NCBI GenBank assembly: GCA_030602885.1 | Contig: JAUVYV010000001.1 | Coordinates: 1 to 64,000 of the forward strand | DNA from: Phycisphaerales bacterium | GTDB taxonomy: Bacteria; Planctomycetota; Phycisphaerae; Sedimentisphaerales; Anaerobacaceae | Length of the DNA stretch: 64,000 nt | Reading direction: 5' to 3' | Shown: positions 1-64,000 of the stretch, piece after piece | Numbering within the stretch: position 1 is the stretch's first letter | Layout of the letters: each line of letters starts with the position of its first letter | Notes under the pieces: generated by a model | Told to the model about the DNA's origin: nothing | Database searches by the model: none | What the model saw: the letters and a program-made list of their open reading frames with translations, nothing else | Position numbers and translations under genes: made by a program

Positions 1-60
1 GCGAAGAGCCTGCGGACAAACCACGTTTGGAGCAAGGCCCTCGCCAAGTACACCTGCTGA
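1..60 (+). CDS. C-terminal end of a gene entering from the left (partial)
   Basis: Frame 1 is open from the first base to a TGA at 58-60 and gives 19 residues ending KALAKYTC. This could be the tail of a protein that begins outside the window. The piece is too short to assign to any family, and the open frame could be chance. Confidence 0.35.
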   Translation, partial: AKSLRTNHVWSKALAKYTC

Positions 61-233
61 CTGAATCCCGAAGTTTACCCTCGAGTGCCTGCTACCTTGT
101 TTTTTCAACAGAGGGCGTCCTCGGCGATAAAAAATCCGTGCCCATCCGTGGTTAGAACTTTTTTTGTTACTTCGTGCCTTTGCTCGCCCCCCAAGGTGAG
201 TTAGCGACGAGAGACCAGCGACTAACGACTATT
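61..233. other. Intergenic stretch with short dispersed repeats
   Basis: No gene is seen. Bases 133-153 are the exact reverse complement of 55550-55570 (21 bp). Bases 194-229 are a run of GCGAC/GAGAC units related to the CGTCGCTCG-type repeats at 58830-58860 and inside mfd at 59350-59380. These look like members of genome-wide short repeat families. Confidence 0.6.
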
Positions 234-239
234 TTTCAC

Positions 240-268
240 TTGACATCCAACTTCCCATACAGTATAAT
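240..268 (+). promoter_or_regulatory. Consensus sigma-70-type promoter inside repeat copy A
   Basis: TTGACA at 240-245 and TATAAT at 263-268 are separated by 17 bp. Both hexamers and the spacer length are identical in the second copy (55360-55388, minus strand), while the spacer bases differ slightly. Confidence 0.8.
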
Positions 269-322
269 ACCCCGCTAACATATGAAAGCTTGATAAAAAA
301 CTAAAACTCGGAAGGTTCAACA

Positions 323-514
323 ATGCCCACGTCGTATTTACAAGATATTACCTTTTGTTTCTCAGCCCTTGAACTTTTTCAAAAATCAGTGTTAATCGGT
401 GTAAATCAGTGTCTAAAAACAAAACCGCCTATCCTGCCCAACTTAACTTGCTGGCAGTTTACAACCTTTTTATGCAAAACAAACCCAATGTCAAAATTAT
501 TAGACATCCCTTAA
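323..514 (+). CDS. Possible 63-aa protein encoded by the dispersed repeat
   Basis: The frame starts with ATG seven bases after GGAAGG and encodes 63 residues. The copy at 55304-55116 has the same start context, stops at the equivalent codon and has 62 residues; the only indel between them is three bases near codon 5. Residues from about 19 to the end are nearly identical (for example the segment PPILPNLTCWQFTTFL). Most base differences change the amino acid, which argues against strong selection on the protein, so this may be a by-product of conserved DNA. No domain is recognised. Confidence 0.22.
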   Translation: MPTSYLQDITFCFSALELFQKSVLIGVNQCLKTKPPILPNLTCWQFTTFLCKTNPMSKLLDIP

Positions 515-655
515 ATCTATGTATCAAAAGGACTTACAGAAAATTTCTTGGAAAATGCGACAAAAAAGCAAACCCAAACAAACCCAATTCAAAGCCAATT
601 CAAACCCAATTTCAGCCCAAACAAACCCAATTCAAACCCAATTCAAACCCAAAAA

Positions 656-1095
656 TCGCGCTGCAGTCCTAATAACCAGGTGTCCAATTACCCCTTACAA
701 CCCCTACATCTTACCCATCTTAAACTCGCCCAAACCCTTTAAAACGACAGCGGCAACGTCTGTCCCCTTGACGTTGCCGCCTCAAAATTTTTTCGAAAGG
801 AGGAGAAAGTTTTTCTTTTTTCTGTCTGCAATTACTTACGCACACAGCCGTGCACTGGTTCGACATTTTTGCGCAATTCTCAAGATTTTGCGCTATATTT
901 GAACGGATTTGGGCGTCGTTTCCCGCGATTTGTCCCCGATTCGAACCCTCGCACACCCTATTAGTACTGTCCCCGGACTCAACCCCCGCGCCCTAACAGT
1001 CGGCCAATGCCTGACTTACGGCCACTTTTCAACCTTTTACAGTTGTTTACTGGCTATTCTGCCGAATTCTATGTATATAATACGCATTCGCTTTT
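656..1095. other. Gene-free stretch before tRNA-Ser
   Basis: No convincing gene. The stretch contains one terminator-like hairpin (750-793) and AT-rich sequence with a TATAAT at 1076-1081, placed correctly to serve as the -10 box of the following tRNA gene. No good -35 box is seen for it. Confidence 0.5.
750..793 (+). terminator. Terminator-like hairpin downstream of repeat copy A
   Basis: An 11-bp perfect stem (750-760 with 770-780, arm GCGGCAACGTC) and a 9-base loop are followed by AAAATTTTTT at 784-793. It could end transcription started by the promoter at 240-268, giving an RNA of about 500 nt. No similar hairpin is seen next to copy B, so it is probably not part of the repeat. Confidence 0.55.
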
Positions 1096-1180
1096 GGAGC
1101 AGTGGCCGAGCGGCTGAAGGCGACGGTCTTGAAAACCGTTGTACCGAAAGGTACCGGGGGTTCGAATCCCTCCTGCTCCG
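1096..1180 (+). tRNA. tRNA-Ser (anticodon UGA)
   Basis: The acceptor stem GGAGCAG/CTGCTCC is followed by G73. The anticodon loop has TGA at 1130-1132, there is a long variable arm, and the T-loop is TTCGAAT. No CCA is encoded. Its 3' end recurs at 5801-5813 and 5891-5909. Confidence 0.95.
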
Positions 1181-1523
1181 ATTTGTAGATTTAGCTGGTA
1201 CCAAAAGTCCTATAATGAATGACAAACAAGAAGTATTTTTCTTGCACCCAAAGAACTCAAATCTTTTTTAAAAAAAGTCAAGCAGCCAAGGCAGCAAGCC
1301 AGGAAGTATGGGTAGCAGGCCGGAGGGTAAAAACGGTTCATACGCCTGTTTAAGGGCTTTTTGCATGTTTTTGAAGTAAAAACAAATTAGTGATGATGAG
1401 GTTATCTGTCGATCAATCTGTCAGGGATAAAGGTATTCTGGGCTCTTTTCGGTTGCTTATCTTGCTGTATGCGCATTCTAACGCACCAGTAGATATTGTC
1501 AAACAATCAAAAGAACCCTGAGC
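1181..1523. other. Intergenic, nothing recognised
   Basis: There is no open frame with a ribosome-binding site and no clear RNA gene. A T-run followed by an A-run lies around 1264-1277. Confidence 0.5.
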
Positions 1524-1721
1524 TTAAATTAACTCAAGGTCTTTATCACTTTCATTAGCATCGTTTAGTTTGTCAGCTTTGGGAAGAGGGCGATAAATTA
1601 TCTTAAATAATGAAAGCAGGCTCGCTCCAAGCTCCTGGGCTTCTTCGTCTGATATTCTTTCTCCGAACTCCTGGTAATAGATTTCCTTAAATTCCTCGAT
1701 TGCCTCTTTGCTTAACCTCAT
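1524..1721 (-). CDS. Small conserved-type hypothetical protein (65 aa)
   Basis: This short acidic helical protein opens with MRLSKEAIEEFKEIY, continues with a GERISDEEAQELG segment and then IYRPLP. I recall the same pattern (SKEAIEEFK... DEEAQELG... IYRP) in small unnamed proteins from many bacterial metagenome assemblies, so the gene is probably real although its function is unknown. The start is the only ATG; a weak AGTAGG lies directly before it. It has no obvious partner gene: both neighbours are far away or on the other strand. It could be a regulator or a leftover of a small mobile unit, and nothing in the sequence decides between these. Confidence 0.65.
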   Translation of the reverse strand: MRLSKEAIEEFKEIYYQEFGERISDEEAQELGASLLSLFKIIYRPLPKADKLNDANESDKDLELI

Positions 1722-2070
1722 CCTACTCTGAGGTTAACTCAGATACTGAAACAAAAAAGAGGGGGATATTTGCTTTTTAAGTAAGGTTTTTTTTCACCTT
1801 TTCTGCGCTTCTGAAATCTGAAAAAACTACCCGGAAATTACAAGGCGGTAGGCTCTGCTGCATTTCTAAGTTTATTGGAAATTAAAAAACACCCCAAAGG
1901 GATACCTGGTTTGTTGCTTGAGTCTTTGTTTGATTAATGAAGTCAAGTCTGTTATAATATACTTTTATAGATGGCTAATTCTGGGCAATTACTGCTGTTG
2001 CTGTTGATAAATAGCGACGCTTAACAAGCCACTTGTAGAATATTCTTTAACCGAAACAGGGAGCTGCAAG
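1722..2070. other. Intergenic region upstream of the histidine kinase
   Basis: It holds the kinase promoter (1930-1958) and a leader of about 105 nt. Nothing else is recognised. Confidence 0.5.
1930..1958 (+). promoter_or_regulatory. Sigma-70-type promoter for the two-component genes
   Basis: TTGATT (1930-1935), a 17-bp spacer and TATAAT (1953-1958). The kinase ATG at 2071 lies about 105 nt after the predicted start of transcription and is preceded by GGGAG at seven bases. Confidence 0.65.
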
Positions 2071-3594
2071 ATGCCGAATAAGAAAAAGAACAAAACAGAA
2101 ATCATAAAACAGCTGGCCGGGACCGAGCGGCGTAGCCAGATGATTATCGAAACCTCGATAGATGGGTTCTGTATAATAGGTCTGGATGGGAAACTGCTGG
2201 ATGCGAATTCAGCCATGGTCGATATTACCGGTTATTCAAAAGAAGAACTGCTTGGAATGGCGGCTAAAGACCTTGACGCCAAGCAAGCTCCCGTACAAAT
2301 AGTGGAACATTTAGAAGAAATAAAAAAACGGGGCTATGACCGCTTTGAGATGAAACTTCGTTGCAAGGACGGAAGGATTTTGGATATAGAGATAAGCACA
2401 CAATTTTGTGAACTTGGTGAGGATAAGTTTTTCTTTTCCTTCTTCCGAGACACCACCCGGCGCAAGCGATATGAGCAGGAGCTGTATTTAGCTCACCAAG
2501 AATTGGAAACCACCTTCGACTCTATGCAGGAAAATGTGACTGTGGTTGATCTCGAATTCAATCTCATGAGTGTAAATAGGACCCTAATCAAAAACTTCGG
2601 TCTGCCTGACAGGGAGTCTGTTATTGGACATAAATGTTTTGAGATAATGAAAGGCCGTAAGAATGTTTGTCCGAATTGTGCAATCGCTGAGGCATATCGA
2701 ACGAAAGCTCCGGCCTTTAGATTATCTACACCTGAAGATGAAGCGTTCACTGCGGGCAGAAGCTTCGAGATATTTGCCTATCCGATTATGGATGAACATG
2801 GCAGGATACACGGAGCTGTCGAGTTTGCCAGGGACATCACCGAACGTAGACGAATAGAGGCCGAGCTAGAAAAGAGCAGAGAAAGAGTTTCTCAAGCCCA
2901 AAAGTATGCTTATGTTAATTCAATGGGAGCGATAGTGGCTCATCAGCTCAATCAACCACTCACTATGATTAATATGCTTCTTGGCAGAGCCATAGAGCAG
3001 TTTAGGGACGAATCCCATCGACCGTCAGTTTTAAAAAACATCAGGGAAAGCCTTGCTGAAGCTAAAAACGCAGCGTCGATAGTCAGCAAATGCCGCCAAT
3101 ATTCCAGCGATCCGTCCTGGATCGTAACCGGGCCGGTTGTCATAAGCAGTACGACAAATAAGATTGTTTCCATCATGTCTGAGAGAGCCAAGCATGCGAA
3201 AATAAACATATTCGTAAAAGCTATGGATAACCTGCCGGAAGTTGAAATTAATGAAACGGCCCTGGAGCAAATATTCTTTATTATTATTCAAAATGCCATT
3301 GACGCAGCGGATGGCAAAAAAAGGCACAAACTTATAATAAGTGCGAGACCAGCCGATAAAAAAGTCGAATTGCAGTTCTCAGATGACTGCTGTGGTATTA
3401 CACCTGAAAACCTTGAAAAAATCTTTGAACCATTTTTCAGTACAAAATCAAACGGAAAAGGATTGGGGCTTGGCCTTGAGATTGTTCGTCGTATTCTGGT
3501 AGCTTGTGGTGGGGAAATTCGCGCAGAAAGTCAACCAGGCAAGGGCACCACATTCTATCTGACTTTACCGATTAGCAATAATGTGAACTTGTAG
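2071..3594 (+). CDS. Soluble PAS-PAS sensor histidine kinase
   Basis: Autophosphorylating sensor kinase of 507 residues with no membrane segment, so it should sense an intracellular signal. Two PAS domains lie at about 20-140 and 145-265. The second carries Cys189, Cys200 and Cys203 (a C-x10-CPNC pattern often seen in PAS sensors and able to bind metal or respond to redox; that role is inference). The phosphoacceptor is probably His291 in AHQLNQPL, a form of the H-box typical of FixL-like kinases. The ATPase domain follows, with the N-box Asn408 (IIIQNAIDAADG) and the glycine-rich GKGLGLGLEIV box. The GTG of the response regulator begins eight bases after its stop, so the two are surely co-transcribed. 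Confidence 0.92.
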   Translation: MPNKKKNKTEIIKQLAGTERRSQMIIETSIDGFCIIGLDGKLLDANSAMVDITGYSKEELLGMAAKDLDAKQAPVQIVEHLEEIKKRGYDRFEMKLRCKDGRILDIEISTQFCELGEDKFFFSFFRDTTRRKRYEQELYLAHQELETTFDSMQENVTVVDLEFNLMSVNRTLIKNFGLPDRESVIGHKCFEIMKGRKNVCPNCAIAEAYRTKAPAFRLSTPEDEAFTAGRSFEIFAYPIMDEHGRIHGAVEFARDITERRRIEAELEKSRERVSQAQKYAYVNSMGAIVAHQLNQPLTMINMLLGRAIEQFRDESHRPSVLKNIRESLAEAKNAASIVSKCRQYSSDPSWIVTGPVVISSTTNKIVSIMSERAKHAKINIFVKAMDNLPEVEINETALEQIFFIIIQNAIDAADGKKRHKLIISARPADKKVELQFSDDCCGITPENLEKIFEPFFSTKSNGKGLGLGLEIVRRILVACGGEIRAESQPGKGTTFYLTLPISNNVNL

Positions 3595-3601
3595 AAATAC
3601 A

Positions 3602-4201
3602 GTGAAGACTAAAACGAAACAGCATGTGTTTTTTGTCGACGATGAGCCAGGGATACGCAGAGTCGTTACCGATGACCTTCAGGGGTTAGGGTGTAAAGTT
3701 AGCTGTTTTGCCAATGCGGCTGAGTGCCTTGGGCAACTGCCCAAACAAAATTGTAATCTGCTTATTACCGATGTGAGGATGCCCGGTATGGATGGTCTAA
3801 CTTTACTAACAAAAGCCAAACGTATCGCCCCCTGGGTATCTGTTATGGTAATTACCGGCTATGGTGATATTCCAATGGCTGTCAGAGCTCTCAAATTAGG
3901 CGCGGTAGACTTTGTTGAAAAACCACTAGACCGAGATGTTTTTTTGAACAAGGTTAAATCCGTTTTAAATGAGAATAACTTCTCTGATTCTTCTGTGGGC
4001 CGGGCTCTAACCAAGACAGAGAAAAAAGTATTGAAACTAATCCTCGATGGAATGGGCAATAAGGGAATAGCTTACAAACTTGGCCGAGCCTTGCGTACAG
4101 TTGAGTTGCACCGGAGCCATATTATGCACAAGTTTGGCGTTGATAATGTGGTCGACCTGGTAAAAAAAGCCGCTCCTATGAACTTAAGCGATGTGGATTG
4201 A
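3602..4201 (+). CDS. FixJ-like response regulator (receiver + LuxR-type HTH)
   Basis: Transcription regulator of 199 residues and partner of the kinase just upstream. The receiver domain (about 8-125) has the acidic pair in FVDDEPG and the phosphorylation site Asp57 in LLITDVRMPGMDG. A LuxR-type helix-turn-helix (about 138-195) begins LTKTEKKVLKLILDGMGNK. The start is GTG. The domain order and the FixL-like H-box of its kinase fit the FixL/FixJ class, in which phosphorylated dimers activate sigma-70 promoters. A likely but unproven target is the PEP-CTERM gene 356 bp downstream, whose upstream region has a 9-bp inverted repeat. Confidence 0.92.
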   Translation: MKTKTKQHVFFVDDEPGIRRVVTDDLQGLGCKVSCFANAAECLGQLPKQNCNLLITDVRMPGMDGLTLLTKAKRIAPWVSVMVITGYGDIPMAVRALKLGAVDFVEKPLDRDVFLNKVKSVLNENNFSDSSVGRALTKTEKKVLKLILDGMGNKGIAYKLGRALRTVELHRSHIMHKFGVDNVVDLVKKAAPMNLSDVD

Positions 4202-4391
4202 AGAAAATTAACTAACCTCTAAATACGGTGAGTTTTCGGAAAACCTTCCACCTTTTCACAAGAGTCCGGAAGAAACTTCTTTTTTTCGAAAATTTTTCAT
4301 TTCTTCAGCAAAAGTAGCTATCTTTTTGGCCCAAAATCAGCGCTTTTCCAAAAAAGTCAGAATAGCTTTCAAAACCTTCGGTTTTCCGCAA

Positions 4392-4421
4392 TTGTTTGGT
4401 TTTGTCGTAACATCCTATAAT
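4392..4421 (+). promoter_or_regulatory. Promoter upstream of the PEP-CTERM gene
   Basis: TTGTTT (4392-4397), an 18-bp spacer and TATAAT (4416-4421). The -35 box is poor, as expected for an activator-dependent promoter. Confidence 0.5.
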
Positions 4422-4449
4422 CAACTCATCATAGAAATATGATTGTGTT

Positions 4450-4504
4450 TGTTATAGGAAGCTTGCAGGAAATTGAGAGTTTTTGCCGACGGTTGCCTAT
4501 AACA
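4450..4504. promoter_or_regulatory. 9-bp inverted repeat, possible operator or leader hairpin
   Basis: TGTTATAGG at 4450-4458 and CCTATAACA at 4496-4504 are perfect reverse complements 37 bp apart. A third, partial CCTATAA lies at 4414-4420, overlapping the -10 box. Three related half-sites in 90 bp suggest protein binding, possibly by the FixJ-like regulator. Confidence 0.4.
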
Positions 4505-4556
4505 GTTGCGAAAATAAGGAAAAGGAAAGTAATAAAGAAGAGTGGGGTGAAGAAAA

Positions 4557-5237
4557 ATGCGTGAGGAGATGATGATAAGAGGAGGAGTTCGGAAAAGCTA
4601 CCCATTGTTAATTCTTGTGCTGTTTTTGTTCTTGGTATCAGGAGTACCGCGGGCAGACGCGACAGTGATTGAGCTCAGTGATTATTCGTCGAACGGCACT
4701 GAATATACCTTGCCGGAATGGTTGAGCGCTGACTTGGATTTTGTAGTTGCCGGTGCCACATTAACCCTTGAAGTGACTAACCTGACGGATGGTAACCCCG
4801 CACACCATCAGTTTGATCTAACTCAGATTTTCTTCAACTTCGGTGGTGGTATTACTGGTGTAACCTTTTCAGGTAGCTATCCGGGCTGGGGTCTGACGGT
4901 AGATCCAGATAATATCCACGTTGATGGTTTTGGTTATTACGATATCGCTCTTATTGACGGCGATGGGGCCGCTCCGAAGGCGGTAAAACCCGGCGAGACC
5001 AAGACGTTTGTGTTCAACGTTGTCGGGACGGGTCCATTTTCTGATGCGGATTTCACCACACATATGAGCATACTGAATGGTAGCGGCGACATGATAGGAC
5101 TGGCAGCAGGGAAATTTATAAGTGGTGGCCCCAGTGGTGACGAAAGTAGTTTTGGGATGGCTGTTCCCGAGCCGACAACAATTTGTTTGCTCGGCGTTGG
5201 CGGTTTGTGTCTGCTTTGCAGGAAAAAAAGTGCATAG
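4557..5237 (+). CDS. PEP-CTERM sorted secreted protein
   Basis: Exported protein of 226 residues. A signal peptide covers about 1-36 (basic start, long LLILVLFLFLVSG core). The mature part is a beta-rich domain with no family I can name. The last 25 residues form a PEP-CTERM signal: VPEPTT, a hydrophobic LLGVGGLCLLC helix and a basic CRKKSA tail. Such tails are processed by an exosortase (EpsH/Xrt family) and link proteins to an exopolysaccharide-rich surface; no exosortase gene is in this window. A GGGGTGAAG stretch precedes the ATG. A strong terminator follows at 5338-5380. Confidence 0.88.
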   Translation: MREEMMIRGGVRKSYPLLILVLFLFLVSGVPRADATVIELSDYSSNGTEYTLPEWLSADLDFVVAGATLTLEVTNLTDGNPAHHQFDLTQIFFNFGGGITGVTFSGSYPGWGLTVDPDNIHVDGFGYYDIALIDGDGAAPKAVKPGETKTFVFNVVGTGPFSDADFTTHMSILNGSGDMIGLAAGKFISGGPSGDESSFGMAVPEPTTICLLGVGGLCLLCRKKSA

Positions 5238-5286
5238 AGTCTAAAGTTTATTTCGCCAGCGATCTAAACAGAAAAAATACGGGAAT

Positions 5287-5345
5287 GAGGCCAACGACCT
5301 TCCTCCTAAGTTGGGCGTTCCTGTGTAACTAACGCAAGTCGGCCT
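5287..5345. other. Structured 3' element resembling the candidate RNA at 11951-12080
   Basis: The segment has paired arms AGGCC (5288-5292) and GGCCT (5341-5345), and AACG/CGTT and GCGTT/AACGC pairs inside. The core ACCTTCCT, 3 extra bases, AAGTTGGGCG resembles ACCTTCCTAGGTTGGGTG at 11987-12005. The 3' arm also forms the terminator stem at 5338-5373, so the two folds exclude each other. Confidence 0.3.
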
Positions 5346-5380
5346 AAAAATCGCGGAGCGGTTTGAGGCCGACATTTTTT
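5338..5380 (+). terminator. Intrinsic terminator after the PEP-CTERM gene
   Basis: A perfect 8-bp stem (GTCGGCCT with AGGCCGAC, 5338-5345/5366-5373), a loop with a CGC/GCG inner stem, and then ATTTTTT at 5374-5380. On the minus strand it could also serve the converging XRE gene. Confidence 0.8.
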
Positions 5381-5432
5381 ATTACTCACCGCTACCATCT
5401 ATCCCAATGATATTCTTACCCAACGCACATTA

Positions 5433-5870
5433 CTACAAAGGTATTGATTTACCTAAGCCGTGCACAGTTATGCCATTCTTCCTGTGATAGTGACTTGGTA
5501 ATGCGAAGAAAGTTTTGCCAAAGTCCAGACAATTTTCGAGAGGATCGTATCCCAGAAAATCGACTAATTTTGGCAAATTGCTAACAGCGGGTATTGAACG
5601 GCTCCGTTCCCAATTTTGGACGGTTTCTACGCGTATACCGACTTGTTTGGCTAATTCCGTTTGGCTTATTCCTTGTTGTAGCCGTTTTCTGCTCAATTCG
5701 GCCCCTATATTTTTTAATTGCTGTCTGTAAAAAGATTTAGTATATCTATCCTTCAAAGGTTTCGGAGCTTTTAGTGTGATTTGACAGAAAGGGAACGGAA
5801 CCCTCCTGCTCCGGTAGGAGGGATTTGAACACCCGCAGATGCGAAAGCAGATGCCACGGGGGTTTGACAC
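5433..5870 (-). CDS. XRE-family HTH DNA-binding protein
   Basis: A Cro/C1-type helix-turn-helix lies at about residues 55-110 of the longest frame: AELSRKRLQQGISQTELAKQ is followed by VETVQNWERSRSIP and FLGYDPL. The pattern matches small planctomycete regulators that begin with a basic segment and end at FLGYDP. The frame begins with GTG at 5870, but the first ~38 codons lie in the tRNA-Ser-like repeat tract (5801-5909) and look non-coding. A TTG at 5756 is a plausible true start, though neither has a good ribosome-binding site. No partner gene is adjacent, so it could be a lone regulator or the antitoxin-like remnant of an island. Confidence 0.6.
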   Translation of the reverse strand: MSNPRGICFRICGCSNPSYRSRRVPFPFCQITLKAPKPLKDRYTKSFYRQQLKNIGAELSRKRLQQGISQTELAKQVGIRVETVQNWERSRSIPAVSNLPKLVDFLGYDPLENCLDFGKTFFALPSHYHRKNGITVHGLGKSIPL

Positions 5871-5909
5871 GCCGAAGGCGGGCCGCGAAGCGAATCCCTC
5901 CTTGCTCCG
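5801..5909 (+). repeat. Two partial copies of the tRNA-Ser 3' end (att-like)
   Basis: Bases 5801-5813 equal the last 13 bases of the tRNA-Ser gene (1168-1180). Bases 5891-5909 equal its last 18 (1163-1180) with one inserted T. Both lie in the same orientation as the tRNA. Direct copies of a tRNA 3' end are what tyrosine-integrase elements leave at their far border. No integrase gene is found between. Confidence 0.55.
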
Positions 5910-6218
5910 TTTTTGTTTCCAGCCGACAGTCTCTACTGCTCTTCTGTGCCTGAGTATTGCACTTGTCGGCCTCTATCGCTCTGTGGCCGGCTCCTGCGTT
6001 TTGGCGCCACTTCTATTGGTTTGCGGCCTGCCAAGGGCTGGTCCCTGCTAATCATAGCGGGGCTTTACCAGAATTATCGCAAAGAAAATGGGCTGGGGAT
6101 ACGTTTCTGTCCCTATCTACGGACATACTATTAGTGACCAAAGGCTGCTGGAATGCAGTGGAACGGGTATTTTATAAGCCTAAAATGGCGGGACAGCCTG
6201 CGGTGCAGCACAAGGATG
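5910..6218. other. Intergenic, nothing recognised
   Basis: Only short open frames without ribosome-binding sites. No RNA gene or repeat is recognised. Confidence 0.45.
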
Positions 6219-6247
6219 TTGACTTGGGCCGGCCTTAATGCTAAAAT
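6219..6247 (+). promoter_or_regulatory. Promoter of the giant CotH/LTD gene
   Basis: TTGACT (6219-6224), a 17-bp spacer and TAAAAT (6242-6247). It predicts a start near 6254 and a 174-nt leader. Confidence 0.65.
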
Positions 6248-6253
6248 ACAGGT

Positions 6254-6427
6254 ACTGGATTTCTATCTCTATAGGAAAGAGCTGCATGTTATGGGCCGAG
6301 GGCGTAGCTGCCGGCCCAAAAACGCTTGTGAGGAGGAGTATGGAAAACGCTCAAAGGGCGTATTTTGTGTTCCGTAACCCTGCCGACGGGGGGTTTTGCT
6401 TACCTAAATATCAAGAGGAGTGTGTCG
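6254..6427 (+). promoter_or_regulatory. Structured 5' leader of the giant secreted protein
   Basis: Three hairpins can be drawn by eye: GGGCCG/CGGCCC near 6293-6317, ACGCTC-AAA-GGGCGT near 6345-6360, and AACCC/GGGTT near 6378-6399. GAGGAG lies 8 bases before the ATG at 6428. I do not recognise a known riboswitch. The leader may control translation or simply be stable RNA. Confidence 0.4.
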
Positions 6428-9400
6428 ATGAAATCTAAAGTCTTGTCTGTGTGGGTAGTTGCTTTGGTTATCTGCTGCGTCTGCGGCGTGAGCCAGGCTG
6501 AAATCAGTTATGATAATGTCAGCTTTGCCTTTTCAGATACTGATGACACCACCCTGAGCTTCTCGCATGGTATCGGAGGCGGTGAAAACCGCATTCTTGT
6601 TGTCGGTATTGGCGCCGAAGACGATAGTGTTGCAGACCTTGAGATAAGCAGCGTCACCTATGACGGCGTTGCCATGGACCTTGTCGCCGGTTCGGCTGCG
6701 ATCGCAGGCACGGGCTGGCGGATGAAGACAGAGCTTTATTATCTGCTTGAAAGCGACCTGCCGGCTTCGGGTACATATACCGTCGTCGTTACATATACCG
6801 GTAACGTTCCATACAAGAGCTGCGGGGCGGTCTCACTGGCCGGTGTTGCCCAGTACGCTCGTGAAGCGGTGCAGACTAACAGCAATACGAGTTTCAACTC
6901 GATATCTACAAATATCACAACATTAACCGACGGTGCATGGCTCGTCGATGTGGTTGGCTGCGGTAATCCCGGTTCATTTACTACGACAGAGGTAGGGATG
7001 GTCGAACGGTGGGATATCGCATCTGGCAGCAGTTCCGCCGCCGCGGCCACAAAGCCGGTTGAATTCGCTTCGACCGCAACAATGGGATGGGAGCATAGCT
7101 CCAGTGTGAACCGGCTGGCACATTCCGTAGCGGCGTTTGCAGCAGCCGGTGGTGTCTCACCCTATCCGCTGGGTGACCTGAATCAGGATACCGCGGTGGA
7201 CAGGACGGACTTAGGTCTTTTCTGCGACCAGTGGCTCGATGCGAGCTGCTCAGGGCCGAATTGCGCCGACCTTGACGAGCAGAATGGTGTCAACGGCGTC
7301 GATTTTGCGATTATGATGCAGAACTGGACGGGGCCTTTGCCGGAAATGGTGATTTCCGGTTATGTGAAGACCTCCGGCAGCTCCGGAATTTCCGGTGTCA
7401 GCGTATCTGCGAACAACGGCGGCGGCTCGGATACTACCGATGCTTTGGGATATTACAGCCTTATAGTTCCAACGGGCTGGTCCGGCAGGGTGACGCCGTC
7501 GAAGGCCGGCTACACCTTCGGTCCATCCTACAGGAACTACACCAATGTGATATCATATCAGACGGACCAGGACTACACAGGGACTTTACAGACGCTTTCG
7601 ATCTCCGGTTATGTGGAGACATCCGGTAGTTCGGGAATATCCGGGGTCAGCGTATCTGCGAACAACGGCGGCGGCTCGGATATTACCGATTCTTTGGGCT
7701 ACTACAGCGTGGGCATTCCTTACGGCTGGTCCGGCAGAGTGACGCCGTCGAAGGGCGGTTACGGGTTCAGTCCGCCCTACAGAGACTATTCTAATGTGAC
7801 ATCCAGCCAGTCGAACCAGGATTATACCGGCACCGAACAGACTATATTTATGCTTGTTATAAACGAATTTATGGCGTCGAACAGCGAGACGTACATGGAC
7901 GACATGAATGAATATGACGACTGGATTGAAGTCTATAACGGCACAGACTCGGCGATAGATATAGGCGGGATGTATATCACCGACGATTTGAATGAGCCGA
8001 ACAAATATCAGATTCCCGACGATGCACCCGGCCAGACGACAATTGCTGCTTACGGCTACCTGATTCTTTGGGCTGATGGTGAGCTACCCGAGGGTAAGCT
8101 GCATCTGCCGTTCAAGCTGTCGAAGGACGGCGAGGACGTCGGCTTGTTTGAGGCCGACGGAACAACGATGATTGACGGACTGAGCTTCGGCGAGCAGGTT
8201 GCAGATATCTCTTACGGACGATACCCCAATGGTTCGGGGGGTTTCAAATACATGGGTGTTCCTACTCCCGATGCAATTAATGTCGATGGCTATGCGGGCC
8301 TGGTCGATGAAGTCGAAATAAGTCATGTCCGCGGTTTCTATGACAGTGTCTTCACTGTCGAACTTTTCTGTGAGAGTAATGCTGAGGATCTCCAGATTCG
8401 TTATACAACCGACGGTTCTGAGCCAACGGATAGTCATGGCAGTGTGTATAATCCTTCGGTACGCATATTTATTCCCACAACAACCTGTTTACGGGCTGCC
8501 GCATTCGCGCCAGGCTGGAAGGGCAGCGCAGTCAACACCGCTACGTATATCTTTCTGGACGATGTAAAGACGCAGGACGAAAGCGATGCGCAGGCCGTTG
8601 GATTCCCGTGGCCGAACTGGCAGGACAAAGACGGCGGGACATGGGCAGCAGATTATGAGATGGACCCGGACATTGTTACAGACCCCGGCTACAGCAGCAG
8701 ATTCGAATCTGCTATGAAGCAGATACCGACGATGTCTATTGTCACGGACGCGGACAATCTCTTTGACCCGGCCACCGGTATCTATGCGAACCCAATGCAG
8801 TATCATGATGATGAGAATCCGAGTCAGGACTGGGAAAGGGCCATATCGCTGGAGTACTTTGACCCGGCCACCGGTGAGGATTTCCAGGTCAATTGTGGGC
8901 TGCGGATAGCGGGCAATCAGAGCCGTGAGCCCGACTTGAACCCGAAGCATTCGATGAGGATATTTTTCAAGGGTGAGTTTGGTCCTTCGATGCTTGATTT
9001 TCCATTTTATGATCGCAGTGAGGTTGACAGATTCAACAACATATCTCTGCGAGCACAACATCATATGAGCTGGCTCACCGACGAAAGGCGGGCACAGTAC
9101 GTTAAAGACGCGTTTGCACAGGATACGCTTCATGATATGGGCTACCTGTCACCGGATTCGCGGCTCGTGCATCTGTATATAAACGGTATTTACTGGGGCG
9201 TGTATCAGGCGAGCGAACGGCCTGACCAAAACTTCCTGTCGCAGCATCTGGGCGATGATCCCGATCAATACGATGTCATTGAAGGCGTTCTTGTCTGGGA
9301 CCCCAATATAGAAGACACAGTTCCCGGAGTAGAACTCAAGAACGGGCTGCAGGACTGCTGGGATTACATGTGGGCCATGGTCAGCGACAACGATTCGACT

Positions 9401-11767
9401 AATACAATGGGCTCAAGTGAATATGCAGAACTGCAGGACTACCTTGAGATGAACGAGTTCGTCGATTACGTCATATACAACACATTTGTCTGTAACTGGG
9501 ACTGGAACGCCAAGAACTGGTACGCAGCCAGTTTGCGCAACCCGGCAGATATAGACGGGCCGCCGTTGGGCAAATGGAACTTCTACACGTGGGACGCCGA
9601 GATTACCATGTTACTGTATTTCCAGTTCCACAACATGCCGTTCGTGAGCGGCTACTACTATGGTGGGGCAGGCGTTATTCACGATGCTCTGCACTACAAC
9701 ACCGAATACAACCGGCTTTACGGCGACCGCGTACACAAGTTGCTCTTCAACGACGGCGTTATGACGGAACAGCCGAATATCGACCGGTATAACGCGCGGG
9801 CATCGGTGCTCTCGGATGCTATCATCGGCGAATCGGCTCGGTGGGGTGATTGGGTGAATCCGGGCTCGCCGTATACACCTGACAACTGGGCGTACGAATG
9901 GGACCGAATGGTCAATCCGGCCCACCCAGATGAAGGGGCTGGCTTCTCGTGCTATTTCCCACAGAAAACAAGTGCGGCAATCAACCATTATCAATCTAAA
10001 GGGCTTTATCCCGGCGACGACGCTCCGTCGTTCAGTCAGCAGGGTGGTGAGATCAGTGCGGGTTCGGGCGTGACGATAACCGGCTCGGGGACAATCTATT
10101 ATACGACCGACAGCTCAGAGCCAATCAACTATGGTTCGCCTATCTCCAGCGGCTCAAGCGTGACTATCAATAATTCGCTTGTGCTCAAGGCCCGCGCTCA
10201 CTATGGCGGCAGCGACTGGAGCGCACTGAACGAGGCGACGTTTGCCGCTGGTGACTTAGTCGGTGATTTGCGAATTACCGAGATTATGTATCGCCCGGCT
10301 GAGGTGGGCTATCCCGATGGGCCGGACGACCCGAACGAGGAGTTTATAGAGCTGAAAAACGTCGGTTCCGGCACGATAAATCTGAATCTGGTGAAGCTGA
10401 CCGAAGGCGTGCACTTTGAATTCGGGAGCATGACACTTGCGGCCGGCCAGCACGTTCTGGTGGTCAAGAACATCACGGCTTTCGAGGCAGAGTACGGCGG
10501 CGGCTTGAATATAGCCGGTGAGTGGACGGGCCCGCGAGGCGGGATACTGTCCAATGCCGGTGAGCGGATTCGGCTTGAGGATGCCATTGGCAGGGCGATA
10601 CTGGACTTTAGCTACAATGACGGCTGGCGGAGAGTGACCGACGGCGACGGATTCTCACTGAATATCTTCGATGAGAATGCAGATGCGAACCTCTGGGGCG
10701 ACAAGGCGAACTGGGCAGCGAGCAAGTACAAAGGCGGTACACCCGGCAGCGATGATTCGGGACTGCTGGCCGAGCACTCGATAGCAATCAACGAGGTCCT
10801 GGCGCACACAGATGCCTATCCGAACGACCAGATAGAGCTTAAGAACACAACCGGCGGCTCAATCGATGTAGGCAACTGGTATCTCAGTGACGATAACGAA
10901 GACCTGCTCAAGTACCGGATTGCACCAGGTACGAGTATTGGTACGGGTGGCTATTTAGTGCTGACAGAAGATGATAACTTCGGTGTCGGCAGCGGTGACC
11001 CCGGCAGTATAACCGGCTTTGCATTAAGTGAATTCGGTGAGACGGTCTATCTGACGAGCAGCGACGGCAGCGTGTTAACCGGTTATCGTGAGCAGGAGGA
11101 CTTTGGCGCTTCTGAGAACGGCGTTTCGTTCGGCCGACATCTAAAAAGCACGTTGACGTACAACTTTGTGGCGATGAGCTCGACTTCGTTTGGCAGCGGC
11201 AACGAGTCTCCTGCGGTTGGGCCGATTGTGATTAACGAGATTATGTACAGCCCGGCATCGGGCGGCCAGAACGAGGAATACATTGAGCTTCGCAACATCA
11301 CCGGTTCTGCGGTGAATCTGTATGAAGATGTCAATGGGACTAATGTGGGCTGGAAGTTCACGAACGGAATCAAGTATACTTTCTCGCCGGGTATATCGAT
11401 ACCGGGCAATGATTATCTGCTGATAGTCAAGACAGACCCCGCGTACTTTACGGGCACCTTGTATTCTGTTCCCGGCGGCATTACGGTGTTAGGCCCTTAT
11501 GAAGGACGTTTGAGCAACGGCGGCGAGAAGCTTGAGCTGAGCAAGCCGGGCGACCTCGATGATTGGGGCCAGCAGACGTATATCCGTGTTGACAGGGTTG
11601 TTTACAGCGACGGCTATCATCCGGACAATCCGTGGGAGACAGACCCGTGGCCGAGCAGCCCTGATGCAGGCGGCCATTCGCTCAACCGAACGACACCGGG
11701 CAATTACGGTAACGACATAGCCAACTGGCACGCAGCGGCGCCATCGCCTGGTTCAGTGAACAACTGA
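6428..11767 (+). CDS. Giant secreted CotH-kinase / lamin-tail-domain protein
   Basis: 1779 residues. The ATG at 6428 is chosen because GAGGAG precedes it and a signal peptide (VWVVALVICCVCGVSQA) follows directly. In order: a beta-sandwich domain (about 20-240); a dockerin-like segment with GDLNQDTAVDRTDL (about 246-306); two near-identical carboxypeptidase-regulatory-like repeats (308-387, 390-471) sharing GISGVSVSANNGGGSD; lamin-tail domain 1 (476-611); a chitobiase-type YTTDGSEPT domain (621-711); a CotH-type kinase domain (about 755-1090) with the WNFYTWDAE segment; a second chitobiase-like domain (about 1200-1270); and lamin-tail domains 2-4 (1276-1778), each with NEI/TEIMY-type openings. 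CotH family members are secreted protein kinases; whether this one is active is not shown. No PEP-CTERM tail is seen. It is probably a surface or extracellular-matrix protein. Confidence 0.88.
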   Translation: MKSKVLSVWVVALVICCVCGVSQAEISYDNVSFAFSDTDDTTLSFSHGIGGGENRILVVGIGAEDDSVADLEISSVTYDGVAMDLVAGSAAIAGTGWRMKTELYYLLESDLPASGTYTVVVTYTGNVPYKSCGAVSLAGVAQYAREAVQTNSNTSFNSISTNITTLTDGAWLVDVVGCGNPGSFTTTEVGMVERWDIASGSSSAAAATKPVEFASTATMGWEHSSSVNRLAHSVAAFAAAGGVSPYPLGDLNQDTAVDRTDLGLFCDQWLDASCSGPNCADLDEQNGVNGVDFAIMMQNWTGPLPEMVISGYVKTSGSSGISGVSVSANNGGGSDTTDALGYYSLIVPTGWSGRVTPSKAGYTFGPSYRNYTNVISYQTDQDYTGTLQTLSISGYVETSGSSGISGVSVSANNGGGSDITDSLGYYSVGIPYGWSGRVTPSKGGYGFSPPYRDYSNVTSSQSNQDYTGTEQTIFMLVINEFMASNSETYMDDMNEYDDWIEVYNGTDSAIDIGGMYITDDLNEPNKYQIPDDAPGQTTIAAYGYLILWADGELPEGKLHLPFKLSKDGEDVGLFEADGTTMIDGLSFGEQVADISYGRYPNGSGGFKYMGVPTPDAINVDGYAGLVDEVEISHVRGFYDSVFTVELFCESNAEDLQIRYTTDGSEPTDSHGSVYNPSVRIFIPTTTCLRAAAFAPGWKGSAVNTATYIFLDDVKTQDESDAQAVGFPWPNWQDKDGGTWAADYEMDPDIVTDPGYSSRFESAMKQIPTMSIVTDADNLFDPATGIYANPMQYHDDENPSQDWERAISLEYFDPATGEDFQVNCGLRIAGNQSREPDLNPKHSMRIFFKGEFGPSMLDFPFYDRSEVDRFNNISLRAQHHMSWLTDERRAQYVKDAFAQDTLHDMGYLSPDSRLVHLYINGIYWGVYQASERPDQNFLSQHLGDDPDQYDVIEGVLVWDPNIEDTVPGVELKNGLQDCWDYMWAMVSDNDSTNTMGSSEYAELQDYLEMNEFVDYVIYNTFVCNWDWNAKNWYAASLRNPADIDGPPLGKWNFYTWDAEITMLLYFQFHNMPFVSGYYYGGAGVIHDALHYNTEYNRLYGDRVHKLLFNDGVMTEQPNIDRYNARASVLSDAIIGESARWGDWVNPGSPYTPDNWAYEWDRMVNPAHPDEGAGFSCYFPQKTSAAINHYQSKGLYPGDDAPSFSQQGGEISAGSGVTITGSGTIYYTTDSSEPINYGSPISSGSSVTINNSLVLKARAHYGGSDWSALNEATFAAGDLVGDLRITEIMYRPAEVGYPDGPDDPNEEFIELKNVGSGTINLNLVKLTEGVHFEFGSMTLAAGQHVLVVKNITAFEAEYGGGLNIAGEWTGPRGGILSNAGERIRLEDAIGRAILDFSYNDGWRRVTDGDGFSLNIFDENADANLWGDKANWAASKYKGGTPGSDDSGLLAEHSIAINEVLAHTDAYPNDQIELKNTTGGSIDVGNWYLSDDNEDLLKYRIAPGTSIGTGGYLVLTEDDNFGVGSGDPGSITGFALSEFGETVYLTSSDGSVLTGYREQEDFGASENGVSFGRHLKSTLTYNFVAMSSTSFGSGNESPAVGPIVINEIMYSPASGGQNEEYIELRNITGSAVNLYEDVNGTNVGWKFTNGIKYTFSPGISIPGNDYLLIVKTDPAYFTGTLYSVPGGITVLGPYEGRLSNGGEKLELSKPGDLDDWGQQTYIRVDRVVYSDGYHPDNPWETDPWPSSPDAGGHSLNRTTPGNYGNDIANWHAAAPSPGSVNN

Positions 11768-11804
11768 GAAGCTGATAGCTTATAGAGCTTGTAAAAGATA
11801 ACAA

Positions 11805-11845
11805 CCGGCTGGGCCGCAACTTAGCGACCCAGCCGGCGTTTTTTT
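11805..11845 (+). terminator. Intrinsic terminator of the giant gene
   Basis: A perfect 9-bp stem (CCGGCTGGG/CCCAGCCGG, 11805-11813 with 11828-11836) is followed by a seven-T tract at 11839-11845. Confidence 0.9.
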
Positions 11846-11918
11846 GCTGGCGGCGGCCGCGGCGATTGACCGCTGGGATAAATCCAAATCTTTTTTGCTG
11901 ATATGACGATTAGAATCT

Positions 11919-11947
11919 TGACATTCCGATTGAATTCGGCTATGATA
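11919..11947 (+). promoter_or_regulatory. Near-consensus promoter of the candidate small RNA
   Basis: TTGACA (11919-11924), a 17-bp spacer and TATGAT (11942-11947). No reading frame of useful size follows before the hairpin/T-tract at 12033-12080. Confidence 0.75.
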
Positions 11948-11950
11948 TAG

Positions 11951-12080
11951 TTGTTGCGAGTGCAGGTTCGACGTGTTCGCCAAAGCACCTTCCTAGGTTG
12001 GGTGCTGCAAGGCACAATCGCAACAGGGAGACAGGCCTACAACCAATTGACTGAATCAGGCCTGCCCCCCTCTTTTTTTG
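11951..12080 (+). ncRNA. Candidate small RNA of ~125 nt, family unknown
   Basis: The RNA would start near 11953. A closing stem GTTGCGA/TCGCAAC (11954-11960/12019-12025) encloses GTGC (11961-11964), GCAC (11986-11989), GTGC (12003-12006) and GCAC (12013-12016). These can pair as two side hairpins (a three-way junction) or as one central hairpin GCACC/GGTGC, so the RNA could switch. CAGGCCT/AGGCCTG (12033-12039/12059-12065) with a T7 tract ends it. It lacks the hallmarks of SRP RNA, tmRNA, RNase P RNA and 6S RNA. The core resembles 5294-5316. Confidence 0.5.
12033..12080 (+). terminator. Terminator of the candidate small RNA
   Basis: A 7-bp stem CAGGCCT/AGGCCTG, extendable by GGG/CCC outside, is followed by CTC and seven T residues (12074-12080). 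Confidence 0.6.
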
Positions 12081-12151
12081 CGCGTTTTTTCTGAGGTCGG
12101 AGATATCCCGACAGAGGCCTCGAAAGGCCGGGAGTTTTTGAGAAAATTCAC

Positions 12152-12179
12152 TTGCAGCGGCGGAGCAGTATCCTATAAT
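12152..12179 (+). promoter_or_regulatory. Promoter of tRNA-Gly(GCC)
   Basis: TTGCAG (12152-12157), 16 bp and TATAAT (12174-12179), ending 20 bp before the tRNA gene. Confidence 0.6.
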
Positions 12180-12199
12180 CTCGGGTTTGGAAAGACATT

Positions 12200-12271
12200 G
12201 CGGGTGTAGCTCAGTGGTAGAGCGTCACGTTGCCAACGTGAATGTCGTGGGTTCAAGTCCCATCACCCGCT
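12200..12271 (+). tRNA. tRNA-Gly (anticodon GCC)
   Basis: Acceptor stem GCGGGTG/CACCCGC with discriminator T. The anticodon stem is TCACG/CGTGA with loop TTGCCAA, and the T-loop is TTCAAGT. No CCA is encoded. Confidence 0.95.
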
Positions 12272-12325
12272 TTAACGGATTGTGGTTACTAATGAAGGTT
12301 TTCAACATAGCACGGGCGAGTTACC

Positions 12326-12374
12326 GGTCCCGGCGCCGGGACCCCAAATGCAAAGTAATGCATTTGGGAACCCT
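12326..12374. repeat. Palindromic repeat block between tRNA-Gly and tig
   Basis: An 18-bp perfect palindrome (GGTCCCGGCGCCGGGACC, 12326-12343) abuts a 37-bp element (12338-12374) with a 10-bp stem CCCAAATGCA/TGCATTTGGG. The 37-bp element recurs at 15417-15453 with 33 of 37 bases identical, including one compensatory T-A to C-G change in the stem. Confidence 0.75.
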
Positions 12375-12474
12375 GCCGGGGTTTGGCATTGGTCGTCGGT
12401 GCGTTTGGGTCCCGATAGCTGGGGATGCCAATTGTGTCGACGTGGCTGAGGGATTGAGTTCCCCAAGGCCATTT

Positions 12475-12502
12475 TTGTGTATTATTTGGCGGCTATTATA
12501 AA
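12475..12502 (+). promoter_or_regulatory. Promoter of the tig-clpP genes
   Basis: TTGTGT (12475-12480), 16 bp and TATAAA (12497-12502). The tig ATG follows 18 bp later, behind GAGGAG and AAAGGG. Confidence 0.5.
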
Positions 12503-12520
12503 CGGCAGAGGAGCAAAGGG

Positions 12521-13996
12521 ATGGCAGAGGAGCAGGAATCCACAACATCGAAGAACACGGTGACAATCGAAGATGCCGGGCCTTGCAGGAAGAAGGTTGT
12601 TGTCCAGATACCCGAAGAGACAATAAGCGAGGCGACGGACGAGCAGTATGAGACTCTGGGCAAAGAGGCGATAGTACCGGGTTTTCGTAAGGGCCGTGCT
12701 CCTCGGCGACTGCTTGAGAAGAGGTTTGGCAAAGAGACGAATGAGCAGATCAAGCTCAAGCTCCTCGCTGAAGCGAGCGAAGCTGCCGTCAAAGACAACG
12801 AGCTGGACGTTCTGCGCGATCCTGATATCAAGTACGAGGATATGGAGCTTCCTGCCGATGGGCCGCTGAAGTTCGATTTCGAGGTGGAGGTACGGCCGGA
12901 CTTTGAGCTGCCGCCGCTTGAAGGAATTGCTGTGGAGAAAAGGAAGCTGGAGGTGACGGATGAGCAGGTCGAGAGGGAGATTGAGCAAGTGCGGCGCTGG
13001 TCGGGAGTGTGGGCGCCGAAGGAGGGCGGCGAAATCGAGCTTGAGGACCAGATCATAGGGGATGTGGTCCTGAAGGTCGAAGGCGTCGAGGAGGAGGAGA
13101 AGCTCGACAATGTCGAGGTGTTTGTGCGGGCGAATGGTTTTGTCGGCGGGGTTCCGGTCGAGAAGCTCGATGAGGTTCTGGAGGGAGCCAAGGTCGGTGA
13201 CGAGCGGCAGACGAGCGTTCAGGTTGCGAAGACGTACTTCAGAGAAGAATATCGGGGCAAAAAGGTCGATATCGAGATTAAGGTAGAGGACATCAAGTAT
13301 CTGCGGCCTGCTGAGCTGAACGAGGATTTTCTCAAAAGGCTGGGAGCTGAAAGTGAGAGCGAGCTGCGGGAGGGCATTTGTGATCGGCTTGCGGCGCGCC
13401 TTGAGTCGCAGGTGAGGACGGAGATGGCTGAGCAGATATACAAGTATATGGTTGACAACACCGATTTTGATTTGCCTTTGGATGTCGTTGCCGACCAGGC
13501 GGCTACATTGCTGCAGAGGCAGTACGTCAATTTGCTCAGTCGGGGACTGGCTCGTGAGCAGATCGAAGAGCAGATGGGGCAACTTCGGGCGAGCAGTGAG
13601 CAGCGAGCGAAGGAGCAGTTGAAGACGTTTTTTGTAATGGACAAGGTTGCCGCAAAGCTCGGCATCGAGGTCAGTGATGAAGAAATCAACGGCCATATTG
13701 CCCGGCTTGCGATTGAACGAGGTCAGCGTCCGGAAAGGTTGCGAGAGGAGATGACAAAGGACGGCTCGCTGGCGCAATTCGCCCTGCAGGTGCGCGACGA
13801 AAAATGTGTTGCCAAGCTGCTCGAGTCGGCGAAGATAACGCAAGTGCAGTTGAAGGAAACGGCCGCAAAGACGACCAAGACAGCGAAAAAGGCGACGAAG
13901 AAAACAACCAAAAAGACGGCCAAGAAGGCCGGTGGAGCGAAAAAAGAAGGCAAAAAGCGCAAGACACCGACGCGAAAAAAGAAAACCGAAGGGTAA
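12521..13996 (+). CDS. tig: Trigger factor with lysine-rich tail
   Basis: Ribosome-bound chaperone and peptidyl-prolyl isomerase, 491 residues. The ribosome-binding domain (about 1-115) has the family signature PGFRKGRAP. A diverged FKBP-like domain (about 155-240) and the helical C-terminal chaperone domain (about 250-440) follow. Unlike the ~430-residue norm, the protein continues into a ~45-residue Lys/Ala/Thr tail with KKA and TKK repeats, reminiscent of histone H1 or bacterial histone-like tails; this could bind rRNA or DNA (inference). It lies directly upstream of two clpP genes, the usual tig-clpP order. Bases 13725-13746 recur exactly at 15503-15524. Confidence 0.95.
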   Translation: MAEEQESTTSKNTVTIEDAGPCRKKVVVQIPEETISEATDEQYETLGKEAIVPGFRKGRAPRRLLEKRFGKETNEQIKLKLLAEASEAAVKDNELDVLRDPDIKYEDMELPADGPLKFDFEVEVRPDFELPPLEGIAVEKRKLEVTDEQVEREIEQVRRWSGVWAPKEGGEIELEDQIIGDVVLKVEGVEEEEKLDNVEVFVRANGFVGGVPVEKLDEVLEGAKVGDERQTSVQVAKTYFREEYRGKKVDIEIKVEDIKYLRPAELNEDFLKRLGAESESELREGICDRLAARLESQVRTEMAEQIYKYMVDNTDFDLPLDVVADQAATLLQRQYVNLLSRGLAREQIEEQMGQLRASSEQRAKEQLKTFFVMDKVAAKLGIEVSDEEINGHIARLAIERGQRPERLREEMTKDGSLAQFALQVRDEKCVAKLLESAKITQVQLKETAAKTTKTAKKATKKTTKKTAKKAGGAKKEGKKRKTPTRKKKTEG

Positions 13997-14097
13997 AAAT
14001 ATCCGATAAGCTCCTGGAGCATTTGTGTTTTGTGCCCCTGGCGGTGCTTCAGAGATGATGTTCAAATCAGTCGTTGGCAGTGAAAAGGGAGCAGTAG

Positions 14098-14775
14098 ATG
14101 TATATTAGACGTCCGGGAAATGGGAATCCAGATGTTGTCGCAGCCCAGAGGACTGCAGAGGTGTACAACCAATACGGCCCCGGCGCACCGGGGTACCAGC
14201 GATTCCGGCAGATGAGCTTAGATGATTTGCTGCTGGAAAATCGCATCGTCTTTCTCATAGGCGAGATATCTTACGCCAGGGCGGCTGAGGTTATCATGAA
14301 GATGCTGTACTTGGACAACCAGAAGCGCAACAGCGAGATAAGTCTGTATATCAACTCGCCCGGCGGAAGTGTTGACGATACTATGGCAATCTATGACACG
14401 ATGTGCTTTTTGAGTTCTCCGGTAGCGACTTACTGTATCGGAAGGGCGCAGTCCGGGGCGGCGGTGATACTGGCGGCAGGTGCGAAAGGCAAACGGTTTG
14501 CTCTTCCACACGCCAAGGTTATGCTGCATCAGCCGTGGGGCGGCGTATATGGGCAGGCAGCCGATATCAAGATACAGGCAGAGGAGATACTCAAGGCCAA
14601 GGATATGATAAACGGAATTATCGCCAGGCATACGGGAAGGCCGGTCGAGCAGATTGCCGCAGAGACCGAGCGAGACAGGTATATGACCGCCGAGGAGGCG
14701 CGCGACTACGGGCTTATCGACGAGGTCCTGTGGAAAGAACAGAAAGAGGCGAAAAAGAAAGAAAAGAAGAAGTAG
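14098..14775 (+). CDS. clpP: ATP-dependent Clp protease subunit ClpP, copy 1
   Basis: Serine peptidase subunit of 225 residues. The catalytic Ser is in IGRAQSGAAV (the usual GQAASMAA is changed), the His in MLHQPWGG and the Asp in AETERDRYMT; all three are present. SLYINSPGGSVDD is the family core. The N-terminus is longer than usual and includes PGAPG, encoded by the near-palindrome 14178-14193. The C-terminus is lysine-rich. The start ATG has GGGAGCAG upstream. It sits between tig and a second clpP and probably forms a mixed ClpP1P2 barrel with it. No clpX is in the window. Confidence 0.95.
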   Translation: MYIRRPGNGNPDVVAAQRTAEVYNQYGPGAPGYQRFRQMSLDDLLLENRIVFLIGEISYARAAEVIMKMLYLDNQKRNSEISLYINSPGGSVDDTMAIYDTMCFLSSPVATYCIGRAQSGAAVILAAGAKGKRFALPHAKVMLHQPWGGVYGQAADIKIQAEEILKAKDMINGIIARHTGRPVEQIAAETERDRYMTAEEARDYGLIDEVLWKEQKEAKKKEKKK

Positions 14776-14798
14776 CAACCCAGAGACGAGACGAAGTT

Positions 14799-15437
14799 AT
14801 GACGGTTAACCAGAATTTAGTTCCTATAGTGATTGAGAAGAGCGGTCGGACGGAACGCGCCTACGATATTTACTCACGGCTGCTGAAGGACAGGGTGGTC
14901 TTTGTGGGCGGACCTGTCGATGATGCGACGGCGAATCTGCTCATCGCCCAGATGCTTTTTCTGAGCAACGAAGACAGCAAGACGGATGTTCATCTTTACA
15001 TCAACTCGCCGGGCGGGTCAATAACGGCGGGGCTTGCTGTCTACGATACGATGCAGTTTTTGCGGTGTGAGGTGGCGACGTATTGTGTTGGTCAGGCGGC
15101 GAGCATGGCGGCGGTGCTGCTGGCCGGCGGCAAGGCGGGCAAGCGGTTTATGCTGAAAAACAGCAGGGTGCTTTTGCATCAGCCGATGCTGACGGGGGTG
15201 CTTACGGGCCCTGCGACGGATTTGGATATCGAGGCCAAAGAGATATTGCGGCTTCGCGAGCGGCTGTATAAGATATTGGGTGAGCACACGAGCCAGAGCC
15301 CGGAAAGAATAGAAACCGACTGCGACCGCAACCTCTGGCTTGAGGCCGACGAGGCAATAAATTACGGGCTGGCCGACCGGATAATCCAGAAGGCCCCGGA
15401 GATTATCAGGGACAAAGGGACCCCAAACGCAAAATAA
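14799..15437 (+). CDS. clpP: ATP-dependent Clp protease subunit ClpP, copy 2
   Basis: 212 residues from the ATG at 14799, which matches family length and the SYDIYSRLLKDR-type N-terminus (here RAYDIYSRLLKDR). The catalytic Ser is in VGQAASMAAVLLA, the His in LLHQPM and the Asp in TDCDRNLWLEADEA. This copy is closer to the standard ClpP than copy 1. It lies 23 bp after copy 1, in one operon. The last seven codons and the stop lie inside the 37-bp palindromic repeat 15417-15453, so the repeat supplies the C-terminus (GTPNAK). Confidence 0.95.
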   Translation: MTVNQNLVPIVIEKSGRTERAYDIYSRLLKDRVVFVGGPVDDATANLLIAQMLFLSNEDSKTDVHLYINSPGGSITAGLAVYDTMQFLRCEVATYCVGQAASMAAVLLAGGKAGKRFMLKNSRVLLHQPMLTGVLTGPATDLDIEAKEILRLRERLYKILGEHTSQSPERIETDCDRNLWLEADEAINYGLADRIIQKAPEIIRDKGTPNAK

Positions 15438-15453
15438 TGCGTTTGGAAACCCT
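15417..15453. repeat. 37-bp palindromic repeat, second copy
   Basis: Matches 12338-12374 at 33 of 37 positions. The 9-bp stem is CCAAACGCA/TGCGTTTGG (15423-15431/15438-15446). The C-G pair replaces the T-A pair of the first copy, so the stem is kept. It overlaps the end of clpP copy 2 and may act as an RNA stabiliser or weak terminator. Confidence 0.75.
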
Positions 15454-15472
15454 AAAAACAGGGGCGAATGAA

Positions 15473-15540
15473 TCTCGCACCAACTTGGTATTGAGAGTGG
15501 TTAGCGTCCGGAAAGGTTGCGAGACCAAATTGGTGCGGGA
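15473..15540 (+). promoter_or_regulatory. Long leader hairpin before a lipoprotein gene
   Basis: Arms 15473-15489 and 15524-15540 pair over 17 positions, with one G-U and one mismatch. The 34-base loop holds a 22-bp block (15503-15524) identical to 13725-13746 inside tig. Confidence 0.55.
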
Positions 15541-16161
15541 GTGAGGGCAGTTGCATTGAGGACGGCAGTATCAATCGCGGCAGGATGCCTTTTGAGCTTC
15601 CTATTCGGCTGTGACCAGGCAGCCAACCAAAGGATTTCCCTGAGAGAGCAAGTCCGGCAGTTGAACGCGCAGAACACCGAGCTGCAGAGCGAACTGGCGG
15701 ACATGCAGGGGGAAAACGAGCGGCTGAGCAGGCAAGTCAATGTCCTCTCTGCACTGGGGGGCGATGTGCGGGCAGAAAAGCTCAATCGCGTCAAGCAAAT
15801 CAAGATTGGCAAGTACACAAACTTTTATGACAAGGACGACGACGGCACAAAGGAGAAGCTGATTGTCTATGTTCAACCGGTTGATGAAGCCGGTGACGTG
15901 ATAAAGGCGGCCGGGGCCGTGGATGTTCAGCTTTGGGACTTAAACAAAGACGACGGCGAGGCCAGGTTAGGCCAGTGGACCATCGGGCCGGACGAGCTAA
16001 AAGAACTTTGGTTTGCCACGATGCTGACCATCAACTATCGGTTTGTCTTCGACGTATCGACCATTGTGCAGCAGTTCACCGAGCCATTAACCGTCAAGGT
16101 GGCCTTCACCGAGTACCTTACCGGCAGGACATTCACCGAGCAAAAAGTCATCAAGCCCTGA
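15541..16161 (+). CDS. Coiled-coil lipoprotein of unknown function
   Basis: About 206 residues. A short signal sequence ends in a lipobox LSFLFGC. A leucine/glutamate-rich coiled coil follows (LREQVRQLNAQNTELQSEL), and then a ~120-residue beta-type domain containing FYDKDDDGTKEKL, which looks like an acidic ion-binding loop. The start is uncertain: GTG at 15541 or TTG at 15556 (GAGGG 8 bases before), both in frame; TTG at 15517 would lie in the hairpin loop. The family is not recognised. It is probably anchored in the outer or inner membrane, facing the periplasm. Confidence 0.8.
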   Translation: MRAVALRTAVSIAAGCLLSFLFGCDQAANQRISLREQVRQLNAQNTELQSELADMQGENERLSRQVNVLSALGGDVRAEKLNRVKQIKIGKYTNFYDKDDDGTKEKLIVYVQPVDEAGDVIKAAGAVDVQLWDLNKDDGEARLGQWTIGPDELKELWFATMLTINYRFVFDVSTIVQQFTEPLTVKVAFTEYLTGRTFTEQKVIKP

Positions 16162-16209
16162 GTTGTCCGGAGCCCGAGTTTGGCTTTTGCCGGTGTGTCC
16201 GATTTGCCC

Positions 16210-16237
16210 TTGAAAAGTCCGCGTAATTTCATACAAT
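16210..16237 (+). promoter_or_regulatory. Promoter of the orphan methyltransferase (leaderless)
   Basis: TTGAAA (16210-16215), 16 bp and TACAAT (16232-16237). The ATG at 16244 is six bases after the -10 box, at the predicted transcription start. Confidence 0.6.
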
Positions 16238-16243
16238 CCTGCT

Positions 16244-17191
16244 ATGCGAAAGTTTCTCAACAAGATAATCTGCGGTGATTGTATAGAGGTGCTGGGCAAG
16301 GTTCGCAAGCCGTTTGCGGATTTGATTTTTGCCGACCCGCCTTTTAATATCGGGTACAAGTACGACAAGTACGACGATAAGGTCAAGAGCGACAGATATA
16401 TCGCCTGGACACGGGACTGGATGGCGGCGTGCAAAAAGGTTCTCAAGCCGGATGGCTCTTTCTATATTGCGATAGGTGATAAGTACGCAGCGAATGTGAA
16501 AATCATAGCCGACGAGATCGGCCTTGTGATGCGCAACTGGATAATATGGCATTACACGTTCGGCCAGCAGACAAAGGATAAGTTCGCCCGCTCGCATACG
16601 CACATATTCTACTTTGTCCAGGACAAGAGCAACTTCACATTCAACGGTTATGCTGTTCGTGTTCCTTCGGACAGGCAGCTAATCTACAATGACAGACGTG
16701 CGAATCCTACGGGCAAGATGCCCGACGATGTCTGGGACAGTTACTCACGTGTTTGCGGCACTTTCAAGGAGCGCACGGGCTGGCACCCATGCCAGATGCC
16801 GGAGTCTCTGCTGAGCAGAATCATCGCGGTAAGCTCTAACAAAGGTGACTGTGTGCTTGACCCGTTTGTCGGTTCAGGTACCACGGCTGCGGCTGCGCTG
16901 CGATTAGGCAGAAACTACGCGGGAATTGAAATCTCAGCCGATTACGCCGAAAAGGCAAGACGCCGCCAGGCACAAGCCTGCAGCAAAGAGCAAAAACACC
17001 CGTTTCTCAATGCTGAGGAACTGAACGAATTGAAAAGGCTGCTGCCGGATATGGGTCTGTCAGCGAAGCAGATTATGTCGGATAGGAATCTGCTCAAGCT
17101 TTTTGCCGATCAATTGAGTGTGCGAATGAACAACGATAAGCGATACCGTACAACCGAAGTCGCCACAGCTTTGAGGGATTTGGCTGATTGA
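16244..17191 (+). CDS. Orphan DNA methyltransferase, DPPF type (N6-adenine class likely)
   Basis: S-adenosylmethionine-dependent DNA methyltransferase of 315 residues. The catalytic motif DPPF is at 31-34, followed by NIGYKYDKYDD. The AdoMet site FVGSGTT comes after it, near residue 210, so the order is that of beta-class enzymes such as CcrM and M.HinfI. After the catalytic core there is a ~70-residue C-terminal extension of unknown role. No restriction gene is nearby, which suggests a regulatory or housekeeping methylase. There is no Shine-Dalgarno and the mRNA seems leaderless. The following gene lnt begins within or right after its stop codon. Confidence 0.88.
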   Translation: MRKFLNKIICGDCIEVLGKVRKPFADLIFADPPFNIGYKYDKYDDKVKSDRYIAWTRDWMAACKKVLKPDGSFYIAIGDKYAANVKIIADEIGLVMRNWIIWHYTFGQQTKDKFARSHTHIFYFVQDKSNFTFNGYAVRVPSDRQLIYNDRRANPTGKMPDDVWDSYSRVCGTFKERTGWHPCQMPESLLSRIIAVSSNKGDCVLDPFVGSGTTAAAALRLGRNYAGIEISADYAEKARRRQAQACSKEQKHPFLNAEELNELKRLLPDMGLSAKQIMSDRNLLKLFADQLSVRMNNDKRYRTTEVATALRDLAD

Positions 17192-17219
17192 GAAGCAAAA
17201 GATAAAGCCCGTTTGCTAT

Positions 17220-18896
17220 TTGCTCGGGGCGTTTGCAGCCAGTGGGGTGCTGCTGACGCTTGCTCAGTCACCGGTGAGTGTCTGGCCTGTGGCGTGGGTA
17301 GCTTATGTGCCGTTTGTTCTGATCTGTTCACCGCAGAGCAGGCCGGTTCTGTTGGGAGTTGCCGCGTGGATTGTCGGGTCGTTTTTTTGGCTTGGCAACA
17401 TCTACTGGATGAGCTATGTCACCATAGCCGGCTGGATTGCATTCTGTCTGTACACGGCGCTGTTGTGGCCGATACTGGCGATTTCAATTCGCTTTTGCAG
17501 AGCAAAGAAGATTCCCCTTGTTATTGCAGTGCCCGTTTTGGTCGTCGCTGCTGAAAACCTGCAGGGGCTTTTCTTAGGCGGCTTTTACTGGCATTATCTT
17601 GCTCACAGCCAGTATGCGAATATAAGCTTGATTCAGCTCGCCGACATATTCGGGGCGGCGGGTGTATCGTTTCTGGTGGGTATGGTCAACGGGCTTCTGG
17701 CTGAGCTGATAATTGCAGCCCATCAGAAGAGCATCCTCAGGTCAGCTAATTTTCTAAAGGCAGCTTTGGTCTGTGTTGTGCTGGCCGGTGCAATTTTTTA
17801 CGGGCGATGGCGAACAGGTCAATCGGACGAATTTGTCGAGACCGGGCCACTCGTCGGCGCAGTTCAGTCGAATGTCCCGCAATCGGTCAAGCAGTCTTTT
17901 TCAGCGGAGGAACAAATCTTCGCCGATTTGCTCGAACAGAGCACCGAATGTATTACGGCAGGTGCGGAGCTGGTCGTGTGGCCCGAGACAATGGTGCAGG
18001 CAGTATTGAACGAACAGATATGGCCTTATCTTAGCTCCTCGCAGATGAGCGAGGCCTTCCACAACAGACTCAGTGAACACGCCAAAGACACTGCGTTTCT
18101 GTTGGTCGGTGCATATGACATCCAGCTCAAGTCACAAAAAGACATTGAGGCCGACTTCGGCAGGTACAACTCGGCATTTTTATACCGTCCCGACGGCACC
18201 CAGGCAGCCAAACGATACAGCAAGATTCACCTTGTTCCATTCGGAGAGTATATTCCGTTCAAGCAAACCGTTCCTTTCCTTCATAAGCTGCTTCTTAGCT
18301 TTACGCCGTATGATTACGATTACACACTTGACCCCGGCAGCGATTATACTATCTTCGAGATGAGCACTCGTGGCAACGAGAACGACCGTGTTTACAGGTT
18401 CGGTGCGATGATTTGTTATGAGGATGCGGTGCCGGCGATGGCGAGGCGATTCGCGCTGGATGAGCGGGGTGACAAGCGAATTGACTGGCTGGTAAACATA
18501 AGCAACGACGGGTGGTTCGTAAAATTCAGCGACGGCAAAGTAAAACCGAGCACCGAGCTGGCTCAGCACACGGCTATCTGTGCGTTCAGGGCTGTGGAAA
18601 ACCGCGTTGCTGTCCTGCGAAGCGTCAACACGGGGATAAGCTGTCTGATTGATACGCTCGGACGAATCAAAGACGGCTTTCTCGCGGGCAATCTGCCGAG
18701 GAATGCGATGGACAGGCGGGGAATGGCCGGCTGGTTTGTTGACCGGATACCAATAGATAAGAGGACAACGTTTTTCAGCAGGTTCGGGCGGTGGCTGGAC
18801 TACTTGTGTGAGATATGCCTCGGCTTGCTCGTTATGATTCAGCTTCGCGGATTGTTTTCAAGAAAAGACGGAAGAACTCAGAGGGCAAAAAATTAG
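17220..18896 (+). CDS. lnt: Apolipoprotein N-acyltransferase
   Basis: Inner-membrane enzyme adding the third acyl chain to lipoproteins. 558 residues from TTG at 17220: about six N-terminal membrane helices, a nitrilase-like periplasmic domain (about 230-500) and one C-terminal helix. The catalytic triad is visible as Glu256 (VVWPETM), Lys335 (RYSKIHLVPFGEY) and Cys399 (GAMICYED). The frame is open upstream to CTG at 17184, which has GAGGG six bases before it, whereas TTG 17220 has no ribosome-binding site and cuts into the first helix. CTG initiation overlapping the methyltransferase stop is therefore possible. Several lipoproteins in the window are candidate substrates. Confidence 0.93.
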   Translation: MLGAFAASGVLLTLAQSPVSVWPVAWVAYVPFVLICSPQSRPVLLGVAAWIVGSFFWLGNIYWMSYVTIAGWIAFCLYTALLWPILAISIRFCRAKKIPLVIAVPVLVVAAENLQGLFLGGFYWHYLAHSQYANISLIQLADIFGAAGVSFLVGMVNGLLAELIIAAHQKSILRSANFLKAALVCVVLAGAIFYGRWRTGQSDEFVETGPLVGAVQSNVPQSVKQSFSAEEQIFADLLEQSTECITAGAELVVWPETMVQAVLNEQIWPYLSSSQMSEAFHNRLSEHAKDTAFLLVGAYDIQLKSQKDIEADFGRYNSAFLYRPDGTQAAKRYSKIHLVPFGEYIPFKQTVPFLHKLLLSFTPYDYDYTLDPGSDYTIFEMSTRGNENDRVYRFGAMICYEDAVPAMARRFALDERGDKRIDWLVNISNDGWFVKFSDGKVKPSTELAQHTAICAFRAVENRVAVLRSVNTGISCLIDTLGRIKDGFLAGNLPRNAMDRRGMAGWFVDRIPIDKRTTFFSRFGRWLDYLCEICLGLLVMIQLRGLFSRKDGRTQRAKN

Positions 18897-18908
18897 GGCG
18901 AGCAGGAA

Positions 18909-19943
18909 ATGAAAACAGAACATGTATGGTTTAGGAAGGTGAGTGGTTTGTCGCTTTATCTCTTGGTGCTGGGCCTTCTGGTTTTTGGCTGTGGCGAATC
19001 GGGTCGGCTTTCTCACGGTGTTTCCACAGGTTTGTTGGCTGAGAGCTTGAGAGCCGAGGCGACGCAAATAGTGCGAGAGGGCCTGGCGGATGACGACCCA
19101 CGAGTCAGAGCCAATGCCATCGAAGTTGTTGCGTCAACGAGACAAGCTGAGCTTATGGGCGAGGTACGGCTGTTGCTCAGGGACGAATATGTGCCGGTGC
19201 GGTTTTCTGCTGCGTTGGCAGTCGGTGACACGAGGTACTCGCTCGCGAGGAGCGACGTTGCACAGTTGCTGAAAGATGAAAACGAAAATGTCAGGATTGC
19301 CGCCGCGTATGCGATGGACAAGCTCGGGGCCGGCGGCGGCATGGACCTTGTTCGAAAGGCGATAGAAAGCAGGGACCTGAGCGTAAGAGCCAACGCGGCA
19401 TTGCTGCTGGGCAAGAGCGCCGACAGAAGCGCGGTGAAGCTGCTTTACTGGGCGATGCGCGACGACAATTCGGATGACAAAGTTCGGCTCAATGCGGCCG
19501 AAGCGATAGCGCGGCTTGGCGACGAAGAGATATTTCGGAAGTTGTGGGCCATGCTGATAAGTGCCTATGCGGACGACAGGGTTATGGGGGTGGCTGCGAT
19601 GGGGGCTCTGGGGACGGTGCAGGCCAGGGATGTCCTGCTTACGATGCTCGACGACGACGTTGTGGAAGTCCGGCTGGCAGCGGCCGAGCAGTTGGGGAAG
19701 TTCGGCGATATTAGCGGAGAAGAGAAGGTTCTTGAGGTATTCACGGGTGGCTTGACTGAGGTACAGGATAGTGAGGGTCTCGAACGGGTGAATCGGTGGG
19801 CAGCACTGGCTATAGGGGAGATAGGTACTGAGCGGCTGGCTGGATATCTGCCGGGGCTTTTGAAAAATGAGTCAAAGTTCGTCCGTATGGCGGCGGCAAA
19901 GGCGGTTTTCCGATGCCTGCTCCGCAAGCATATCGGACGGTGA
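18909..19943 (+). CDS. HEAT-repeat lipoprotein
   Basis: 344 residues. The signal sequence has a lipobox LLVFGC. Armadillo/HEAT-type helical pairs follow throughout: repeated units such as DDDPRVRANAIEVVA, NENVRIAAAYAMDKLG, RDLSVRANAALLLGKS and DDVVEVRLAAAEQLGKFG. This architecture serves protein-protein contact, presumably in the periplasm on a membrane anchor. AGCAGGA precedes the ATG. It starts 12 bp after lnt and is probably in the same transcript. No enzymatic motif is seen. Confidence 0.85.
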   Translation: MKTEHVWFRKVSGLSLYLLVLGLLVFGCGESGRLSHGVSTGLLAESLRAEATQIVREGLADDDPRVRANAIEVVASTRQAELMGEVRLLLRDEYVPVRFSAALAVGDTRYSLARSDVAQLLKDENENVRIAAAYAMDKLGAGGGMDLVRKAIESRDLSVRANAALLLGKSADRSAVKLLYWAMRDDNSDDKVRLNAAEAIARLGDEEIFRKLWAMLISAYADDRVMGVAAMGALGTVQARDVLLTMLDDDVVEVRLAAAEQLGKFGDISGEEKVLEVFTGGLTEVQDSEGLERVNRWAALAIGEIGTERLAGYLPGLLKNESKFVRMAAAKAVFRCLLRKHIGR

Positions 19944-20023
19944 AGTTAGGGAGAGAGACCCACAGCCCCAAAATTACCAGAATTAACTTGACCTGAACGG
20001 CCTGAAAACGTACAATTATATTG

Positions 20024-20053
20024 TTTACACGATGTGAGGTGGTGGTGTATAAT
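20024..20053 (+). promoter_or_regulatory. Promoter upstream of the coiled-coil gene
   Basis: TTTACA (20024-20029), 18 bp and TATAAT (20048-20053), about 48 bp before the TTG start. Confidence 0.55.
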
Positions 20054-20101
20054 CCGCACACCTGCTGGGGAATTTAGTAAATTTAGTGAAAGGAGCTAAT
20101 C

Positions 20102-20974
20102 TTGAGCGGGCTTACGAAGATTTTGGTGATTCTGCTGACGCTGGCATCAATTTTTCTGTGTGGTATCGTGGTCACTTACGTTGCCAACGCTGACAATTTC
20201 AGGCAGAAATATACCGGCCTGAAGGCGGATCGAGACGGTCTGAGCAGGAAGGTTGACAGTCTCAACAGACAGTTAGAGGAAAAAATCGCGGGAAAGGACG
20301 AGCTTGAGAAGAGACTGAATGAGGAGATTGCATCCCTGAAGAGAGCAGCAGGTGATTTGCAGACAAGTCTTAAAACGGCAGAGAGGGAGAAGGCGAAACT
20401 GGAAGAGAAGGTCAACAGTTGGGTAAGCGTTGTCGAGTCGTTTTCGGCGACAGCGGAAGACAAACAGTTATTACTGAACAAGACGCTCGATGATCTCAAT
20501 ACCCTGAAAGAAGAACAGATCAAAGAGCAGAAAAAGCTTGCCGAGGCCAATACCGCTCTTGTTGAGAGGATGGCCATTATAGAAACACTTGAGACTGGGA
20601 AGAGACGTCTGATAGAAGAAAAAAGCGATTTACAGAACAGGTTAGACCAGCTTTTGCAGTCGAGCGGCAAGGTCGCTGCGGTCACTGCGCCGGTGACACC
20701 GGCCAGGGCCATAGCTCGACCGGCAGGGCCCTTGACCGAGGATATTGCCCTGAAGGGTCTCGTGTCCGGTGTGGATTTGAAGAATTCCTGGGCCAGCGTA
20801 TCGATTGGCTCGGCGGATGGAGTGAAACAGGGAATGCGATTTCATGTCACGCGCGGCAGCGAGTTTATATGCGACATTTTGATTATAGATGTCGATACGG
20901 ACAAAGCACTCGGTGTTCTCGAGCTGGTGCAGCAGGCCCCCAGGGTGGGGGATAACATATCGACTAATCTGTAG
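20102..20974 (+). CDS. Membrane-anchored coiled-coil protein
   Basis: 290 residues starting at TTG 20102, seven bases after GGAG. One membrane helix (about 6-28, ILVILLTLASIFLCGIVV) is followed by a long coiled coil (about 35-195) rich in Lys/Glu/Leu, a short Pro/Ala linker (VTAPVTPARAIARP), and a ~80-residue beta-type C-terminal domain with SIGSADGVKQGMRFHVTRG and LGVLELV. The last part resembles small barrel domains that sit after coiled coils in envelope proteins. It lies just upstream of the rod-shape genes, which suggests, but does not prove, a link to envelope or shape. Confidence 0.82.
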   Translation: MSGLTKILVILLTLASIFLCGIVVTYVANADNFRQKYTGLKADRDGLSRKVDSLNRQLEEKIAGKDELEKRLNEEIASLKRAAGDLQTSLKTAEREKAKLEEKVNSWVSVVESFSATAEDKQLLLNKTLDDLNTLKEEQIKEQKKLAEANTALVERMAIIETLETGKRRLIEEKSDLQNRLDQLLQSSGKVAAVTAPVTPARAIARPAGPLTEDIALKGLVSGVDLKNSWASVSIGSADGVKQGMRFHVTRGSEFICDILIIDVDTDKALGVLELVQQAPRVGDNISTNL

Positions 20975-21049
20975 TGTGGCGTGTTTGTATTAGCGTGTGT
21001 TTTTCTGTCGTATCCGAAAAAGTATTCTGAGTTTTCTTAGAGGTAGCAA

Positions 21050-21208
21050 ATGGCTTTCAATATTCCAGCTCGCCTCGGCAAGCCGGCGGCACCAAGCAAC
21101 CTTTATACGGTTATTCTTGCTGTTGCATTTAGCGTGGTGCTGGCAACAACTGTGTTCGTAGCTTACAAGTGCTATATTCAATATGGCACTTTTTTCAAAA
21201 TACCATAG
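21050..21208 (+). CDS. 52-aa single-pass membrane protein next to mreB
   Basis: ATG at 21050 is preceded by AGAGGT at six bases. The product starts MAFNIPARLGKPAAP, then has one membrane helix of about 20 residues (TVILAVAFSVVLATTVFVAY) and ends KCYIQYGTFFKIP. The good ribosome-binding site, the clean membrane segment and the position in the gap between the coiled-coil gene and mreB argue for a real gene. The function is unknown. It could be a small envelope or rod-complex component. Confidence 0.65.
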   Translation: MAFNIPARLGKPAAPSNLYTVILAVAFSVVLATTVFVAYKCYIQYGTFFKIP

Positions 21209-21288
21209 CCGATTGGCTGTTGAGCAAAGACATCAGGCGCGATAGAATGCACCTGGTGAGCCCAATATAACAGAGAAGGGAGTCGAGT

Positions 21289-22341
21289 GTGCTGCTGGAC
21301 ACGATCTTAGGCTGGTTCAGTATGGATATGGGTATCGACCTCGGTACCTGTACCACACTTGTTTGTGTCCGCGGCAAAGGGATTGTCCTCAATGAACCCT
21401 CCGTAGTCGCAGTTCGCAAAGGGACCAATGTTGTGCTCAACCACGGCGAGGCCGTTGGTCTTGTCGCCCACGAGATGCTTGGCAAAACACCCGGCTCAAT
21501 AAGCGCGATAAGGCCTTTGAAAGACGGCGTTATCAGTGACTTTGAAATCACAGAGGCCATGTTAGGCTATTTCATTCGGAAGGTGCACGGTCGTGGAGGG
21601 TTGATAAGGCCTCGCGTTGTGGTTGCTGTGCCGAGCGGGATAACCGCAGTTGAGCGAAGGGCGGTCATCGACAGCGCCGAACGTGCAGGCGCCCGCAGAG
21701 TCTATCTTGTGGATGAGCCGATGGCGGCCGGTATCGGGGCAGGGCTGCCGATTACGGATCCTACGGCCTCGATGATTGTCGATATCGGCGGCGGAACGAC
21801 GGAAGTAGCTATTATGAGCTTGGCCGATATTGCCACCTGTGAATCAATCCGCATCGGCGGCGACGACATGGATGAGGGCGTGATTAATCATCTCAAAAGA
21901 ACCTACAATTTGCTCGTCGGTGAGACCAGAGCGGAGAAGGTCAAGATTCAGATTGGCTCTGCGGCTCCGCTGGAAGAGGAGCTGACAATGGAAGTGGCGG
22001 GCAGAGATACGATATCCGGCCTGCCGAGAAAAATTGTCATAACCAGTGAGGAGATTCGTGAAGCTCTCCGCGAGCCGATTGCCGCGATAATAGATGCCGT
22101 CACGGTTGCGCTCGAAAAGACCGAGCCCGAGCTGGCTGCGGATTTGATTGACAACGGGATACATATCTGCGGCGGTGGCGCGCTTCTTCGCGGGATGGAT
22201 ACGGTTCTGGCAAATGCGACGGGCTTGAGAGTCGAGCGGGTCGAGGACCCTCTTAGTGCGGTAGCGCGTGGGACAAGCGTGTATCTTGAGAACCTGGAGC
22301 TTTGGAAGGATACGATGGACCACAGTGAGTACGGGTGGTAG
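21289..22341 (+). CDS. mreB: Rod-shape actin homologue MreB
   Basis: ATP-binding cytoskeletal protein directing lateral wall growth. 350 residues with GTG start behind GAAGGGAGTCGAG. Phosphate-1 loop GIDLGTCTTLVCV, the PSGITAVERRAV segment, phosphate-2 DIGGGTTEVA and the adenosine-binding GGGALLRGMD are all present. It opens the mreB-mreC-mreD-PBP2 cluster, the core of the elongasome. This is full length for the family. Confidence 0.98.
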   Translation: MLLDTILGWFSMDMGIDLGTCTTLVCVRGKGIVLNEPSVVAVRKGTNVVLNHGEAVGLVAHEMLGKTPGSISAIRPLKDGVISDFEITEAMLGYFIRKVHGRGGLIRPRVVVAVPSGITAVERRAVIDSAERAGARRVYLVDEPMAAGIGAGLPITDPTASMIVDIGGGTTEVAIMSLADIATCESIRIGGDDMDEGVINHLKRTYNLLVGETRAEKVKIQIGSAAPLEEELTMEVAGRDTISGLPRKIVITSEEIREALREPIAAIIDAVTVALEKTEPELAADLIDNGIHICGGGALLRGMDTVLANATGLRVERVEDPLSAVARGTSVYLENLELWKDTMDHSEYGW

Positions 22342-22385
22342 CGGCAGGCACTCGACAGTTGTCGTTCGGCAATTGTTGGTTAGTT

Positions 22386-23222
22386 ATGGCAAGGAAGCAC
22401 ATAAGAGTCTGGGTTCCCAAACGCCGAATATCACGTTTTGGGGCACCCTCCAGAAGGATGTTGTTCACCTGGTTTATGCTGGTCGGGTTGATCTTTCTGT
22501 TTGCTCCACAGAGCTTGACTAATAGATTTCAATTCACCTTTGCTCGTATTTTCCGCTGGCCGCTAAGCATTGGCAGAAATATTCCGCTCTTGGTGCGCGC
22601 CGACAAGTTGCCTGAAAATGCCGCCGGCCGCAGAGAAGCTCGGTATCAGAACTATATTGCATACCTCGAAGAGCAACTGCGACAGAAGCAGCAGACGGTC
22701 GAGGCGCTGTCGGGGCTGCGGAGCAGATTCCACGCCCTCGAAGGGGCAAAGCTGGTGCCGGCGGATGTGATTACGCGCTCTATCACCGGATTAAACAACG
22801 AATTGCTCATAAACCGCGGCAGCGACGATGGGCTGGCGGCTGATATGTTCGTGATGGGTGACAACAGCGTTATTGGTACTATCTGTGACGTTGCCGCGCG
22901 CACGGGCAGGGTCAAGCTGTTCACAGACGTCTCACTCGTAACACAGGTGAGAGTGGGAAAACTACAAGTGGATATGTTGATGCAGGGTGTGGGGAACAGC
23001 TCCGCCAGGATCAGGCTGATACCTGTTAAGCACAAGGTCAATCCTGGAGACTTTGTGTTTGCAAAAGCCAGGCCGGGATTTCTTGACGGCCCTATGATTG
23101 TTGGGACGGTGGAGCAGTGCAGAAGAGATGATGACAATCCTTCGCTCTGGGACATAACGGTCAGGCCGGTCTGCGATATGGAACGGCTGAGCAGCGTAGC
23201 TGTAGTAGTAATGAACCCGTGA
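22386..23222 (+). CDS. mreC: Rod-shape determining protein MreC
   Basis: Bitopic periplasmic scaffold linking MreB/MreD to PBP2. ATG at 22386 gives 278 residues: a basic cytoplasmic start (MARKHIRVWVPKRRISR), one membrane helix (about 23-41), a coiled coil (about 75-110) and two small beta-barrels with the INRGSDDGL and VNPGDFVFAKA segments usual for MreC. It lies 44 bp after mreB. Confidence 0.93.
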   Translation: MARKHIRVWVPKRRISRFGAPSRRMLFTWFMLVGLIFLFAPQSLTNRFQFTFARIFRWPLSIGRNIPLLVRADKLPENAAGRREARYQNYIAYLEEQLRQKQQTVEALSGLRSRFHALEGAKLVPADVITRSITGLNNELLINRGSDDGLAADMFVMGDNSVIGTICDVAARTGRVKLFTDVSLVTQVRVGKLQVDMLMQGVGNSSARIRLIPVKHKVNPGDFVFAKARPGFLDGPMIVGTVEQCRRDDDNPSLWDITVRPVCDMERLSSVAVVVMNP

Positions 23223-23356
23223 CAAGACAGGCCAGCCGCGGCAGAGACGCCGCGTCTCGACGGGACGGCCAGGGGCTGAGGTCTGAGATTCATAGTGATT
23301 AAGAGCTTTGAGTCCTTCGGGTTGTACTTTTTGGGCCTTTTGACAGAGGGTGTTAG

Positions 23357-23857
23357 ATGCGCTGGTTGCGGTTCGCGGTGCTCGTTCTATTCATCACGAT
23401 ATTACAGGCCGGCAGCTTGTTGGACGTAATAGCCGTAACGCATCTGAGCGTCAGACCGGATTTACTGTTGATTCTTCTGGTGTTTTTCGCAGTTTCCTGT
23501 GACAGCACCGAGGCAATTATAACCTCCTTCACTATAGGTTTTGCCGCCGACCTTATTGGCTCTGTGATGGGGCCCCGCATGGTCGGCTTCGGGCTTTTGG
23601 GGACCGCTTTGGCATATCTGCATCGTGTGGTTGCCATCCGGAAGATGCCGCACCAATCGGCCGCAGTCTTTGTCGCGTGTTTCCTGACAGGGGCGCTGGT
23701 GAGTTTCCTGACTTTTCTGACGGGCCAGCCGATGGGCCCGAGAGCCTACACCGCTCTTTTGGGGACAAGCATATACTCGGCAGTGGTCGGTCCGTTTTTG
23801 TTCTTGCCTCTGGCGTGGTGGATGCGTATAAAGACAAATCGCCTCAGCCGGGCTTAG
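23357..23857 (+). CDS. mreD: Rod-shape determining protein MreD
   Basis: Polytopic inner-membrane protein of 166 residues with about five helices, including RPDLLLILLVFFAVSC and the conserved-type GFAADLIGSVMGPRMVGFG. Its position between mreC and a class-B PBP confirms the call. It probably tethers MreB filaments to the wall synthases. Confidence 0.9.
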   Translation: MRWLRFAVLVLFITILQAGSLLDVIAVTHLSVRPDLLLILLVFFAVSCDSTEAIITSFTIGFAADLIGSVMGPRMVGFGLLGTALAYLHRVVAIRKMPHQSAAVFVACFLTGALVSFLTFLTGQPMGPRAYTALLGTSIYSAVVGPFLFLPLAWWMRIKTNRLSRA

Positions 23858-23972
23858 AGCATGTCCCGGCCGCCCTCGCAGAGAGTGGGGCCCTGGATAT
23901 CGGTGAGAAAGGCATCGGCGGTTGCGTCGTATGCGAGGGCCGCTGTGCGAGAACGTGATAGCATGAGCTGCC

Positions 23973-26114
23973 ATGTATGACAAGCGCGTCAAAGTTCTTG
24001 TGTTTTCAGGTGTCGTTTTGCTGGCTGTCTGCCTGTTTCGTCTGGCCAGTATGCAGTTGTTCTCGGATTCGTTCTATAGAGAGCGGATTGACGAGCTCAA
24101 ATTCCGGCAGCGGCAGTCCCGTCAGTTGCGAACCATCAGGGGCAGGATACTCGATAGAAACGGCGAGGTACTTGCTGTTGATGAGCCGCGTTTCCATTTG
24201 GGGATAAGTACCGAGTTGAGCAGTGTTCTGGATGAACGAGTCCGAAAGGCAAAGCTGCTCAAAGCCGCTAAGCGCAGCGCCGACGATGCGGTTTCACAGG
24301 TCCGAAAGCAACTGGCCGATGCACGCGCGGAGCTGGAGTTGATAATCGACAAATGTGTGCAATTTGGAATGGGCCGTGAAGAGGTTCTGCAGCGGCTGGC
24401 GAATATAAACGACAGGATCTGGGACCTGCGGACGTTCATCGCGTGGGTGCGAAACGGGCCGAGCTCGGGCGTACTGGACAGGCACAATCAGAACATAAGC
24501 AGCATCCCTCTTTCGGAGGCAATTGCGGATTTTGAGGGAAAATTCGGTGAGGACCGGCGTCTGCTGCTTATAGGCGCAGTCGATGACATTGCCGATATGG
24601 CAAAGAGCCGGCCGTTACTCGAGTTGAAGACGGACGATGACGTTTTTGCCGCTCAGCTTGAATTTCTGAACGTTGACGGCGTTGACATTGTAGTGACCGG
24701 GCACAGGGTTTACCCGCACAATTCGGCTGCTGCTCAGACAATCGGCTGGGTCGGGCCGCCGCAGCAGCAGGATAAGGAGCTTTTCGCAGGCGACCGGCTG
24801 CTGCGTTACCTGAGCGATGAGGTTTGTGGTCGGGAGGACGGCGTTGAGCATGTCTGTGAGGCCGTCCTGCGGGGGAAAAGAGGAGAGGTTGTTTACGATA
24901 TTGACCGGCAGCTCGTGGACAAAATTGACCGTCGGTTCGGCAGTGACGTTCGGCTGACACTGGATATCGAGCTGCAGCGGAGAATTGAAGCTTATCTGGC
25001 GGATTGCGGTTTCAATCCGAACTGCGAGGCGCCCATGGCGGCAGTTGTCATTGATGTTGCCGGCGGTGACATTCTCGCGCTGGTTTCGTTGCCTAACTTT
25101 GATTTGAATCTTGTACGGCAGGATTACGGTGTTCTTGTAAGCGACCCTTGCGAGCCGTTACGCAACCGGGCGATCAATAAGCAATATCCTCCCGGCTCGG
25201 TGGTAAAGCCGCTGATTCTTATTGCGGGACTGGAATCGGGCAGGATCACTGCGGGCGAGGTGATTAGCTGTCCCGCTGAAGAGGCGCCGTCCGGCTGGCC
25301 AAGCTGCTGGCTCTACAGGCGGTACAACTGGCTTGGACATGACGGCCTTTGGCCCAACAACGCACACAACGCCATCAAGGGAAGCTGCAATATCTACTTC
25401 TCCAGACTTGCAGATCGGCTTGACCCTCTGGTCCTGCAAAACTGGCTCTACAGGTTCGGCTATGGCCATGTGCTTGCACTTGCCCCTCGAGCCGCAGCAC
25501 GGGATGAACCTGCGAGGGATTTCAGACAGGCACAGGGACAGATATCGAATGTGCGTCCGAAAGAGACGATTACGAGTTTCGAGCAGTTGCCTGAGCTTTC
25601 ACCGAGTGAACGAAGATGGTTCGGCATAGGCCAGGGCAATTTCAGTGTAACGCCTCTGCAGGTGGCCAATGCAATGGCCGCTATAGCCCGCGGCGGATTC
25701 TATAGGTCCCCTCGCCTTATTTTCGCCGACGAAGACGCCAATTCAGTCGCACAAGTGAATCTCGGAATCTCTCAGGGTACGCTGGCTGTGGTTTACGATG
25801 GCATGTGGGCCGTCGTCAATGAAGCCGATGGGACTGCCAATAAAGAGTTTGCATTTGCTGTTCGCAGCTTTGCCGAGCAGGATGTGAAGGTCTATGGCAA
25901 GACGGGTTCCACTGAAGGGTCCGAGCACGCCTGGTTTGCCGGCTTTGCCAAAGACAGCGACGGCAGTAGCCTGGCGATGGTCGTGGTTGTCGAAGGAGGC
26001 CAACACGGCTCAAGCGATGCAGCGCCTTTGGCGCGTGACATAATCCAGTTCTGCATCGAAGCCGGTTACATCGGCCAATCTGCGGTTCAGATGTCGCCGG
26101 GCTTATCGCGGTAA
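23973..26114 (+). CDS. mrdA: Penicillin-binding protein 2 (elongation transpeptidase)
   Basis: Class-B peptidoglycan transpeptidase of the elongasome, 713 residues. An N-terminal membrane helix (about 7-27) is followed by a dimerisation/pedestal region extended by a helical insert (about 85-140) and the transpeptidase domain (about 340-700). Active-site motifs: Ser409-V-V-Lys412 (PPGSVVKP), Ser471-Cys-Asn473 (KGSCNIYF) and Lys643-Thr-Gly (YGKTGSTEG). Its last 28 bases overlap, tail to tail, the end of ftsI on the other strand. rodA is not adjacent. Confidence 0.94.
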   Translation: MYDKRVKVLVFSGVVLLAVCLFRLASMQLFSDSFYRERIDELKFRQRQSRQLRTIRGRILDRNGEVLAVDEPRFHLGISTELSSVLDERVRKAKLLKAAKRSADDAVSQVRKQLADARAELELIIDKCVQFGMGREEVLQRLANINDRIWDLRTFIAWVRNGPSSGVLDRHNQNISSIPLSEAIADFEGKFGEDRRLLLIGAVDDIADMAKSRPLLELKTDDDVFAAQLEFLNVDGVDIVVTGHRVYPHNSAAAQTIGWVGPPQQQDKELFAGDRLLRYLSDEVCGREDGVEHVCEAVLRGKRGEVVYDIDRQLVDKIDRRFGSDVRLTLDIELQRRIEAYLADCGFNPNCEAPMAAVVIDVAGGDILALVSLPNFDLNLVRQDYGVLVSDPCEPLRNRAINKQYPPGSVVKPLILIAGLESGRITAGEVISCPAEEAPSGWPSCWLYRRYNWLGHDGLWPNNAHNAIKGSCNIYFSRLADRLDPLVLQNWLYRFGYGHVLALAPRAAARDEPARDFRQAQGQISNVRPKETITSFEQLPELSPSERRWFGIGQGNFSVTPLQVANAMAAIARGGFYRSPRLIFADEDANSVAQVNLGISQGTLAVVYDGMWAVVNEADGTANKEFAFAVRSFAEQDVKVYGKTGSTEGSEHAWFAGFAKDSDGSSLAMVVVVEGGQHGSSDAAPLARDIIQFCIEAGYIGQSAVQMSPGLSR

Positions 26115-27832
26115 TGGTGTGACTGCTGTGCCGGAGAGAACAGTTGATTGTTTTCGAGGTAGGTAAGGGTTTTCTCGAGGATTTTTGCGGCGACGGGGGA
26201 GGCGACGGCGCCGCCTGTGTAGCCCTTGCCGAGCGAGCGATTAGGTCGTCGAATTGAGACCAGGACGATGACTGCAGGGTCCTCGGCGGGCGCTCCGCAC
26301 ACAAAAGAGGCCACATAGTAGCGGTCAGAGTAACCCTTCTCGTCGCTCTTTGCGATATTTGCAGTTCCCGTTTTGCCAAAGACCTGCCATTTTTCCAGTT
26401 TGGCTCTTTTGCCGGTCCCCTCGTTCACCACGCCCACCATCGCCTCTGTCACAATCCAGCTGGCGACCTTGGGGTCTATTACATAGCCGATATTCGGCGG
26501 CGGGCGTTTTAGTTTCACGATCTGCCCTTCGTTATCCACAATCGCCCGGACCAGATAGGGACGGACGGGGTGGCCCCCGTTGGCGAGTATGCAGAAGGCC
26601 TGGACAAGCTGGATTGTGGTGACTGTGATTTCGTGCCCGAAAGGTATTCGCGTTACGCTGTAGCCGGTCCATTTTCTTACGGGCCAGATAAGCCCGCCGG
26701 CTTCTCCGGGCAGGTCGATGCCTGTCTTTTTGCCGAAGCCGAAGAGCTTAAGGCCCTTGTATAATTTGTCTTTTCCGAGTCGTTGGCCTATCTTTGCCAT
26801 TCCTATGTTGCTTGACTTGATAAGTATTTCGCGCAGGGTCAGGTTGGCGAACCCCTCTCGATATTCGCCTATTCGGCCGAAGCCCCTGCCGCGGTAATTG
26901 CCGTTTTCGCAAAATATCTTCTCTTCTTCGTTTACCACGGCGCAGTCGAGTGCAATAGCAGCGATTACGGGTTTGAGGAGGCTGCCGGGCTCGTACTGGT
27001 CGGTGATCGCGTGGTTGCGCAGATCGTTCGGCTCTGCCGAGCTGAAATTGGCAGGGTCGAAGTCCGGCAGAGAAACCATGCCTAAAATCGCTCCGGTCTT
27101 TGGTTCGGCAACAATGGCGACACCGGACTGGGCCTGGTATTCGGCCAGCCGCTGTTGAAGTTCTGTCCGTGCGAACTGCTGAATGGTCGAGTCAATTGTG
27201 AGGATAATTCCAACGCCGTCAGTGACACTTGAAGTTTGTGGTCTGAGTCGAACAGGCCGGCGTGATATATCGGCAAAGAAGACGTTCTTGCCTGCCGAGC
27301 CACGGAGGTCCTTATCGTACTGCAGCTCGATGCCTTCGAGGCCTCTGTCGTCGGTGCTCGCAAACCCAACCACGTGCGCAGCGGCCGGGCCCATTGGATA
27401 ATGCCTTTGCCACTCCGGCTGGACTCCTATGCCGGGTATCCTGCGGGCGGCCCGGCACTGGTTCGGCTCCGCGTCGGTTTTGATTCTTGCAAAACCCGGG
27501 TTGTTGCTTTCGGTAATGAGTCTGCAGATTATGTGAGCGCCCATATCCACTATCGGAGCCAGTTGGCTGGAGGTGTCCTTTGGCTCGGTGATGGCTCGAG
27601 GCTCGGCGAAGATGGTCTGAACTTTATTGCTTGCTGCGAACACCCTTCCGCGACAGTCGAGAATGACGCCACGTTGGGGCTGGCGGTTTATAAAGCCCTG
27701 CTGCTGCTTAGTGCAGACGTCAGTATAGTAGTCCGTCCTGAAGTACTGGAGGAACAGACACCGCCCGGCCAGTGCGCCAAACGCCACAATCAGCAGGCCG
27801 AACAGCACAATGGTAATGCGAACATTTTTCAT
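26087..27832 (-). CDS. ftsI: Division transpeptidase FtsI (PBP3)
   Basis: Class-B septal peptidoglycan transpeptidase. ATG 27832, with GGAAAG eight bases before, gives 581 residues; a GTG 33 bases upstream is an alternative. Membrane helix MKNVRITIVLFGLLIVAFG at the start, then the pedestal domain, then the transpeptidase domain with Ser284-L-L-Lys287 (PGSLLKP), KSSNIGMAKIG and FGKTGTANI. It is the last gene of a short dcw cluster; murE, murF, mraY and ftsW, which usually follow, are missing here. Confidence 0.95.
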   Translation of the reverse strand: MKNVRITIVLFGLLIVAFGALAGRCLFLQYFRTDYYTDVCTKQQQGFINRQPQRGVILDCRGRVFAASNKVQTIFAEPRAITEPKDTSSQLAPIVDMGAHIICRLITESNNPGFARIKTDAEPNQCRAARRIPGIGVQPEWQRHYPMGPAAAHVVGFASTDDRGLEGIELQYDKDLRGSAGKNVFFADISRRPVRLRPQTSSVTDGVGIILTIDSTIQQFARTELQQRLAEYQAQSGVAIVAEPKTGAILGMVSLPDFDPANFSSAEPNDLRNHAITDQYEPGSLLKPVIAAIALDCAVVNEEEKIFCENGNYRGRGFGRIGEYREGFANLTLREILIKSSNIGMAKIGQRLGKDKLYKGLKLFGFGKKTGIDLPGEAGGLIWPVRKWTGYSVTRIPFGHEITVTTIQLVQAFCILANGGHPVRPYLVRAIVDNEGQIVKLKRPPPNIGYVIDPKVASWIVTEAMVGVVNEGTGKRAKLEKWQVFGKTGTANIAKSDEKGYSDRYYVASFVCGAPAEDPAVIVLVSIRRPNRSLGKGYTGGAVASPVAAKILEKTLTYLENNQLFSPAQQSHHYRDKPGDI

Positions 27833-27912
27833 GCGTTTTGCTTTCCGGCACCCGTTGCGCCGCACGCAGTTAGTGTATCCTCAGCACTGTGCGGTCTGCT
27901 CGCGCATGGGCG

Positions 27913-28146
27913 TTAGTAACCGAGCTGCTGTGAAACGCTCGCCGGGTTTATCAGGTTTTCGAGTCGCAGCTGCTTGCTTGCGAGCTGTTGTTTTAGCTGA
28001 CCTTGGTCGGCCTTGAATCTGTAAAGCCGATAGACAATGCGATTGTTGACCCCGCGGAGATACACAGTGAAAAGCAGAATAACTGCAAAGTACAGAATAG
28101 CAAAAAGCAAGCAGAACCGCAGTTTCATATATCCCAGCCCCGGCAA
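27913..28146 (-). CDS. ftsL: FtsL-like septum protein
   Basis: 77 residues: a short start, one membrane helix (CLLFAILYFAVILLFTVYLRG) and a leucine-zipper-like periplasmic helix (about 40-70). Size, topology and position immediately before ftsI identify it as FtsL, which recruits the septal synthases. Sequence similarity in this family is always low, so the call rests on context. A start at the internal ATG 28128 (MKLRFC) is equally possible. Confidence 0.75.
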   Translation of the reverse strand: MPGLGYMKLRFCLLFAILYFAVILLFTVYLRGVNNRIVYRLYRFKADQGQLKQQLASKQLRLENLINPASVSQQLGY

Positions 28147-28175
28147 TCATGTCGGCTTTGGTCGGCCCGGATACC

Positions 28176-29024
28176 TCATTTTGCCGGCAACCTCAGCCGC
28201 ATCCCTGCCATAAGCTCGTCCTCATTCTTTATAACGTCGGAGTTCAGCTTTGCTATTTCCCTGTAACGGCTCGGGTTTCCGAGCTGTTCAGCGGCGATTT
28301 GCCACAAGCTATCACCTTCACGTACAATGCATACTTTGCTCCTCTGGGTGAGTTGGCCGGTGTTGGCAGCATGCCTTTTGCCGACGGATTCGACCTTGAC
28401 AAACCCAGGCCCGGAAAGCACACCCGCAGTTTTCGTGCTGTCCGGCTGAGAACCGGCCGGCGGCGGTATGACGAGTTTTTGCCCGACGTAAACTTCATCG
28501 GCTGATCCAAGAACGTTGCGATTGGCCTCGAATATTCGCTTTACGTTTATTAGTTTGTTACCATACAGGGGCCCGTATAGTTTGACGGCTATTCTGCTGA
28601 GATTGTCCCCATCCTGGACGACATAAAACCTTGGCAGGACACGCCTCTGACGTTCGGCTTCGGCGACGACTTGTCTTGCCGCCGCGCCGACGGACTGCGG
28701 CGCCGGCGGGGCGGTCTCAACCGTCTCGGTAACACTCGGCGGGGTCTTCGGCAGCGGCATTGAGAATCGAGCTTCCTGTTCGCCCGCAGAGGGATATCCG
28801 AGTGGTGCTCGTCTTTGGCCAGACCCTACCTGATTGTAGGCCAGCGGGACTCTGCGCTGCCTGGCGGCAAGGCCGGTCTGGCTGCCCTGCGAACCCACCA
28901 GCTTGGCGGTCAATTCGTTGCTGTTTTGTTTCTCGCGCGACCCCGGCAGCCCGTTGATTATAAAGGCAATTAAAAATATAAAGACCAGCCCCAACAGCAA
29001 TCCAATCTTGGCATCAGACGTCAT
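28176..29024 (-). CDS. Membrane-anchored double-LysM protein in the division cluster
   Basis: 282 residues: an N-terminal membrane helix (about 6-25), a ~100-residue Pro/Ala/Gln-rich linker, then two LysM domains, each with the YVVQDGDNLSRIA or CIVREGDSLWQIA opening and an N-x-D/L-VIPP/LRLP ending. LysM binds peptidoglycan glycan strands. It lies between rsmH and ftsL, where other bacteria have no such gene, so it may act in septal wall binding. There are no catalytic residues. Confidence 0.88.
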   Translation of the reverse strand: MTSDAKIGLLLGLVFIFLIAFIINGLPGSREKQNSNELTAKLVGSQGSQTGLAARQRRVPLAYNQVGSGQRRAPLGYPSAGEQEARFSMPLPKTPPSVTETVETAPPAPQSVGAAARQVVAEAERQRRVLPRFYVVQDGDNLSRIAVKLYGPLYGNKLINVKRIFEANRNVLGSADEVYVGQKLVIPPPAGSQPDSTKTAGVLSGPGFVKVESVGKRHAANTGQLTQRSKVCIVREGDSLWQIAAEQLGNPSRYREIAKLNSDVIKNEDELMAGMRLRLPAK

Positions 29025-29050
29025 AACTGAAACTCCGTTTTCTCCAATCG

Positions 29051-29956
29051 CTACTGTTTCTGTGCTATTCTGAGTTTTGCGCTTCTTGCTCTTCGATTTT
29101 CAGATATTTCCTTTCTGGTCGGCACAATCGGCTTTTTCGTAACAATCCTGTAGGTGCCGTTTTTGCCGTTTTCTTTGAAACTGCCCTTGACTAATCTGTC
29201 TTCCAAGCTGTGAAAGCTGATTACCGCAATGTAGCCGTTTTTCTTCAGCAGTTTTGGAGCCGATGCGAGCAGCTTGGCCAGGTTTTCCAGCTCGTTGTTG
29301 ACCGCGATTCTCAGCGCCTGAAAGGTTCTCGTCGCCGGATGTATCCTCGGTCTTCGTTTTCGCCTCGGCCTTGCCAATGCCTTACAGACGACCGAGGCCA
29401 ATTGTGCGGTCGTCGAAATCGGTTCATTGCTGCGATGTCGCACGATAAAGCGTGCTATCCGCCGGGATGCCCGGTCCTGGCCGAACCTGTAAATCAAATC
29501 AGCCAGCGATTTTTCGTCCGCTTTATTAACTATATCGGCAGCGGTCGTCTTTAAGCTTTTATCCAATCTCATATCCAGCGGCATATTCTGCTGGAAACTC
29601 AATCCCATCCGGGCGTCGGCAAGCTGAGCCGAGCAGACGCCCAGATCAGCCAGTATGAAATCAACCTTCTCAACGCCCTGCTCATCCAAACATTCGGCGA
29701 TCTGAGAGAAATTTGAATTGAGCAGTATGACCCTGCACGCGAGGTCATTCAAAATAGATTGGGCCCTTCGGATAGCGTTTGTATCCACGTCCAAGCCGAT
29801 GATAGCTCCCTCGGGGCCCAATTTTTCACCGAACAGGTAACTATGACCTCCCTGTCCAATGGTCGCATCGACCATCACCGCGTCCTGCGGCAAGCTTATC
29901 TGTTCGGTTAATGCCTTGGCAAGAACCGGTATGTGCTCTGTTACCGAATCATTCAC
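29051..29956 (-). CDS. rsmH: 16S rRNA (cytosine1402-N4)-methyltransferase
   Basis: 301 residues. AdoMet-dependent methylation of C1402 in the ribosomal P site. Family motifs are seen: HIPVLAKALTEQI at the start, DATIGQGGHSYLF (AdoMet loop), LADLGVCSAQLAD, QNMPLDMRLD and the RTFQALRIAVNNELE plus ISFHSLEDRLVK segments. It is the usual neighbour of mraZ, here separated by a 69-aa gene. Confidence 0.97.
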   Translation of the reverse strand: MNDSVTEHIPVLAKALTEQISLPQDAVMVDATIGQGGHSYLFGEKLGPEGAIIGLDVDTNAIRRAQSILNDLACRVILLNSNFSQIAECLDEQGVEKVDFILADLGVCSAQLADARMGLSFQQNMPLDMRLDKSLKTTAADIVNKADEKSLADLIYRFGQDRASRRIARFIVRHRSNEPISTTAQLASVVCKALARPRRKRRPRIHPATRTFQALRIAVNNELENLAKLLASAPKLLKKNGYIAVISFHSLEDRLVKGSFKENGKNGTYRIVTKKPIVPTRKEISENRRARSAKLRIAQKQ

Positions 29957-30024
29957 CTCTTGATAAATAGCACTGAACCTCTGTTTATTTCTCTCACAGG
30001 CTCGCTATATCCGACGTTTCTCTA

Positions 30025-30234
30025 TTAGACTGCAGCCGCTCTGCTTGGCTGTCTTCTCAACTTTTCGACAGCCGAAGAGAGTGCAATATCGGAAAAACCA
30101 CCCCCAAGCTGCCTGATGCGTTCCAGACGCTCGTCAAGAACGGCAAGCGAAGCGAAGCTCTGTTCGTCGATATTTCTGTTGCCCGTGACGCTGTCCTTGA
30201 CAATCTGCCAGTGGTCTGAATTCAACTCAATCAT
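30025..30234 (-). CDS. 69-aa hypothetical protein between mraZ and rsmH
   Basis: Small soluble protein without membrane helix or cysteines, starting MIELNSDHWQIVKDSV. GGGGAGG lies four bases before the ATG, and the tight packing in the cluster supports a real gene. The family is not recognised. Such an insertion between mraZ and rsmH is not standard. Confidence 0.7.
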   Translation of the reverse strand: MIELNSDHWQIVKDSVTGNRNIDEQSFASLAVLDERLERIRQLGGGFSDIALSSAVEKLRRQPSRAAAV

Positions 30235-30255
30235 TTTGCCTCCCCTTGTTACAAG

Positions 30256-30729
30256 TTATAGCTCCTGATTCTGTTTTTGGAGAGTCGTCTGGCGCGCCTG
30301 TGACATCTGCTTCTGGTATTGGGCCATGTGGTCCGCCAGATACTGCTCCCAGTGGTCGCAGTTCCACAGTTCAATGTGGTCTCTGACCCCAACCAAAGTA
30401 ACGTTATTTTTTAAACCTGCTCGATTGCGCAGTTTTTCATTTAAAAGCAGCCGTCCCTGGCTGTCCAGTTCGACCTTCCCTGCCAAAGCGAAACTGATTC
30501 GCTCGAACGCTACGGTTTCGTCCGGCGCGGTTGCCTTCGGCGTCCCTGCGAGCACTATCTGCTCGAAATACTTCTCTGGGTAGAGGCAGAGAATGCCGTT
30601 TGCGCCGAGGACGAGATAGAAATTGCTGCCATGCTCGTCGGCGTCGATTTGGCTTCGCAGCTTATTTGAGACTAAAACCCTGCCTTTGTTGTCGATGACG
30701 TGCTGGTATTCGCCTGTTAGTAAAAGCAT
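30256..30729 (-). CDS. mraZ: MraZ, transcription regulator of the division cluster
   Basis: 157 residues from ATG 30729, with GGGAG seven bases upstream. Two AbrB-like MraZ domains (about 5-50 and 80-125): LLTGEYQHVIDNKGRV with LVSNKLR, and KVELDSQGRLLLNEKLR. MraZ binds TGGG-type direct repeats with 10-bp period in its own promoter and represses or tunes the cluster. Such repeats lie at 30771-30784. The C-terminus has a Gln-rich tail (QKQMSQARQTTLQKQ). Confidence 0.95.
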   Translation of the reverse strand: MLLLTGEYQHVIDNKGRVLVSNKLRSQIDADEHGSNFYLVLGANGILCLYPEKYFEQIVLAGTPKATAPDETVAFERISFALAGKVELDSQGRLLLNEKLRNRAGLKNNVTLVGVRDHIELWNCDHWEQYLADHMAQYQKQMSQARQTTLQKQNQEL

Positions 30730-30764
30730 GGCATTGCTCCCACTGAGTATTACAATTGTGGGAT

Positions 30765-30792
30765 AAAATACCACTTTCCCCCACTGAGTCAA
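30765..30792 (-). promoter_or_regulatory. dcw promoter with MraZ operator repeats
   Basis: On the minus strand TTGACT (30792-30787), 16 bp and TATTTT (30770-30765). Between them lie GTGGGGG (30784-30778) and GTGG (30774-30771), exactly 10 bp apart, which fits MraZ-box spacing and would block RNA polymerase. Confidence 0.65.
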
Positions 30793-30809
30793 TAAATTAT
30801 TCCACTTTT

Positions 30810-30838
30810 TTGAAATTTTCTCAAAATTTTATTATAGG
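30810..30838 (+). promoter_or_regulatory. Possible promoter firing away from mraZ
   Basis: TTGAAA (30810-30815), 17 bp and TATAGG (30833-30838), directly in front of the structured region 30840-30944. Confidence 0.4.
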
Positions 30839-30839
30839 A

Positions 30840-30944
30840 CGTTGTGGGCGGGCAGACCCGGCTGAGTCGATGCAGGAGCTGGGAATGCCTGGTTTTGCCT
30901 ATCTTGCTGTTGCAGCTCGCGCAAAACCGGCATCGAGCCCAACG
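30840..30944. ncRNA. Candidate structured RNA, strand and family unknown
   Basis: Three nested perfect stems: CGTTG(t)GGGC with GCCCAACG (30840-30849/30937-30944), TCGATGC/GCATCGA (30867-30873/30930-30936) and GGTTTTGC/GCAAAACC (30891-30898/30921-30928). A side hairpin CGGG-CAGA-CCCG is at 30849-30860. No reading frame explains it. On the minus strand it would lie in the trailer of tRNA-Gly, with a GAAA-capped hairpin at about 30955-30966. Confidence 0.4.
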
Positions 30945-31064
30945 AAGGAACTTATGGCCTTTCGGCTTTGTTCACCTGTCGCCAGTTGTGCGATTATCCT
31001 GCTGTGGATATTGCCTGTGTCCCCACACGGCGCAGAGATCTCGGTTCTTCCGGCAAAGAAGAGA

Positions 31065-31135
31065 AGCGGGCGATGGGAATCGAACCCACATGACCAGCTT
31101 GGAAGGCTGGAGCTTTACCATTAAGCTACGCCCGC
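31065..31135 (-). tRNA. tRNA-Gly (anticodon UCC)
   Basis: On the minus strand the acceptor stem is GCGGGCG/CGCCCGC with discriminator T. The anticodon stem is CCAGC/GCTGG with loop CTTCCAA, and the T-loop is TTCGATT. No CCA is encoded. Confidence 0.95.
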
Positions 31136-31224
31136 AATTTGCCGTTTACTATCTGCAACTTATTATTTATCATCGAATTATAAGCGGTCAACTAACAATA
31201 ATCAATACCGAGGTGAGCTGAAAA

Positions 31225-32523
31225 ATGAGTATCTGCGAAGCAGCCATTGCGGCCAAATCGGCCTCGATAACGTTGGCGGCGGTCAAAACAGACGTCAAGG
31301 ACGGCGCGCTGGCCCGAATTGCCGACGCCCTGAGAACCCAAAGCGCCCGGATAATCTCGGTCAACGAAGAGGACCTCGCTGCTGCTGAAAAGAACAACCT
31401 TGCCAAGCCCCTGCTCAAACGCCTGAAATTCGACGAGGGCAAAATAGCCGATGTCTGCGCGGGTATCGAGAGCTTAATCAAACTCGATGACCCCGTGGGC
31501 AGAACAATCAGCGCTACTGAGCTCGATAAGAACCTTGAGCTTTATAAGGTAAGCTGTCCTATTGGTGTTATCGGCGTCGTTTTTGAATCGAGGCCTGATG
31601 CGCTTGTGCAGATTTCAACGTTGTGCCTCAAGAGCGGCAATGCAGTCATGCTCAAAGGCGGAAGTGAGGCTGCCAAAACCAACAGGATACTGGCTGAGAT
31701 AATTGCCCAGGCGTCTGTCGAGGCGGGACTGCCCGATGGATGGATTCAACTACTCGAAACGCGTGAAGACGTCGCTGAGATGCTCGCGATGGACGAATAT
31801 ATCGACCTGGTTATCCCTCGCGGCTCGAACGAATTCGTCCGCTACATAATGGACAGCACCAACATCCCCGTTCTCGGACACGCCGACGGTATATGTCACG
31901 TCTATATCGACGGTGAGGCAGACCTGGACATGGCTGTGAACATCGTTGTCGATTCGAAGTGTCAGTACGTTGCGGTCTGCAACGCCGCCGAGACGCTGCT
32001 CGTCGATGCAGCAATTGCGCAAAAGTTCTTGCCAAAAGTCAGGGCTGCTCTTGAAGAGAAGGAAGTGGCGATTCGCGGCTGTGAGAAGACCAGAGCGATA
32101 ATAGACGCCAAGCCCGCAACACAGGATGATTGGCGGACGGAGTATCTGGATTTAGTCATTTCTGTGAAAGTCGTGGATGGTTTGGATGAGGCGATTGAGC
32201 ACATAAACAAGTACGGCTCACATCATACCGACGCGATTGTCACCGCCGATGAGAAAAAGGCGGCGAAGTTTATGGATTTGGTTGATTCGGCAGACGTTTT
32301 CTGGAACTGCAGCACGCGATTCAGCGACGGCTATCGTTTCGGCCTGGGCGCCGAGGTCGGTATCAGCACCAACAAAATCCACGCCCGCGGCCCCGTTGGC
32401 TTAGAGGGACTGCTCATCTACAAGTACAAGCTCATTGGCACCGGCCAAATCGTCGCCGACTATGCCGGCCCCAAAGCAAAAAAATTCACGCACAAAAAGC
32501 TGAGCGGGGGCTGTGAATGCTGA
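31225..32523 (+). CDS. proA: Gamma-glutamyl phosphate reductase
   Basis: NADPH-dependent reduction of glutamyl-5-phosphate to the semialdehyde, second step of proline synthesis. 432 residues, an aldehyde-dehydrogenase fold. Visible: FESRPDALVQISTLCLKSGNAV, VIPRGSNEFVRYI and the catalytic Cys in SKCQYVAVCNAAETLLVD. Near full length at the C-terminus (RGPVGLEGLLIYKYKL). GAGGTGAGC precedes the ATG. proB lies 2.2 kb downstream with two unrelated genes between. Confidence 0.97.
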   Translation: MSICEAAIAAKSASITLAAVKTDVKDGALARIADALRTQSARIISVNEEDLAAAEKNNLAKPLLKRLKFDEGKIADVCAGIESLIKLDDPVGRTISATELDKNLELYKVSCPIGVIGVVFESRPDALVQISTLCLKSGNAVMLKGGSEAAKTNRILAEIIAQASVEAGLPDGWIQLLETREDVAEMLAMDEYIDLVIPRGSNEFVRYIMDSTNIPVLGHADGICHVYIDGEADLDMAVNIVVDSKCQYVAVCNAAETLLVDAAIAQKFLPKVRAALEEKEVAIRGCEKTRAIIDAKPATQDDWRTEYLDLVISVKVVDGLDEAIEHINKYGSHHTDAIVTADEKKAAKFMDLVDSADVFWNCSTRFSDGYRFGLGAEVGISTNKIHARGPVGLEGLLIYKYKLIGTGQIVADYAGPKAKKFTHKKLSGGCEC

Positions 32524-33620
32524 ATGTGGATTTGAATTGGCCAAGTTCGCAAAACAGGGTAACTATGATAAACGAGCATGAGAATCTGTTGCGGGTGGTT
32601 CACTTCGATAAGCCTGACTACATCCCTATGGACTTCCACATCAATGCGGCGTGCTGGCACCATTACCCACAGGGCGCACTTGAGGAACTGATGGCTGCTC
32701 ACCCGCTGCTGTTTCCCGAATTTGAAAAGTCCTCGGGACCGGCAAAGTCACAACTGAATCCCTGGGAACGAGCGGGCCAGCCATACACGGATTCGTGGGG
32801 CTGTGTTTTAGAGACGAGGGATGATGGCATCATCGGGACGGCCACAAAGCACCCACTCGAGAGCTGGGACGGATTCGAGAATTATACGCCGCCTGATCCG
32901 GAGAAGTTTCTGCGACTCGGTGCCGTTGACTGGGATCAGCTTGCAAAGACTTCGCGCAAACCCAGAGCTGTTGGCCGACTCGAAAACGATGGCCTGCAGC
33001 ACGGCCATACATTCCAGATGCTTGCCGACATCCGAGGTTATAAGAACCTGCTGTTCGATATGGCAGATGAGGAACCCAGACTCTACAAACTCATCAAAAT
33101 GGTCGAAAGTTTCAACTTGGCCATTGTGCACCGTTATATCGAACTTGGTGCTGAGTGGATGAGCTATCCGGAAGACCTTGGCATGCAAATTGGTCCGATG
33201 CTCTCGCCCGAGCATTTCCGTAAGTACATCAAGCCCAGCTACCAGCGACTGATGTCACCGGCAAGCAGAGCCGGATGCATAGTACACATGCATTCTGATG
33301 GTGACATCCGTACGCTCGTCGAAGATATCATCGAGTGCGGTGTTGACGTGGTCAACCTCCAGGACCTCGTGAATGGAATCGACTGGATTAAGGAGCACCT
33401 TGCCGGCAGGGTCTGTATCGACCTTGATATCGACCGCCAGAGGATTACTCGGTTTGGCACAGCCGCTCAGATCGATGAGTTGATTCAGGAAGATGTAGAA
33501 AAATTGGGCAGCAAAGAAGGTGGGCTAATGATGATTTACGGACTCTACCCCGGTGTGCCCCTCGAGAATGTCAAAGCGTTGATGGATGCTATGGAACGTT
33601 ACTCTACCTATTACTCTTGA
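32517..33620 (+). CDS. Uroporphyrinogen-decarboxylase-like protein
   Basis: 367 residues with the UroD/MtaA-type TIM barrel: ENLLRVVHFDKPDYIPMD at the start, LGAEWMSYPEDLGMQIGPM and CIVHMHSDGDI in the core, then GVDVVNLQDLVNG and GLYPGVPLENV. The HMHSDGD segment resembles the HxCG zinc site of corrinoid methyltransferases but lacks the Cys, so activity cannot be predicted. Large families of these occur in Planctomycetes and Lentisphaerae, often next to Gfo/Idh genes as here. The ATG overlaps the proA stop by seven bases; ATG 32565 is an alternative start. Confidence 0.85.
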   Translation: MLNVDLNWPSSQNRVTMINEHENLLRVVHFDKPDYIPMDFHINAACWHHYPQGALEELMAAHPLLFPEFEKSSGPAKSQLNPWERAGQPYTDSWGCVLETRDDGIIGTATKHPLESWDGFENYTPPDPEKFLRLGAVDWDQLAKTSRKPRAVGRLENDGLQHGHTFQMLADIRGYKNLLFDMADEEPRLYKLIKMVESFNLAIVHRYIELGAEWMSYPEDLGMQIGPMLSPEHFRKYIKPSYQRLMSPASRAGCIVHMHSDGDIRTLVEDIIECGVDVVNLQDLVNGIDWIKEHLAGRVCIDLDIDRQRITRFGTAAQIDELIQEDVEKLGSKEGGLMMIYGLYPGVPLENVKALMDAMERYSTYYS

Positions 33621-33689
33621 GATTGGAATTGTGGTTACTCTGAAAGAGAATTTGAACAGTAACTGTTGGATTCTATGGAGACGGCATAT

Positions 33690-34715
33690 ATGGAAAAGTT
33701 AGGTGTGGGTATTATTGGTTGCGGCTGGGTCGCGCAAGAGCACATAAAGGCCTACCAGGAAAATGGACGTTCGGAAGTTAGGGCGCTGGTCGATAAGAAC
33801 CGGGAAGCGGCAGAGAATTACCGCCAGCGCTATGGTTTGAGCTGCTCTATAGAAACGGATTACGAGCGGATGCTGCAACAGGATGATATAGATATCGTAG
33901 TGGTTTGCACGCCGAATAACACACATGCCGAATGTGTTATCGCTGCGGCAGAGGCCGGAAAACACGTCCTTATTGAGAAACCCGTGGCCCTTACGCCTGA
34001 AGATGTACGCATGGAAATGGAAGCGGTGAAAAAGAACAGTGTCAAAACCTTGGTAGGTTTCGTACTGCACTGGAATCCCCTGCTGATGACTATTGACCGG
34101 CTGCTTGACAGAGGGCAGGAAGTATTCGGCAACATCTTTATGGTCGAGGTGGACTATCTTAACCGTACGTGGATGACACCGAAAGAGAAGTGGTACGCCA
34201 GTTTGGAAAAAAGCGGCACTGCGCTTCTGCTGTCAGGGTGTCATGCGATCGATGCGCTTCGCTGGTTTGCCCGCAGTGAAGCCGAAGAGGTATTCGCTTA
34301 CCAGGTGAAAACCGAAAATCCCTTGGAATTCCCAGGGACCATTTCGGTTAATGTGAAGTTTGAGAACGGCAGAATAGGGCGCAGCTCTACAATTCTCGAC
34401 GCGCAGATGCCGTACCAGTTTAACATTGGGATTTACGGAACTGAAGGTACGCTTCGCAACGACAAACTGTTTGCCCCGAAATTGTTCGCCGCCCAAGACG
34501 ACTTTCTCACAATACCCTGTGTTTTGCCGGACAGCCGAGAGGTCAGCCACCATCCGTTCCGGGGCGAAGCCTCGCATTTGCTTGACTGTATAATCGAGGA
34601 CAAACGTCCGTTTCCGGACCTGGAGGATGCAGCCAAAACCCATGCCGTGTGCTTTGCAGCGGATATGTCCGCGCAACAGGGCAGGTCTGTGAAAATCAGA
34701 GAATTGCAGTTGTAA
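33690..34715 (+). CDS. Gfo/Idh/MocA-family oxidoreductase
   Basis: NAD(P)-dependent dehydrogenase, probably acting on a sugar or cyclitol. 341 residues from ATG 33690, with GGAG nine bases before. The Rossmann GVGIIGCGWVAQEHIKAY is at the start, the EKP motif (HVLIEKPVAL) follows at about residue 93-100, and a C-terminal alpha/beta substrate domain with SGCHAIDALRWF carries the usual His. Its partner may be the UroD-like protein just upstream. The substrate is unknown. Confidence 0.9.
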   Translation: MEKLGVGIIGCGWVAQEHIKAYQENGRSEVRALVDKNREAAENYRQRYGLSCSIETDYERMLQQDDIDIVVVCTPNNTHAECVIAAAEAGKHVLIEKPVALTPEDVRMEMEAVKKNSVKTLVGFVLHWNPLLMTIDRLLDRGQEVFGNIFMVEVDYLNRTWMTPKEKWYASLEKSGTALLLSGCHAIDALRWFARSEAEEVFAYQVKTENPLEFPGTISVNVKFENGRIGRSSTILDAQMPYQFNIGIYGTEGTLRNDKLFAPKLFAAQDDFLTIPCVLPDSREVSHHPFRGEASHLLDCIIEDKRPFPDLEDAAKTHAVCFAADMSAQQGRSVKIRELQL

Positions 34716-34725
34716 GAGGTAAAAT

Positions 34726-34740
34726 TGATAATGATTATCG
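34726..34740 (+). promoter_or_regulatory. Fur-family-like 7-1-7 box before proB
   Basis: TGATAATGATTATCG matches the 7-1-7 inverted-repeat consensus TGATAATNATTATCA at 13 of 14 defined positions. It ends 10 bp before the proB ATG. Binding by Fur, Zur or PerR is inference. Confidence 0.4.
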
Positions 34741-34750
34741 TGGGACTTGA

Positions 34751-35851
34751 ATGAGAGACTTCAGCAGGGCAAAGCGAATAGTTGTTAAAATCGGCACGAA
34801 TATTCTGACGAAGGATGATAGTGTCGATACAGCCTACTTACGCCGAATTGCAGGCCAGATGAATTCGCTCCTTGAAACCGGCAGGGAGGTTGTGATTATC
34901 AGTTCCGGTGCAATCGGCATGGGCAGCGGCCAGTTGAACCTGGCTGAAAGGTCAAAGGATATACGGATGCGCCAGGCCTGTGCCGCCATAGGCCAGCCGC
35001 TGCTTATGGCTGAGTACCGAAAGGCCTTTGCACGCTATGGTGTCACCGTTGCCCAGGTTTTGCTTACCGCGGAGGTGCTCAACAACCGAAAGACCTATCT
35101 TAACCTGCGAAATTCAATTGAGACACTGCTCAAGCTGGGCGTTGTCCCCATCCTGAACGAAAACGACAGCGTCTCCACCGATGAAATCGGCTCTGCCTTT
35201 GGCGACAACGACCGGCTGAGCGCCCTGGTCGCCAGCAAGATCGACGCCGATTTACTGATGATGCTCTCCGACATCGATGCCCTTTATGACAGGGATCCTC
35301 GCAGGCACAAAGACGCCAAACCGATCAAGGCAGTCTTCGAAATCACCGCAGAAATCATCCGCAACGCAGGCGCACGAGGCAGCACACACAGCACCGGCGG
35401 GATGAAGGCAAAGATAGAAGCTGCAAAAATTGCCGCGAGCGCCGGTTGTCGAATAGTCCTCGCCAATGGACGGATAAGAAACGTCATAGGCAAAGTTATG
35501 GCCGGCGAACAAATCGGCACGCTCTTTATGCCCAAACGCAAGCTCGGCAACCGTGCACGCTGGATACTGAACAGTACCCCGACCGGCACTATCGAAATCG
35601 ACGCTGGCGCAATGAAGGCCGTTCGCAATCGAAAGAGTCTGCTGCCCAGCGGAGTCATCGCGGTGAAAGGCAACTTCGAGGCAGGCGCTGTGGTTATGCT
35701 GAACGGAAATGCAAAGGCGGTCAGCAACCTCAGCAGCGCAGAATTAAAACAGCTCGTCGGCAAACACAGCTCCGAAATTCGCAAGGCCCTCGGCCCTGGC
35801 CGACGCGACGTCGTAGCAATACCCGAAGATATCGTCTTTCTCGACTTCTGA
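34751..35851 (+). CDS. proB: Glutamate 5-kinase
   Basis: First enzyme of proline synthesis; phosphorylates glutamate. 366 residues: amino-acid-kinase domain (about 1-255) with RIVVKIGTNILT, VIISSGAIGMG, ILNENDSV and GTGGMKAKIEAAK-type motifs (here STGGMKAKIEAAKIA), and a C-terminal PUA domain (about 275-355) starting near GTIEIDAGAMKAV. Full length. It is separated from proA by two unrelated genes. Confidence 0.96.
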   Translation: MRDFSRAKRIVVKIGTNILTKDDSVDTAYLRRIAGQMNSLLETGREVVIISSGAIGMGSGQLNLAERSKDIRMRQACAAIGQPLLMAEYRKAFARYGVTVAQVLLTAEVLNNRKTYLNLRNSIETLLKLGVVPILNENDSVSTDEIGSAFGDNDRLSALVASKIDADLLMMLSDIDALYDRDPRRHKDAKPIKAVFEITAEIIRNAGARGSTHSTGGMKAKIEAAKIAASAGCRIVLANGRIRNVIGKVMAGEQIGTLFMPKRKLGNRARWILNSTPTGTIEIDAGAMKAVRNRKSLLPSGVIAVKGNFEAGAVVMLNGNAKAVSNLSSAELKQLVGKHSSEIRKALGPGRRDVVAIPEDIVFLDF

Positions 35852-35892
35852 TTTGAAGCTCATAGGCTGTTCGATATAAGCGAGTTTAATCT

Positions 35893-36753
35893 GTGATAAG
35901 ATTCAAGTGCATATATTGCGGCCAGAGGATGCTCGCCAAAGAAGGTGGAGCGGGCAAAAAAGGCAAATGTCCAAAGTGCGCCCATGTGTTGGTCGTCCCT
36001 AAGACAACCAAGGGCAGACCGGCAATCAGCGTAGAAAAAACTGAACCGGTCACAGCTGCCCAGTCACGCCACTCATCGGCGACAGACGACTTCCTTGAAC
36101 TTAAAACACGACAGATCGACCCCGACGAAGCGAAGGAGTTGATGACCGACGTCTATAAAGAGTCATTTGGCTTCCTCATCCCCACCTACGACGAGCTGTC
36201 CCTGTTCCTTATCGCCATTACCTTAATCATGCTATGCGTTTTCAACATTAACATGAGAGACCAGTTGTGGAAGTTTGTAATGCAAACCGACGACTTACGA
36301 ACATACATACTTGTCGCGCTGCTTTTCGCTGCCCTCTGCCTTTGCCTGTATCATCCATTCACAACAAGAGAAAAGAGCAACCCTGAAAAATGGCTTATGC
36401 TCGTCCTTGCGGTCCTTGCCAACGGCGGCATCGGCATTGCCGCGGGAGCATACATGCTCGAGCGTACTGTCGGCTGGCTGGCAATATTTCCGCTCTGGAA
36501 CATAATTAACGGCCTGTTTCTGCTTGTGATGCTCCGATTAAAAGTTATCGACGAAAAATGTATTACCGACCGCGACGCCACCCCATTCCAAGTCGGCTTT
36601 GGACTCATAGCGGTCGTAATCATCTTTATAATCTGCAACTTCATATATCAATTGTACTGGGCCATCACCTTTTCCATCTGCATCGTCTATACGACAAGCT
36701 TTGATCGCGCCCTGCAAAGCGTCTTCGGCCCCCCACCGGATGTATCTGGATAA
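35893..36753 (+). CDS. Zinc-ribbon membrane protein of unknown function
   Basis: 286 residues with GTG start. The N-terminal zinc ribbon is C-x2-C (FKCIYCGQRM) plus C-x2-C (GKCPKCAHVL), of the kind found in many planctomycete proteins. After a ~80-residue soluble linker there are six or so membrane helices (for example LSLFLIAITLIMLCVF and GFGLIAVVIIFIICNFIY). No enzyme motif is seen. It is probably a membrane protein with a cytoplasmic metal-binding head. Confidence 0.8.
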   Translation: MIRFKCIYCGQRMLAKEGGAGKKGKCPKCAHVLVVPKTTKGRPAISVEKTEPVTAAQSRHSSATDDFLELKTRQIDPDEAKELMTDVYKESFGFLIPTYDELSLFLIAITLIMLCVFNINMRDQLWKFVMQTDDLRTYILVALLFAALCLCLYHPFTTREKSNPEKWLMLVLAVLANGGIGIAAGAYMLERTVGWLAIFPLWNIINGLFLLVMLRLKVIDEKCITDRDATPFQVGFGLIAVVIIFIICNFIYQLYWAITFSICIVYTTSFDRALQSVFGPPPDVSG

Positions 36754-36879
36754 CCATTTTAAGCATAACCTCCAATCCATACACCGGACAAAAAGCAGTC
36801 GCTCGTGATGATAAGCTGCCGGGATTCACGAGTTGCCGGTTGACAGTCAGTAATCAATAATCAATAATCACTCCGTCCG

Positions 36880-36963
36880 GCCGGAGTGGCGGAATTGGCA
36901 GACGCGCGGGATTCAAAATCCCGTCCTGGCAACAGGGTGAGGGTTCGACTCCCTCCTTCGGCA
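36880..36963 (+). tRNA. tRNA-Leu (anticodon CAA)
   Basis: Acceptor stem GCCGGAG/CTTCGGC (one G-U) with A73. The anticodon loop is TTCAAAA, there is a long class-II variable arm, and the T-loop is TTCGACT. No CCA is encoded. Confidence 0.95.
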
Positions 36964-37024
36964 TTGTTTTTCTTATCTCGGGTTTACCAGCAGTTAAGAT
37001 CACGTTAGTCGAGGGACGGCGTCT

Positions 37025-37714
37025 ATGGCAAAGCATATTGGGATAGTGGCGTGCAGTGCAGAGGGTGCGGCCCTTTGCTATAGGACAATATGTTCCGAGG
37101 CACCCGCGAGGATGGGTGAGCACTGCCACCCTGAGATAACGATGCATACCATTGCCCTCGGTGAGTATATGGCCCCGATTCGAGCCGGAGACCTGGAAAA
37201 GATGGCTGGCCTGATGCTGAGATCGGCGAAGGTGCTGGCAGGTGCGGGTGCTGACTTTGCGATCTGTCCGGATAATACAATCCACGAGGCCTACGAATAT
37301 GTTATTGCCAGGTCGCCGATACCGTGGCTGCACATTGCGGAAGTAGTCGGTCAGCAGGCGAAAGAGTCCGGCTTTGCAAAGCTTGGAATTCTCGGCACGA
37401 AGTATCTTATGGCCGGCCCCGTATATCCGAAGGCACTTGAGAAGTTCGGTATTGAGCACCAGATACCCGGCGAGCAGGACCGTGAGAAGATTGACACAAT
37501 AATCTTCACCGAATTAGTCAACGCGGTATTCACTGAAGAGTCACGGCTATACTTCAACGAGGTAATTGCGAAGCTGAAGGGTACCGGCTGTGCTGCGGTT
37601 GTCCTGGGCTGTACGGAGATCCCTTTGCTGGTTGACCCCGACGACTGTTCTCTGCCCATTCTCGACTCGACGCGTCTTCTTGCAAGAGCGGCTTTGGAGA
37701 AGGCCCTGCAGTAG
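37025..37714 (+). CDS. Aspartate/glutamate racemase family protein
   Basis: 229 residues. Cofactor-independent two-cysteine racemase fold: the first catalytic Cys is in FAICPDNTIHEAY and the second in VVLGCTEIPLLV. It probably makes D-amino acids or acts on a related dicarboxylate; glutamate racemase for wall synthesis is possible, but the sequence is closer to the broad-specificity YgeA/aspartate group. GAGGGA lies eight bases before the ATG. It converges with nifS, with only 21 bp between. Confidence 0.88.
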   Translation: MAKHIGIVACSAEGAALCYRTICSEAPARMGEHCHPEITMHTIALGEYMAPIRAGDLEKMAGLMLRSAKVLAGAGADFAICPDNTIHEAYEYVIARSPIPWLHIAEVVGQQAKESGFAKLGILGTKYLMAGPVYPKALEKFGIEHQIPGEQDREKIDTIIFTELVNAVFTEESRLYFNEVIAKLKGTGCAAVVLGCTEIPLLVDPDDCSLPILDSTRLLARAALEKALQ

Positions 37715-37735
37715 ACAACCGCGAAGGGATGAGAC

Positions 37736-38896
37736 TCACTCTGCCACAAAGGGGCTAAGTTGGCGGAGGCGGTCGATGACGGGGGGTATTTTTTCGATGG
37801 CGAAATCGATTTCTTCTTCGGTGTTATAGCGGCTGAGACTGAACCGAATTGAGCCGTGGGCGGCGGTGAAAGGCACACCCATTGCGCGAAGAACGTGGCT
37901 GGGTTCCAGAGAGCCGGATGTGCAGGCAGAGCCGCTGCTGGCACAGATGCCGAATTTATCCAGCATTAGCAAAATGGCTTCGCCCTCGATGAATTCAAAG
38001 CTGATGTTGCTTGTATTAGGCAGGCGATTTTTGGTGTCACCGTTGACCATGCAATCCGGGCACTTATTGAGTATCGCCTTTTCGAGCTTGTCGCGCAGGT
38101 TTTTGACTTTGTTGTTCTCCTCGGCCATATTCTCTGCTGCTATTTCGCAGGCCTTGCCCAGCCCGATTATGCCGGGGACATTCTCTGTGCCGGCCCTGCG
38201 GCCGCCTTCCTGATGGCCTCCGAGCATGTAGGGCGTAAGACGTGTGCCTTTGCGGACAAAGAGCGCGCCCACACCTTTTGGTGCGTGCAGCTTATGGCCG
38301 GAGATGCTCAGAAGATCGATACCGGGTCTTTCTGAGAGGTTCATCGGTATCTTGCCCACGGCCTGGACGGCGTCGGTGTGGAAGACGACGCCTTTGCTCT
38401 CGGTAAGTTTTGCTATTTTGCTTACGGGGAATATGGTTCCGGTCTCATTGTTTGCATACATTATGGTAACCAGCGCAGTATCGTCGTCGATTTGCTCTTC
38501 AAGCTGGTCCATGTCGAGCCGGCCTTTCTTATCAACGCCCATCTCGACAACCGTATAGCCGCGATTCTCCAGTTCGCGACATACCTGCAGCACGGCCGGG
38601 TGCTCAACCCTCGATGTAATGATTTTGCGCCGGTCAGGCAAAGCCGCCAGTGTGCCGTTGATGGCTGTGTTGTCGCTTTCGGTACCGCAGCCGGTAAATA
38701 TCACCTCGCTCGGGTCACAGCCGAGAAGTGCAGCGACTTTTTCACGCGCTTCGCGGATTTTTCGGCCTACCTGTCCGCCGAAGGTATGCATGCTCGAAGG
38801 GTTGCCGTAAAGCTCGCAGAAATACGGTTTAATCTCTTCGAGCGCCTCTTCGGCTACCCTAGTTGTGGCGTTGTTGTCGAAATAGACCACTTTCAT
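37736..38896 (-). CDS. nifS: Cysteine desulfurase (NifS type)
   Basis: PLP enzyme that takes sulfur from cysteine for Fe-S clusters, 386 residues. YFDNNATTRV at the start, CGTESDNTAI, the PLP lysine in SISGHKLHAPKGVGALF, and the catalytic Cys in the mobile loop SSGSACTSGSLEPSHVL. It starts three bases after the nifU stop, as the last gene of the seven-gene operon. Confidence 0.96.
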   Translation of the reverse strand: MKVVYFDNNATTRVAEEALEEIKPYFCELYGNPSSMHTFGGQVGRKIREAREKVAALLGCDPSEVIFTGCGTESDNTAINGTLAALPDRRKIITSRVEHPAVLQVCRELENRGYTVVEMGVDKKGRLDMDQLEEQIDDDTALVTIMYANNETGTIFPVSKIAKLTESKGVVFHTDAVQAVGKIPMNLSERPGIDLLSISGHKLHAPKGVGALFVRKGTRLTPYMLGGHQEGGRRAGTENVPGIIGLGKACEIAAENMAEENNKVKNLRDKLEKAILNKCPDCMVNGDTKNRLPNTSNISFEFIEGEAILLMLDKFGICASSGSACTSGSLEPSHVLRAMGVPFTAAHGSIRFSLSRYNTEEEIDFAIEKIPPVIDRLRQLSPFVAE

Positions 38897-38899
38897 TTG

Positions 38900-39781
38900 C
38901 TATTCCCTGTGATTGTGTGGCTCGGCGGCCGACTCTTTATCTTCCTCAACGTATAGCTCGTCGCTGACAAACTCTCGCAGCCTGGCCTCGACGACATCCT
39001 TCATTGTAAACTCCGTCAGGCGACACTGTGCGCACATACCTCTGAACGCGACGATGACCTTGTTTCCATCCACATCAATGAGTTCGATATTCCCGCCGTG
39101 TGCACGCAGGGCGGGCCTGATCTGTTCGTTTACCGTCTGCTGGATTAACTGTATCTTCTGGATATTGGTGAGCTTGCGACCCCTGGCAGGCGCTTTTGCG
39201 GGAAGCTCTTTTGTTTTTTCACCCTGTACTCTCTGGATTATTTTTTCTATTTCGCCCTTGCATCCGCCGCATCCGCCGCCCGCCTTGCAGTAGTTGGTGA
39301 CCTCTTCGACGGTAGTAAGGTTGTTTTCGGTGATGACTCTTTCGATTTCATTTTCGGTGACGCCGAAGCAGGTGCAGACGACCTTTCCTTCCAGCTCGTG
39401 TTTTTTCGTTCCGCCGCTGCGATAGTTTTCGATAGCTGCTTCGAGGGCCTCTCTGCCCATAACCGAGCAGTGCATCTTCTGTTCCGGCAGGCCGCCGAGG
39501 TAATCGGCGATGTCCTTGTTTGTAACCTTCGCGGCCTCGTCAATCGTCATGCCCTTGATGAGCTCGGTAAGTACCGACGACGTCGCTATTGCGCTTGCAC
39601 AGCCGAACGTTTTAAACCTGGCATCGACTATCCTTCCATTCTCATCGAGTTTGAATGTGAGCTTCAGGGCATCGCCGCACGCCAGCGAGCCGACCTCACC
39701 TACGCCGTCCGGGGCATCAATCTCCCCGACGTTTCGCGGGTTCATAAAGTGGTCCATTACTTTGTCCGAGTAATCCCACAT
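38900..39781 (-). CDS. nifU: Fe-S cluster scaffold NifU (three-domain)
   Basis: 293 residues with the full NifU layout. IscU-like scaffold (1-125) with Cys35, Cys61 and Cys105; central 2Fe-2S BFD-like domain with Cys136, Cys138, Cys171 and Cys174 (VVCTCFG, GGGCGGCKG); C-terminal Nfu domain with GMCAQCRLTE. It pairs with NifS immediately downstream. No nitrogenase genes are present, so this is a housekeeping system, as in other bacteria that use NIF-type machinery instead of ISC or SUF. Confidence 0.96.
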   Translation of the reverse strand: MWDYSDKVMDHFMNPRNVGEIDAPDGVGEVGSLACGDALKLTFKLDENGRIVDARFKTFGCASAIATSSVLTELIKGMTIDEAAKVTNKDIADYLGGLPEQKMHCSVMGREALEAAIENYRSGGTKKHELEGKVVCTCFGVTENEIERVITENNLTTVEEVTNYCKAGGGCGGCKGEIEKIIQRVQGEKTKELPAKAPARGRKLTNIQKIQLIQQTVNEQIRPALRAHGGNIELIDVDGNKVIVAFRGMCAQCRLTEFTMKDVVEARLREFVSDELYVEEDKESAAEPHNHRE

Positions 39782-39786
39782 AACTT

Positions 39787-42008
<2,222 letters not shown>

Positions 42009-42018
42009 TTTCCTGCTC

Positions 42019-42954
42019 TCACTGTTCGCTGCTGCCCTCTGTCTTGTGCTTTCGATAAACCAGGTCGGGCTGCGATGTGGCGACGGTAACACCGGCCGCA
42101 ACCGAATCTTTTATCCACACGTTGCCGCCGATGACCGCGCCTTTGCCGATTGTTACATCACCCAGTATTGTCGCCTCTGCGTAAATCGTTACATCATCTT
42201 CTATGGTGGGGTGTCTCTTGCCGCCTTTTATTATCCTGCCCCTTTCGTCCTTGGGAAAACTAAGAGCGCCAAGCGTGGCGCCCTGATAAATCTTCACATT
42301 ATCCCCAATGATGGTGGTTTCGCCTATGACCACACCGGTGCCGTGGTCGATGAAAAAGTTCCTGCCTATCCTTGCACCGGGGTGTATATCGATGCCTGTC
42401 CTCGCATGGGCGCATTCGGTCATTATGCGCGGGATAAGAGGCACTTGCCTTAGATAAAGCTCGTGTGCGATCCGATACGTTGCTATGGCAATGATGCACG
42501 GATAGCTGATGACAATCTCCTCGAAGGATTTCGCCGCAGGGTCGCCGTCGTAGGCGGCACCGACATCACCTTTGAGCAGCTCCCGTATCTTCGGAAGTTG
42601 ATCCAGCAAATGCTCCGTGGCCACTTCAGCCATTGCCCGACAATCACCGGTATCGCACTGTTCCATCTTGCAGCGGTATTTATAAGCCCGCTCCACCTGC
42701 TCGCATAGCTCGGTATAGACATGGTAGAGAATGTCGATGACGACGAAGTTGATATTCGTCTTTGTGACCGTGCGTTTTCCGGTATATCCCGGGAAAAGCA
42801 GCTCCGTAAGCAAATCAAGTATCTCAACGATCTTGTCCCGCACGGGCAGGTTTGAAGCGTCGATGAAGTTAATGCCGGAATCGCCCTTATATGTTGCGGC
42901 AATTTCACCTACGAGCTTTTCTATCTTTTTGTTAGCGCCTCTGCCGTGTGCCAT
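42019..42954 (-). CDS. cysE: Serine O-acetyltransferase
   Basis: Makes O-acetylserine for cysteine synthesis. 311 residues: an N-terminal helical domain (about 1-180) and a left-handed beta-helix of hexapeptide repeats with the catalytic region GIDIHPGARIGRNFFIDHGTG and VVIGETTIIGDNVKIYQG. It lies 39 bases after cysK, its partner in the cysteine synthase complex. Confidence 0.95.
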   Translation of the reverse strand: MAHGRGANKKIEKLVGEIAATYKGDSGINFIDASNLPVRDKIVEILDLLTELLFPGYTGKRTVTKTNINFVVIDILYHVYTELCEQVERAYKYRCKMEQCDTGDCRAMAEVATEHLLDQLPKIRELLKGDVGAAYDGDPAAKSFEEIVISYPCIIAIATYRIAHELYLRQVPLIPRIMTECAHARTGIDIHPGARIGRNFFIDHGTGVVIGETTIIGDNVKIYQGATLGALSFPKDERGRIIKGGKRHPTIEDDVTIYAEATILGDVTIGKGAVIGGNVWIKDSVAAGVTVATSQPDLVYRKHKTEGSSEQ

Positions 42955-42993
42955 TACATTCGCCTCTCACAAAACCCGCCGCATACAATAATT

Positions 42994-43920
42994 TTACAGC
43001 CCCTCGTACATTTCTGTTGATATGTATCGTTCGCCTGTATCGCAGATAAACGTTACTATCGTCTTGCCTTCGCATTCATCACGATGTGAAAGCTGCACCG
43101 CCGCCCAGACATTAGCACCGCCGCTTATACCCGAAAGAATCCCTTCTTTGGATGCCAATTGCCTTGCTGTTTCCAGCGCGTCGGCATTGCCGACCTTGAT
43201 AATCTCATCGATTATCCTGGTGTTGAGGATATCAGGGACAAAGCCGGCGCCTATGCCCTGTATTTTGTGCGGCCCGGGTTTGCCGCCGGACAGCACGGGT
43301 GAATCTTCCGGCTCGACGGCAACCACTTTCAGAACAGGATTCTTCTGCTTGAGAAACTCTCCGCAGCCTGTTAGAGTCCCACCCGTACCGACGGCGGATA
43401 CCAGGATATCCACGTTCCCATCGGTATCGATCCAAATCTCTTTTGCGGTTGTCTCTTTGTGGATCTGCGGATTTGCCGGGTTCTTGAACTGCTGGGGCAT
43501 AAAGGCACTCCGATTTTCGGCCACAAGCTCTTCGGCCTTCGAAACGGCCCCTGCCATACCCTGTTCTGCCGGAGTCAGAAGTATCTTTGCCCCGAAAAGC
43601 TGCAACAGCTTCCGCCGCTCTATACTCATCGATTCGGGCATAACCAGTATCAGTTGATACCCCTTTGCCGCACAGATAAACGCAAGACCTATCCCCGTAT
43701 TGCCGCTGGTCGGCTCGATTATCACAGTGTCCTGCTTAATCAAACCCTTTTTCTCAGCGTCTTCTATCATCGACAGTGCGATACGGTCTTTCACACTGCC
43801 GGTCGGGTTCTTCGACTCAAGCTTGGCAAGAATCGTCGCCTTCGGCGAGCCAAGCTTGTTAATGCGAATCAACGGCGTAAAACCCACCGCAGCAGTGGCA
43901 TCCTCGAATATCGCGCTCAT
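42994..43920 (-). CDS. cysK: Cysteine synthase A
   Basis: O-acetylserine (thiol)-lyase, PLP-dependent, 308 residues. The PLP lysine is in ESKNPTGSVKDRIALSMI, with the substrate loop EPTSGNTGIGLAF, GTGGTLTGCGEFLK and the ISGGANVWAA site near the end. It lies 15 bases downstream of the Rrf2 regulator and starts the enzyme part of the operon. Confidence 0.97.
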   Translation of the reverse strand: MSAIFEDATAAVGFTPLIRINKLGSPKATILAKLESKNPTGSVKDRIALSMIEDAEKKGLIKQDTVIIEPTSGNTGIGLAFICAAKGYQLILVMPESMSIERRKLLQLFGAKILLTPAEQGMAGAVSKAEELVAENRSAFMPQQFKNPANPQIHKETTAKEIWIDTDGNVDILVSAVGTGGTLTGCGEFLKQKNPVLKVVAVEPEDSPVLSGGKPGPHKIQGIGAGFVPDILNTRIIDEIIKVGNADALETARQLASKEGILSGISGGANVWAAVQLSHRDECEGKTIVTFICDTGERYISTEMYEGL

Positions 43921-43935
43921 AGCAATCTCCTTAGT

Positions 43936-44370
43936 CTATATCTGATAATCCGACGATTTCTTCTCTTGTGCCTGGTTAATCAAGTCCTGTAGCGTCTTCG
44001 ATTCCAGGACATTCATGATGGCCTCTTGCACCTCCAGCCAGACCTGCCTGGCCATACAATCGGCAAATCGGTCGCAATAGTCCTGGTTCTCAACACACTC
44101 AACCGTCGCTACCGTGCCCTCGAAGGCCACGAAAACATCGCTCAGTCTAATCTGATTTGGCGCCCTTGCAAGGACATATCCACCACGCGACCCTCGCAGG
44201 CCCCGCACAATACCTGCCGATTTCAAAGTTGCCATCAACTGCTCGAGGTATTTTACGGATATGTCCTGGTTCTTGGCGATTAGCCTCGTTTGGAGAGGTC
44301 CATTTCCGTAGTGCTCCGCCAGCTCGAGTACGGCCCTTATTCCATATCTCACACGAGTTGACAATTTCAT
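43936..44370 (-). CDS. Rrf2/IscR-family transcription regulator
   Basis: 144 residues. Winged helix-turn-helix (about 1-70): MKLSTRVRYGIRAVLELA, ISVKYLEQLM and GLRGSRGGYVLAR. Three cysteines, Cys92, Cys99 and Cys105, are spaced as in Fe-S-binding IscR relatives. First gene of the operon, so it probably senses Fe-S or cysteine status and controls itself and the six genes that follow. CymR-type cysteine sensing is an alternative, but those proteins usually lack the cysteine trio. Confidence 0.92.
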   Translation of the reverse strand: MKLSTRVRYGIRAVLELAEHYGNGPLQTRLIAKNQDISVKYLEQLMATLKSAGIVRGLRGSRGGYVLARAPNQIRLSDVFVAFEGTVATVECVENQDYCDRFADCMARQVWLEVQEAIMNVLESKTLQDLINQAQEKKSSDYQI

Positions 44371-44563
44371 AGAATCTCCTATTATTCACAGTATTTTAGT
44401 AGTATATTACGCAAAAAACAACAGCTTGTTAGCCAAAAATCCGCAAATACTGAAAAAATTTTGGTTTTGCCTCGGCCGAGGCGACGTGTTTTTGCTTCGG
44501 TAGAGGCGATATCAAAGCGAAATCCAGTCGTTTCTAATACTCGACCTTTGCGGTCAATTTTGC

Positions 44564-44592
44564 TTGACACAAACGGAGGCCGCCGCTAAGAT
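44564..44592 (+). promoter_or_regulatory. Promoter of the two-domain glycosyltransferase
   Basis: TTGACA (44564-44569), 17 bp and TAAGAT (44587-44592). It predicts a start near 44599, inside the longest open frame, which supports ATG 44633 as the true start codon. Confidence 0.7.
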
Positions 44593-44632
44593 GCTGGTAT
44601 TGGATGTGAAATTATTCCAAGGGGTGTTACGG

Positions 44633-46984
44633 ATGGCAAAAGGTCTTGCGAGAAAAGTGGCTTTTATTTCCTCTTTTGTGCCGAGAAGATGCGGGATCGC
44701 AACATTCACCTCTGACCTAATCAAAAGTGTGGCGGCCGCTGCGAGGAGCGATTTCGAGCCGTTAGTGGTTGTGTTGCGCTCGGGAGACCACAAGTACGAT
44801 AACCCGGTCAAATTCGAGATTCGCCAGGACGTCAAACATGACTATATTTGCGCTGCTGATTATATAAACTTCAGTCACGTTGACCTGGTGTCTGTCCAGC
44901 ACGAGTTTGGTCTGTTCGGCGGTGAAGCAGGGTCGTATCTGAGCTTGCTGCTGGACAGAATCAAGAGTCCCGTAATAACGACGCTGCATACGGTTCTCGA
45001 TGACCCGAAGCCGGAGTACCGCAAGTCCCTGATTGACGTCTGCGACGCCTCGTACAAGGTTATCACTATGAACAAGCGTGGCGTGGATATGCTGCGCAAC
45101 ACCTACGGGATATCCGGTAAGAAAATCCAGCTCATTGCCCACGGGATACCCGATTTGCCTTTTGTTGACAGCAATTACTACAAGCACAAGTTCAAAATGG
45201 ACGGCCGCAGAACCATTTTGACGTTCGGACTGCTGAACAGAAACAAGGGTATAGAAGTAATGCTAAAGGCCCTGCCGGCGATAATCGAAGCAGAGCCCTT
45301 AGTTTCATACATTGTTCTCGGAATGACACATCCCGGTGTATTACAGCACGAGGGAGAATCCTACCGATTCAGTCTCCAGCAAATGGTCAAGGAGCTGGGT
45401 CTGCAAAAACATGTGATATTCCACAACCGGTTTGTAGCCGATGAGGAACTTCATAACTTTCTTTGCGCCGCCGATATTTATGTCACGCCCTATCTGAAGA
45501 GGGAGCAGTTGACCAGCGGCACGCTGTCGTTTGCGGTCGGTACGGGCAAGGCGGTTGTCTCGACGCCCTATTGGGCGGCGTCTGAGCTGTTGGCTGACGG
45601 TTGTGGCAAGCTGGTGCCGTTTGGCGATTCGAAGCAGATGGCCGAAGCGATAATTGACATCCTCGGGGACGACTCGCTGTTTTATTCGCTGCGAAGAAAG
45701 GCGTACGACTACGGCCGTTCGAGAACCTGGCCCAGGGTCGGCCAGACATACTGGAAGCTGTTCAGTGCAAAACGGCTGCGCGTTTATGCCCCCGCAAAAC
45801 CGACGCCATCGGCTGCTGAGGCCATATCGAGTATCCAGCTGCCCGAACCGTCTCTGGACCACATAAGACGGCTCACCGACGACACGGGTATCTATCAGCA
45901 TGCCAAATTTACCATCCCGAATCGTGAGCACGGCTACTGTACAGATGATAACGCAAGGGCCCTTATCGCAATGGTGAAGTATTACGCCCAATATCCAGGG
46001 CCGGACGTGCTGCATCTGCTGGATACGTATCTGTCTTTCACAGTTCATTCACAAGGCAGTGACGGTTCTGTCAGGAACTTTATGAACTTCGACAGAACGT
46101 GGGTCAGAGATGAGCCCCTAAGCGATGCACTCGGAAGGGTTGTATGGGCCTTTGGGACTGTGATTGGGCAACCGCCATCCAGCGCGTACGTACCGATTAT
46201 CAAAGACTGCTTCGACAGGAGTGTCAGGCATGTGGGAAAGCAGTATCCCCGAGGAATGGCCTACTCGATATTAGGCATGGCCGATTATCTGCAACAGTTC
46301 CCCGGCGCCAGTGATATCAAACGCTACATGTCGATAGCAGCCGACGGATTGCTGGCTCAGTTCAGAGAGAACAGTCAGGCGGATTGGCAGTGGTTCGAAG
46401 ACATGCTTACATACGACAATGCCGTTCTGTCACACGCCCTCTATGTGGCCGGTCTGGCGTTAGGGGAGAAAAAATACTACGAAGTTGCTGAAAAGACCTG
46501 CGAGTTCCTGCTAAAGAATATTTATACAGGTGACCACTTCAGTTTTATCGGCTCGAACGGCTGGTATGAGCGAGGGCGAGCAAGGGCCGAGTTCGACCAG
46601 CAGCCGATAGAGGCAGCCGGAACTGTTCTTATGCTCAAGGCGGCGTATGATGCAACGCAAAACACTGATTTTCTGAAGCTTCAAAGGAAAGCTTTCGACT
46701 GGTTTCTCGGCGAGAACGATTCGAGAACCCCCGTTTACGATTTTAAGACCAAGGGCTGCAACGACGGACTACTATTCGCAGGCGTCAATGCCAATCAAGG
46801 GGCTGAAAGCACCCTAAGTTTCTTGTTGAGTCTGCTGGCGATGTTCGAGAGTTACACAATATCAGACAAGGCCGCCAGCGGCGTTGAACGCACAGCCGGG
46901 CGAATATCTTCTATCGAGAGCATATCGAGTAAAAACAAGTCAAAAAAAGACGCGTTGAGGAACCCATCTGAACCGGTTTCCTGA
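44633..46984 (+). CDS. GT4 glycosyltransferase fused to an (alpha/alpha)6-type domain
   Basis: 783 residues from ATG 44633, with AGGGG eight bases upstream. The N-terminal GT-B glycosyltransferase (about 1-390) has FVPRRCGIATFTSDL, the linker ILTFGLLNRNKGIEVMLKAL and the sugar-nucleotide region TPYLKREQLTSGTLSFAVGTGKAVVSTPYWAASELL. The C-terminal helical domain (about 410-740) has LTDDTGIYQHAKFTIPNREH followed by GYCTDDNARALIAM and EFDQQPIEAAGTVLML, as in AGE-like or glycosidase-like barrels. Such fusions are known as single proteins of unknown product; mannose-rich glycans are a guess from related enzymes. Confidence 0.9.
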   Translation: MAKGLARKVAFISSFVPRRCGIATFTSDLIKSVAAAARSDFEPLVVVLRSGDHKYDNPVKFEIRQDVKHDYICAADYINFSHVDLVSVQHEFGLFGGEAGSYLSLLLDRIKSPVITTLHTVLDDPKPEYRKSLIDVCDASYKVITMNKRGVDMLRNTYGISGKKIQLIAHGIPDLPFVDSNYYKHKFKMDGRRTILTFGLLNRNKGIEVMLKALPAIIEAEPLVSYIVLGMTHPGVLQHEGESYRFSLQQMVKELGLQKHVIFHNRFVADEELHNFLCAADIYVTPYLKREQLTSGTLSFAVGTGKAVVSTPYWAASELLADGCGKLVPFGDSKQMAEAIIDILGDDSLFYSLRRKAYDYGRSRTWPRVGQTYWKLFSAKRLRVYAPAKPTPSAAEAISSIQLPEPSLDHIRRLTDDTGIYQHAKFTIPNREHGYCTDDNARALIAMVKYYAQYPGPDVLHLLDTYLSFTVHSQGSDGSVRNFMNFDRTWVRDEPLSDALGRVVWAFGTVIGQPPSSAYVPIIKDCFDRSVRHVGKQYPRGMAYSILGMADYLQQFPGASDIKRYMSIAADGLLAQFRENSQADWQWFEDMLTYDNAVLSHALYVAGLALGEKKYYEVAEKTCEFLLKNIYTGDHFSFIGSNGWYERGRARAEFDQQPIEAAGTVLMLKAAYDATQNTDFLKLQRKAFDWFLGENDSRTPVYDFKTKGCNDGLLFAGVNANQGAESTLSFLLSLLAMFESYTISDKAASGVERTAGRISSIESISSKNKSKKDALRNPSEPVS

Positions 46985-47052
46985 GCGGGCGTCAAAGAAC
47001 ACCGTAGTGGTTGTAAGCGCGACCGCCTTATTGCCCTATGGTCTCAAGCCCC

Positions 47053-47449
47053 TTATCGCCGGTCCGTTTTATGTGCTCGCCGAGTTAGGCCGATGAACAA
47101 CCGTATGAAAACAGAGGAAATCCTAACAGGCAGCGTCCCGCCTATGAGCATTGTCGGGGCCAGAAGGCAGATAAAAGGCACAAGGGCCCTTGTTATCATC
47201 ATCAAGAGCTCATTGTGATTGCTTGCGTCATAAACGTATCTGTAAACAGGGACAGAGAGTCTCAGCAGCAGCGGCGTGACGACGGCAAAGAGGGCGACCA
47301 ATATCTGCAGTAAAGTGAAGAGCTTTAAATGGTCCTTACGTTTGTCGGCCAGCTTGTCGAATGTGAAGCTGCCGAGAGCGAGACCGGCCATAAAGGCAGC
47401 GAGTGTGATGGCGGTTGCATAAGTCGTTACACCAACAATTAAGAAACAA
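47053..47449 (-). pseudogene. Truncated MFS/spermidine-synthase-type membrane protein
   Basis: Homology begins right at the 3' end of tRNA-Gln: YATAITLAAFMAGLALGSF then DKLADKRKDHLKLFTLLQI and a LLAPTMLIGGTLPV helix. These are helices 2-4 of the membrane half of fused MFS-spermidine synthases. Helix 1, the start codon, the later helices and the synthase domain are all missing. The open frame enters from the tRNA sequence itself, so this is a remnant rather than a gene. Confidence 0.75.
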
Positions 47450-47520
47450 CTGGGGTACAAGGATTCGAACCTTGACTAACTGATCCAGAGTCAGTCGTGC
47501 TACCATTACACCATACCCCA
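47450..47520 (-). tRNA. tRNA-Gln (anticodon CUG)
   Basis: On the minus strand the acceptor stem is TGGGGTA/TACCCCA with G73, including the U1-A72 pair typical of tRNA-Gln. The anticodon stem is ACTGA/TCAGT with loop CTCTGGA, and the T-loop is TTCGAAT. No CCA is encoded. Confidence 0.95.
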
Positions 47521-47683
47521 GTGTTGCCTGCTTTCTGTTCCGGACGAGCCGTGAGAAAGCATGTCCAGCGGTCACTTTACTGATTCTCGGCCGGTTTGGC
47601 AAGGACATTAAGTGGCAATTGGTCGATTTGGCAGCGCCGGAGGGGCTTCTGCCCGGCAGTCGGGAAGAGGCCGGGGCCTTTCG

Positions 47684-47712
47684 TTGACAGTTGCCCGCAC
47701 AACCGCTAATCT
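47684..47712 (+). promoter_or_regulatory. Promoter of the lipoprotein gene (leaderless)
   Basis: TTGACA (47684-47689), 17 bp and TAATCT (47707-47712). The ATG at 47719 is six bases downstream. Confidence 0.65.
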
Positions 47713-47718
47713 GTCTCT

Positions 47719-48522
47719 ATGATTCGGCTTCTCGAAATAGTGGTCCTCGCTTGCACATTAACGGTCCTGGCGGGCTGCAGTGGTCCCGAAGAGCCGCCTA
47801 TCTGGGAAAAGCTCAAGATTGGTGATTTGGCGCCGACCGGCCCCGGTAAACAGGCTCAAAGTCAGGATCTCAGGATGATTAATTTTGATGTTATCACTTT
47901 TGATATGCCGGCCGGGAAGATCGGCTCTTTGGAAGAGATTTGGCCGACATTGAACAGCGAAGTGTTTCGATTTAACGACCCGAATGCTTTTGCGGCAAAC
48001 TCGTTTCGCATCGGGGCCGGACCGGTTAGAGTGTTGGAGACGACTTTCACTTTGCTAAGGGCAGCCGGCGGCAGGAGAACGGCCACAACCTCGCTGCTTA
48101 TACCCAACGCCGGCAGCGAAACAATCAACCTCACCAGAATAGGCACGAAGACCAGCATATCATTCATTTCGGAGACGCGGCTGCCCGAGCAGGTGGATAT
48201 CGGCCCCGGGTATCTGGGACTGCAGGTCTCAGCCGGAAGATTGTCCGACTCGGCCTCTATGTGCAGTGTGCAAATGCTCCCGCTGTTCTTCCCCTCGACG
48301 GAAGGACTTCCGCCGAGGCTTGCCGAGCGCGTCAGGGCTAATCAGGTCCGTTTTACCCCTCTGCAGGTGCAACTGAAAATGAGACGCGGAGACTTTGTTT
48401 TGCTCGCGCCACGGCAACACGCCGACGACCCTTCGACCCTCTGCGGCCTGTTCTTCGGCAAAGGTTCCAACAAGCGCATCTTCAGAGCTTATCTGCTCAT
48501 CTGTACGAGTTTTACCTGGTAA
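47719..48522 (+). CDS. Lipoprotein of unknown function
   Basis: 267 residues with a signal sequence ending in lipobox TVLAGC. The rest has no membrane helix and no recognised family. It contains NFDVITFDMPAGKIGSLEEIW and FRIGAGPVRVLE, a mixed alpha/beta composition resembling planctomycete envelope lipoproteins. No Shine-Dalgarno precedes the ATG; the promoter position implies a leaderless mRNA. The next gene starts 43 bases after its stop. Confidence 0.8.
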   Translation: MIRLLEIVVLACTLTVLAGCSGPEEPPIWEKLKIGDLAPTGPGKQAQSQDLRMINFDVITFDMPAGKIGSLEEIWPTLNSEVFRFNDPNAFAANSFRIGAGPVRVLETTFTLLRAAGGRRTATTSLLIPNAGSETINLTRIGTKTSISFISETRLPEQVDIGPGYLGLQVSAGRLSDSASMCSVQMLPLFFPSTEGLPPRLAERVRANQVRFTPLQVQLKMRRGDFVLLAPRQHADDPSTLCGLFFGKGSNKRIFRAYLLICTSFTW

Positions 48523-48565
48523 ACACGGCGCCGAGAAGTGTGTTGGCTCTGTTCAGAGAGAACAG

Positions 48566-49537
48566 ATGAACGAGACTCCAGAGTCAATCGTAGCCATAAC
48601 TCGATGCACCGATTACAGCCGGGCCAATGTCGCCGAGGCGGTTGCGAAGCAGTTTGAACTCCTCGGCGGCATCGAGAAATTCGTTAGTCGCGGTGACAAC
48701 GTTTTGCTCAAGCCCAATTTCATAGCACCCAGGTCCAGAGACCACGCCACGCAGACCCACCCGGCCGTTATCATCGAGGTCGCCAAGCGCCTGAAGGACT
48801 TCGGTGCAAGACCGTTTGTTGGTGACTCGCCCGCTTGGGGAAACGTCTTTGCCTGTGCAGATAAATTGAAGCTCAGCGAGCCATTGAAAAAGCTGGGCAT
48901 ACCTGTCAGGCAGCTAAATAACCCGAAGAAGTGTAAAATAGCCGGCACGAAGGTGGGAATCAGCTCGGTGGCTCTTGACGCCGATGTCATAATCAACCTG
49001 CCAAAGTTCAAATCGCACCAGCAGCTTGTCGCAACGTTTGCAGTAAAAAACATGTTCGGCTGTGTCAGCGGAAAGATGAAAGCGTACTGGCACTTCGCAA
49101 AGGGCAAAAGGGCCGAGGACTTTTGCGAGCTACTCATCGAGATATACAGATTTCTAAATCCGGCACTGACCATGATAGACGGCATAGTCGCAATGGATGG
49201 CCCCGGACCTATCAACGGAAGAACAAGGCCGCTTGGCTGGCTCATCGGCGGGGCCGACCCCATCGCCTGCGAGATAGTTTGCAGCAAACTTATAGGGGCT
49301 AAGCCGAATGATTTTCCGATTATTCGCACAGCAAAACAAATCGGCTTCGGCTGTGCGCAAGCTGACGGGATCAAAGTCCTCGGCGACGATTATAAGCAAA
49401 GAATCTGCACAGACTTCGAACCTGCAGAACTTATCCCCATAAGATTCTCTCTTCCTCGTGTCTGCAAAAGCATCTGTAAGCAGATTCTCCTAATCGCCAA
49501 ATCGAGACGACGGAATTCAACAGACTCCTGGACTTAA
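48566..49537 (+). CDS. DUF362-family protein
   Basis: 323 residues from ATG 48566, with GAGAG upstream. DUF362 motifs: GDNVLLKPNFIAP, HPAVIIEVAKRLKDFGARPFVGDSP, DVIINLPKFKSHQQLVATFAVKNMFGCVSGK (two adjacent segments) and the MIDGIVAMDGPGP loop. Family members often carry a 4Fe-4S ferredoxin domain; none is present here. The biochemical role of the family is poorly known. Co-transcribed with the lipoprotein upstream. Confidence 0.88.
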   Translation: MNETPESIVAITRCTDYSRANVAEAVAKQFELLGGIEKFVSRGDNVLLKPNFIAPRSRDHATQTHPAVIIEVAKRLKDFGARPFVGDSPAWGNVFACADKLKLSEPLKKLGIPVRQLNNPKKCKIAGTKVGISSVALDADVIINLPKFKSHQQLVATFAVKNMFGCVSGKMKAYWHFAKGKRAEDFCELLIEIYRFLNPALTMIDGIVAMDGPGPINGRTRPLGWLIGGADPIACEIVCSKLIGAKPNDFPIIRTAKQIGFGCAQADGIKVLGDDYKQRICTDFEPAELIPIRFSLPRVCKSICKQILLIAKSRRRNSTDSWT

Positions 49538-49598
49538 CGCTTGGCCACCTGACAACATAGCCGCCGCTGTTGCAGCACTGTGCGGACATCTCACGACG

Positions 49599-49627
49599 TT
49601 GACAGTCTGGTTTTGTTCGGCTATTAT
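49599..49627 (+). promoter_or_regulatory. Promoter of tsaD (leaderless)
   Basis: TTGACA (49599-49604), 17 bp and TATTAT (49622-49627). The ATG at 49636 lies eight bases downstream, with no ribosome-binding site. Confidence 0.7.
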
Positions 49628-49635
49628 CGCCGGCT

Positions 49636-50673
49636 ATGGAAAAAGCCCCCATAAACATCCTGGGTATTGAGACGAGTTGTGACGAGACGGCGGCGGCGGT
49701 GGTGGCCGACGGCAAAACGGTCAAATCTTCGGTAATCGCCTCACAGACAAAGCTGCATGAAAAATACGGTGGCGTCGTCCCTGAAATTGCCTCCCGTGCG
49801 CATATTGAAAACATATATCCTGTAATAGCCGAGGCGATGGCACAGGCCGACGTCACCGAAAAATCTGTTCACGCAATAGCCGTTGCAAATCAGCCGGGCC
49901 TGACTGTCGCCCTTATGGTCGGTGTCACCGCAGCAAAGACCCTCAGTTTCGCGTGGGGCAAACCCCTCATTGCCATCAATCATCTGCACGCTCATCTTCA
50001 GTCCGCGATGCTGGCTGAAGAAGGCCTGCAGCTTCCTGCCGTTGCCCTGATTGTCTCCGGCGGCCATACATGCCTTTATGACTGTGAATCTCCGCTCGAA
50101 TTGAAGCTGCTCGGCAGATGCCTCGATGACGCCGCCGGCGAGGCCTTTGACAAAGTCGCTGCGATACTGAAACTGCCCTACCCCGGCGGGCCGGCTATAG
50201 AGGAAATCGCAAAGGACGGAAACCCCGGTGCGGTCGATTTTCCCCGCTCGATGTTAGGGCCTGACTCACTGGATTTTTCTTTCAGCGGAATAAAAACGGC
50301 TGTCCTGTATCACTGTCGGGGACAGGACATGAAGGGGCAGAACAGAGTCGATTCGATGAGCAAACAGAAGATAGCCGATATCGCCGCTTCATTTCAGGCG
50401 GCAATGATTGATGTCCTCGTGAGAAAAACACAGCGAGCTGCGCAAAAGGTTGCCGCAAAGACCATTCTTCTTGGCGGCGGTGTGGCGGCGAATACGGTAC
50501 TGCGGAGTGCCCTGCAGCAGATGTGTAAATCAAGTGTCCCCACAAGGAAATTGCTCGTAGCACCAAAAGAGTATTGCACGGACAACGCGGTTATGGTAGC
50601 CTCTTTAGCGTGTCACAAGTACAAGGCGGGGCTTTTTGCCGATCTTACTCTCGAGCCAAAAGCAACCGGATAG
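49636..50673 (+). CDS. tsaD: tRNA N6-threonylcarbamoyladenosine transferase
   Basis: Transfers threonylcarbamoyl to A37 of ANN-decoding tRNAs, together with TsaB and TsaE (not in the window). 345 residues, ASKHA fold. ILGIETSCDETAAAVV at the start, metal ligands His116 and His120 in INHLHAHLQSA, LIVSGGHTCLY and the LGGGVAANTVLR nucleotide site. Full length for the bacterial family. Confidence 0.97.
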   Translation: MEKAPINILGIETSCDETAAAVVADGKTVKSSVIASQTKLHEKYGGVVPEIASRAHIENIYPVIAEAMAQADVTEKSVHAIAVANQPGLTVALMVGVTAAKTLSFAWGKPLIAINHLHAHLQSAMLAEEGLQLPAVALIVSGGHTCLYDCESPLELKLLGRCLDDAAGEAFDKVAAILKLPYPGGPAIEEIAKDGNPGAVDFPRSMLGPDSLDFSFSGIKTAVLYHCRGQDMKGQNRVDSMSKQKIADIAASFQAAMIDVLVRKTQRAAQKVAAKTILLGGGVAANTVLRSALQQMCKSSVPTRKLLVAPKEYCTDNAVMVASLACHKYKAGLFADLTLEPKATG

Positions 50674-50694
50674 AAGGCCGACAATAGGGACGAC

Positions 50695-53220
50695 ATGAGT
50701 AATGCCATGACGCTGTTTCAGGAGAAACTTCTCAACGGCCAGTGGGAGCTTCGGGACGAAGAATTGGGTTGCGACCCCGGCGCGCCGGGGCTTAGCGAAT
50801 CAACTGACGGATGGATTGCTCAGCCTGTCCCCGGGGACATTCATCAGGGACTCATCGCAGCAGGCAGAATCAAAGAGCCGCTGGTGGGCCTTAACTTCTT
50901 TGGCTGCAAGTGGACCGAAAACCGCTCCTGGTGGTTTCACAAATCCTTTGACATTCCTAATGACTGGCTTGAAGCTGATGCGGTCGAATTGGAGATGAAC
51001 GGCCTGGATTCCAATGCCGAAATTTTCCTGAACGGACGGCACATAGCTTCACACCGAAATATGTTTCGACCGCTCATCATAGACGTAAAATCTCACCTTG
51101 ACTCGGGCCATAATACCCTGCTGGTGCGCCTCACAACGGGCGCCGAAGACATCAGTGATGCCGACGTCAGCTCAACCGACGGCATACTCGCATCGACGGA
51201 AGAGCCGCATGGCCGGCCGGAACGTGGTGACGTTCGCCGTGTTTTTATACGCAAACCCCAGTATTCTTTCGGCTGGGACTGGAGCCCGCGACTGGCCACT
51301 ACAGCTATCGCCGGCGACGTCAAGATTCGTGCGATAAACACCGCCTGCATCCGCGAGGTCAATTTGCAGCCCATCCGTCACGGCGACGACCATGTTTTCG
51401 TCAGGGCCACGGTCGTTGTCGATGGCCTGCACTACTATAAAACCTCTCATGGAACTGTAACCGTGACCCTTTCCGACAACGAAGGACACAAATTCACCGC
51501 TAAAAGCAGCTCCCTTCTGCGCTCCGGATACAACTTTGTCAAACTGACCATCCCTGTCGCCCAGCCGAAGCTGTGGTGGCCGAACGGCCTTGGAGACCAG
51601 AATCTGTATAAAGTCGAAGCGACGCTGCGGGTCGCCGACAAGTCGATGGATTACCCGACCTTCGATTACGGACTTCGATTCGTTGGACTGGATACGAAGG
51701 ACAAGTTCACCATAACCATCAACGGCAAAAGGGTTTTCTGCAAAGGCGCCAACTGGATTCCCGCCGACGCAATTTATGCTCGCGTCAGTGACGACCGGTA
51801 CGACCAGTTGATTCGCCAGGCCAAAGACGCCAACTTCAATATGCTCAGAGTCTGGGGCGGCGGCCGGTATGAACGCGATGCCTTCTACCGGGCCTGCGAC
51901 AAATACGGCATTATGGTCTGGCACGATTTTATGTTTGCCTGCGGGCCCTTCCCCGACCATCTTGAATGGTTCCGCTGTGAGGTGGCCAAAGAAGCCGACT
52001 ATCAAACGAAGCGCCTGAACCGTTACGCCTGCATCGTCCTTTGGTGCGGCAACAATGAAAACAACTGGGGATTTCGCGACTGGTGGAACGAGCAGACCAG
52101 GGCAGGCGCTTATCTCTACAACTATCTGTTGCCGGCTGTGGTACAGCGGAACTGCCCCCAGATCCCGTACTGGAACGGCTCGCCATACGGCGGCGACGCA
52201 CCGAATGCACACGATGTCGGTGACTGCCACCATTGGAACGAGTGCATGATGCACCCGGAGATGGAAAAACGCATCACACCCCAGGAGTATGACAAATGCA
52301 ATTCGCTGTTCGTTTCCGAGTTCGGGTATGTCGGCGCCTGCGGTAAGGAAACGGTCCTGACCTATATGGACGGGGCACGGCTCGACCCGAAAAGCGAAAT
52401 CTGGCAGCAGCATACGAACGTCTTCGAAAAGAACACCGTCGAAGCCGGCATCCGCAAGCACTATGCCGACCCGGAAAACCTGAGCATCGATGACTATCTG
52501 CTCTACAGCGGCCTGTGCCAGGGACTGATGTACCAGTACGCCCTCGAATCAATGCGCTACAGGTCCAACTGTCACGGAGCCCTTTTCTGGATGTTCAATG
52601 ACTGCTGGGGCGAGGTCGGCTGGACGATTATCGACTATTACTTACGGCGGAAAATATCCTGGCACTTCGTCCGAAGGGCATTTGCCTCGATTCGGCTGAT
52701 ACTGCGGGTAAGCAGCAACAAAATTCGCGTAGTGGCCGTGAATGATACTCCCAGTCCGGTATCACTGGAGCTTGAGTTCGGTTACATAAGCCTGGATGGC
52801 CGAAGCGGCGACCTTGAGACCTGCAAAGTCAAGGTCGGCGCCCTTGAGCGCACTGAATGCTGTGTATTTCCCAAGGGCACGTATGATGCCACAGAGGGGC
52901 TGTGGATTGCCCGCTGCACCAACAAGACGAATATTGGCCCGGCCATCTTCAGAGCTGCCGACTATCGCGAGCTTAAGACGAGTGCGCCGGCTCTGTCATT
53001 CCATGTTACTCAGGCAAGTGCCACAGAATGCGATGTCGAGGTCGGCACCAAGGCCTATGCTCACGCAGTGTACTTTATGATGCCCAACGGCTGTACGCCA
53101 GCCGACAACTATTTCGACTTGTTGCCCGGAGACAAGAGAAGTATTAGAATTGTCTCTCACGAGCCGATTGACAAAGATGAAATTCGTGTGACCTGTGTCA
53201 ACGAGTCGCCCGGGAAGTGA
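50695..53220 (+). CDS. Beta-mannosidase, glycoside hydrolase family 2
   Basis: 841 residues. The sugar-binding jelly-roll domain (about 1-190), an Ig-like domain, the TIM barrel (about 300-610) and C-terminal beta domains match GH2 beta-mannosidases. The acid/base is Glu455 in WCGNNENNWG and the nucleophile is Glu542 in FVSEFGYVG. No signal peptide is seen, so it probably acts on imported manno-oligosaccharides. CDPGAPG at about residues 26-32 is encoded by a 16-bp perfect palindrome at 50775-50790. It lies 21 bases after tsaD. Confidence 0.93.
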   Translation: MSNAMTLFQEKLLNGQWELRDEELGCDPGAPGLSESTDGWIAQPVPGDIHQGLIAAGRIKEPLVGLNFFGCKWTENRSWWFHKSFDIPNDWLEADAVELEMNGLDSNAEIFLNGRHIASHRNMFRPLIIDVKSHLDSGHNTLLVRLTTGAEDISDADVSSTDGILASTEEPHGRPERGDVRRVFIRKPQYSFGWDWSPRLATTAIAGDVKIRAINTACIREVNLQPIRHGDDHVFVRATVVVDGLHYYKTSHGTVTVTLSDNEGHKFTAKSSSLLRSGYNFVKLTIPVAQPKLWWPNGLGDQNLYKVEATLRVADKSMDYPTFDYGLRFVGLDTKDKFTITINGKRVFCKGANWIPADAIYARVSDDRYDQLIRQAKDANFNMLRVWGGGRYERDAFYRACDKYGIMVWHDFMFACGPFPDHLEWFRCEVAKEADYQTKRLNRYACIVLWCGNNENNWGFRDWWNEQTRAGAYLYNYLLPAVVQRNCPQIPYWNGSPYGGDAPNAHDVGDCHHWNECMMHPEMEKRITPQEYDKCNSLFVSEFGYVGACGKETVLTYMDGARLDPKSEIWQQHTNVFEKNTVEAGIRKHYADPENLSIDDYLLYSGLCQGLMYQYALESMRYRSNCHGALFWMFNDCWGEVGWTIIDYYLRRKISWHFVRRAFASIRLILRVSSNKIRVVAVNDTPSPVSLELEFGYISLDGRSGDLETCKVKVGALERTECCVFPKGTYDATEGLWIARCTNKTNIGPAIFRAADYRELKTSAPALSFHVTQASATECDVEVGTKAYAHAVYFMMPNGCTPADNYFDLLPGDKRSIRIVSHEPIDKDEIRVTCVNESPGK
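50775..50790. repeat. GGCGCGCC-centred palindrome inside the mannosidase gene
   Basis: CCCCGGCGCGCCGGGG, 16-bp perfect palindrome, read as PGAPG. Related palindromes lie at 12326, 14178, 60038 and 62388. Confidence 0.7.
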
Positions 53221-53269
53221 AGCATCTTATGGCCGGCCAAGATACTAACAAGTGAAAGGCAGGTGAGCT

Positions 53270-54043
53270 ATTCAGATCGAACAGCTAAAGGAGCTTCTGG
53301 AGCAGGTAAAAACCGGCGAGATTACCATCGACGAGGCGGTCGAGAATCTTCGTCATCTGCCCTTCGAGGACCTCGGCTTTGCCCATGTGGACCACCATCG
53401 CCAGATTCGTCGCGGCTACCCTGAGGTGATTTACTGTCCGGGCAAGACGAACGAGCAGATAATCAAGATTTTCTCAGCTCTTGCTGCCAAAGGCAATAAC
53501 GTCCTGGCGACACGAGCAGAAGAGCGCGTCTTTAATGCATTGGCTGAAACAGGGCAGTTTGCTGACGTTCGCTACGAGAAACTGGCCAGGGCGATTGTGC
53601 TCGAACAAAAGAAAGTCGAGCCCTCGAAATCGGCGATTCCGATTGTAACGGCCGGTACAGCCGACCTGCCCGTCGCAGAGGAGGCGAGAGTCACCGCCGA
53701 GATTATGGGCCAACGAACAGAAGTGATATGCGATGTCGGCGTGGCCGGCCTGCACCGGCTGCTCAGCCATGTTCAAAAGTTGCAGGATGCCAACGTTATT
53801 ATTGTCGTTGCAGGTATGGAAGGGGCGCTGGCCAGTGTCGTGGGCGGCCTGGTGAGCTGCCCTGTGATTGCCGTGCCGACCAGCGTCGGCTACGGCGCCT
53901 GCTTCGAGGGGCTTTCGGCACTTCTGACGATGCTTAACAGTTGCGCAGCAGGGGTTAGCGTCGTCAATATCGACAACGGCTTTTCAGCGGCCGTTACCGC
54001 GACGCTAATTAACAGAAAAATCGAACAGGCCGGTTCTAAGTGA
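53270..54043 (+). CDS. larB: LarB-like AIR-carboxylase-family protein with apparent ATT start
   Basis: LarB carboxylates nicotinic acid adenine dinucleotide to begin synthesis of the nickel-pincer cofactor; it is a PurE relative. The frame encodes about 257 residues. LKELLEQVKTGEITIDEAVE, LPFEDLGFAHVDHHRQIRRG and GYPEVIYCPGKT match the family N-terminus. The PurE-like core has AGTADLPVAEEARVTAEIMG and VAGMEGALASVVGGLVSCPV. Upstream of the conserved N-terminus no ATG, GTG or TTG is in frame before a stop at 53264; ATT at 53270 is the likely start, with AGGTGAG just before. GTG 53387 would delete the first ~40 conserved residues. larC and larE are not here. The stop overlaps the next gene. Confidence 0.88.
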   Translation: MQIEQLKELLEQVKTGEITIDEAVENLRHLPFEDLGFAHVDHHRQIRRGYPEVIYCPGKTNEQIIKIFSALAAKGNNVLATRAEERVFNALAETGQFADVRYEKLARAIVLEQKKVEPSKSAIPIVTAGTADLPVAEEARVTAEIMGQRTEVICDVGVAGLHRLLSHVQKLQDANVIIVVAGMEGALASVVGGLVSCPVIAVPTSVGYGACFEGLSALLTMLNSCAAGVSVVNIDNGFSAAVTATLINRKIEQAGSK

Positions 54044-54918
54044 CAGGAATGAAAAGGGTTACAAACATCCCAAAGTTAAAGTCGAGAGCTGCCGATGCCC
54101 ACAAGGGCGACTTCGGCAAGATAGTCATAATCGCCGGCAGTGTCGGTATGAGCGGTGCCGCAGCCCTGGCGGGCAGGAGCGCACTGCGGGCCGGTGCGGG
54201 ACTGGTCAGAGTCGCGGTACCAAAAAGTATCCTGCCGATTGTGGCCTCAATTGAGCCGTCATTTACCACTGTTGCTTTGCCCGAGGACAACGCCGGGCGG
54301 ATATCCGCAAACGCAATCAATGGTGTCCTAAACCTTGTGGCAGAAAACGATTGCGTTGCTTTCGGCCCGGGCGTTGGAGTGAGCCAAGGTGTGCGCTGCG
54401 TCCTGCACAAGCTCATCAAACAGAATGGGCTCAAGCTCGTAATCGACGCTGACGGCCTGAATAACCTGTGCAAAATCGTGGATTGGAGCGCAGAATCAAG
54501 GGCGAAGGTGATTTTGACTCCTCATCCGGGTGAGATGAAGCGGCTGTGGGCATCGGTTTTCAGGGAGAAAATGCCTTCTGAACGGCAAGAACAGGCGATT
54601 GAGATGGCAAAAAGGACAAAAACCGTGGTGGTTTTAAAGGGGGCGGGAACTGTAGTTACTGATGGAAAAAGGGTTTATGTGAACCGGACGGGCAATCCCG
54701 GGATGGCGACGGCTGGGGCGGGCGATGTGCTGACGGGCGTGATTGCTGCACTGCTCGGGCAGGGGATGAGTGAGCTAAATGCTGCTATTTTAGGGGTTTA
54801 TGTTCATGGGCTGGCGGGAGATTTGGCGGCGGAGAAGGTTGGAGAGGTCAGCTTGATAGCTACTGATATAGCGGAATTTCTGTGCAAATCCTTCCAAAAG
54901 TGTTCGAAAAGTTCCTGA
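54040..54918 (+). CDS. nnrD: ADP/ATP-dependent NAD(P)H-hydrate dehydratase
   Basis: Repairs damaged NAD(P)HX. 292 residues, ribokinase-like YjeF C-terminal domain: HKGDFGKIVIIAGSVGMSGA, VIDADGLNNL, ILTPHPGEMKRL, KGAGTVVTDGKRVYVNRTGN and the catalytic NPGMATAGAGDVLTG. The N-terminal epimerase (NnrE) half is absent. GTG 54040 overlaps the larB stop by four bases; ATG 54049 is an alternative. The dispersed repeat copy B ends about 40 bases after its stop. Confidence 0.95.
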   Translation: MTGMKRVTNIPKLKSRAADAHKGDFGKIVIIAGSVGMSGAAALAGRSALRAGAGLVRVAVPKSILPIVASIEPSFTTVALPEDNAGRISANAINGVLNLVAENDCVAFGPGVGVSQGVRCVLHKLIKQNGLKLVIDADGLNNLCKIVDWSAESRAKVILTPHPGEMKRLWASVFREKMPSERQEQAIEMAKRTKTVVVLKGAGTVVTDGKRVYVNRTGNPGMATAGAGDVLTGVIAALLGQGMSELNAAILGVYVHGLAGDLAAEKVGEVSLIATDIAEFLCKSFQKCSKSS

Positions 54919-55115
54919 AACGGTGGGCAGGATGGGAGGGATAGGGGGCCCTGGGGGGTTTCGAAATTGGGTTCGTTTTGGGTTTGATTGGGTTTGGTTT
55001 GGGTTTGTTTGGGCTGAAATTGGGTTTGAATTGGGTTTGAATTGGGTTTGTTTGGGGTTTGCTTTTTTGTCGCATTTTCCAAGAAATTTCCTGTAAGTCC
55101 TTTCTGCGCATAGCG

Positions 55116-55304
55116 TTAAATGTTGTCTAATAATTTTGACATTGGGTTTGTTTTGCATAAAAAGGTTGTAAATTGCCAGCAAGTTAAGTTGGGCAATATA
55201 GGCGGTTTGTTTTTTAGACACAGATTTACACAGATTAACACTGATTTTTGAAAAAGTTCAAGGGCTGAGGAATAGAATATAACATCTTGTAAATGCGTGG
55301 GCAT
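55116..55304 (-). CDS. Possible 62-aa protein encoded by repeat copy B
   Basis: ATG 55304 is preceded at seven bases by GGAGGG (55317-55312 on the minus strand). 62 residues, colinear with the 63-aa frame of copy A and ending at the equivalent stop. The middle and C-terminal half are almost identical. As in copy A, the excess of amino-acid-changing differences gives no support for selection on the protein. Confidence 0.22.
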   Translation of the reverse strand: MPTHLQDVIFYSSALELFQKSVLICVNLCLKNKPPILPNLTCWQFTTFLCKTNPMSKLLDNI

Positions 55305-55359
55305 TGTTGAACCCTCCGAGTTTAGGATACCGTATTAACTTTCTATTCGTTAGATGCGT

Positions 55360-55388
55360 ATTATACAATATGGGAAGTTAGATGTCAA
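55360..55388 (-). promoter_or_regulatory. Consensus promoter inside repeat copy B
   Basis: Minus strand TTGACA (55388-55383), 17 bp and TATAAT (55365-55360). Identical hexamers and spacing to copy A. Confidence 0.8.
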
Positions 55389-55394
55389 GTGAAA

Positions 55395-56078
55395 TTTTTG
55401 GGAATTTAACCGTAGAGTAATTTCTTTAGACAGGATTACAGGATTTGGATGGATTTTGTCTTTGGTAGAGAGAGTTGCGGGGGTGGATTTTTGGGGTAAA
55501 AATGGGGGTTGGTGCGACGAAAACGCGCGAAAGGACATGAAGAAATTGGAACCACGGATGGGCACGGATTGGCACGGATTTTAAGCCACAGAGAACACCG
55601 AGGACACAGAGATTTTTTTGACACTGATTCACACTGATGAACGCGGATTTTCACCACCCCTTGGGGGCAAGCGAAGTCTCGAGGACACTAAGAAACAAAA
55701 AAGTTCAAACCACGGATCCGTTCGACAAGCTCAGGACAGGTTGTCACGGATTCCGGCTTCGCCGAAGGCTACCCGGCTACGGCTTGGCGCCTACGCCGAG
55801 ACGAGCGCCGGGACAAGTAACACGGATTTTTGTTAGATACGAGATATTAGCGACTCCACAGGATGCCTTACGGCATTACGGCGGAGCGACTAATTCGCCG
55901 CGGGGGCTTTCATTAGCTTAACTGCCCGCCCTGCGTAGCACGCAGTGCGTAGAAGGGCTCAACTGCCTGTCCCGGCGTCCTGTCCGGCATAGCGTAGCGA
56001 AGACGGAAGCATTAGTGAAGGCGGGTTGTAAAACAAGAAAAAAAGAAGTATTATAGCAGATGCTACAATGAGATAGTG
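55395..56078. repeat. Patch of short dispersed repeats, no gene
   Basis: Contains ACCACGGATGGGCACGGATT (55551-55570, matched inverted at 133-153), a CACAGAGAACACCGAGGACA unit near 55589, TTCGACAAGCTCAGGACAGG near 55718, and inverted segments such as GGCTTCGCCGAAGGC near 55762. I recall such phrases as multi-copy short repeats in planctomycete and related draft genomes. Short open frames across them are by-products. Confidence 0.6.
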
Positions 56079-57428
56079 TTATCGAAACAATTGGGGGGTT
56101 GTCAGTTTGTCTTTGGAATTCTCTAAAGAAGAAACTTCGGCAGCATCTACCTTAAACTTTTTCCTGCGCGTCATAAGAGTAATTCCATCCTTCGTAAGAC
56201 AGTAAGTTCCTGTCTCGCTCTCGGTAAGAGAGGTCAAGATTTTCTTCCATCCTTCTTTTCTGCTTTGCGTAAGGGTAGTTTGAAGCGTGGAGAGCCATTT
56301 TACAGCACAATGAAAACGCATTGCGCTGCTATATACCTTATACAGTTTGAATGCTCTCATATAAGCCCGGTCGATAAGAGAAATCAAGCCGACTGGATCC
56401 TTGCCGTTATTATTTGCACCAAATGGAGGCAGTAACGCCTCCAAATCATTCCATAATTTCACCTTGTCAGATTTCTTTACAACATCTTTGTGTCCGGCAC
56501 ATAGTGCGTCTAAATATGGTTTTGTAAATGTGTTTTCGTAGGGCTTTAAAGAGAATGGAGAAAGGAGATTCATTACTTTGTTTTCAATCGCGCTGAATTT
56601 TTTGGTTCCAACGGCGCAGAAAACATGTTCCTTAAGAATCTCCGATAAAACGCTCAGAAGCTCTCCTCTGGCTTGGAGAGCAAGTCGTTGAACAGATTCT
56701 TGGTGGTAGTGGGGGCTTATCTCAAATCCTATAAAATGTCGTGCTCGTGCTTTAGCAACTTTACATAAAGTGCCACTGCCAGAAAATGGGTCGAGGACAA
56801 CTTCGTTCTCATCAGTTGTAGATAGGACAATCCTGTCAGATATCTCTTCTGGAAATACCGCGATATGCGACGTTTGGTCATTGCTTCCAAACGCTACACG
56901 ATCCACCTCCCAAACGTTGCCAGGATTACGTCCAAAAAGATTATTGCGGGAATCATAGAATTTTGTCGCCTCTCTAACAGAAAAGACATCGAACTTTGAC
57001 TTAGTATTGTTTCGACCCGGCTTAACCCACCAGAGTATTGTTTCATGCTTGTTTGTGAATTTTGCCTTGAAAGCCATGCCTCCCCAATAGCGCCAGATGA
57101 TGCGGTCCTTCAGACGGAATCCCAGTTTCTGAAACAAATTAAACGTAAGATGATCTAAGGGTGTGATATATTCTTCTTCTGTTGTGTAACCTGTTTGCCA
57201 GAAGAGTGCGCCTCCGGGCACTAAAACTCTCTTGCATTCTGATAGTACTCTTTCTATGAAGTCTAAATAATCTCTAGTACCGAGATTATCATTGTAGCCC
57301 TCATAATCCTTTTCGATATTGTAAGGTGGACTTGTGTGTATCGTTCGAATCGAATTGTCGGGTACTTTTGGAAAAAGAGCCAAGCAATCGCCCAATACAA
57401 CTTCGTCGAGAAAATCTATTTGGGTCAT
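56079..57428 (-). CDS. DNA methyltransferase of a restriction-modification system (SPPY type)
   Basis: 449 residues. The catalytic motif SPPY is at 33-36 (HTSPPYNIEKDYEGY) and the AdoMet motif DPFSGSGTLCKVA follows later, so this is a beta-class enzyme; SPPY is most often seen in N4-cytosine methylases. The last ~190 residues form an extra domain, perhaps for target recognition. The start overlaps the stop of the nuclease gene by four bases. Its AT-richer sequence differs from the flanking genes, suggesting transfer. Confidence 0.88.
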   Translation of the reverse strand: MTQIDFLDEVVLGDCLALFPKVPDNSIRTIHTSPPYNIEKDYEGYNDNLGTRDYLDFIERVLSECKRVLVPGGALFWQTGYTTEEEYITPLDHLTFNLFQKLGFRLKDRIIWRYWGGMAFKAKFTNKHETILWWVKPGRNNTKSKFDVFSVREATKFYDSRNNLFGRNPGNVWEVDRVAFGSNDQTSHIAVFPEEISDRIVLSTTDENEVVLDPFSGSGTLCKVAKARARHFIGFEISPHYHQESVQRLALQARGELLSVLSEILKEHVFCAVGTKKFSAIENKVMNLLSPFSLKPYENTFTKPYLDALCAGHKDVVKKSDKVKLWNDLEALLPPFGANNNGKDPVGLISLIDRAYMRAFKLYKVYSSAMRFHCAVKWLSTLQTTLTQSRKEGWKKILTSLTESETGTYCLTKDGITLMTRRKKFKVDAAEVSSLENSKDKLTTPQLFR

Positions 57429-58456
57429 TTTTTCGTCCCTGATTCTTGAAGCATTCTGGCAACCAGTGGTAAAACTCGCTTAAGGGTACCGCTTGCTCCT
57501 CCACCGCCACTACAGATCCCACCCAAGTTCTCCGGAATATATACTCTTAGGGTATGGAAATAAAATTCTCGTTCCTTGTCAATCTCGTCTGCGTGCTCAC
57601 GTAAGAGTTCTATCCATTTAGTACGGATATCTGAATTTTCGAAATTGTAAAACGATTCGCGTGGAGTGGCAGCTATTTCGTCAACAAATTGCTGATGCTC
57701 GGACAAAAACTGTAAGGCACCATAGTAACAGTGTTTCACATGTCCCTGAAGGCTATGTTTTCCTTTCAACCCTCGATCTATTATCTCACTAGCTAAATCG
57801 GTTTTTTCCCTGCGACAATATTCAAAGAAATCTTCGATTTCTAAAGGAAGGATAGATGGGGCATGGGGGGCTTCTTGCTCGAGAGAATTCCTGAGTGTAT
57901 CCTCTGCGAGAGCAATTGCGGCATTCAAATCTTCATCTTCTTCTGCAGGACCGTCGGAGGGTTTGGAGATGGCATCAGCCGCTACATCAACGTAATTGGT
58001 AAAAACTTCTGCCTCCACAGGTGTCAAGCGGTCTCTGAAGGTTGATAGTGTAGCCAAGAAGCAGGTTGCGTCCTCTTCCGTCAACTCACAGATTACTTCT
58101 ATGTTACTTGTCATAGCGGACCAAGTCATGTTTGCTGAACCTATTATCACCGTCTCGTCGGAGGATATGTATATTTTCGCGTGTAGGTTGTCTGAAACCC
58201 GAATATCGAATTTTTTCTCCCTGTCCAGAACTAATTGAACCCGCCGCTTCAAGGCTGCCATATCGGCAACACCAGCTCTCCAGTCAAGAGGGCTGAACCG
58301 CGTCCAGAACTCCACCTCCTCTGTAGTACCGAAAAATGGATCCAGCAGTCGAAGGCCTCGCTCGCTGTAGTAAGGGGTACAGATAAGGCCTTTTGCTGCT
58401 CCGGCAAAAGCTTTTTTGATTACCTCTTTGCCCTTTTCGTGGAAGTGTATCATCAC
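57425..58456 (-). CDS. PLD-family restriction endonuclease (probable)
   Basis: 343 residues from GTG 58456; ATG 58453 with AGGAG eight bases before is more likely. A phospholipase-D-type catalytic motif is visible: His92-x-Lys94 in NLHAKIYIS, then IIGSANMTWSAM. A single HKD motif implies a dimeric nuclease, as in BfiI and NgoFVII-type enzymes. The C-terminal half (about 170-343) has no recognised domain and may recognise DNA; it ends with a glycine-rich CSGGGGASG. It is translationally coupled to the methyltransferase, which supports a restriction role. Confidence 0.82.
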   Translation of the reverse strand: MMIHFHEKGKEVIKKAFAGAAKGLICTPYYSERGLRLLDPFFGTTEEVEFWTRFSPLDWRAGVADMAALKRRVQLVLDREKKFDIRVSDNLHAKIYISSDETVIIGSANMTWSAMTSNIEVICELTEEDATCFLATLSTFRDRLTPVEAEVFTNYVDVAADAISKPSDGPAEEDEDLNAAIALAEDTLRNSLEQEAPHAPSILPLEIEDFFEYCRREKTDLASEIIDRGLKGKHSLQGHVKHCYYGALQFLSEHQQFVDEIAATPRESFYNFENSDIRTKWIELLREHADEIDKEREFYFHTLRVYIPENLGGICSGGGGASGTLKRVLPLVARMLQESGTKK

Positions 58457-58668
58457 TTCTGCTCCTGATATTAGATTGCTCTTTTTGATACCTTTGAATT
58501 ATACTCTGTGAACCCCAGAAGACAATTGTTAACTGATATTTTCGATTGTGTGTTGAAATTGGCGTCGTGTTGCCGTAGGCCGCCCCAGTTAGATAGCAGA
58601 CGGCGCATCTCATGGGCAGGCAACCGGAAGCGGCCAAATAAATCAGTCAAATCCGCGTTAATCCGTGG
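58457..58668. other. Intergenic region upstream of the restriction genes
   Basis: It holds the presumed promoter of the restriction genes, not clearly identified, and a repeat remnant AATCCGCGTTAATCCGTGG near 58649-58667 of the same type as at 133-153. Confidence 0.45.
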
Positions 58669-58941
58669 CTAAACAAAACTTTCGATTTTCTCATCGCAAA
58701 TACGCTTCGTCAGTCTCTGCAGTCTCTTCACTCTCGCCGCTAAATATTCCAATTGTTTCTTTGTGATTTTGTAATCCTTTTTATAACGGGCGTCGATGTA
58801 TGCCTTTTTTAATAGCTTAAAAGCTATTTCGTCGCTCGTCGCCCGTCTCTCGTGACTCGTAGTTTGCGGGAAGACCTTCAGAAATTTCGGGCTGAAGCTC
58901 ACAGCTTTGTGCTCCGGCAGATGTGTAAGCGATTTCTTCAT
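58669..58941 (-). pseudogene. Internally deleted nucleotidyltransferase-HEPN gene
   Basis: The frame encodes 90 residues. MKKSLTHLPEHK is the usual start of MNT-type nucleotidyltransferase proteins, and AYIDARYKKDYKITKKQLEYL with VKRLQRLTKRICDEKIESF is the end of the HEPN half. The ~190 residues normally between, with the GSxxRG catalytic motif, are missing. They are replaced by a segment containing a CGTCGCTCGTCGCC-type repeat (58830-58860). It is probably the remnant of a toxin-antitoxin-like gene. The family assignment is from memory of such sequences. Confidence 0.6.
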
Positions 58942-59051
58942 AGCCGCATATTATGCGGATTCCGCGGATAAGAGCAACGCAAAACAAAGCGGAAAAGCTG
59001 TTCGCCTGAGAAGGGCTTAAAGGTTATACTGTAACCAGAGCACAAGAGGAT

Positions 59052-62000
59052 ATGGAGCTTGGGCGTGACAGTACAGTTCGTGAGATAGTCTCGCGGTTAG
59101 GTGAATCACAAGGGGGGGTGGTGCAAGTCGCGGGTACGTGGGGGTCCTTTGCGCGCATCCTGGGGGCTTACTTATCGAAGGAGGCCGGGCGGCCTATTCT
59201 GTACGTCTGTCCGCATATTGAGATGGGCGATAATGCGGTGGACGATTTGCAGACGTTTGGCGTGGAGGATGTTCAATCGTTAGCGGCGTGGGAGGGCGAG
59301 GAGGATATAGCAGATGCGACGGACGAGGTGCGTGGGGAGCGGCTGAAACTCGTCGCTCGTCTCTCGTCGCTCGTCGCTCGAAAGGATGAGGGCGAAGTCG
59401 TCATGGTGGCGTCGGTGCAGGCGATTTGTCAGCCGGTGCCGAGACCAGAGGCGCTGGCGAAGAGCAGTCTCGAATTGGCGGTGAGGAAAAAGGTGTCGCC
59501 GGAGGAAGCGTGCGAGTGGTTGGTGGAGGGCGGATTCGAGCGTGTGGAGAGGGTTGATTTGCCGGGCCAGTTTGCCAGGCGAGGGGGGATTGTTGATATA
59601 TATGCGCCACTTCTGCTGCGCAGGAAAGAACCCCGCAAGAAAAAAGCGGGGTTAAACATGGATTCCCGCTCCCTCGACTGCGCTCAGGATGACAAAGAGG
59701 GAACGGGGGCGGTGCGTGTGGAGTTTTTTGGGGACGTGGTCGAGAGCGTTCGCGAGATTGATTTGGACACGCAGCGGTCAACGGGGGAACTGCGAGGGAT
59801 AAGTGTGGTTTCGGCGGTGTGCGGGGCGGGCGCGGAGGAGCGGGAGCTGTTTTTGAATATCCTGCCTGAAGATACAATAGTGATACTTGAGGAGCCAAAC
59901 GATATCGAAGAGGTTGCTCGGGTCTATTTAGAGCGGGCAGAAAGCCCGGAGCGGCTCTACGGCTGGGGCGACATCTACGAGACGATGGGCAGATTCACGC
60001 AGCTTCATATATGCAGATTTGCGGCGGCGGAGCCGGGTCCCGGCGCGCCGGGATTGAAGGTCGATGTGCGAAGTGTGCAGCAGTATCAGCACAAGGCGAT
60101 GAGTATTTGGGCGGGACATACCGAGGCATTGGAGGAATTAGTGCAAGAGGCAAAGCGGGGCAAGAAGGTGCTGCTTTACTGCGAGGCGGAGGCGGAGATT
60201 ACGCGGGTGGGGGAGATTATCAAACAGGAACATGGGGAGGTCCCGCCAAAGCTTAGCTTGCTGAAGGGGTATGTGCATCAGGGTTTTGCGATATACTCGC
60301 TTGATACGATAGTGATGAGTCACCATGAGCTGTTCGGGCAGTTTGCTTTGCGGCGGCGGCAGCGGCCTATACGGGCGAGCATGCCGGTTGATACTTTGAG
60401 CGATTTGCAGAAGGGCGACTATGTGGTGCATGCGTCGTATGGGATTGGGAGGTTCAGGGGGATAGAGACAATAAAGGAAAAGGGCGGCCAAAGCGAATAT
60501 CTTACGATTGAGTATGACGGCGGGGTGACGATACAGGTTTCGGTTCGCAATATTGCGCTGGTGCAGAAGTACATAGGGACAAGTCCGAGACGGCCCAAGC
60601 TCAGCAAGGTTGGGTCTAAGCGGTGGGCCAAACAGAAGGAGAAGGTTGCGAGGTCGGTCCGGGATTTAGCGGCGGAGCTGCTGGAGGTACAGGCGAGGCG
60701 TCAGGCGCTCGGGGGGACAGCGTTCGTGGCCGATACGAACTGGCAGAGGGAATTCGAGGAGTCGTTCGCATATCAGGAGACGGCGGACCAGACGACGGCG
60801 GCAGCAGAGATAAAGCGAGATATGGAGCAGGGGAGGGCGATGGACCGATTGCTTTGCGGGGACGTTGGGTACGGCAAGACGGAGCTGGCGATGCGTGCGG
60901 CGTTTAAGGCGGTCGAGGCGGGCAGGCAGGTGGCGGTTTTGGTGCCGACGACGGTGCTCAGTGTGCAGCACGGCAGGACGTTTACGGAGCGGTTTGCGGA
61001 TTTTCCGGTGGTGGTCGAGGTGCTGAACAGGTTCAGGACGCAGACCGAGGCGAAGGATATTGTCTCGCGGACGCGAGCGGGGAAGGTGGATATCCTGATA
61101 GGGACGCATCGGCTGCTGAGCGGGGACGTTCGGTTCGGCGACTTAGGGCTGTTGATAATCGATGAGGAGCAGCGGTTCGGGGTCGAGCACAAGGAGAAGC
61201 TAAAGAGGTTGCGGGTCGATGTTGATATTCTGACGATGACGGCGACGCCGATACCGCGAACGCTTCACATGGCTATGCTGGGTCTGCGAGACATAAGCTC
61301 GTTAGGGACGCCGCCTTTGGATCGGCGCAGTATTGTGACGACGGTGACAGGGTACAATAATGAGCTGATACGAAAGGCGATATTGCGGGAGCTGAACCGG
61401 CAGGGGCAGGTATTTTTCGTTCACAACCGTGTGAAGAGTATCGACAAAAAGGCGTGGGAGATTAGCGAGCTTGTACCGGATGCAAAAGTAACAATCGCTC
61501 ACGGGCAGATGGCCAAAAGCAAATTAGAGAAGGCGATGATAGGGTTTGTTTTGGGCGAGACGGACGTATTAGTGTGCACGACGATAATCGAGTCCGGGCT
61601 GGATATACCGAATGCGAATACGATGATAATCAACGATGCGGACCGGTTTGGCTTGGCGCAGATGCATCAGCTTCGGGGACGTGTGGGGCGTTACAAGCAT
61701 CGAGCGCAAGCATATATGCTGTTGGATGGGTCGCGTAGTATTACGCCTATTGCGGCGAGGCGGCTAAAGGCGATTGAGGAATATTCTCATTTAGGGGCGG
61801 GATTTCGGATTGCTCTGCGTGACTTAGAGATACGCGGGGCAGGGAACATTCTTGGCGCGGAGCAATCGGGACACATTCAGATAGTGGGGTATCAGATGTA
61901 CTGTGAGCTTTTGGCCCGCGCGGTGCGCGAGGTTAGGGGTGAGCCGGTCGAAGCGATACCGTCGGCGGCGGTTGAATTAGGTTTTGCGACATATATACCG

Positions 62001-62387
62001 AGGAGCTACATACCGGGGAACAGGTTCAGGATGGATGCGTATCGCAAGATTGCGGTGGCAGGGACAAGCGAGGAATTGGGACAGGTTGGCAGTGAATTGG
62101 CTGATGTTTATGGGCCTATACCCGAGGAGGTGAAGGTTGTTTTGGAGTTAGCGGATTTGAGGATTAGAGCGAGTAAGGCCAGCATAAAAAGTGTAACAGC
62201 ACAGGCTGATAATTTGGTATTCTTATTCGCAAAGGATGCGGAGAAAAAAGCGAGAGCTTTGTTTAAGGGTGCGTCGGGCAGATTTACCGTGGCCGACGAA
62301 AAGACGGTTTATCTACACTTACAGAAGAGCTATTTCGAGCCGAAGACGCTAATGAGCTTTTTGCGGAAGGTGCTTGGTGGGGCTTGA
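59052..62387 (+). CDS. mfd: Transcription-repair coupling factor Mfd
   Basis: Superfamily-2 translocase that removes stalled RNA polymerase and recruits UvrA, 1111 residues. UvrB-like N-terminal domains; RNA-polymerase-interacting domain near 460-530 (LQKGDYVVHASYGIGRFRGI); motor with Walker A GDVGYGKTELAM, DEEQ box IIDEEQRFGVEHKEKL and VLVCTTIIESGLDIPNANT; C-terminal TRCF domain. Three stretches absent from standard Mfd are encoded by repeat-like DNA: 59350-59380 (ARLSSLVAR), 59629-59700 (a ~35-residue insert with a hairpin and CTCAGGATGACA repeat) and 60038-60053 (PGAPG). All keep the frame. The ATG has AAGAGGA seven bases upstream. Confidence 0.96.
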   Translation: MELGRDSTVREIVSRLGESQGGVVQVAGTWGSFARILGAYLSKEAGRPILYVCPHIEMGDNAVDDLQTFGVEDVQSLAAWEGEEDIADATDEVRGERLKLVARLSSLVARKDEGEVVMVASVQAICQPVPRPEALAKSSLELAVRKKVSPEEACEWLVEGGFERVERVDLPGQFARRGGIVDIYAPLLLRRKEPRKKKAGLNMDSRSLDCAQDDKEGTGAVRVEFFGDVVESVREIDLDTQRSTGELRGISVVSAVCGAGAEERELFLNILPEDTIVILEEPNDIEEVARVYLERAESPERLYGWGDIYETMGRFTQLHICRFAAAEPGPGAPGLKVDVRSVQQYQHKAMSIWAGHTEALEELVQEAKRGKKVLLYCEAEAEITRVGEIIKQEHGEVPPKLSLLKGYVHQGFAIYSLDTIVMSHHELFGQFALRRRQRPIRASMPVDTLSDLQKGDYVVHASYGIGRFRGIETIKEKGGQSEYLTIEYDGGVTIQVSVRNIALVQKYIGTSPRRPKLSKVGSKRWAKQKEKVARSVRDLAAELLEVQARRQALGGTAFVADTNWQREFEESFAYQETADQTTAAAEIKRDMEQGRAMDRLLCGDVGYGKTELAMRAAFKAVEAGRQVAVLVPTTVLSVQHGRTFTERFADFPVVVEVLNRFRTQTEAKDIVSRTRAGKVDILIGTHRLLSGDVRFGDLGLLIIDEEQRFGVEHKEKLKRLRVDVDILTMTATPIPRTLHMAMLGLRDISSLGTPPLDRRSIVTTVTGYNNELIRKAILRELNRQGQVFFVHNRVKSIDKKAWEISELVPDAKVTIAHGQMAKSKLEKAMIGFVLGETDVLVCTTIIESGLDIPNANTMIINDADRFGLAQMHQLRGRVGRYKHRAQAYMLLDGSRSITPIAARRLKAIEEYSHLGAGFRIALRDLEIRGAGNILGAEQSGHIQIVGYQMYCELLARAVREVRGEPVEAIPSAAVELGFATYIPRSYIPGNRFRMDAYRKIAVAGTSEELGQVGSELADVYGPIPEEVKVVLELADLRIRASKASIKSVTAQADNLVFLFAKDAEKKARALFKGASGRFTVADEKTVYLHLQKSYFEPKTLMSFLRKVLGGA
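59350..59380 (+). repeat. CGTCGCTCG-type repeat inside mfd
   Basis: Four CTCGTCGCTCGTCTCTCG-like units in a row. Same family as 58830-58860 and, inverted, 194-229. Confidence 0.6.
59629..59700 (+). repeat. Hairpin-bearing repeat insertion inside mfd
   Basis: A perfect 8-bp inverted repeat AACCCCGC/GCGGGGTT (59629-59636/59646-59653) with an A-rich loop, then ATGGATTCCCGC and a CTGCGCTCAGGATGACAAAG unit. It lies exactly where normal Mfd has only a short loop before VRVEFFGD. Confidence 0.65.
60038..60053. repeat. GGCGCGCC-centred palindrome inside mfd
   Basis: TCCCGGCGCGCCGGGA, 16-bp perfect palindrome, read in frame as part of GPGAPG. Confidence 0.7.
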
Positions 62388-62405
62388 ATCCCGGCGCGCC
62401 GGGAT
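62388..62405. repeat. GGCGCGCC-centred palindrome directly after mfd
   Basis: ATCCCGGCGCGCCGGGAT, 18-bp perfect palindrome beginning at the base after the mfd TGA. There is no T-tract, so it is not a standard terminator. Confidence 0.7.
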
Positions 62406-62471
62406 AGGGCGTGGTATAAATACCGATTTTATCGGGAAAGAAAAAGGAATGGTAGTAAGGAAGTGATTGAA

Positions 62472-63008
62472 ATGAAGAGGTATTGGTTGCTGGGGTCAAT
62501 CGTGATTGGGTGCGTTGTGCTGTTGACGGCGGCGGTATGGGCGGTAAGTCCCTGGGAGAAAAGGCAAATCGATAACTTCGGGGCCTCGACGCTAAAGGGA
62601 TTAGAGACGGTGGCGGTGGAGGTGAGGGTCGCGCGGGACAGGCCCGAGACGCTCAGCTTACTCAAACAAGAGGACCTGCGGGCAGAGGTGGAGATGGCAT
62701 TGCAGCGAGGCGGGCTAAAGATTCGCCGGCCTACGCCCGGCGTCGGGCTCTATATCGTTGTGGCGAAAGTGGCTACGCCCGGCGGCAGAGAAGCGAGGAC
62801 GTGTGCGATACATGTTCAGTCCTCGCTGCTGCAGGTCGTGCACCTGTCGCGGGATACGACCATCCGCGCAGAATCGCAGACCTGGCCATCGGTCGGCCAC
62901 GGGCGATTCGGCGTCGTCAACTACGGAATGGCGAAATCGCTTATCAGGCAGACCGTAAACGACCACGCGCAGGACTTCATCAGCGACTGGAAGGCAGCAA
63001 ACCGATAG
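62472..63008 (+). CDS. Membrane-anchored hypothetical protein
   Basis: 178 residues from ATG 62472; a GTG nine bases upstream is also possible. An N-terminal hydrophobic helix (about 3-26, LLGSIVIGCVVLLTAAVWAV) acts as signal or anchor. The mature domain has LSLLKQEDLRAEVEMALQRGGLKI and VGLYIVVAKVATPG, an arrangement like small periplasmic proteins that assemble from alpha/beta units. No family is named. It probably lies in the same direction and transcript as the next gene. Confidence 0.78.
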   Translation: MKRYWLLGSIVIGCVVLLTAAVWAVSPWEKRQIDNFGASTLKGLETVAVEVRVARDRPETLSLLKQEDLRAEVEMALQRGGLKIRRPTPGVGLYIVVAKVATPGGREARTCAIHVQSSLLQVVHLSRDTTIRAESQTWPSVGHGRFGVVNYGMAKSLIRQTVNDHAQDFISDWKAANR

Positions 63009-63106
63009 AAAGAGCACCGATGCACAAGAACATCGGCGCCTAAGGCTTACGGAGACGAACAGGGTCACAAACGCGAAAAGCAGATGTCGGGGTAAAGGAG
63101 CAAACG

Positions 63107-64000
63107 ATGAGTCATTCACGATTTAGTTTCTTGGTGGTGTTGGGACTGACAAGCGTGGTGTGTTTTGCGGCAGCAAAGGAAGGTTCGCCGCTGGATGAGC
63201 TGCCGTCGTATATCAGGCGGGTGATAGAGTTTGGTCAGCGGGCGGACTTTTCGCACGACGGCAAGCGGGTACTGTTTCTTGAAAAGACTTTCGGTGATGT
63301 TTATGAAGTGGAATTAGAGACGGGGAAACTGCGGGCGATGACTCACCACTACTATCATGAGGGATATACGCGGGCATTGTATCTTGCGAACGGCGACATT
63401 CTCCTGTCGGGGGCGAAGAAGTTCGATGCGGCCAATCCGAGGGCGAGCAGAAGCGGCGCCAATGCGGAGCTTTGGGTGTTGAAGAAGGATTTGTCAGGGC
63501 CTCCTGTGCAGTTGGGTGAGCACTGCTCGGAAGGGCCGGCGGTATCGCGGAGGAGGATGAGATTGGCGTGGACGATGCAGGATGAGGGGCTGATATTTAT
63601 CGGGGATATTGTCTATGTGGCCGGCGAGCCGAAGTTAGTGAATAAAAGTAAAATACTGGATGCGAAAGATATGCCCTTTGAGTGCAATTTAGAGACGCAG
63701 AACTTTCGGCCACCGGATGAAAAGGAGCTTGTTTTCAGCGCTTATATGAAGAGGTATCGGTTCTGCGAGGTGATGGGGCTGAATTTGGAGACGGGCAAGA
63801 TTGTCAACTACTCTAATGCGCCGCGAGAGTATGACGAGCCGGAGGGGATTTTTCCCGATGGCAAGCACACGTTGGTCGAGTGCGACAGGGGCAACCACAG
63901 GGGAACACAGCATATCGATATTTACAAGCTGGCCCTGGACGGTTCGGGTCGGATGGAGCGACTGACGAAGTTCGCAAACTACAAGGGTTACAAGGCGAGT
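63107..64000 (+). CDS. Secreted beta-propeller (TolB/WD40-like) protein, partial
   Basis: ATG 63107 has AAAGGAG six bases upstream and the frame runs off the right edge (298 codons seen). A signal peptide (FLVVLGLTSVVCFAAA) is followed by repeated blade-like units: RADFSHDGKRVLFLEKT, GDVYEVELETGKLRAMT, GLNLETGKIVNYS and PEGIFPDGKHTLVECD. These match PD40/TolB-type propeller blades, found in secreted planctomycete proteins of varied role. The C-terminal part is missing, so a fused catalytic domain cannot be excluded. Confidence 0.8.
   Translation, partial: MSHSRFSFLVVLGLTSVVCFAAAKEGSPLDELPSYIRRVIEFGQRADFSHDGKRVLFLEKTFGDVYEVELETGKLRAMTHHYYHEGYTRALYLANGDILLSGAKKFDAANPRASRSGANAELWVLKKDLSGPPVQLGEHCSEGPAVSRRRMRLAWTMQDEGLIFIGDIVYVAGEPKLVNKSKILDAKDMPFECNLETQNFRPPDEKELVFSAYMKRYRFCEVMGLNLETGKIVNYSNAPREYDEPEGIFPDGKHTLVECDRGNHRGTQHIDIYKLALDGSGRMERLTKFANYKGYKAS

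Follow-up and report, generated by a model that had tools for sequence, protein, structure and literature searches.

A dispersed promoter-bearing repeat in a planctomycete genome and its probable origin from a larger unit carrying the KHGL gene

A stretch of 64,000 nucleotides from a Phycisphaerales bacterium (the "window" hereafter) harbors two copies of a repeat that raises the question of why an element of some 400 nt should carry a complete promoter and translation start, and to which type of element it belongs. The copies lie in opposite orientation at 234-655 (+) and 54976-55394 (-) and are 88% identical. As reported in the first-pass annotation, they share a TTGACA-17-TATAAT promoter, a Shine-Dalgarno (SD) sequence and a frame of 63 or 62 codons, in which a single 3-nt indel (MPTSYLQD/MPTHLQD) precedes an equivalent stop. 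Copies or part-copies are found at about 45 places (59 BLAST pieces, far beyond chance) of the host genome, termed G000, which comprises 3.2 Mb in 128 contigs and for which all counts rest on sequence searches. Those with surroundings examined sit outside long reading frames, and several stop at contig ends, as repeats do. The boundaries of most copies are mosaic, not sharp. Elsewhere in the window, positions 7319-7816 are occupied by a tandem pair of 249-nt units, 77% identical.

The repeat is composed of a promoter block, a leader, a translation start, a variable middle and a 3' element with an array of boxes (Table 1). The start codon with the first codons reads ATGCCCACG in copy 1 and ATGGCCAC in other copies, and the fillings between start codon and boxes differ from copy to copy in G000. 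The AANCCAA cores of the copy 1 boxes are located at 482, 571, 581, 592, 603, 624, 635 and 646, with core-to-core spacings of 89, 10, 11, 11, 21, 11 and 11 nt. ATCCGTG/ATCAGTGT-type phrases are found at window positions 133-187 and 384-415, beside and inside the copies, as well as in many relatives, and seem to be an independent dispersed repeat. At the right end of five copies (L009, L011, L013, L024 and L028), hairpins follow the last box at a similar place with different sequences, their stems including GCTGCC/GGCAGC, GCGACCC/GGGTCGC and GCTCGGC/GCCGAGC.

Table 1. Features of the repeat in the window, with the basis or comment for each.
Feature	Position	Strand	Basis or comment
Promoter block: AT-rich upstream piece and hexamers	234..271	+	Block also precedes intact KHGL in unit C17 of G000 and KHGL in other genera
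-35 TTGACA	240-245	+	Copy 1; followed by a 17-nt spacer
-10 TATAAT	263-268	+	Copy 1
5' leader, one of several alternative variants common to copies	272..309	+	Copy alignment
SD GGAAGG (310-315), ATG 323 and first codons ATGCCCACG	310..331	+	Relic of the KHGL gene start
63-codon frame of the first-pass annotation	323..514	+	Not conserved; regarded as a by-product
Replacement segment, at the position of the KHGL gene	332..471	+	Absent from intact KHGL units
ATCAGTGT-type phrase, widespread, inside the replacement segment	about 384-415	+	Copy alignment, relatives
Second, overlapping frame (NKPN/QTQF)	409..672	+	Not conserved
3' element: box TGCAAAACAAACCCAAT at 473, core of ~80 nt, then box array	473..655	+	Same element follows the stop of intact KHGL genes
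Second window copy, anatomy as copy 1	54976..55394	-	First box 55157
Copy 2 promoter: -35 55388-55383, -10 55365-55360	55388-55360	-	Sequence
Copy 2 SD GGAGGG, ATG 55304, 62-codon frame	from 55304	-	Sequence

The exact pattern TTGACA-N17-TATAAT is present at 38 sites in the 3.2 Mb of G000, whereas the reversed pattern, used as a control, has none; 32 of these sites have the family spacer and are members of the repeat. The earlier observation that the promoter stays exact while its spacer drifts holds well: in an alignment of 27 copies, none of the 12 hexamer columns varies, as compared with 5 invariant columns among the 17 of the spacer. Comparing the invariance of hexamers with that of spacer and flanks in these copies yields a hypergeometric p=8e-6, and among 32 loose matches only 1 of 26 mismatches falls inside the hexamers (binomial p=1.4e-7, all positions weighted equally), both values being optimistic because the copies share ancestry. 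CTTGACA...AAC...G-TATAAT blocks are also dispersed in genomes G009, G013, G023, G353 and G366; in these genomes some hexamers vary, for example to TTTACA in G009 and G013 and to TACAAT in G366. The promoter does not extend to every copy: some (L015, L020, L022 and L047) are promoter-less and display another 5' block instead. Hexamer conservation supports, at the level of sequence, the proposal that the promoter is selected for transcription. It could serve adjacent host genes as a portable promoter, in keeping with its perfect consensus and with the presence of a downstream gene in front of some copies. Other copies, L063, L067 and L068 among them, however, face convergent genes, ~380 nt of element separate the promoter from any host gene, and the gene that follows one of the G366 copies has a promoter-like sequence of its own, which makes this role very unlikely.

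The frame and stop shared by the two window copies do not extend beyond this pair: over 24 copies, the frame from the conserved ATG measures 23 to 172 codons and breaks at random. In the best-aligned block, changes are distributed 17/33/26 by codon position, without a coding signature, and the overlapping NKPN frame fares no better. Inside KHGL reading frames, the box AACRAANCCAA falls in all three frames (14/8/9), giving ETNPI, NKPN and KQTQ; it is a DNA or RNA element. A real small-protein gene, of 63 codons or in the NKPN frame, would account for the SD and ATG retained in most copies, but given the variable length, the codon-position counts and the boxes in three frames it is hardly credible, and the coding reading of both frames is rejected; a small protein family is not supported. 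The 63-codon "protein" is judged to be the leftover start of the KHGL gene described below, a by-product. The planctomycete proteins rich in NKPN/QTQF mentioned in the first-pass annotation fit these strings, which come from a single DNA box read in three frames; this explains "hypothetical proteins" of that type.

Strictly conserved sigma70-type hexamers would also be expected of a family of small regulatory RNAs transcribed from this promoter and acting via the leader or box array. Against this, copies do not agree in the middle part of the transcript, an Rfam search of the window matched only tRNAs and nothing at the repeat, and no consensus fold was found for the 3' element (0 pairs in 21 diverse elements). 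A structured small-RNA family, another of the early proposals, is not borne out by the 3' element, and we consider a regulatory RNA improbable.

A different origin is suggested by two larger G000 units, C17 and C63, which hold a gene of 181 codons, "KHGL", whose end is separated from the box array by 9 nt. In C17, the family promoter block is located 84 nt upstream of the KHGL ATG, with an SD GGAGG. The C63 protein is 96% identical to that of C17, and its 5' block is the alternative one found in the promoter-less short copies. The two genes differ by 8/4/18 changes by codon position (21 synonymous, 9 not), and a pair of KHGL genes in genome G363 by 9/4/17; the KHGL gene is under coding constraint. 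The family has 64 named loci, all from planctomycete assemblies (labelled Phycisphaerae, Phycisphaerales, Sedimentisphaerales or Planctomycetota), encoding proteins of about 180-200 residues. The structure model is all-helical, of middling confidence (pLDDT 73), and finds no match in the PDB. KHGL returns no significant match in Pfam, NCBIfam or PHROG, and across these resources and the PDB no catalytic domain is recognisable, including the Y1 tyrosine (HUH) transposase. No literature on the KHGL signature, or on such repeats in Phycisphaerae/Sedimentisphaerales, was found in the papers searched. A phage link is rejected, as searches found no KHGL relative in viral contigs and no repeat in phage records, and so is a plasmid link, with only two partial KHGL matches. 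Distant relatives of KHGL (family f52; L177 and L179-L182) lack the boxes and have in common a 3' motif, GTAACATAATATAYATTATCAGACG, which is not dispersed, occurring in one copy per f52 genome tested.

KHGL and the boxes are closely associated. In 51 of the 57 KHGL loci long enough for this test, an AACRAANCCAA box follows on the same strand, at most 400 nt downstream, where the background expectation is about 0.4%. Of 60 genomes of the family, 46 contain the two-box pattern, with up to 136 matches per genome (overlapping matches inflate these counts), and none its reversed control. Boxes accompany KHGL in 34 of 36 genomes as compared with 12 of the 24 without a detected KHGL (p=1e-4, uncorrected for phylogeny and draft incompleteness); these 12 may reflect either incomplete drafts or a spread of the box without KHGL. 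The dispersed boxes are direct repeats, spaced overall by 10, 11, 21 and 89-91 nt, and the distance from the first to the second box is usually 90 nt (22 of 35 units). Paired boxes within a unit match in 27 of 35 cases versus 15 of 35 expected, a comparison from which shared ancestry was not removed. We infer that the boxes may be DNA binding sites, the 10/11/21-nt spacing fitting helical phasing; together with the 89-91 nt interval, it would be compatible with a protein bound along a single face of the DNA helix. These results tie one uncharacterised gene family to an intergenic repeat that reaches high copy numbers in Phycisphaerae-type planctomycetes.

The short copies can be compared with intact units in several genera. 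In G023, they run from promoter, leader, ribosome-binding site and ATGGCCACC directly into the segment situated 3' of the KHGL gene when the unit is intact. Aligned with intact L111, L171, L172 and L174 match the promoter at 80-84% and 270-317 nt of post-KHGL sequence at 79-86%, and skip the gene; they are evidently, judging by these alignments, internal deletions of the KHGL unit. In G366, L205 carries an in-frame deletion of the gene middle, L206 a decayed gene and L208 emptied copies, promoter and boxes being intact in all. The L206 pseudogene extends over 472-1100 and has its start codon and many conserved residues altered, with promoter and boxes intact. In G009, the KHGL start of L175 is broken and the gene truncated. 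In G000, L022 matches C63 at 88% upstream and 88% downstream, the gene being unmatched. An origin by internal deletion from a larger gene-bearing element, as with MITEs, is seen in G023 and G366, and the G009 copy and the C63/L022 pair agree with it. Because the replacement segment at 332-471 was found downstream of no KHGL gene, deletion in G000 is deduced from the two ends and from the other genera; most promoter-bearing G000 copies look like larger units hollowed out, with KHGL lost.

These blocks could, alternatively, be mosaic intergenic DNA, its independent modules (promoter, leader, ATCAGTGT phrase, boxes, hairpins) being shuffled by homologous recombination and gene conversion between repeats, with KHGL as a passenger and without any dedicated mobility system. 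Alternative 5' and middle blocks within otherwise matching copies, the separate occurrence of pieces in relatives, the absence of terminal inverted repeats (TIR) and the lack of a transposase-like domain in KHGL agree with it. Free shuffling, however, would not be expected to produce the KHGL-box linkage (51/57) and co-occurrence, and G000, G023 and G366 all show a fixed order that runs from promoter, ribosome-binding site and ATG to the box array, so that we hold such a mosaic to be somewhat unlikely. Because of that linkage and co-occurrence, and of the internal deletions in G023 and G366, the repeat is non-autonomous and probably derives, by internal deletion, from a larger KHGL unit that is itself dispersed. 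The non-autonomous mobile unit is the best of the three early proposals, in that the copies look like deletion derivatives of the KHGL unit. The complete unit consists of promoter block, leader, SD, KHGL gene and 3' AACRAANCCAA box array. Its derivatives lack the gene body, whereas the start of transcription, the ribosome site, the start codon and the boxes are retained; they would have been copied at the DNA level into many intergenic sites. RNA-copied retroposition is rejected by reasoning: the promoter lies upstream of the transcript and would be lost in an RNA copy, hence the copying at DNA level. Transcription may be needed for propagation or effect, and KHGL or a host enzyme may act on the boxes in trans, as RAYT does on REPs, an action of KHGL to which linkage and co-occurrence point.

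No terminal inverted repeats were found in the intact unit, just a local hairpin and one 12-nt pair at chance level. Nor were an empty site, a target duplication, end cleavage or movement observed, the relatives being other genera and many copies ending at contig ends. Genome G363 has 19 KHGL matches, full or partial, which often run out at a contig end. The left parts of two of them are 99% identical over 521 nt, as far as a GTAGGG palindrome beyond which the flanks are unrelated, and on the right side the homology common to all copies stops at the boxes. The GTAGGG palindrome pair left of KHGL units is seen only in this genome. A REPIN-like GTAGGGTGCGATGAATCGCACC palindrome pair borders the examined G363 KHGL units on the left or lies close to that edge (L189-L197; half only in L190), and also alone in L198, at about 1207-1279. 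A more speculative and rather unlikely reading is that KHGL represents an undescribed type of bacterial mobile or genome-colonising element, whose helical protein would recognise the helically phased boxes and spread its own unit and gene-less derivatives through planctomycete genomes in a transcription-dependent manner. If true, a helical protein without known nuclease fold would be involved, and the transcription-dependent step would explain the untouched promoter.

Among known systems, RAYT/REP (REPIN) systems (PMC3733652, PMC3116915) likewise feature a gene adjoined by a short DNA motif that is also dispersed in intergenic DNA. The gene occurs, like KHGL, in one to several copies with the dispersed motif beside it; KHGL and its motif also co-occur across genomes. 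KHGL differs by the absence of a Y1/HUH transposase domain, by boxes that are direct repeats instead of a GTAG-tagged (or CGTC-tagged) palindrome, and by dispersed copies that retain a full sigma70 promoter and start codon. SINE-like retroposons, too, are short and non-coding and conserve a promoter of their own, but the bacterial promoter here is upstream of the transcript and, by reasoning, would not survive in an RNA copy. In IS/MITE families, as here, deletion derivatives keep both unit ends and outnumber the gene-bearing unit, whereas neither terminal inverted repeats nor a known transposase were found for this repeat. The KHGL unit and its derivatives would form an autonomous/non-autonomous pair that is open to testing, and what the defective copies have preserved best is a bacterial promoter instead of a terminal repeat.
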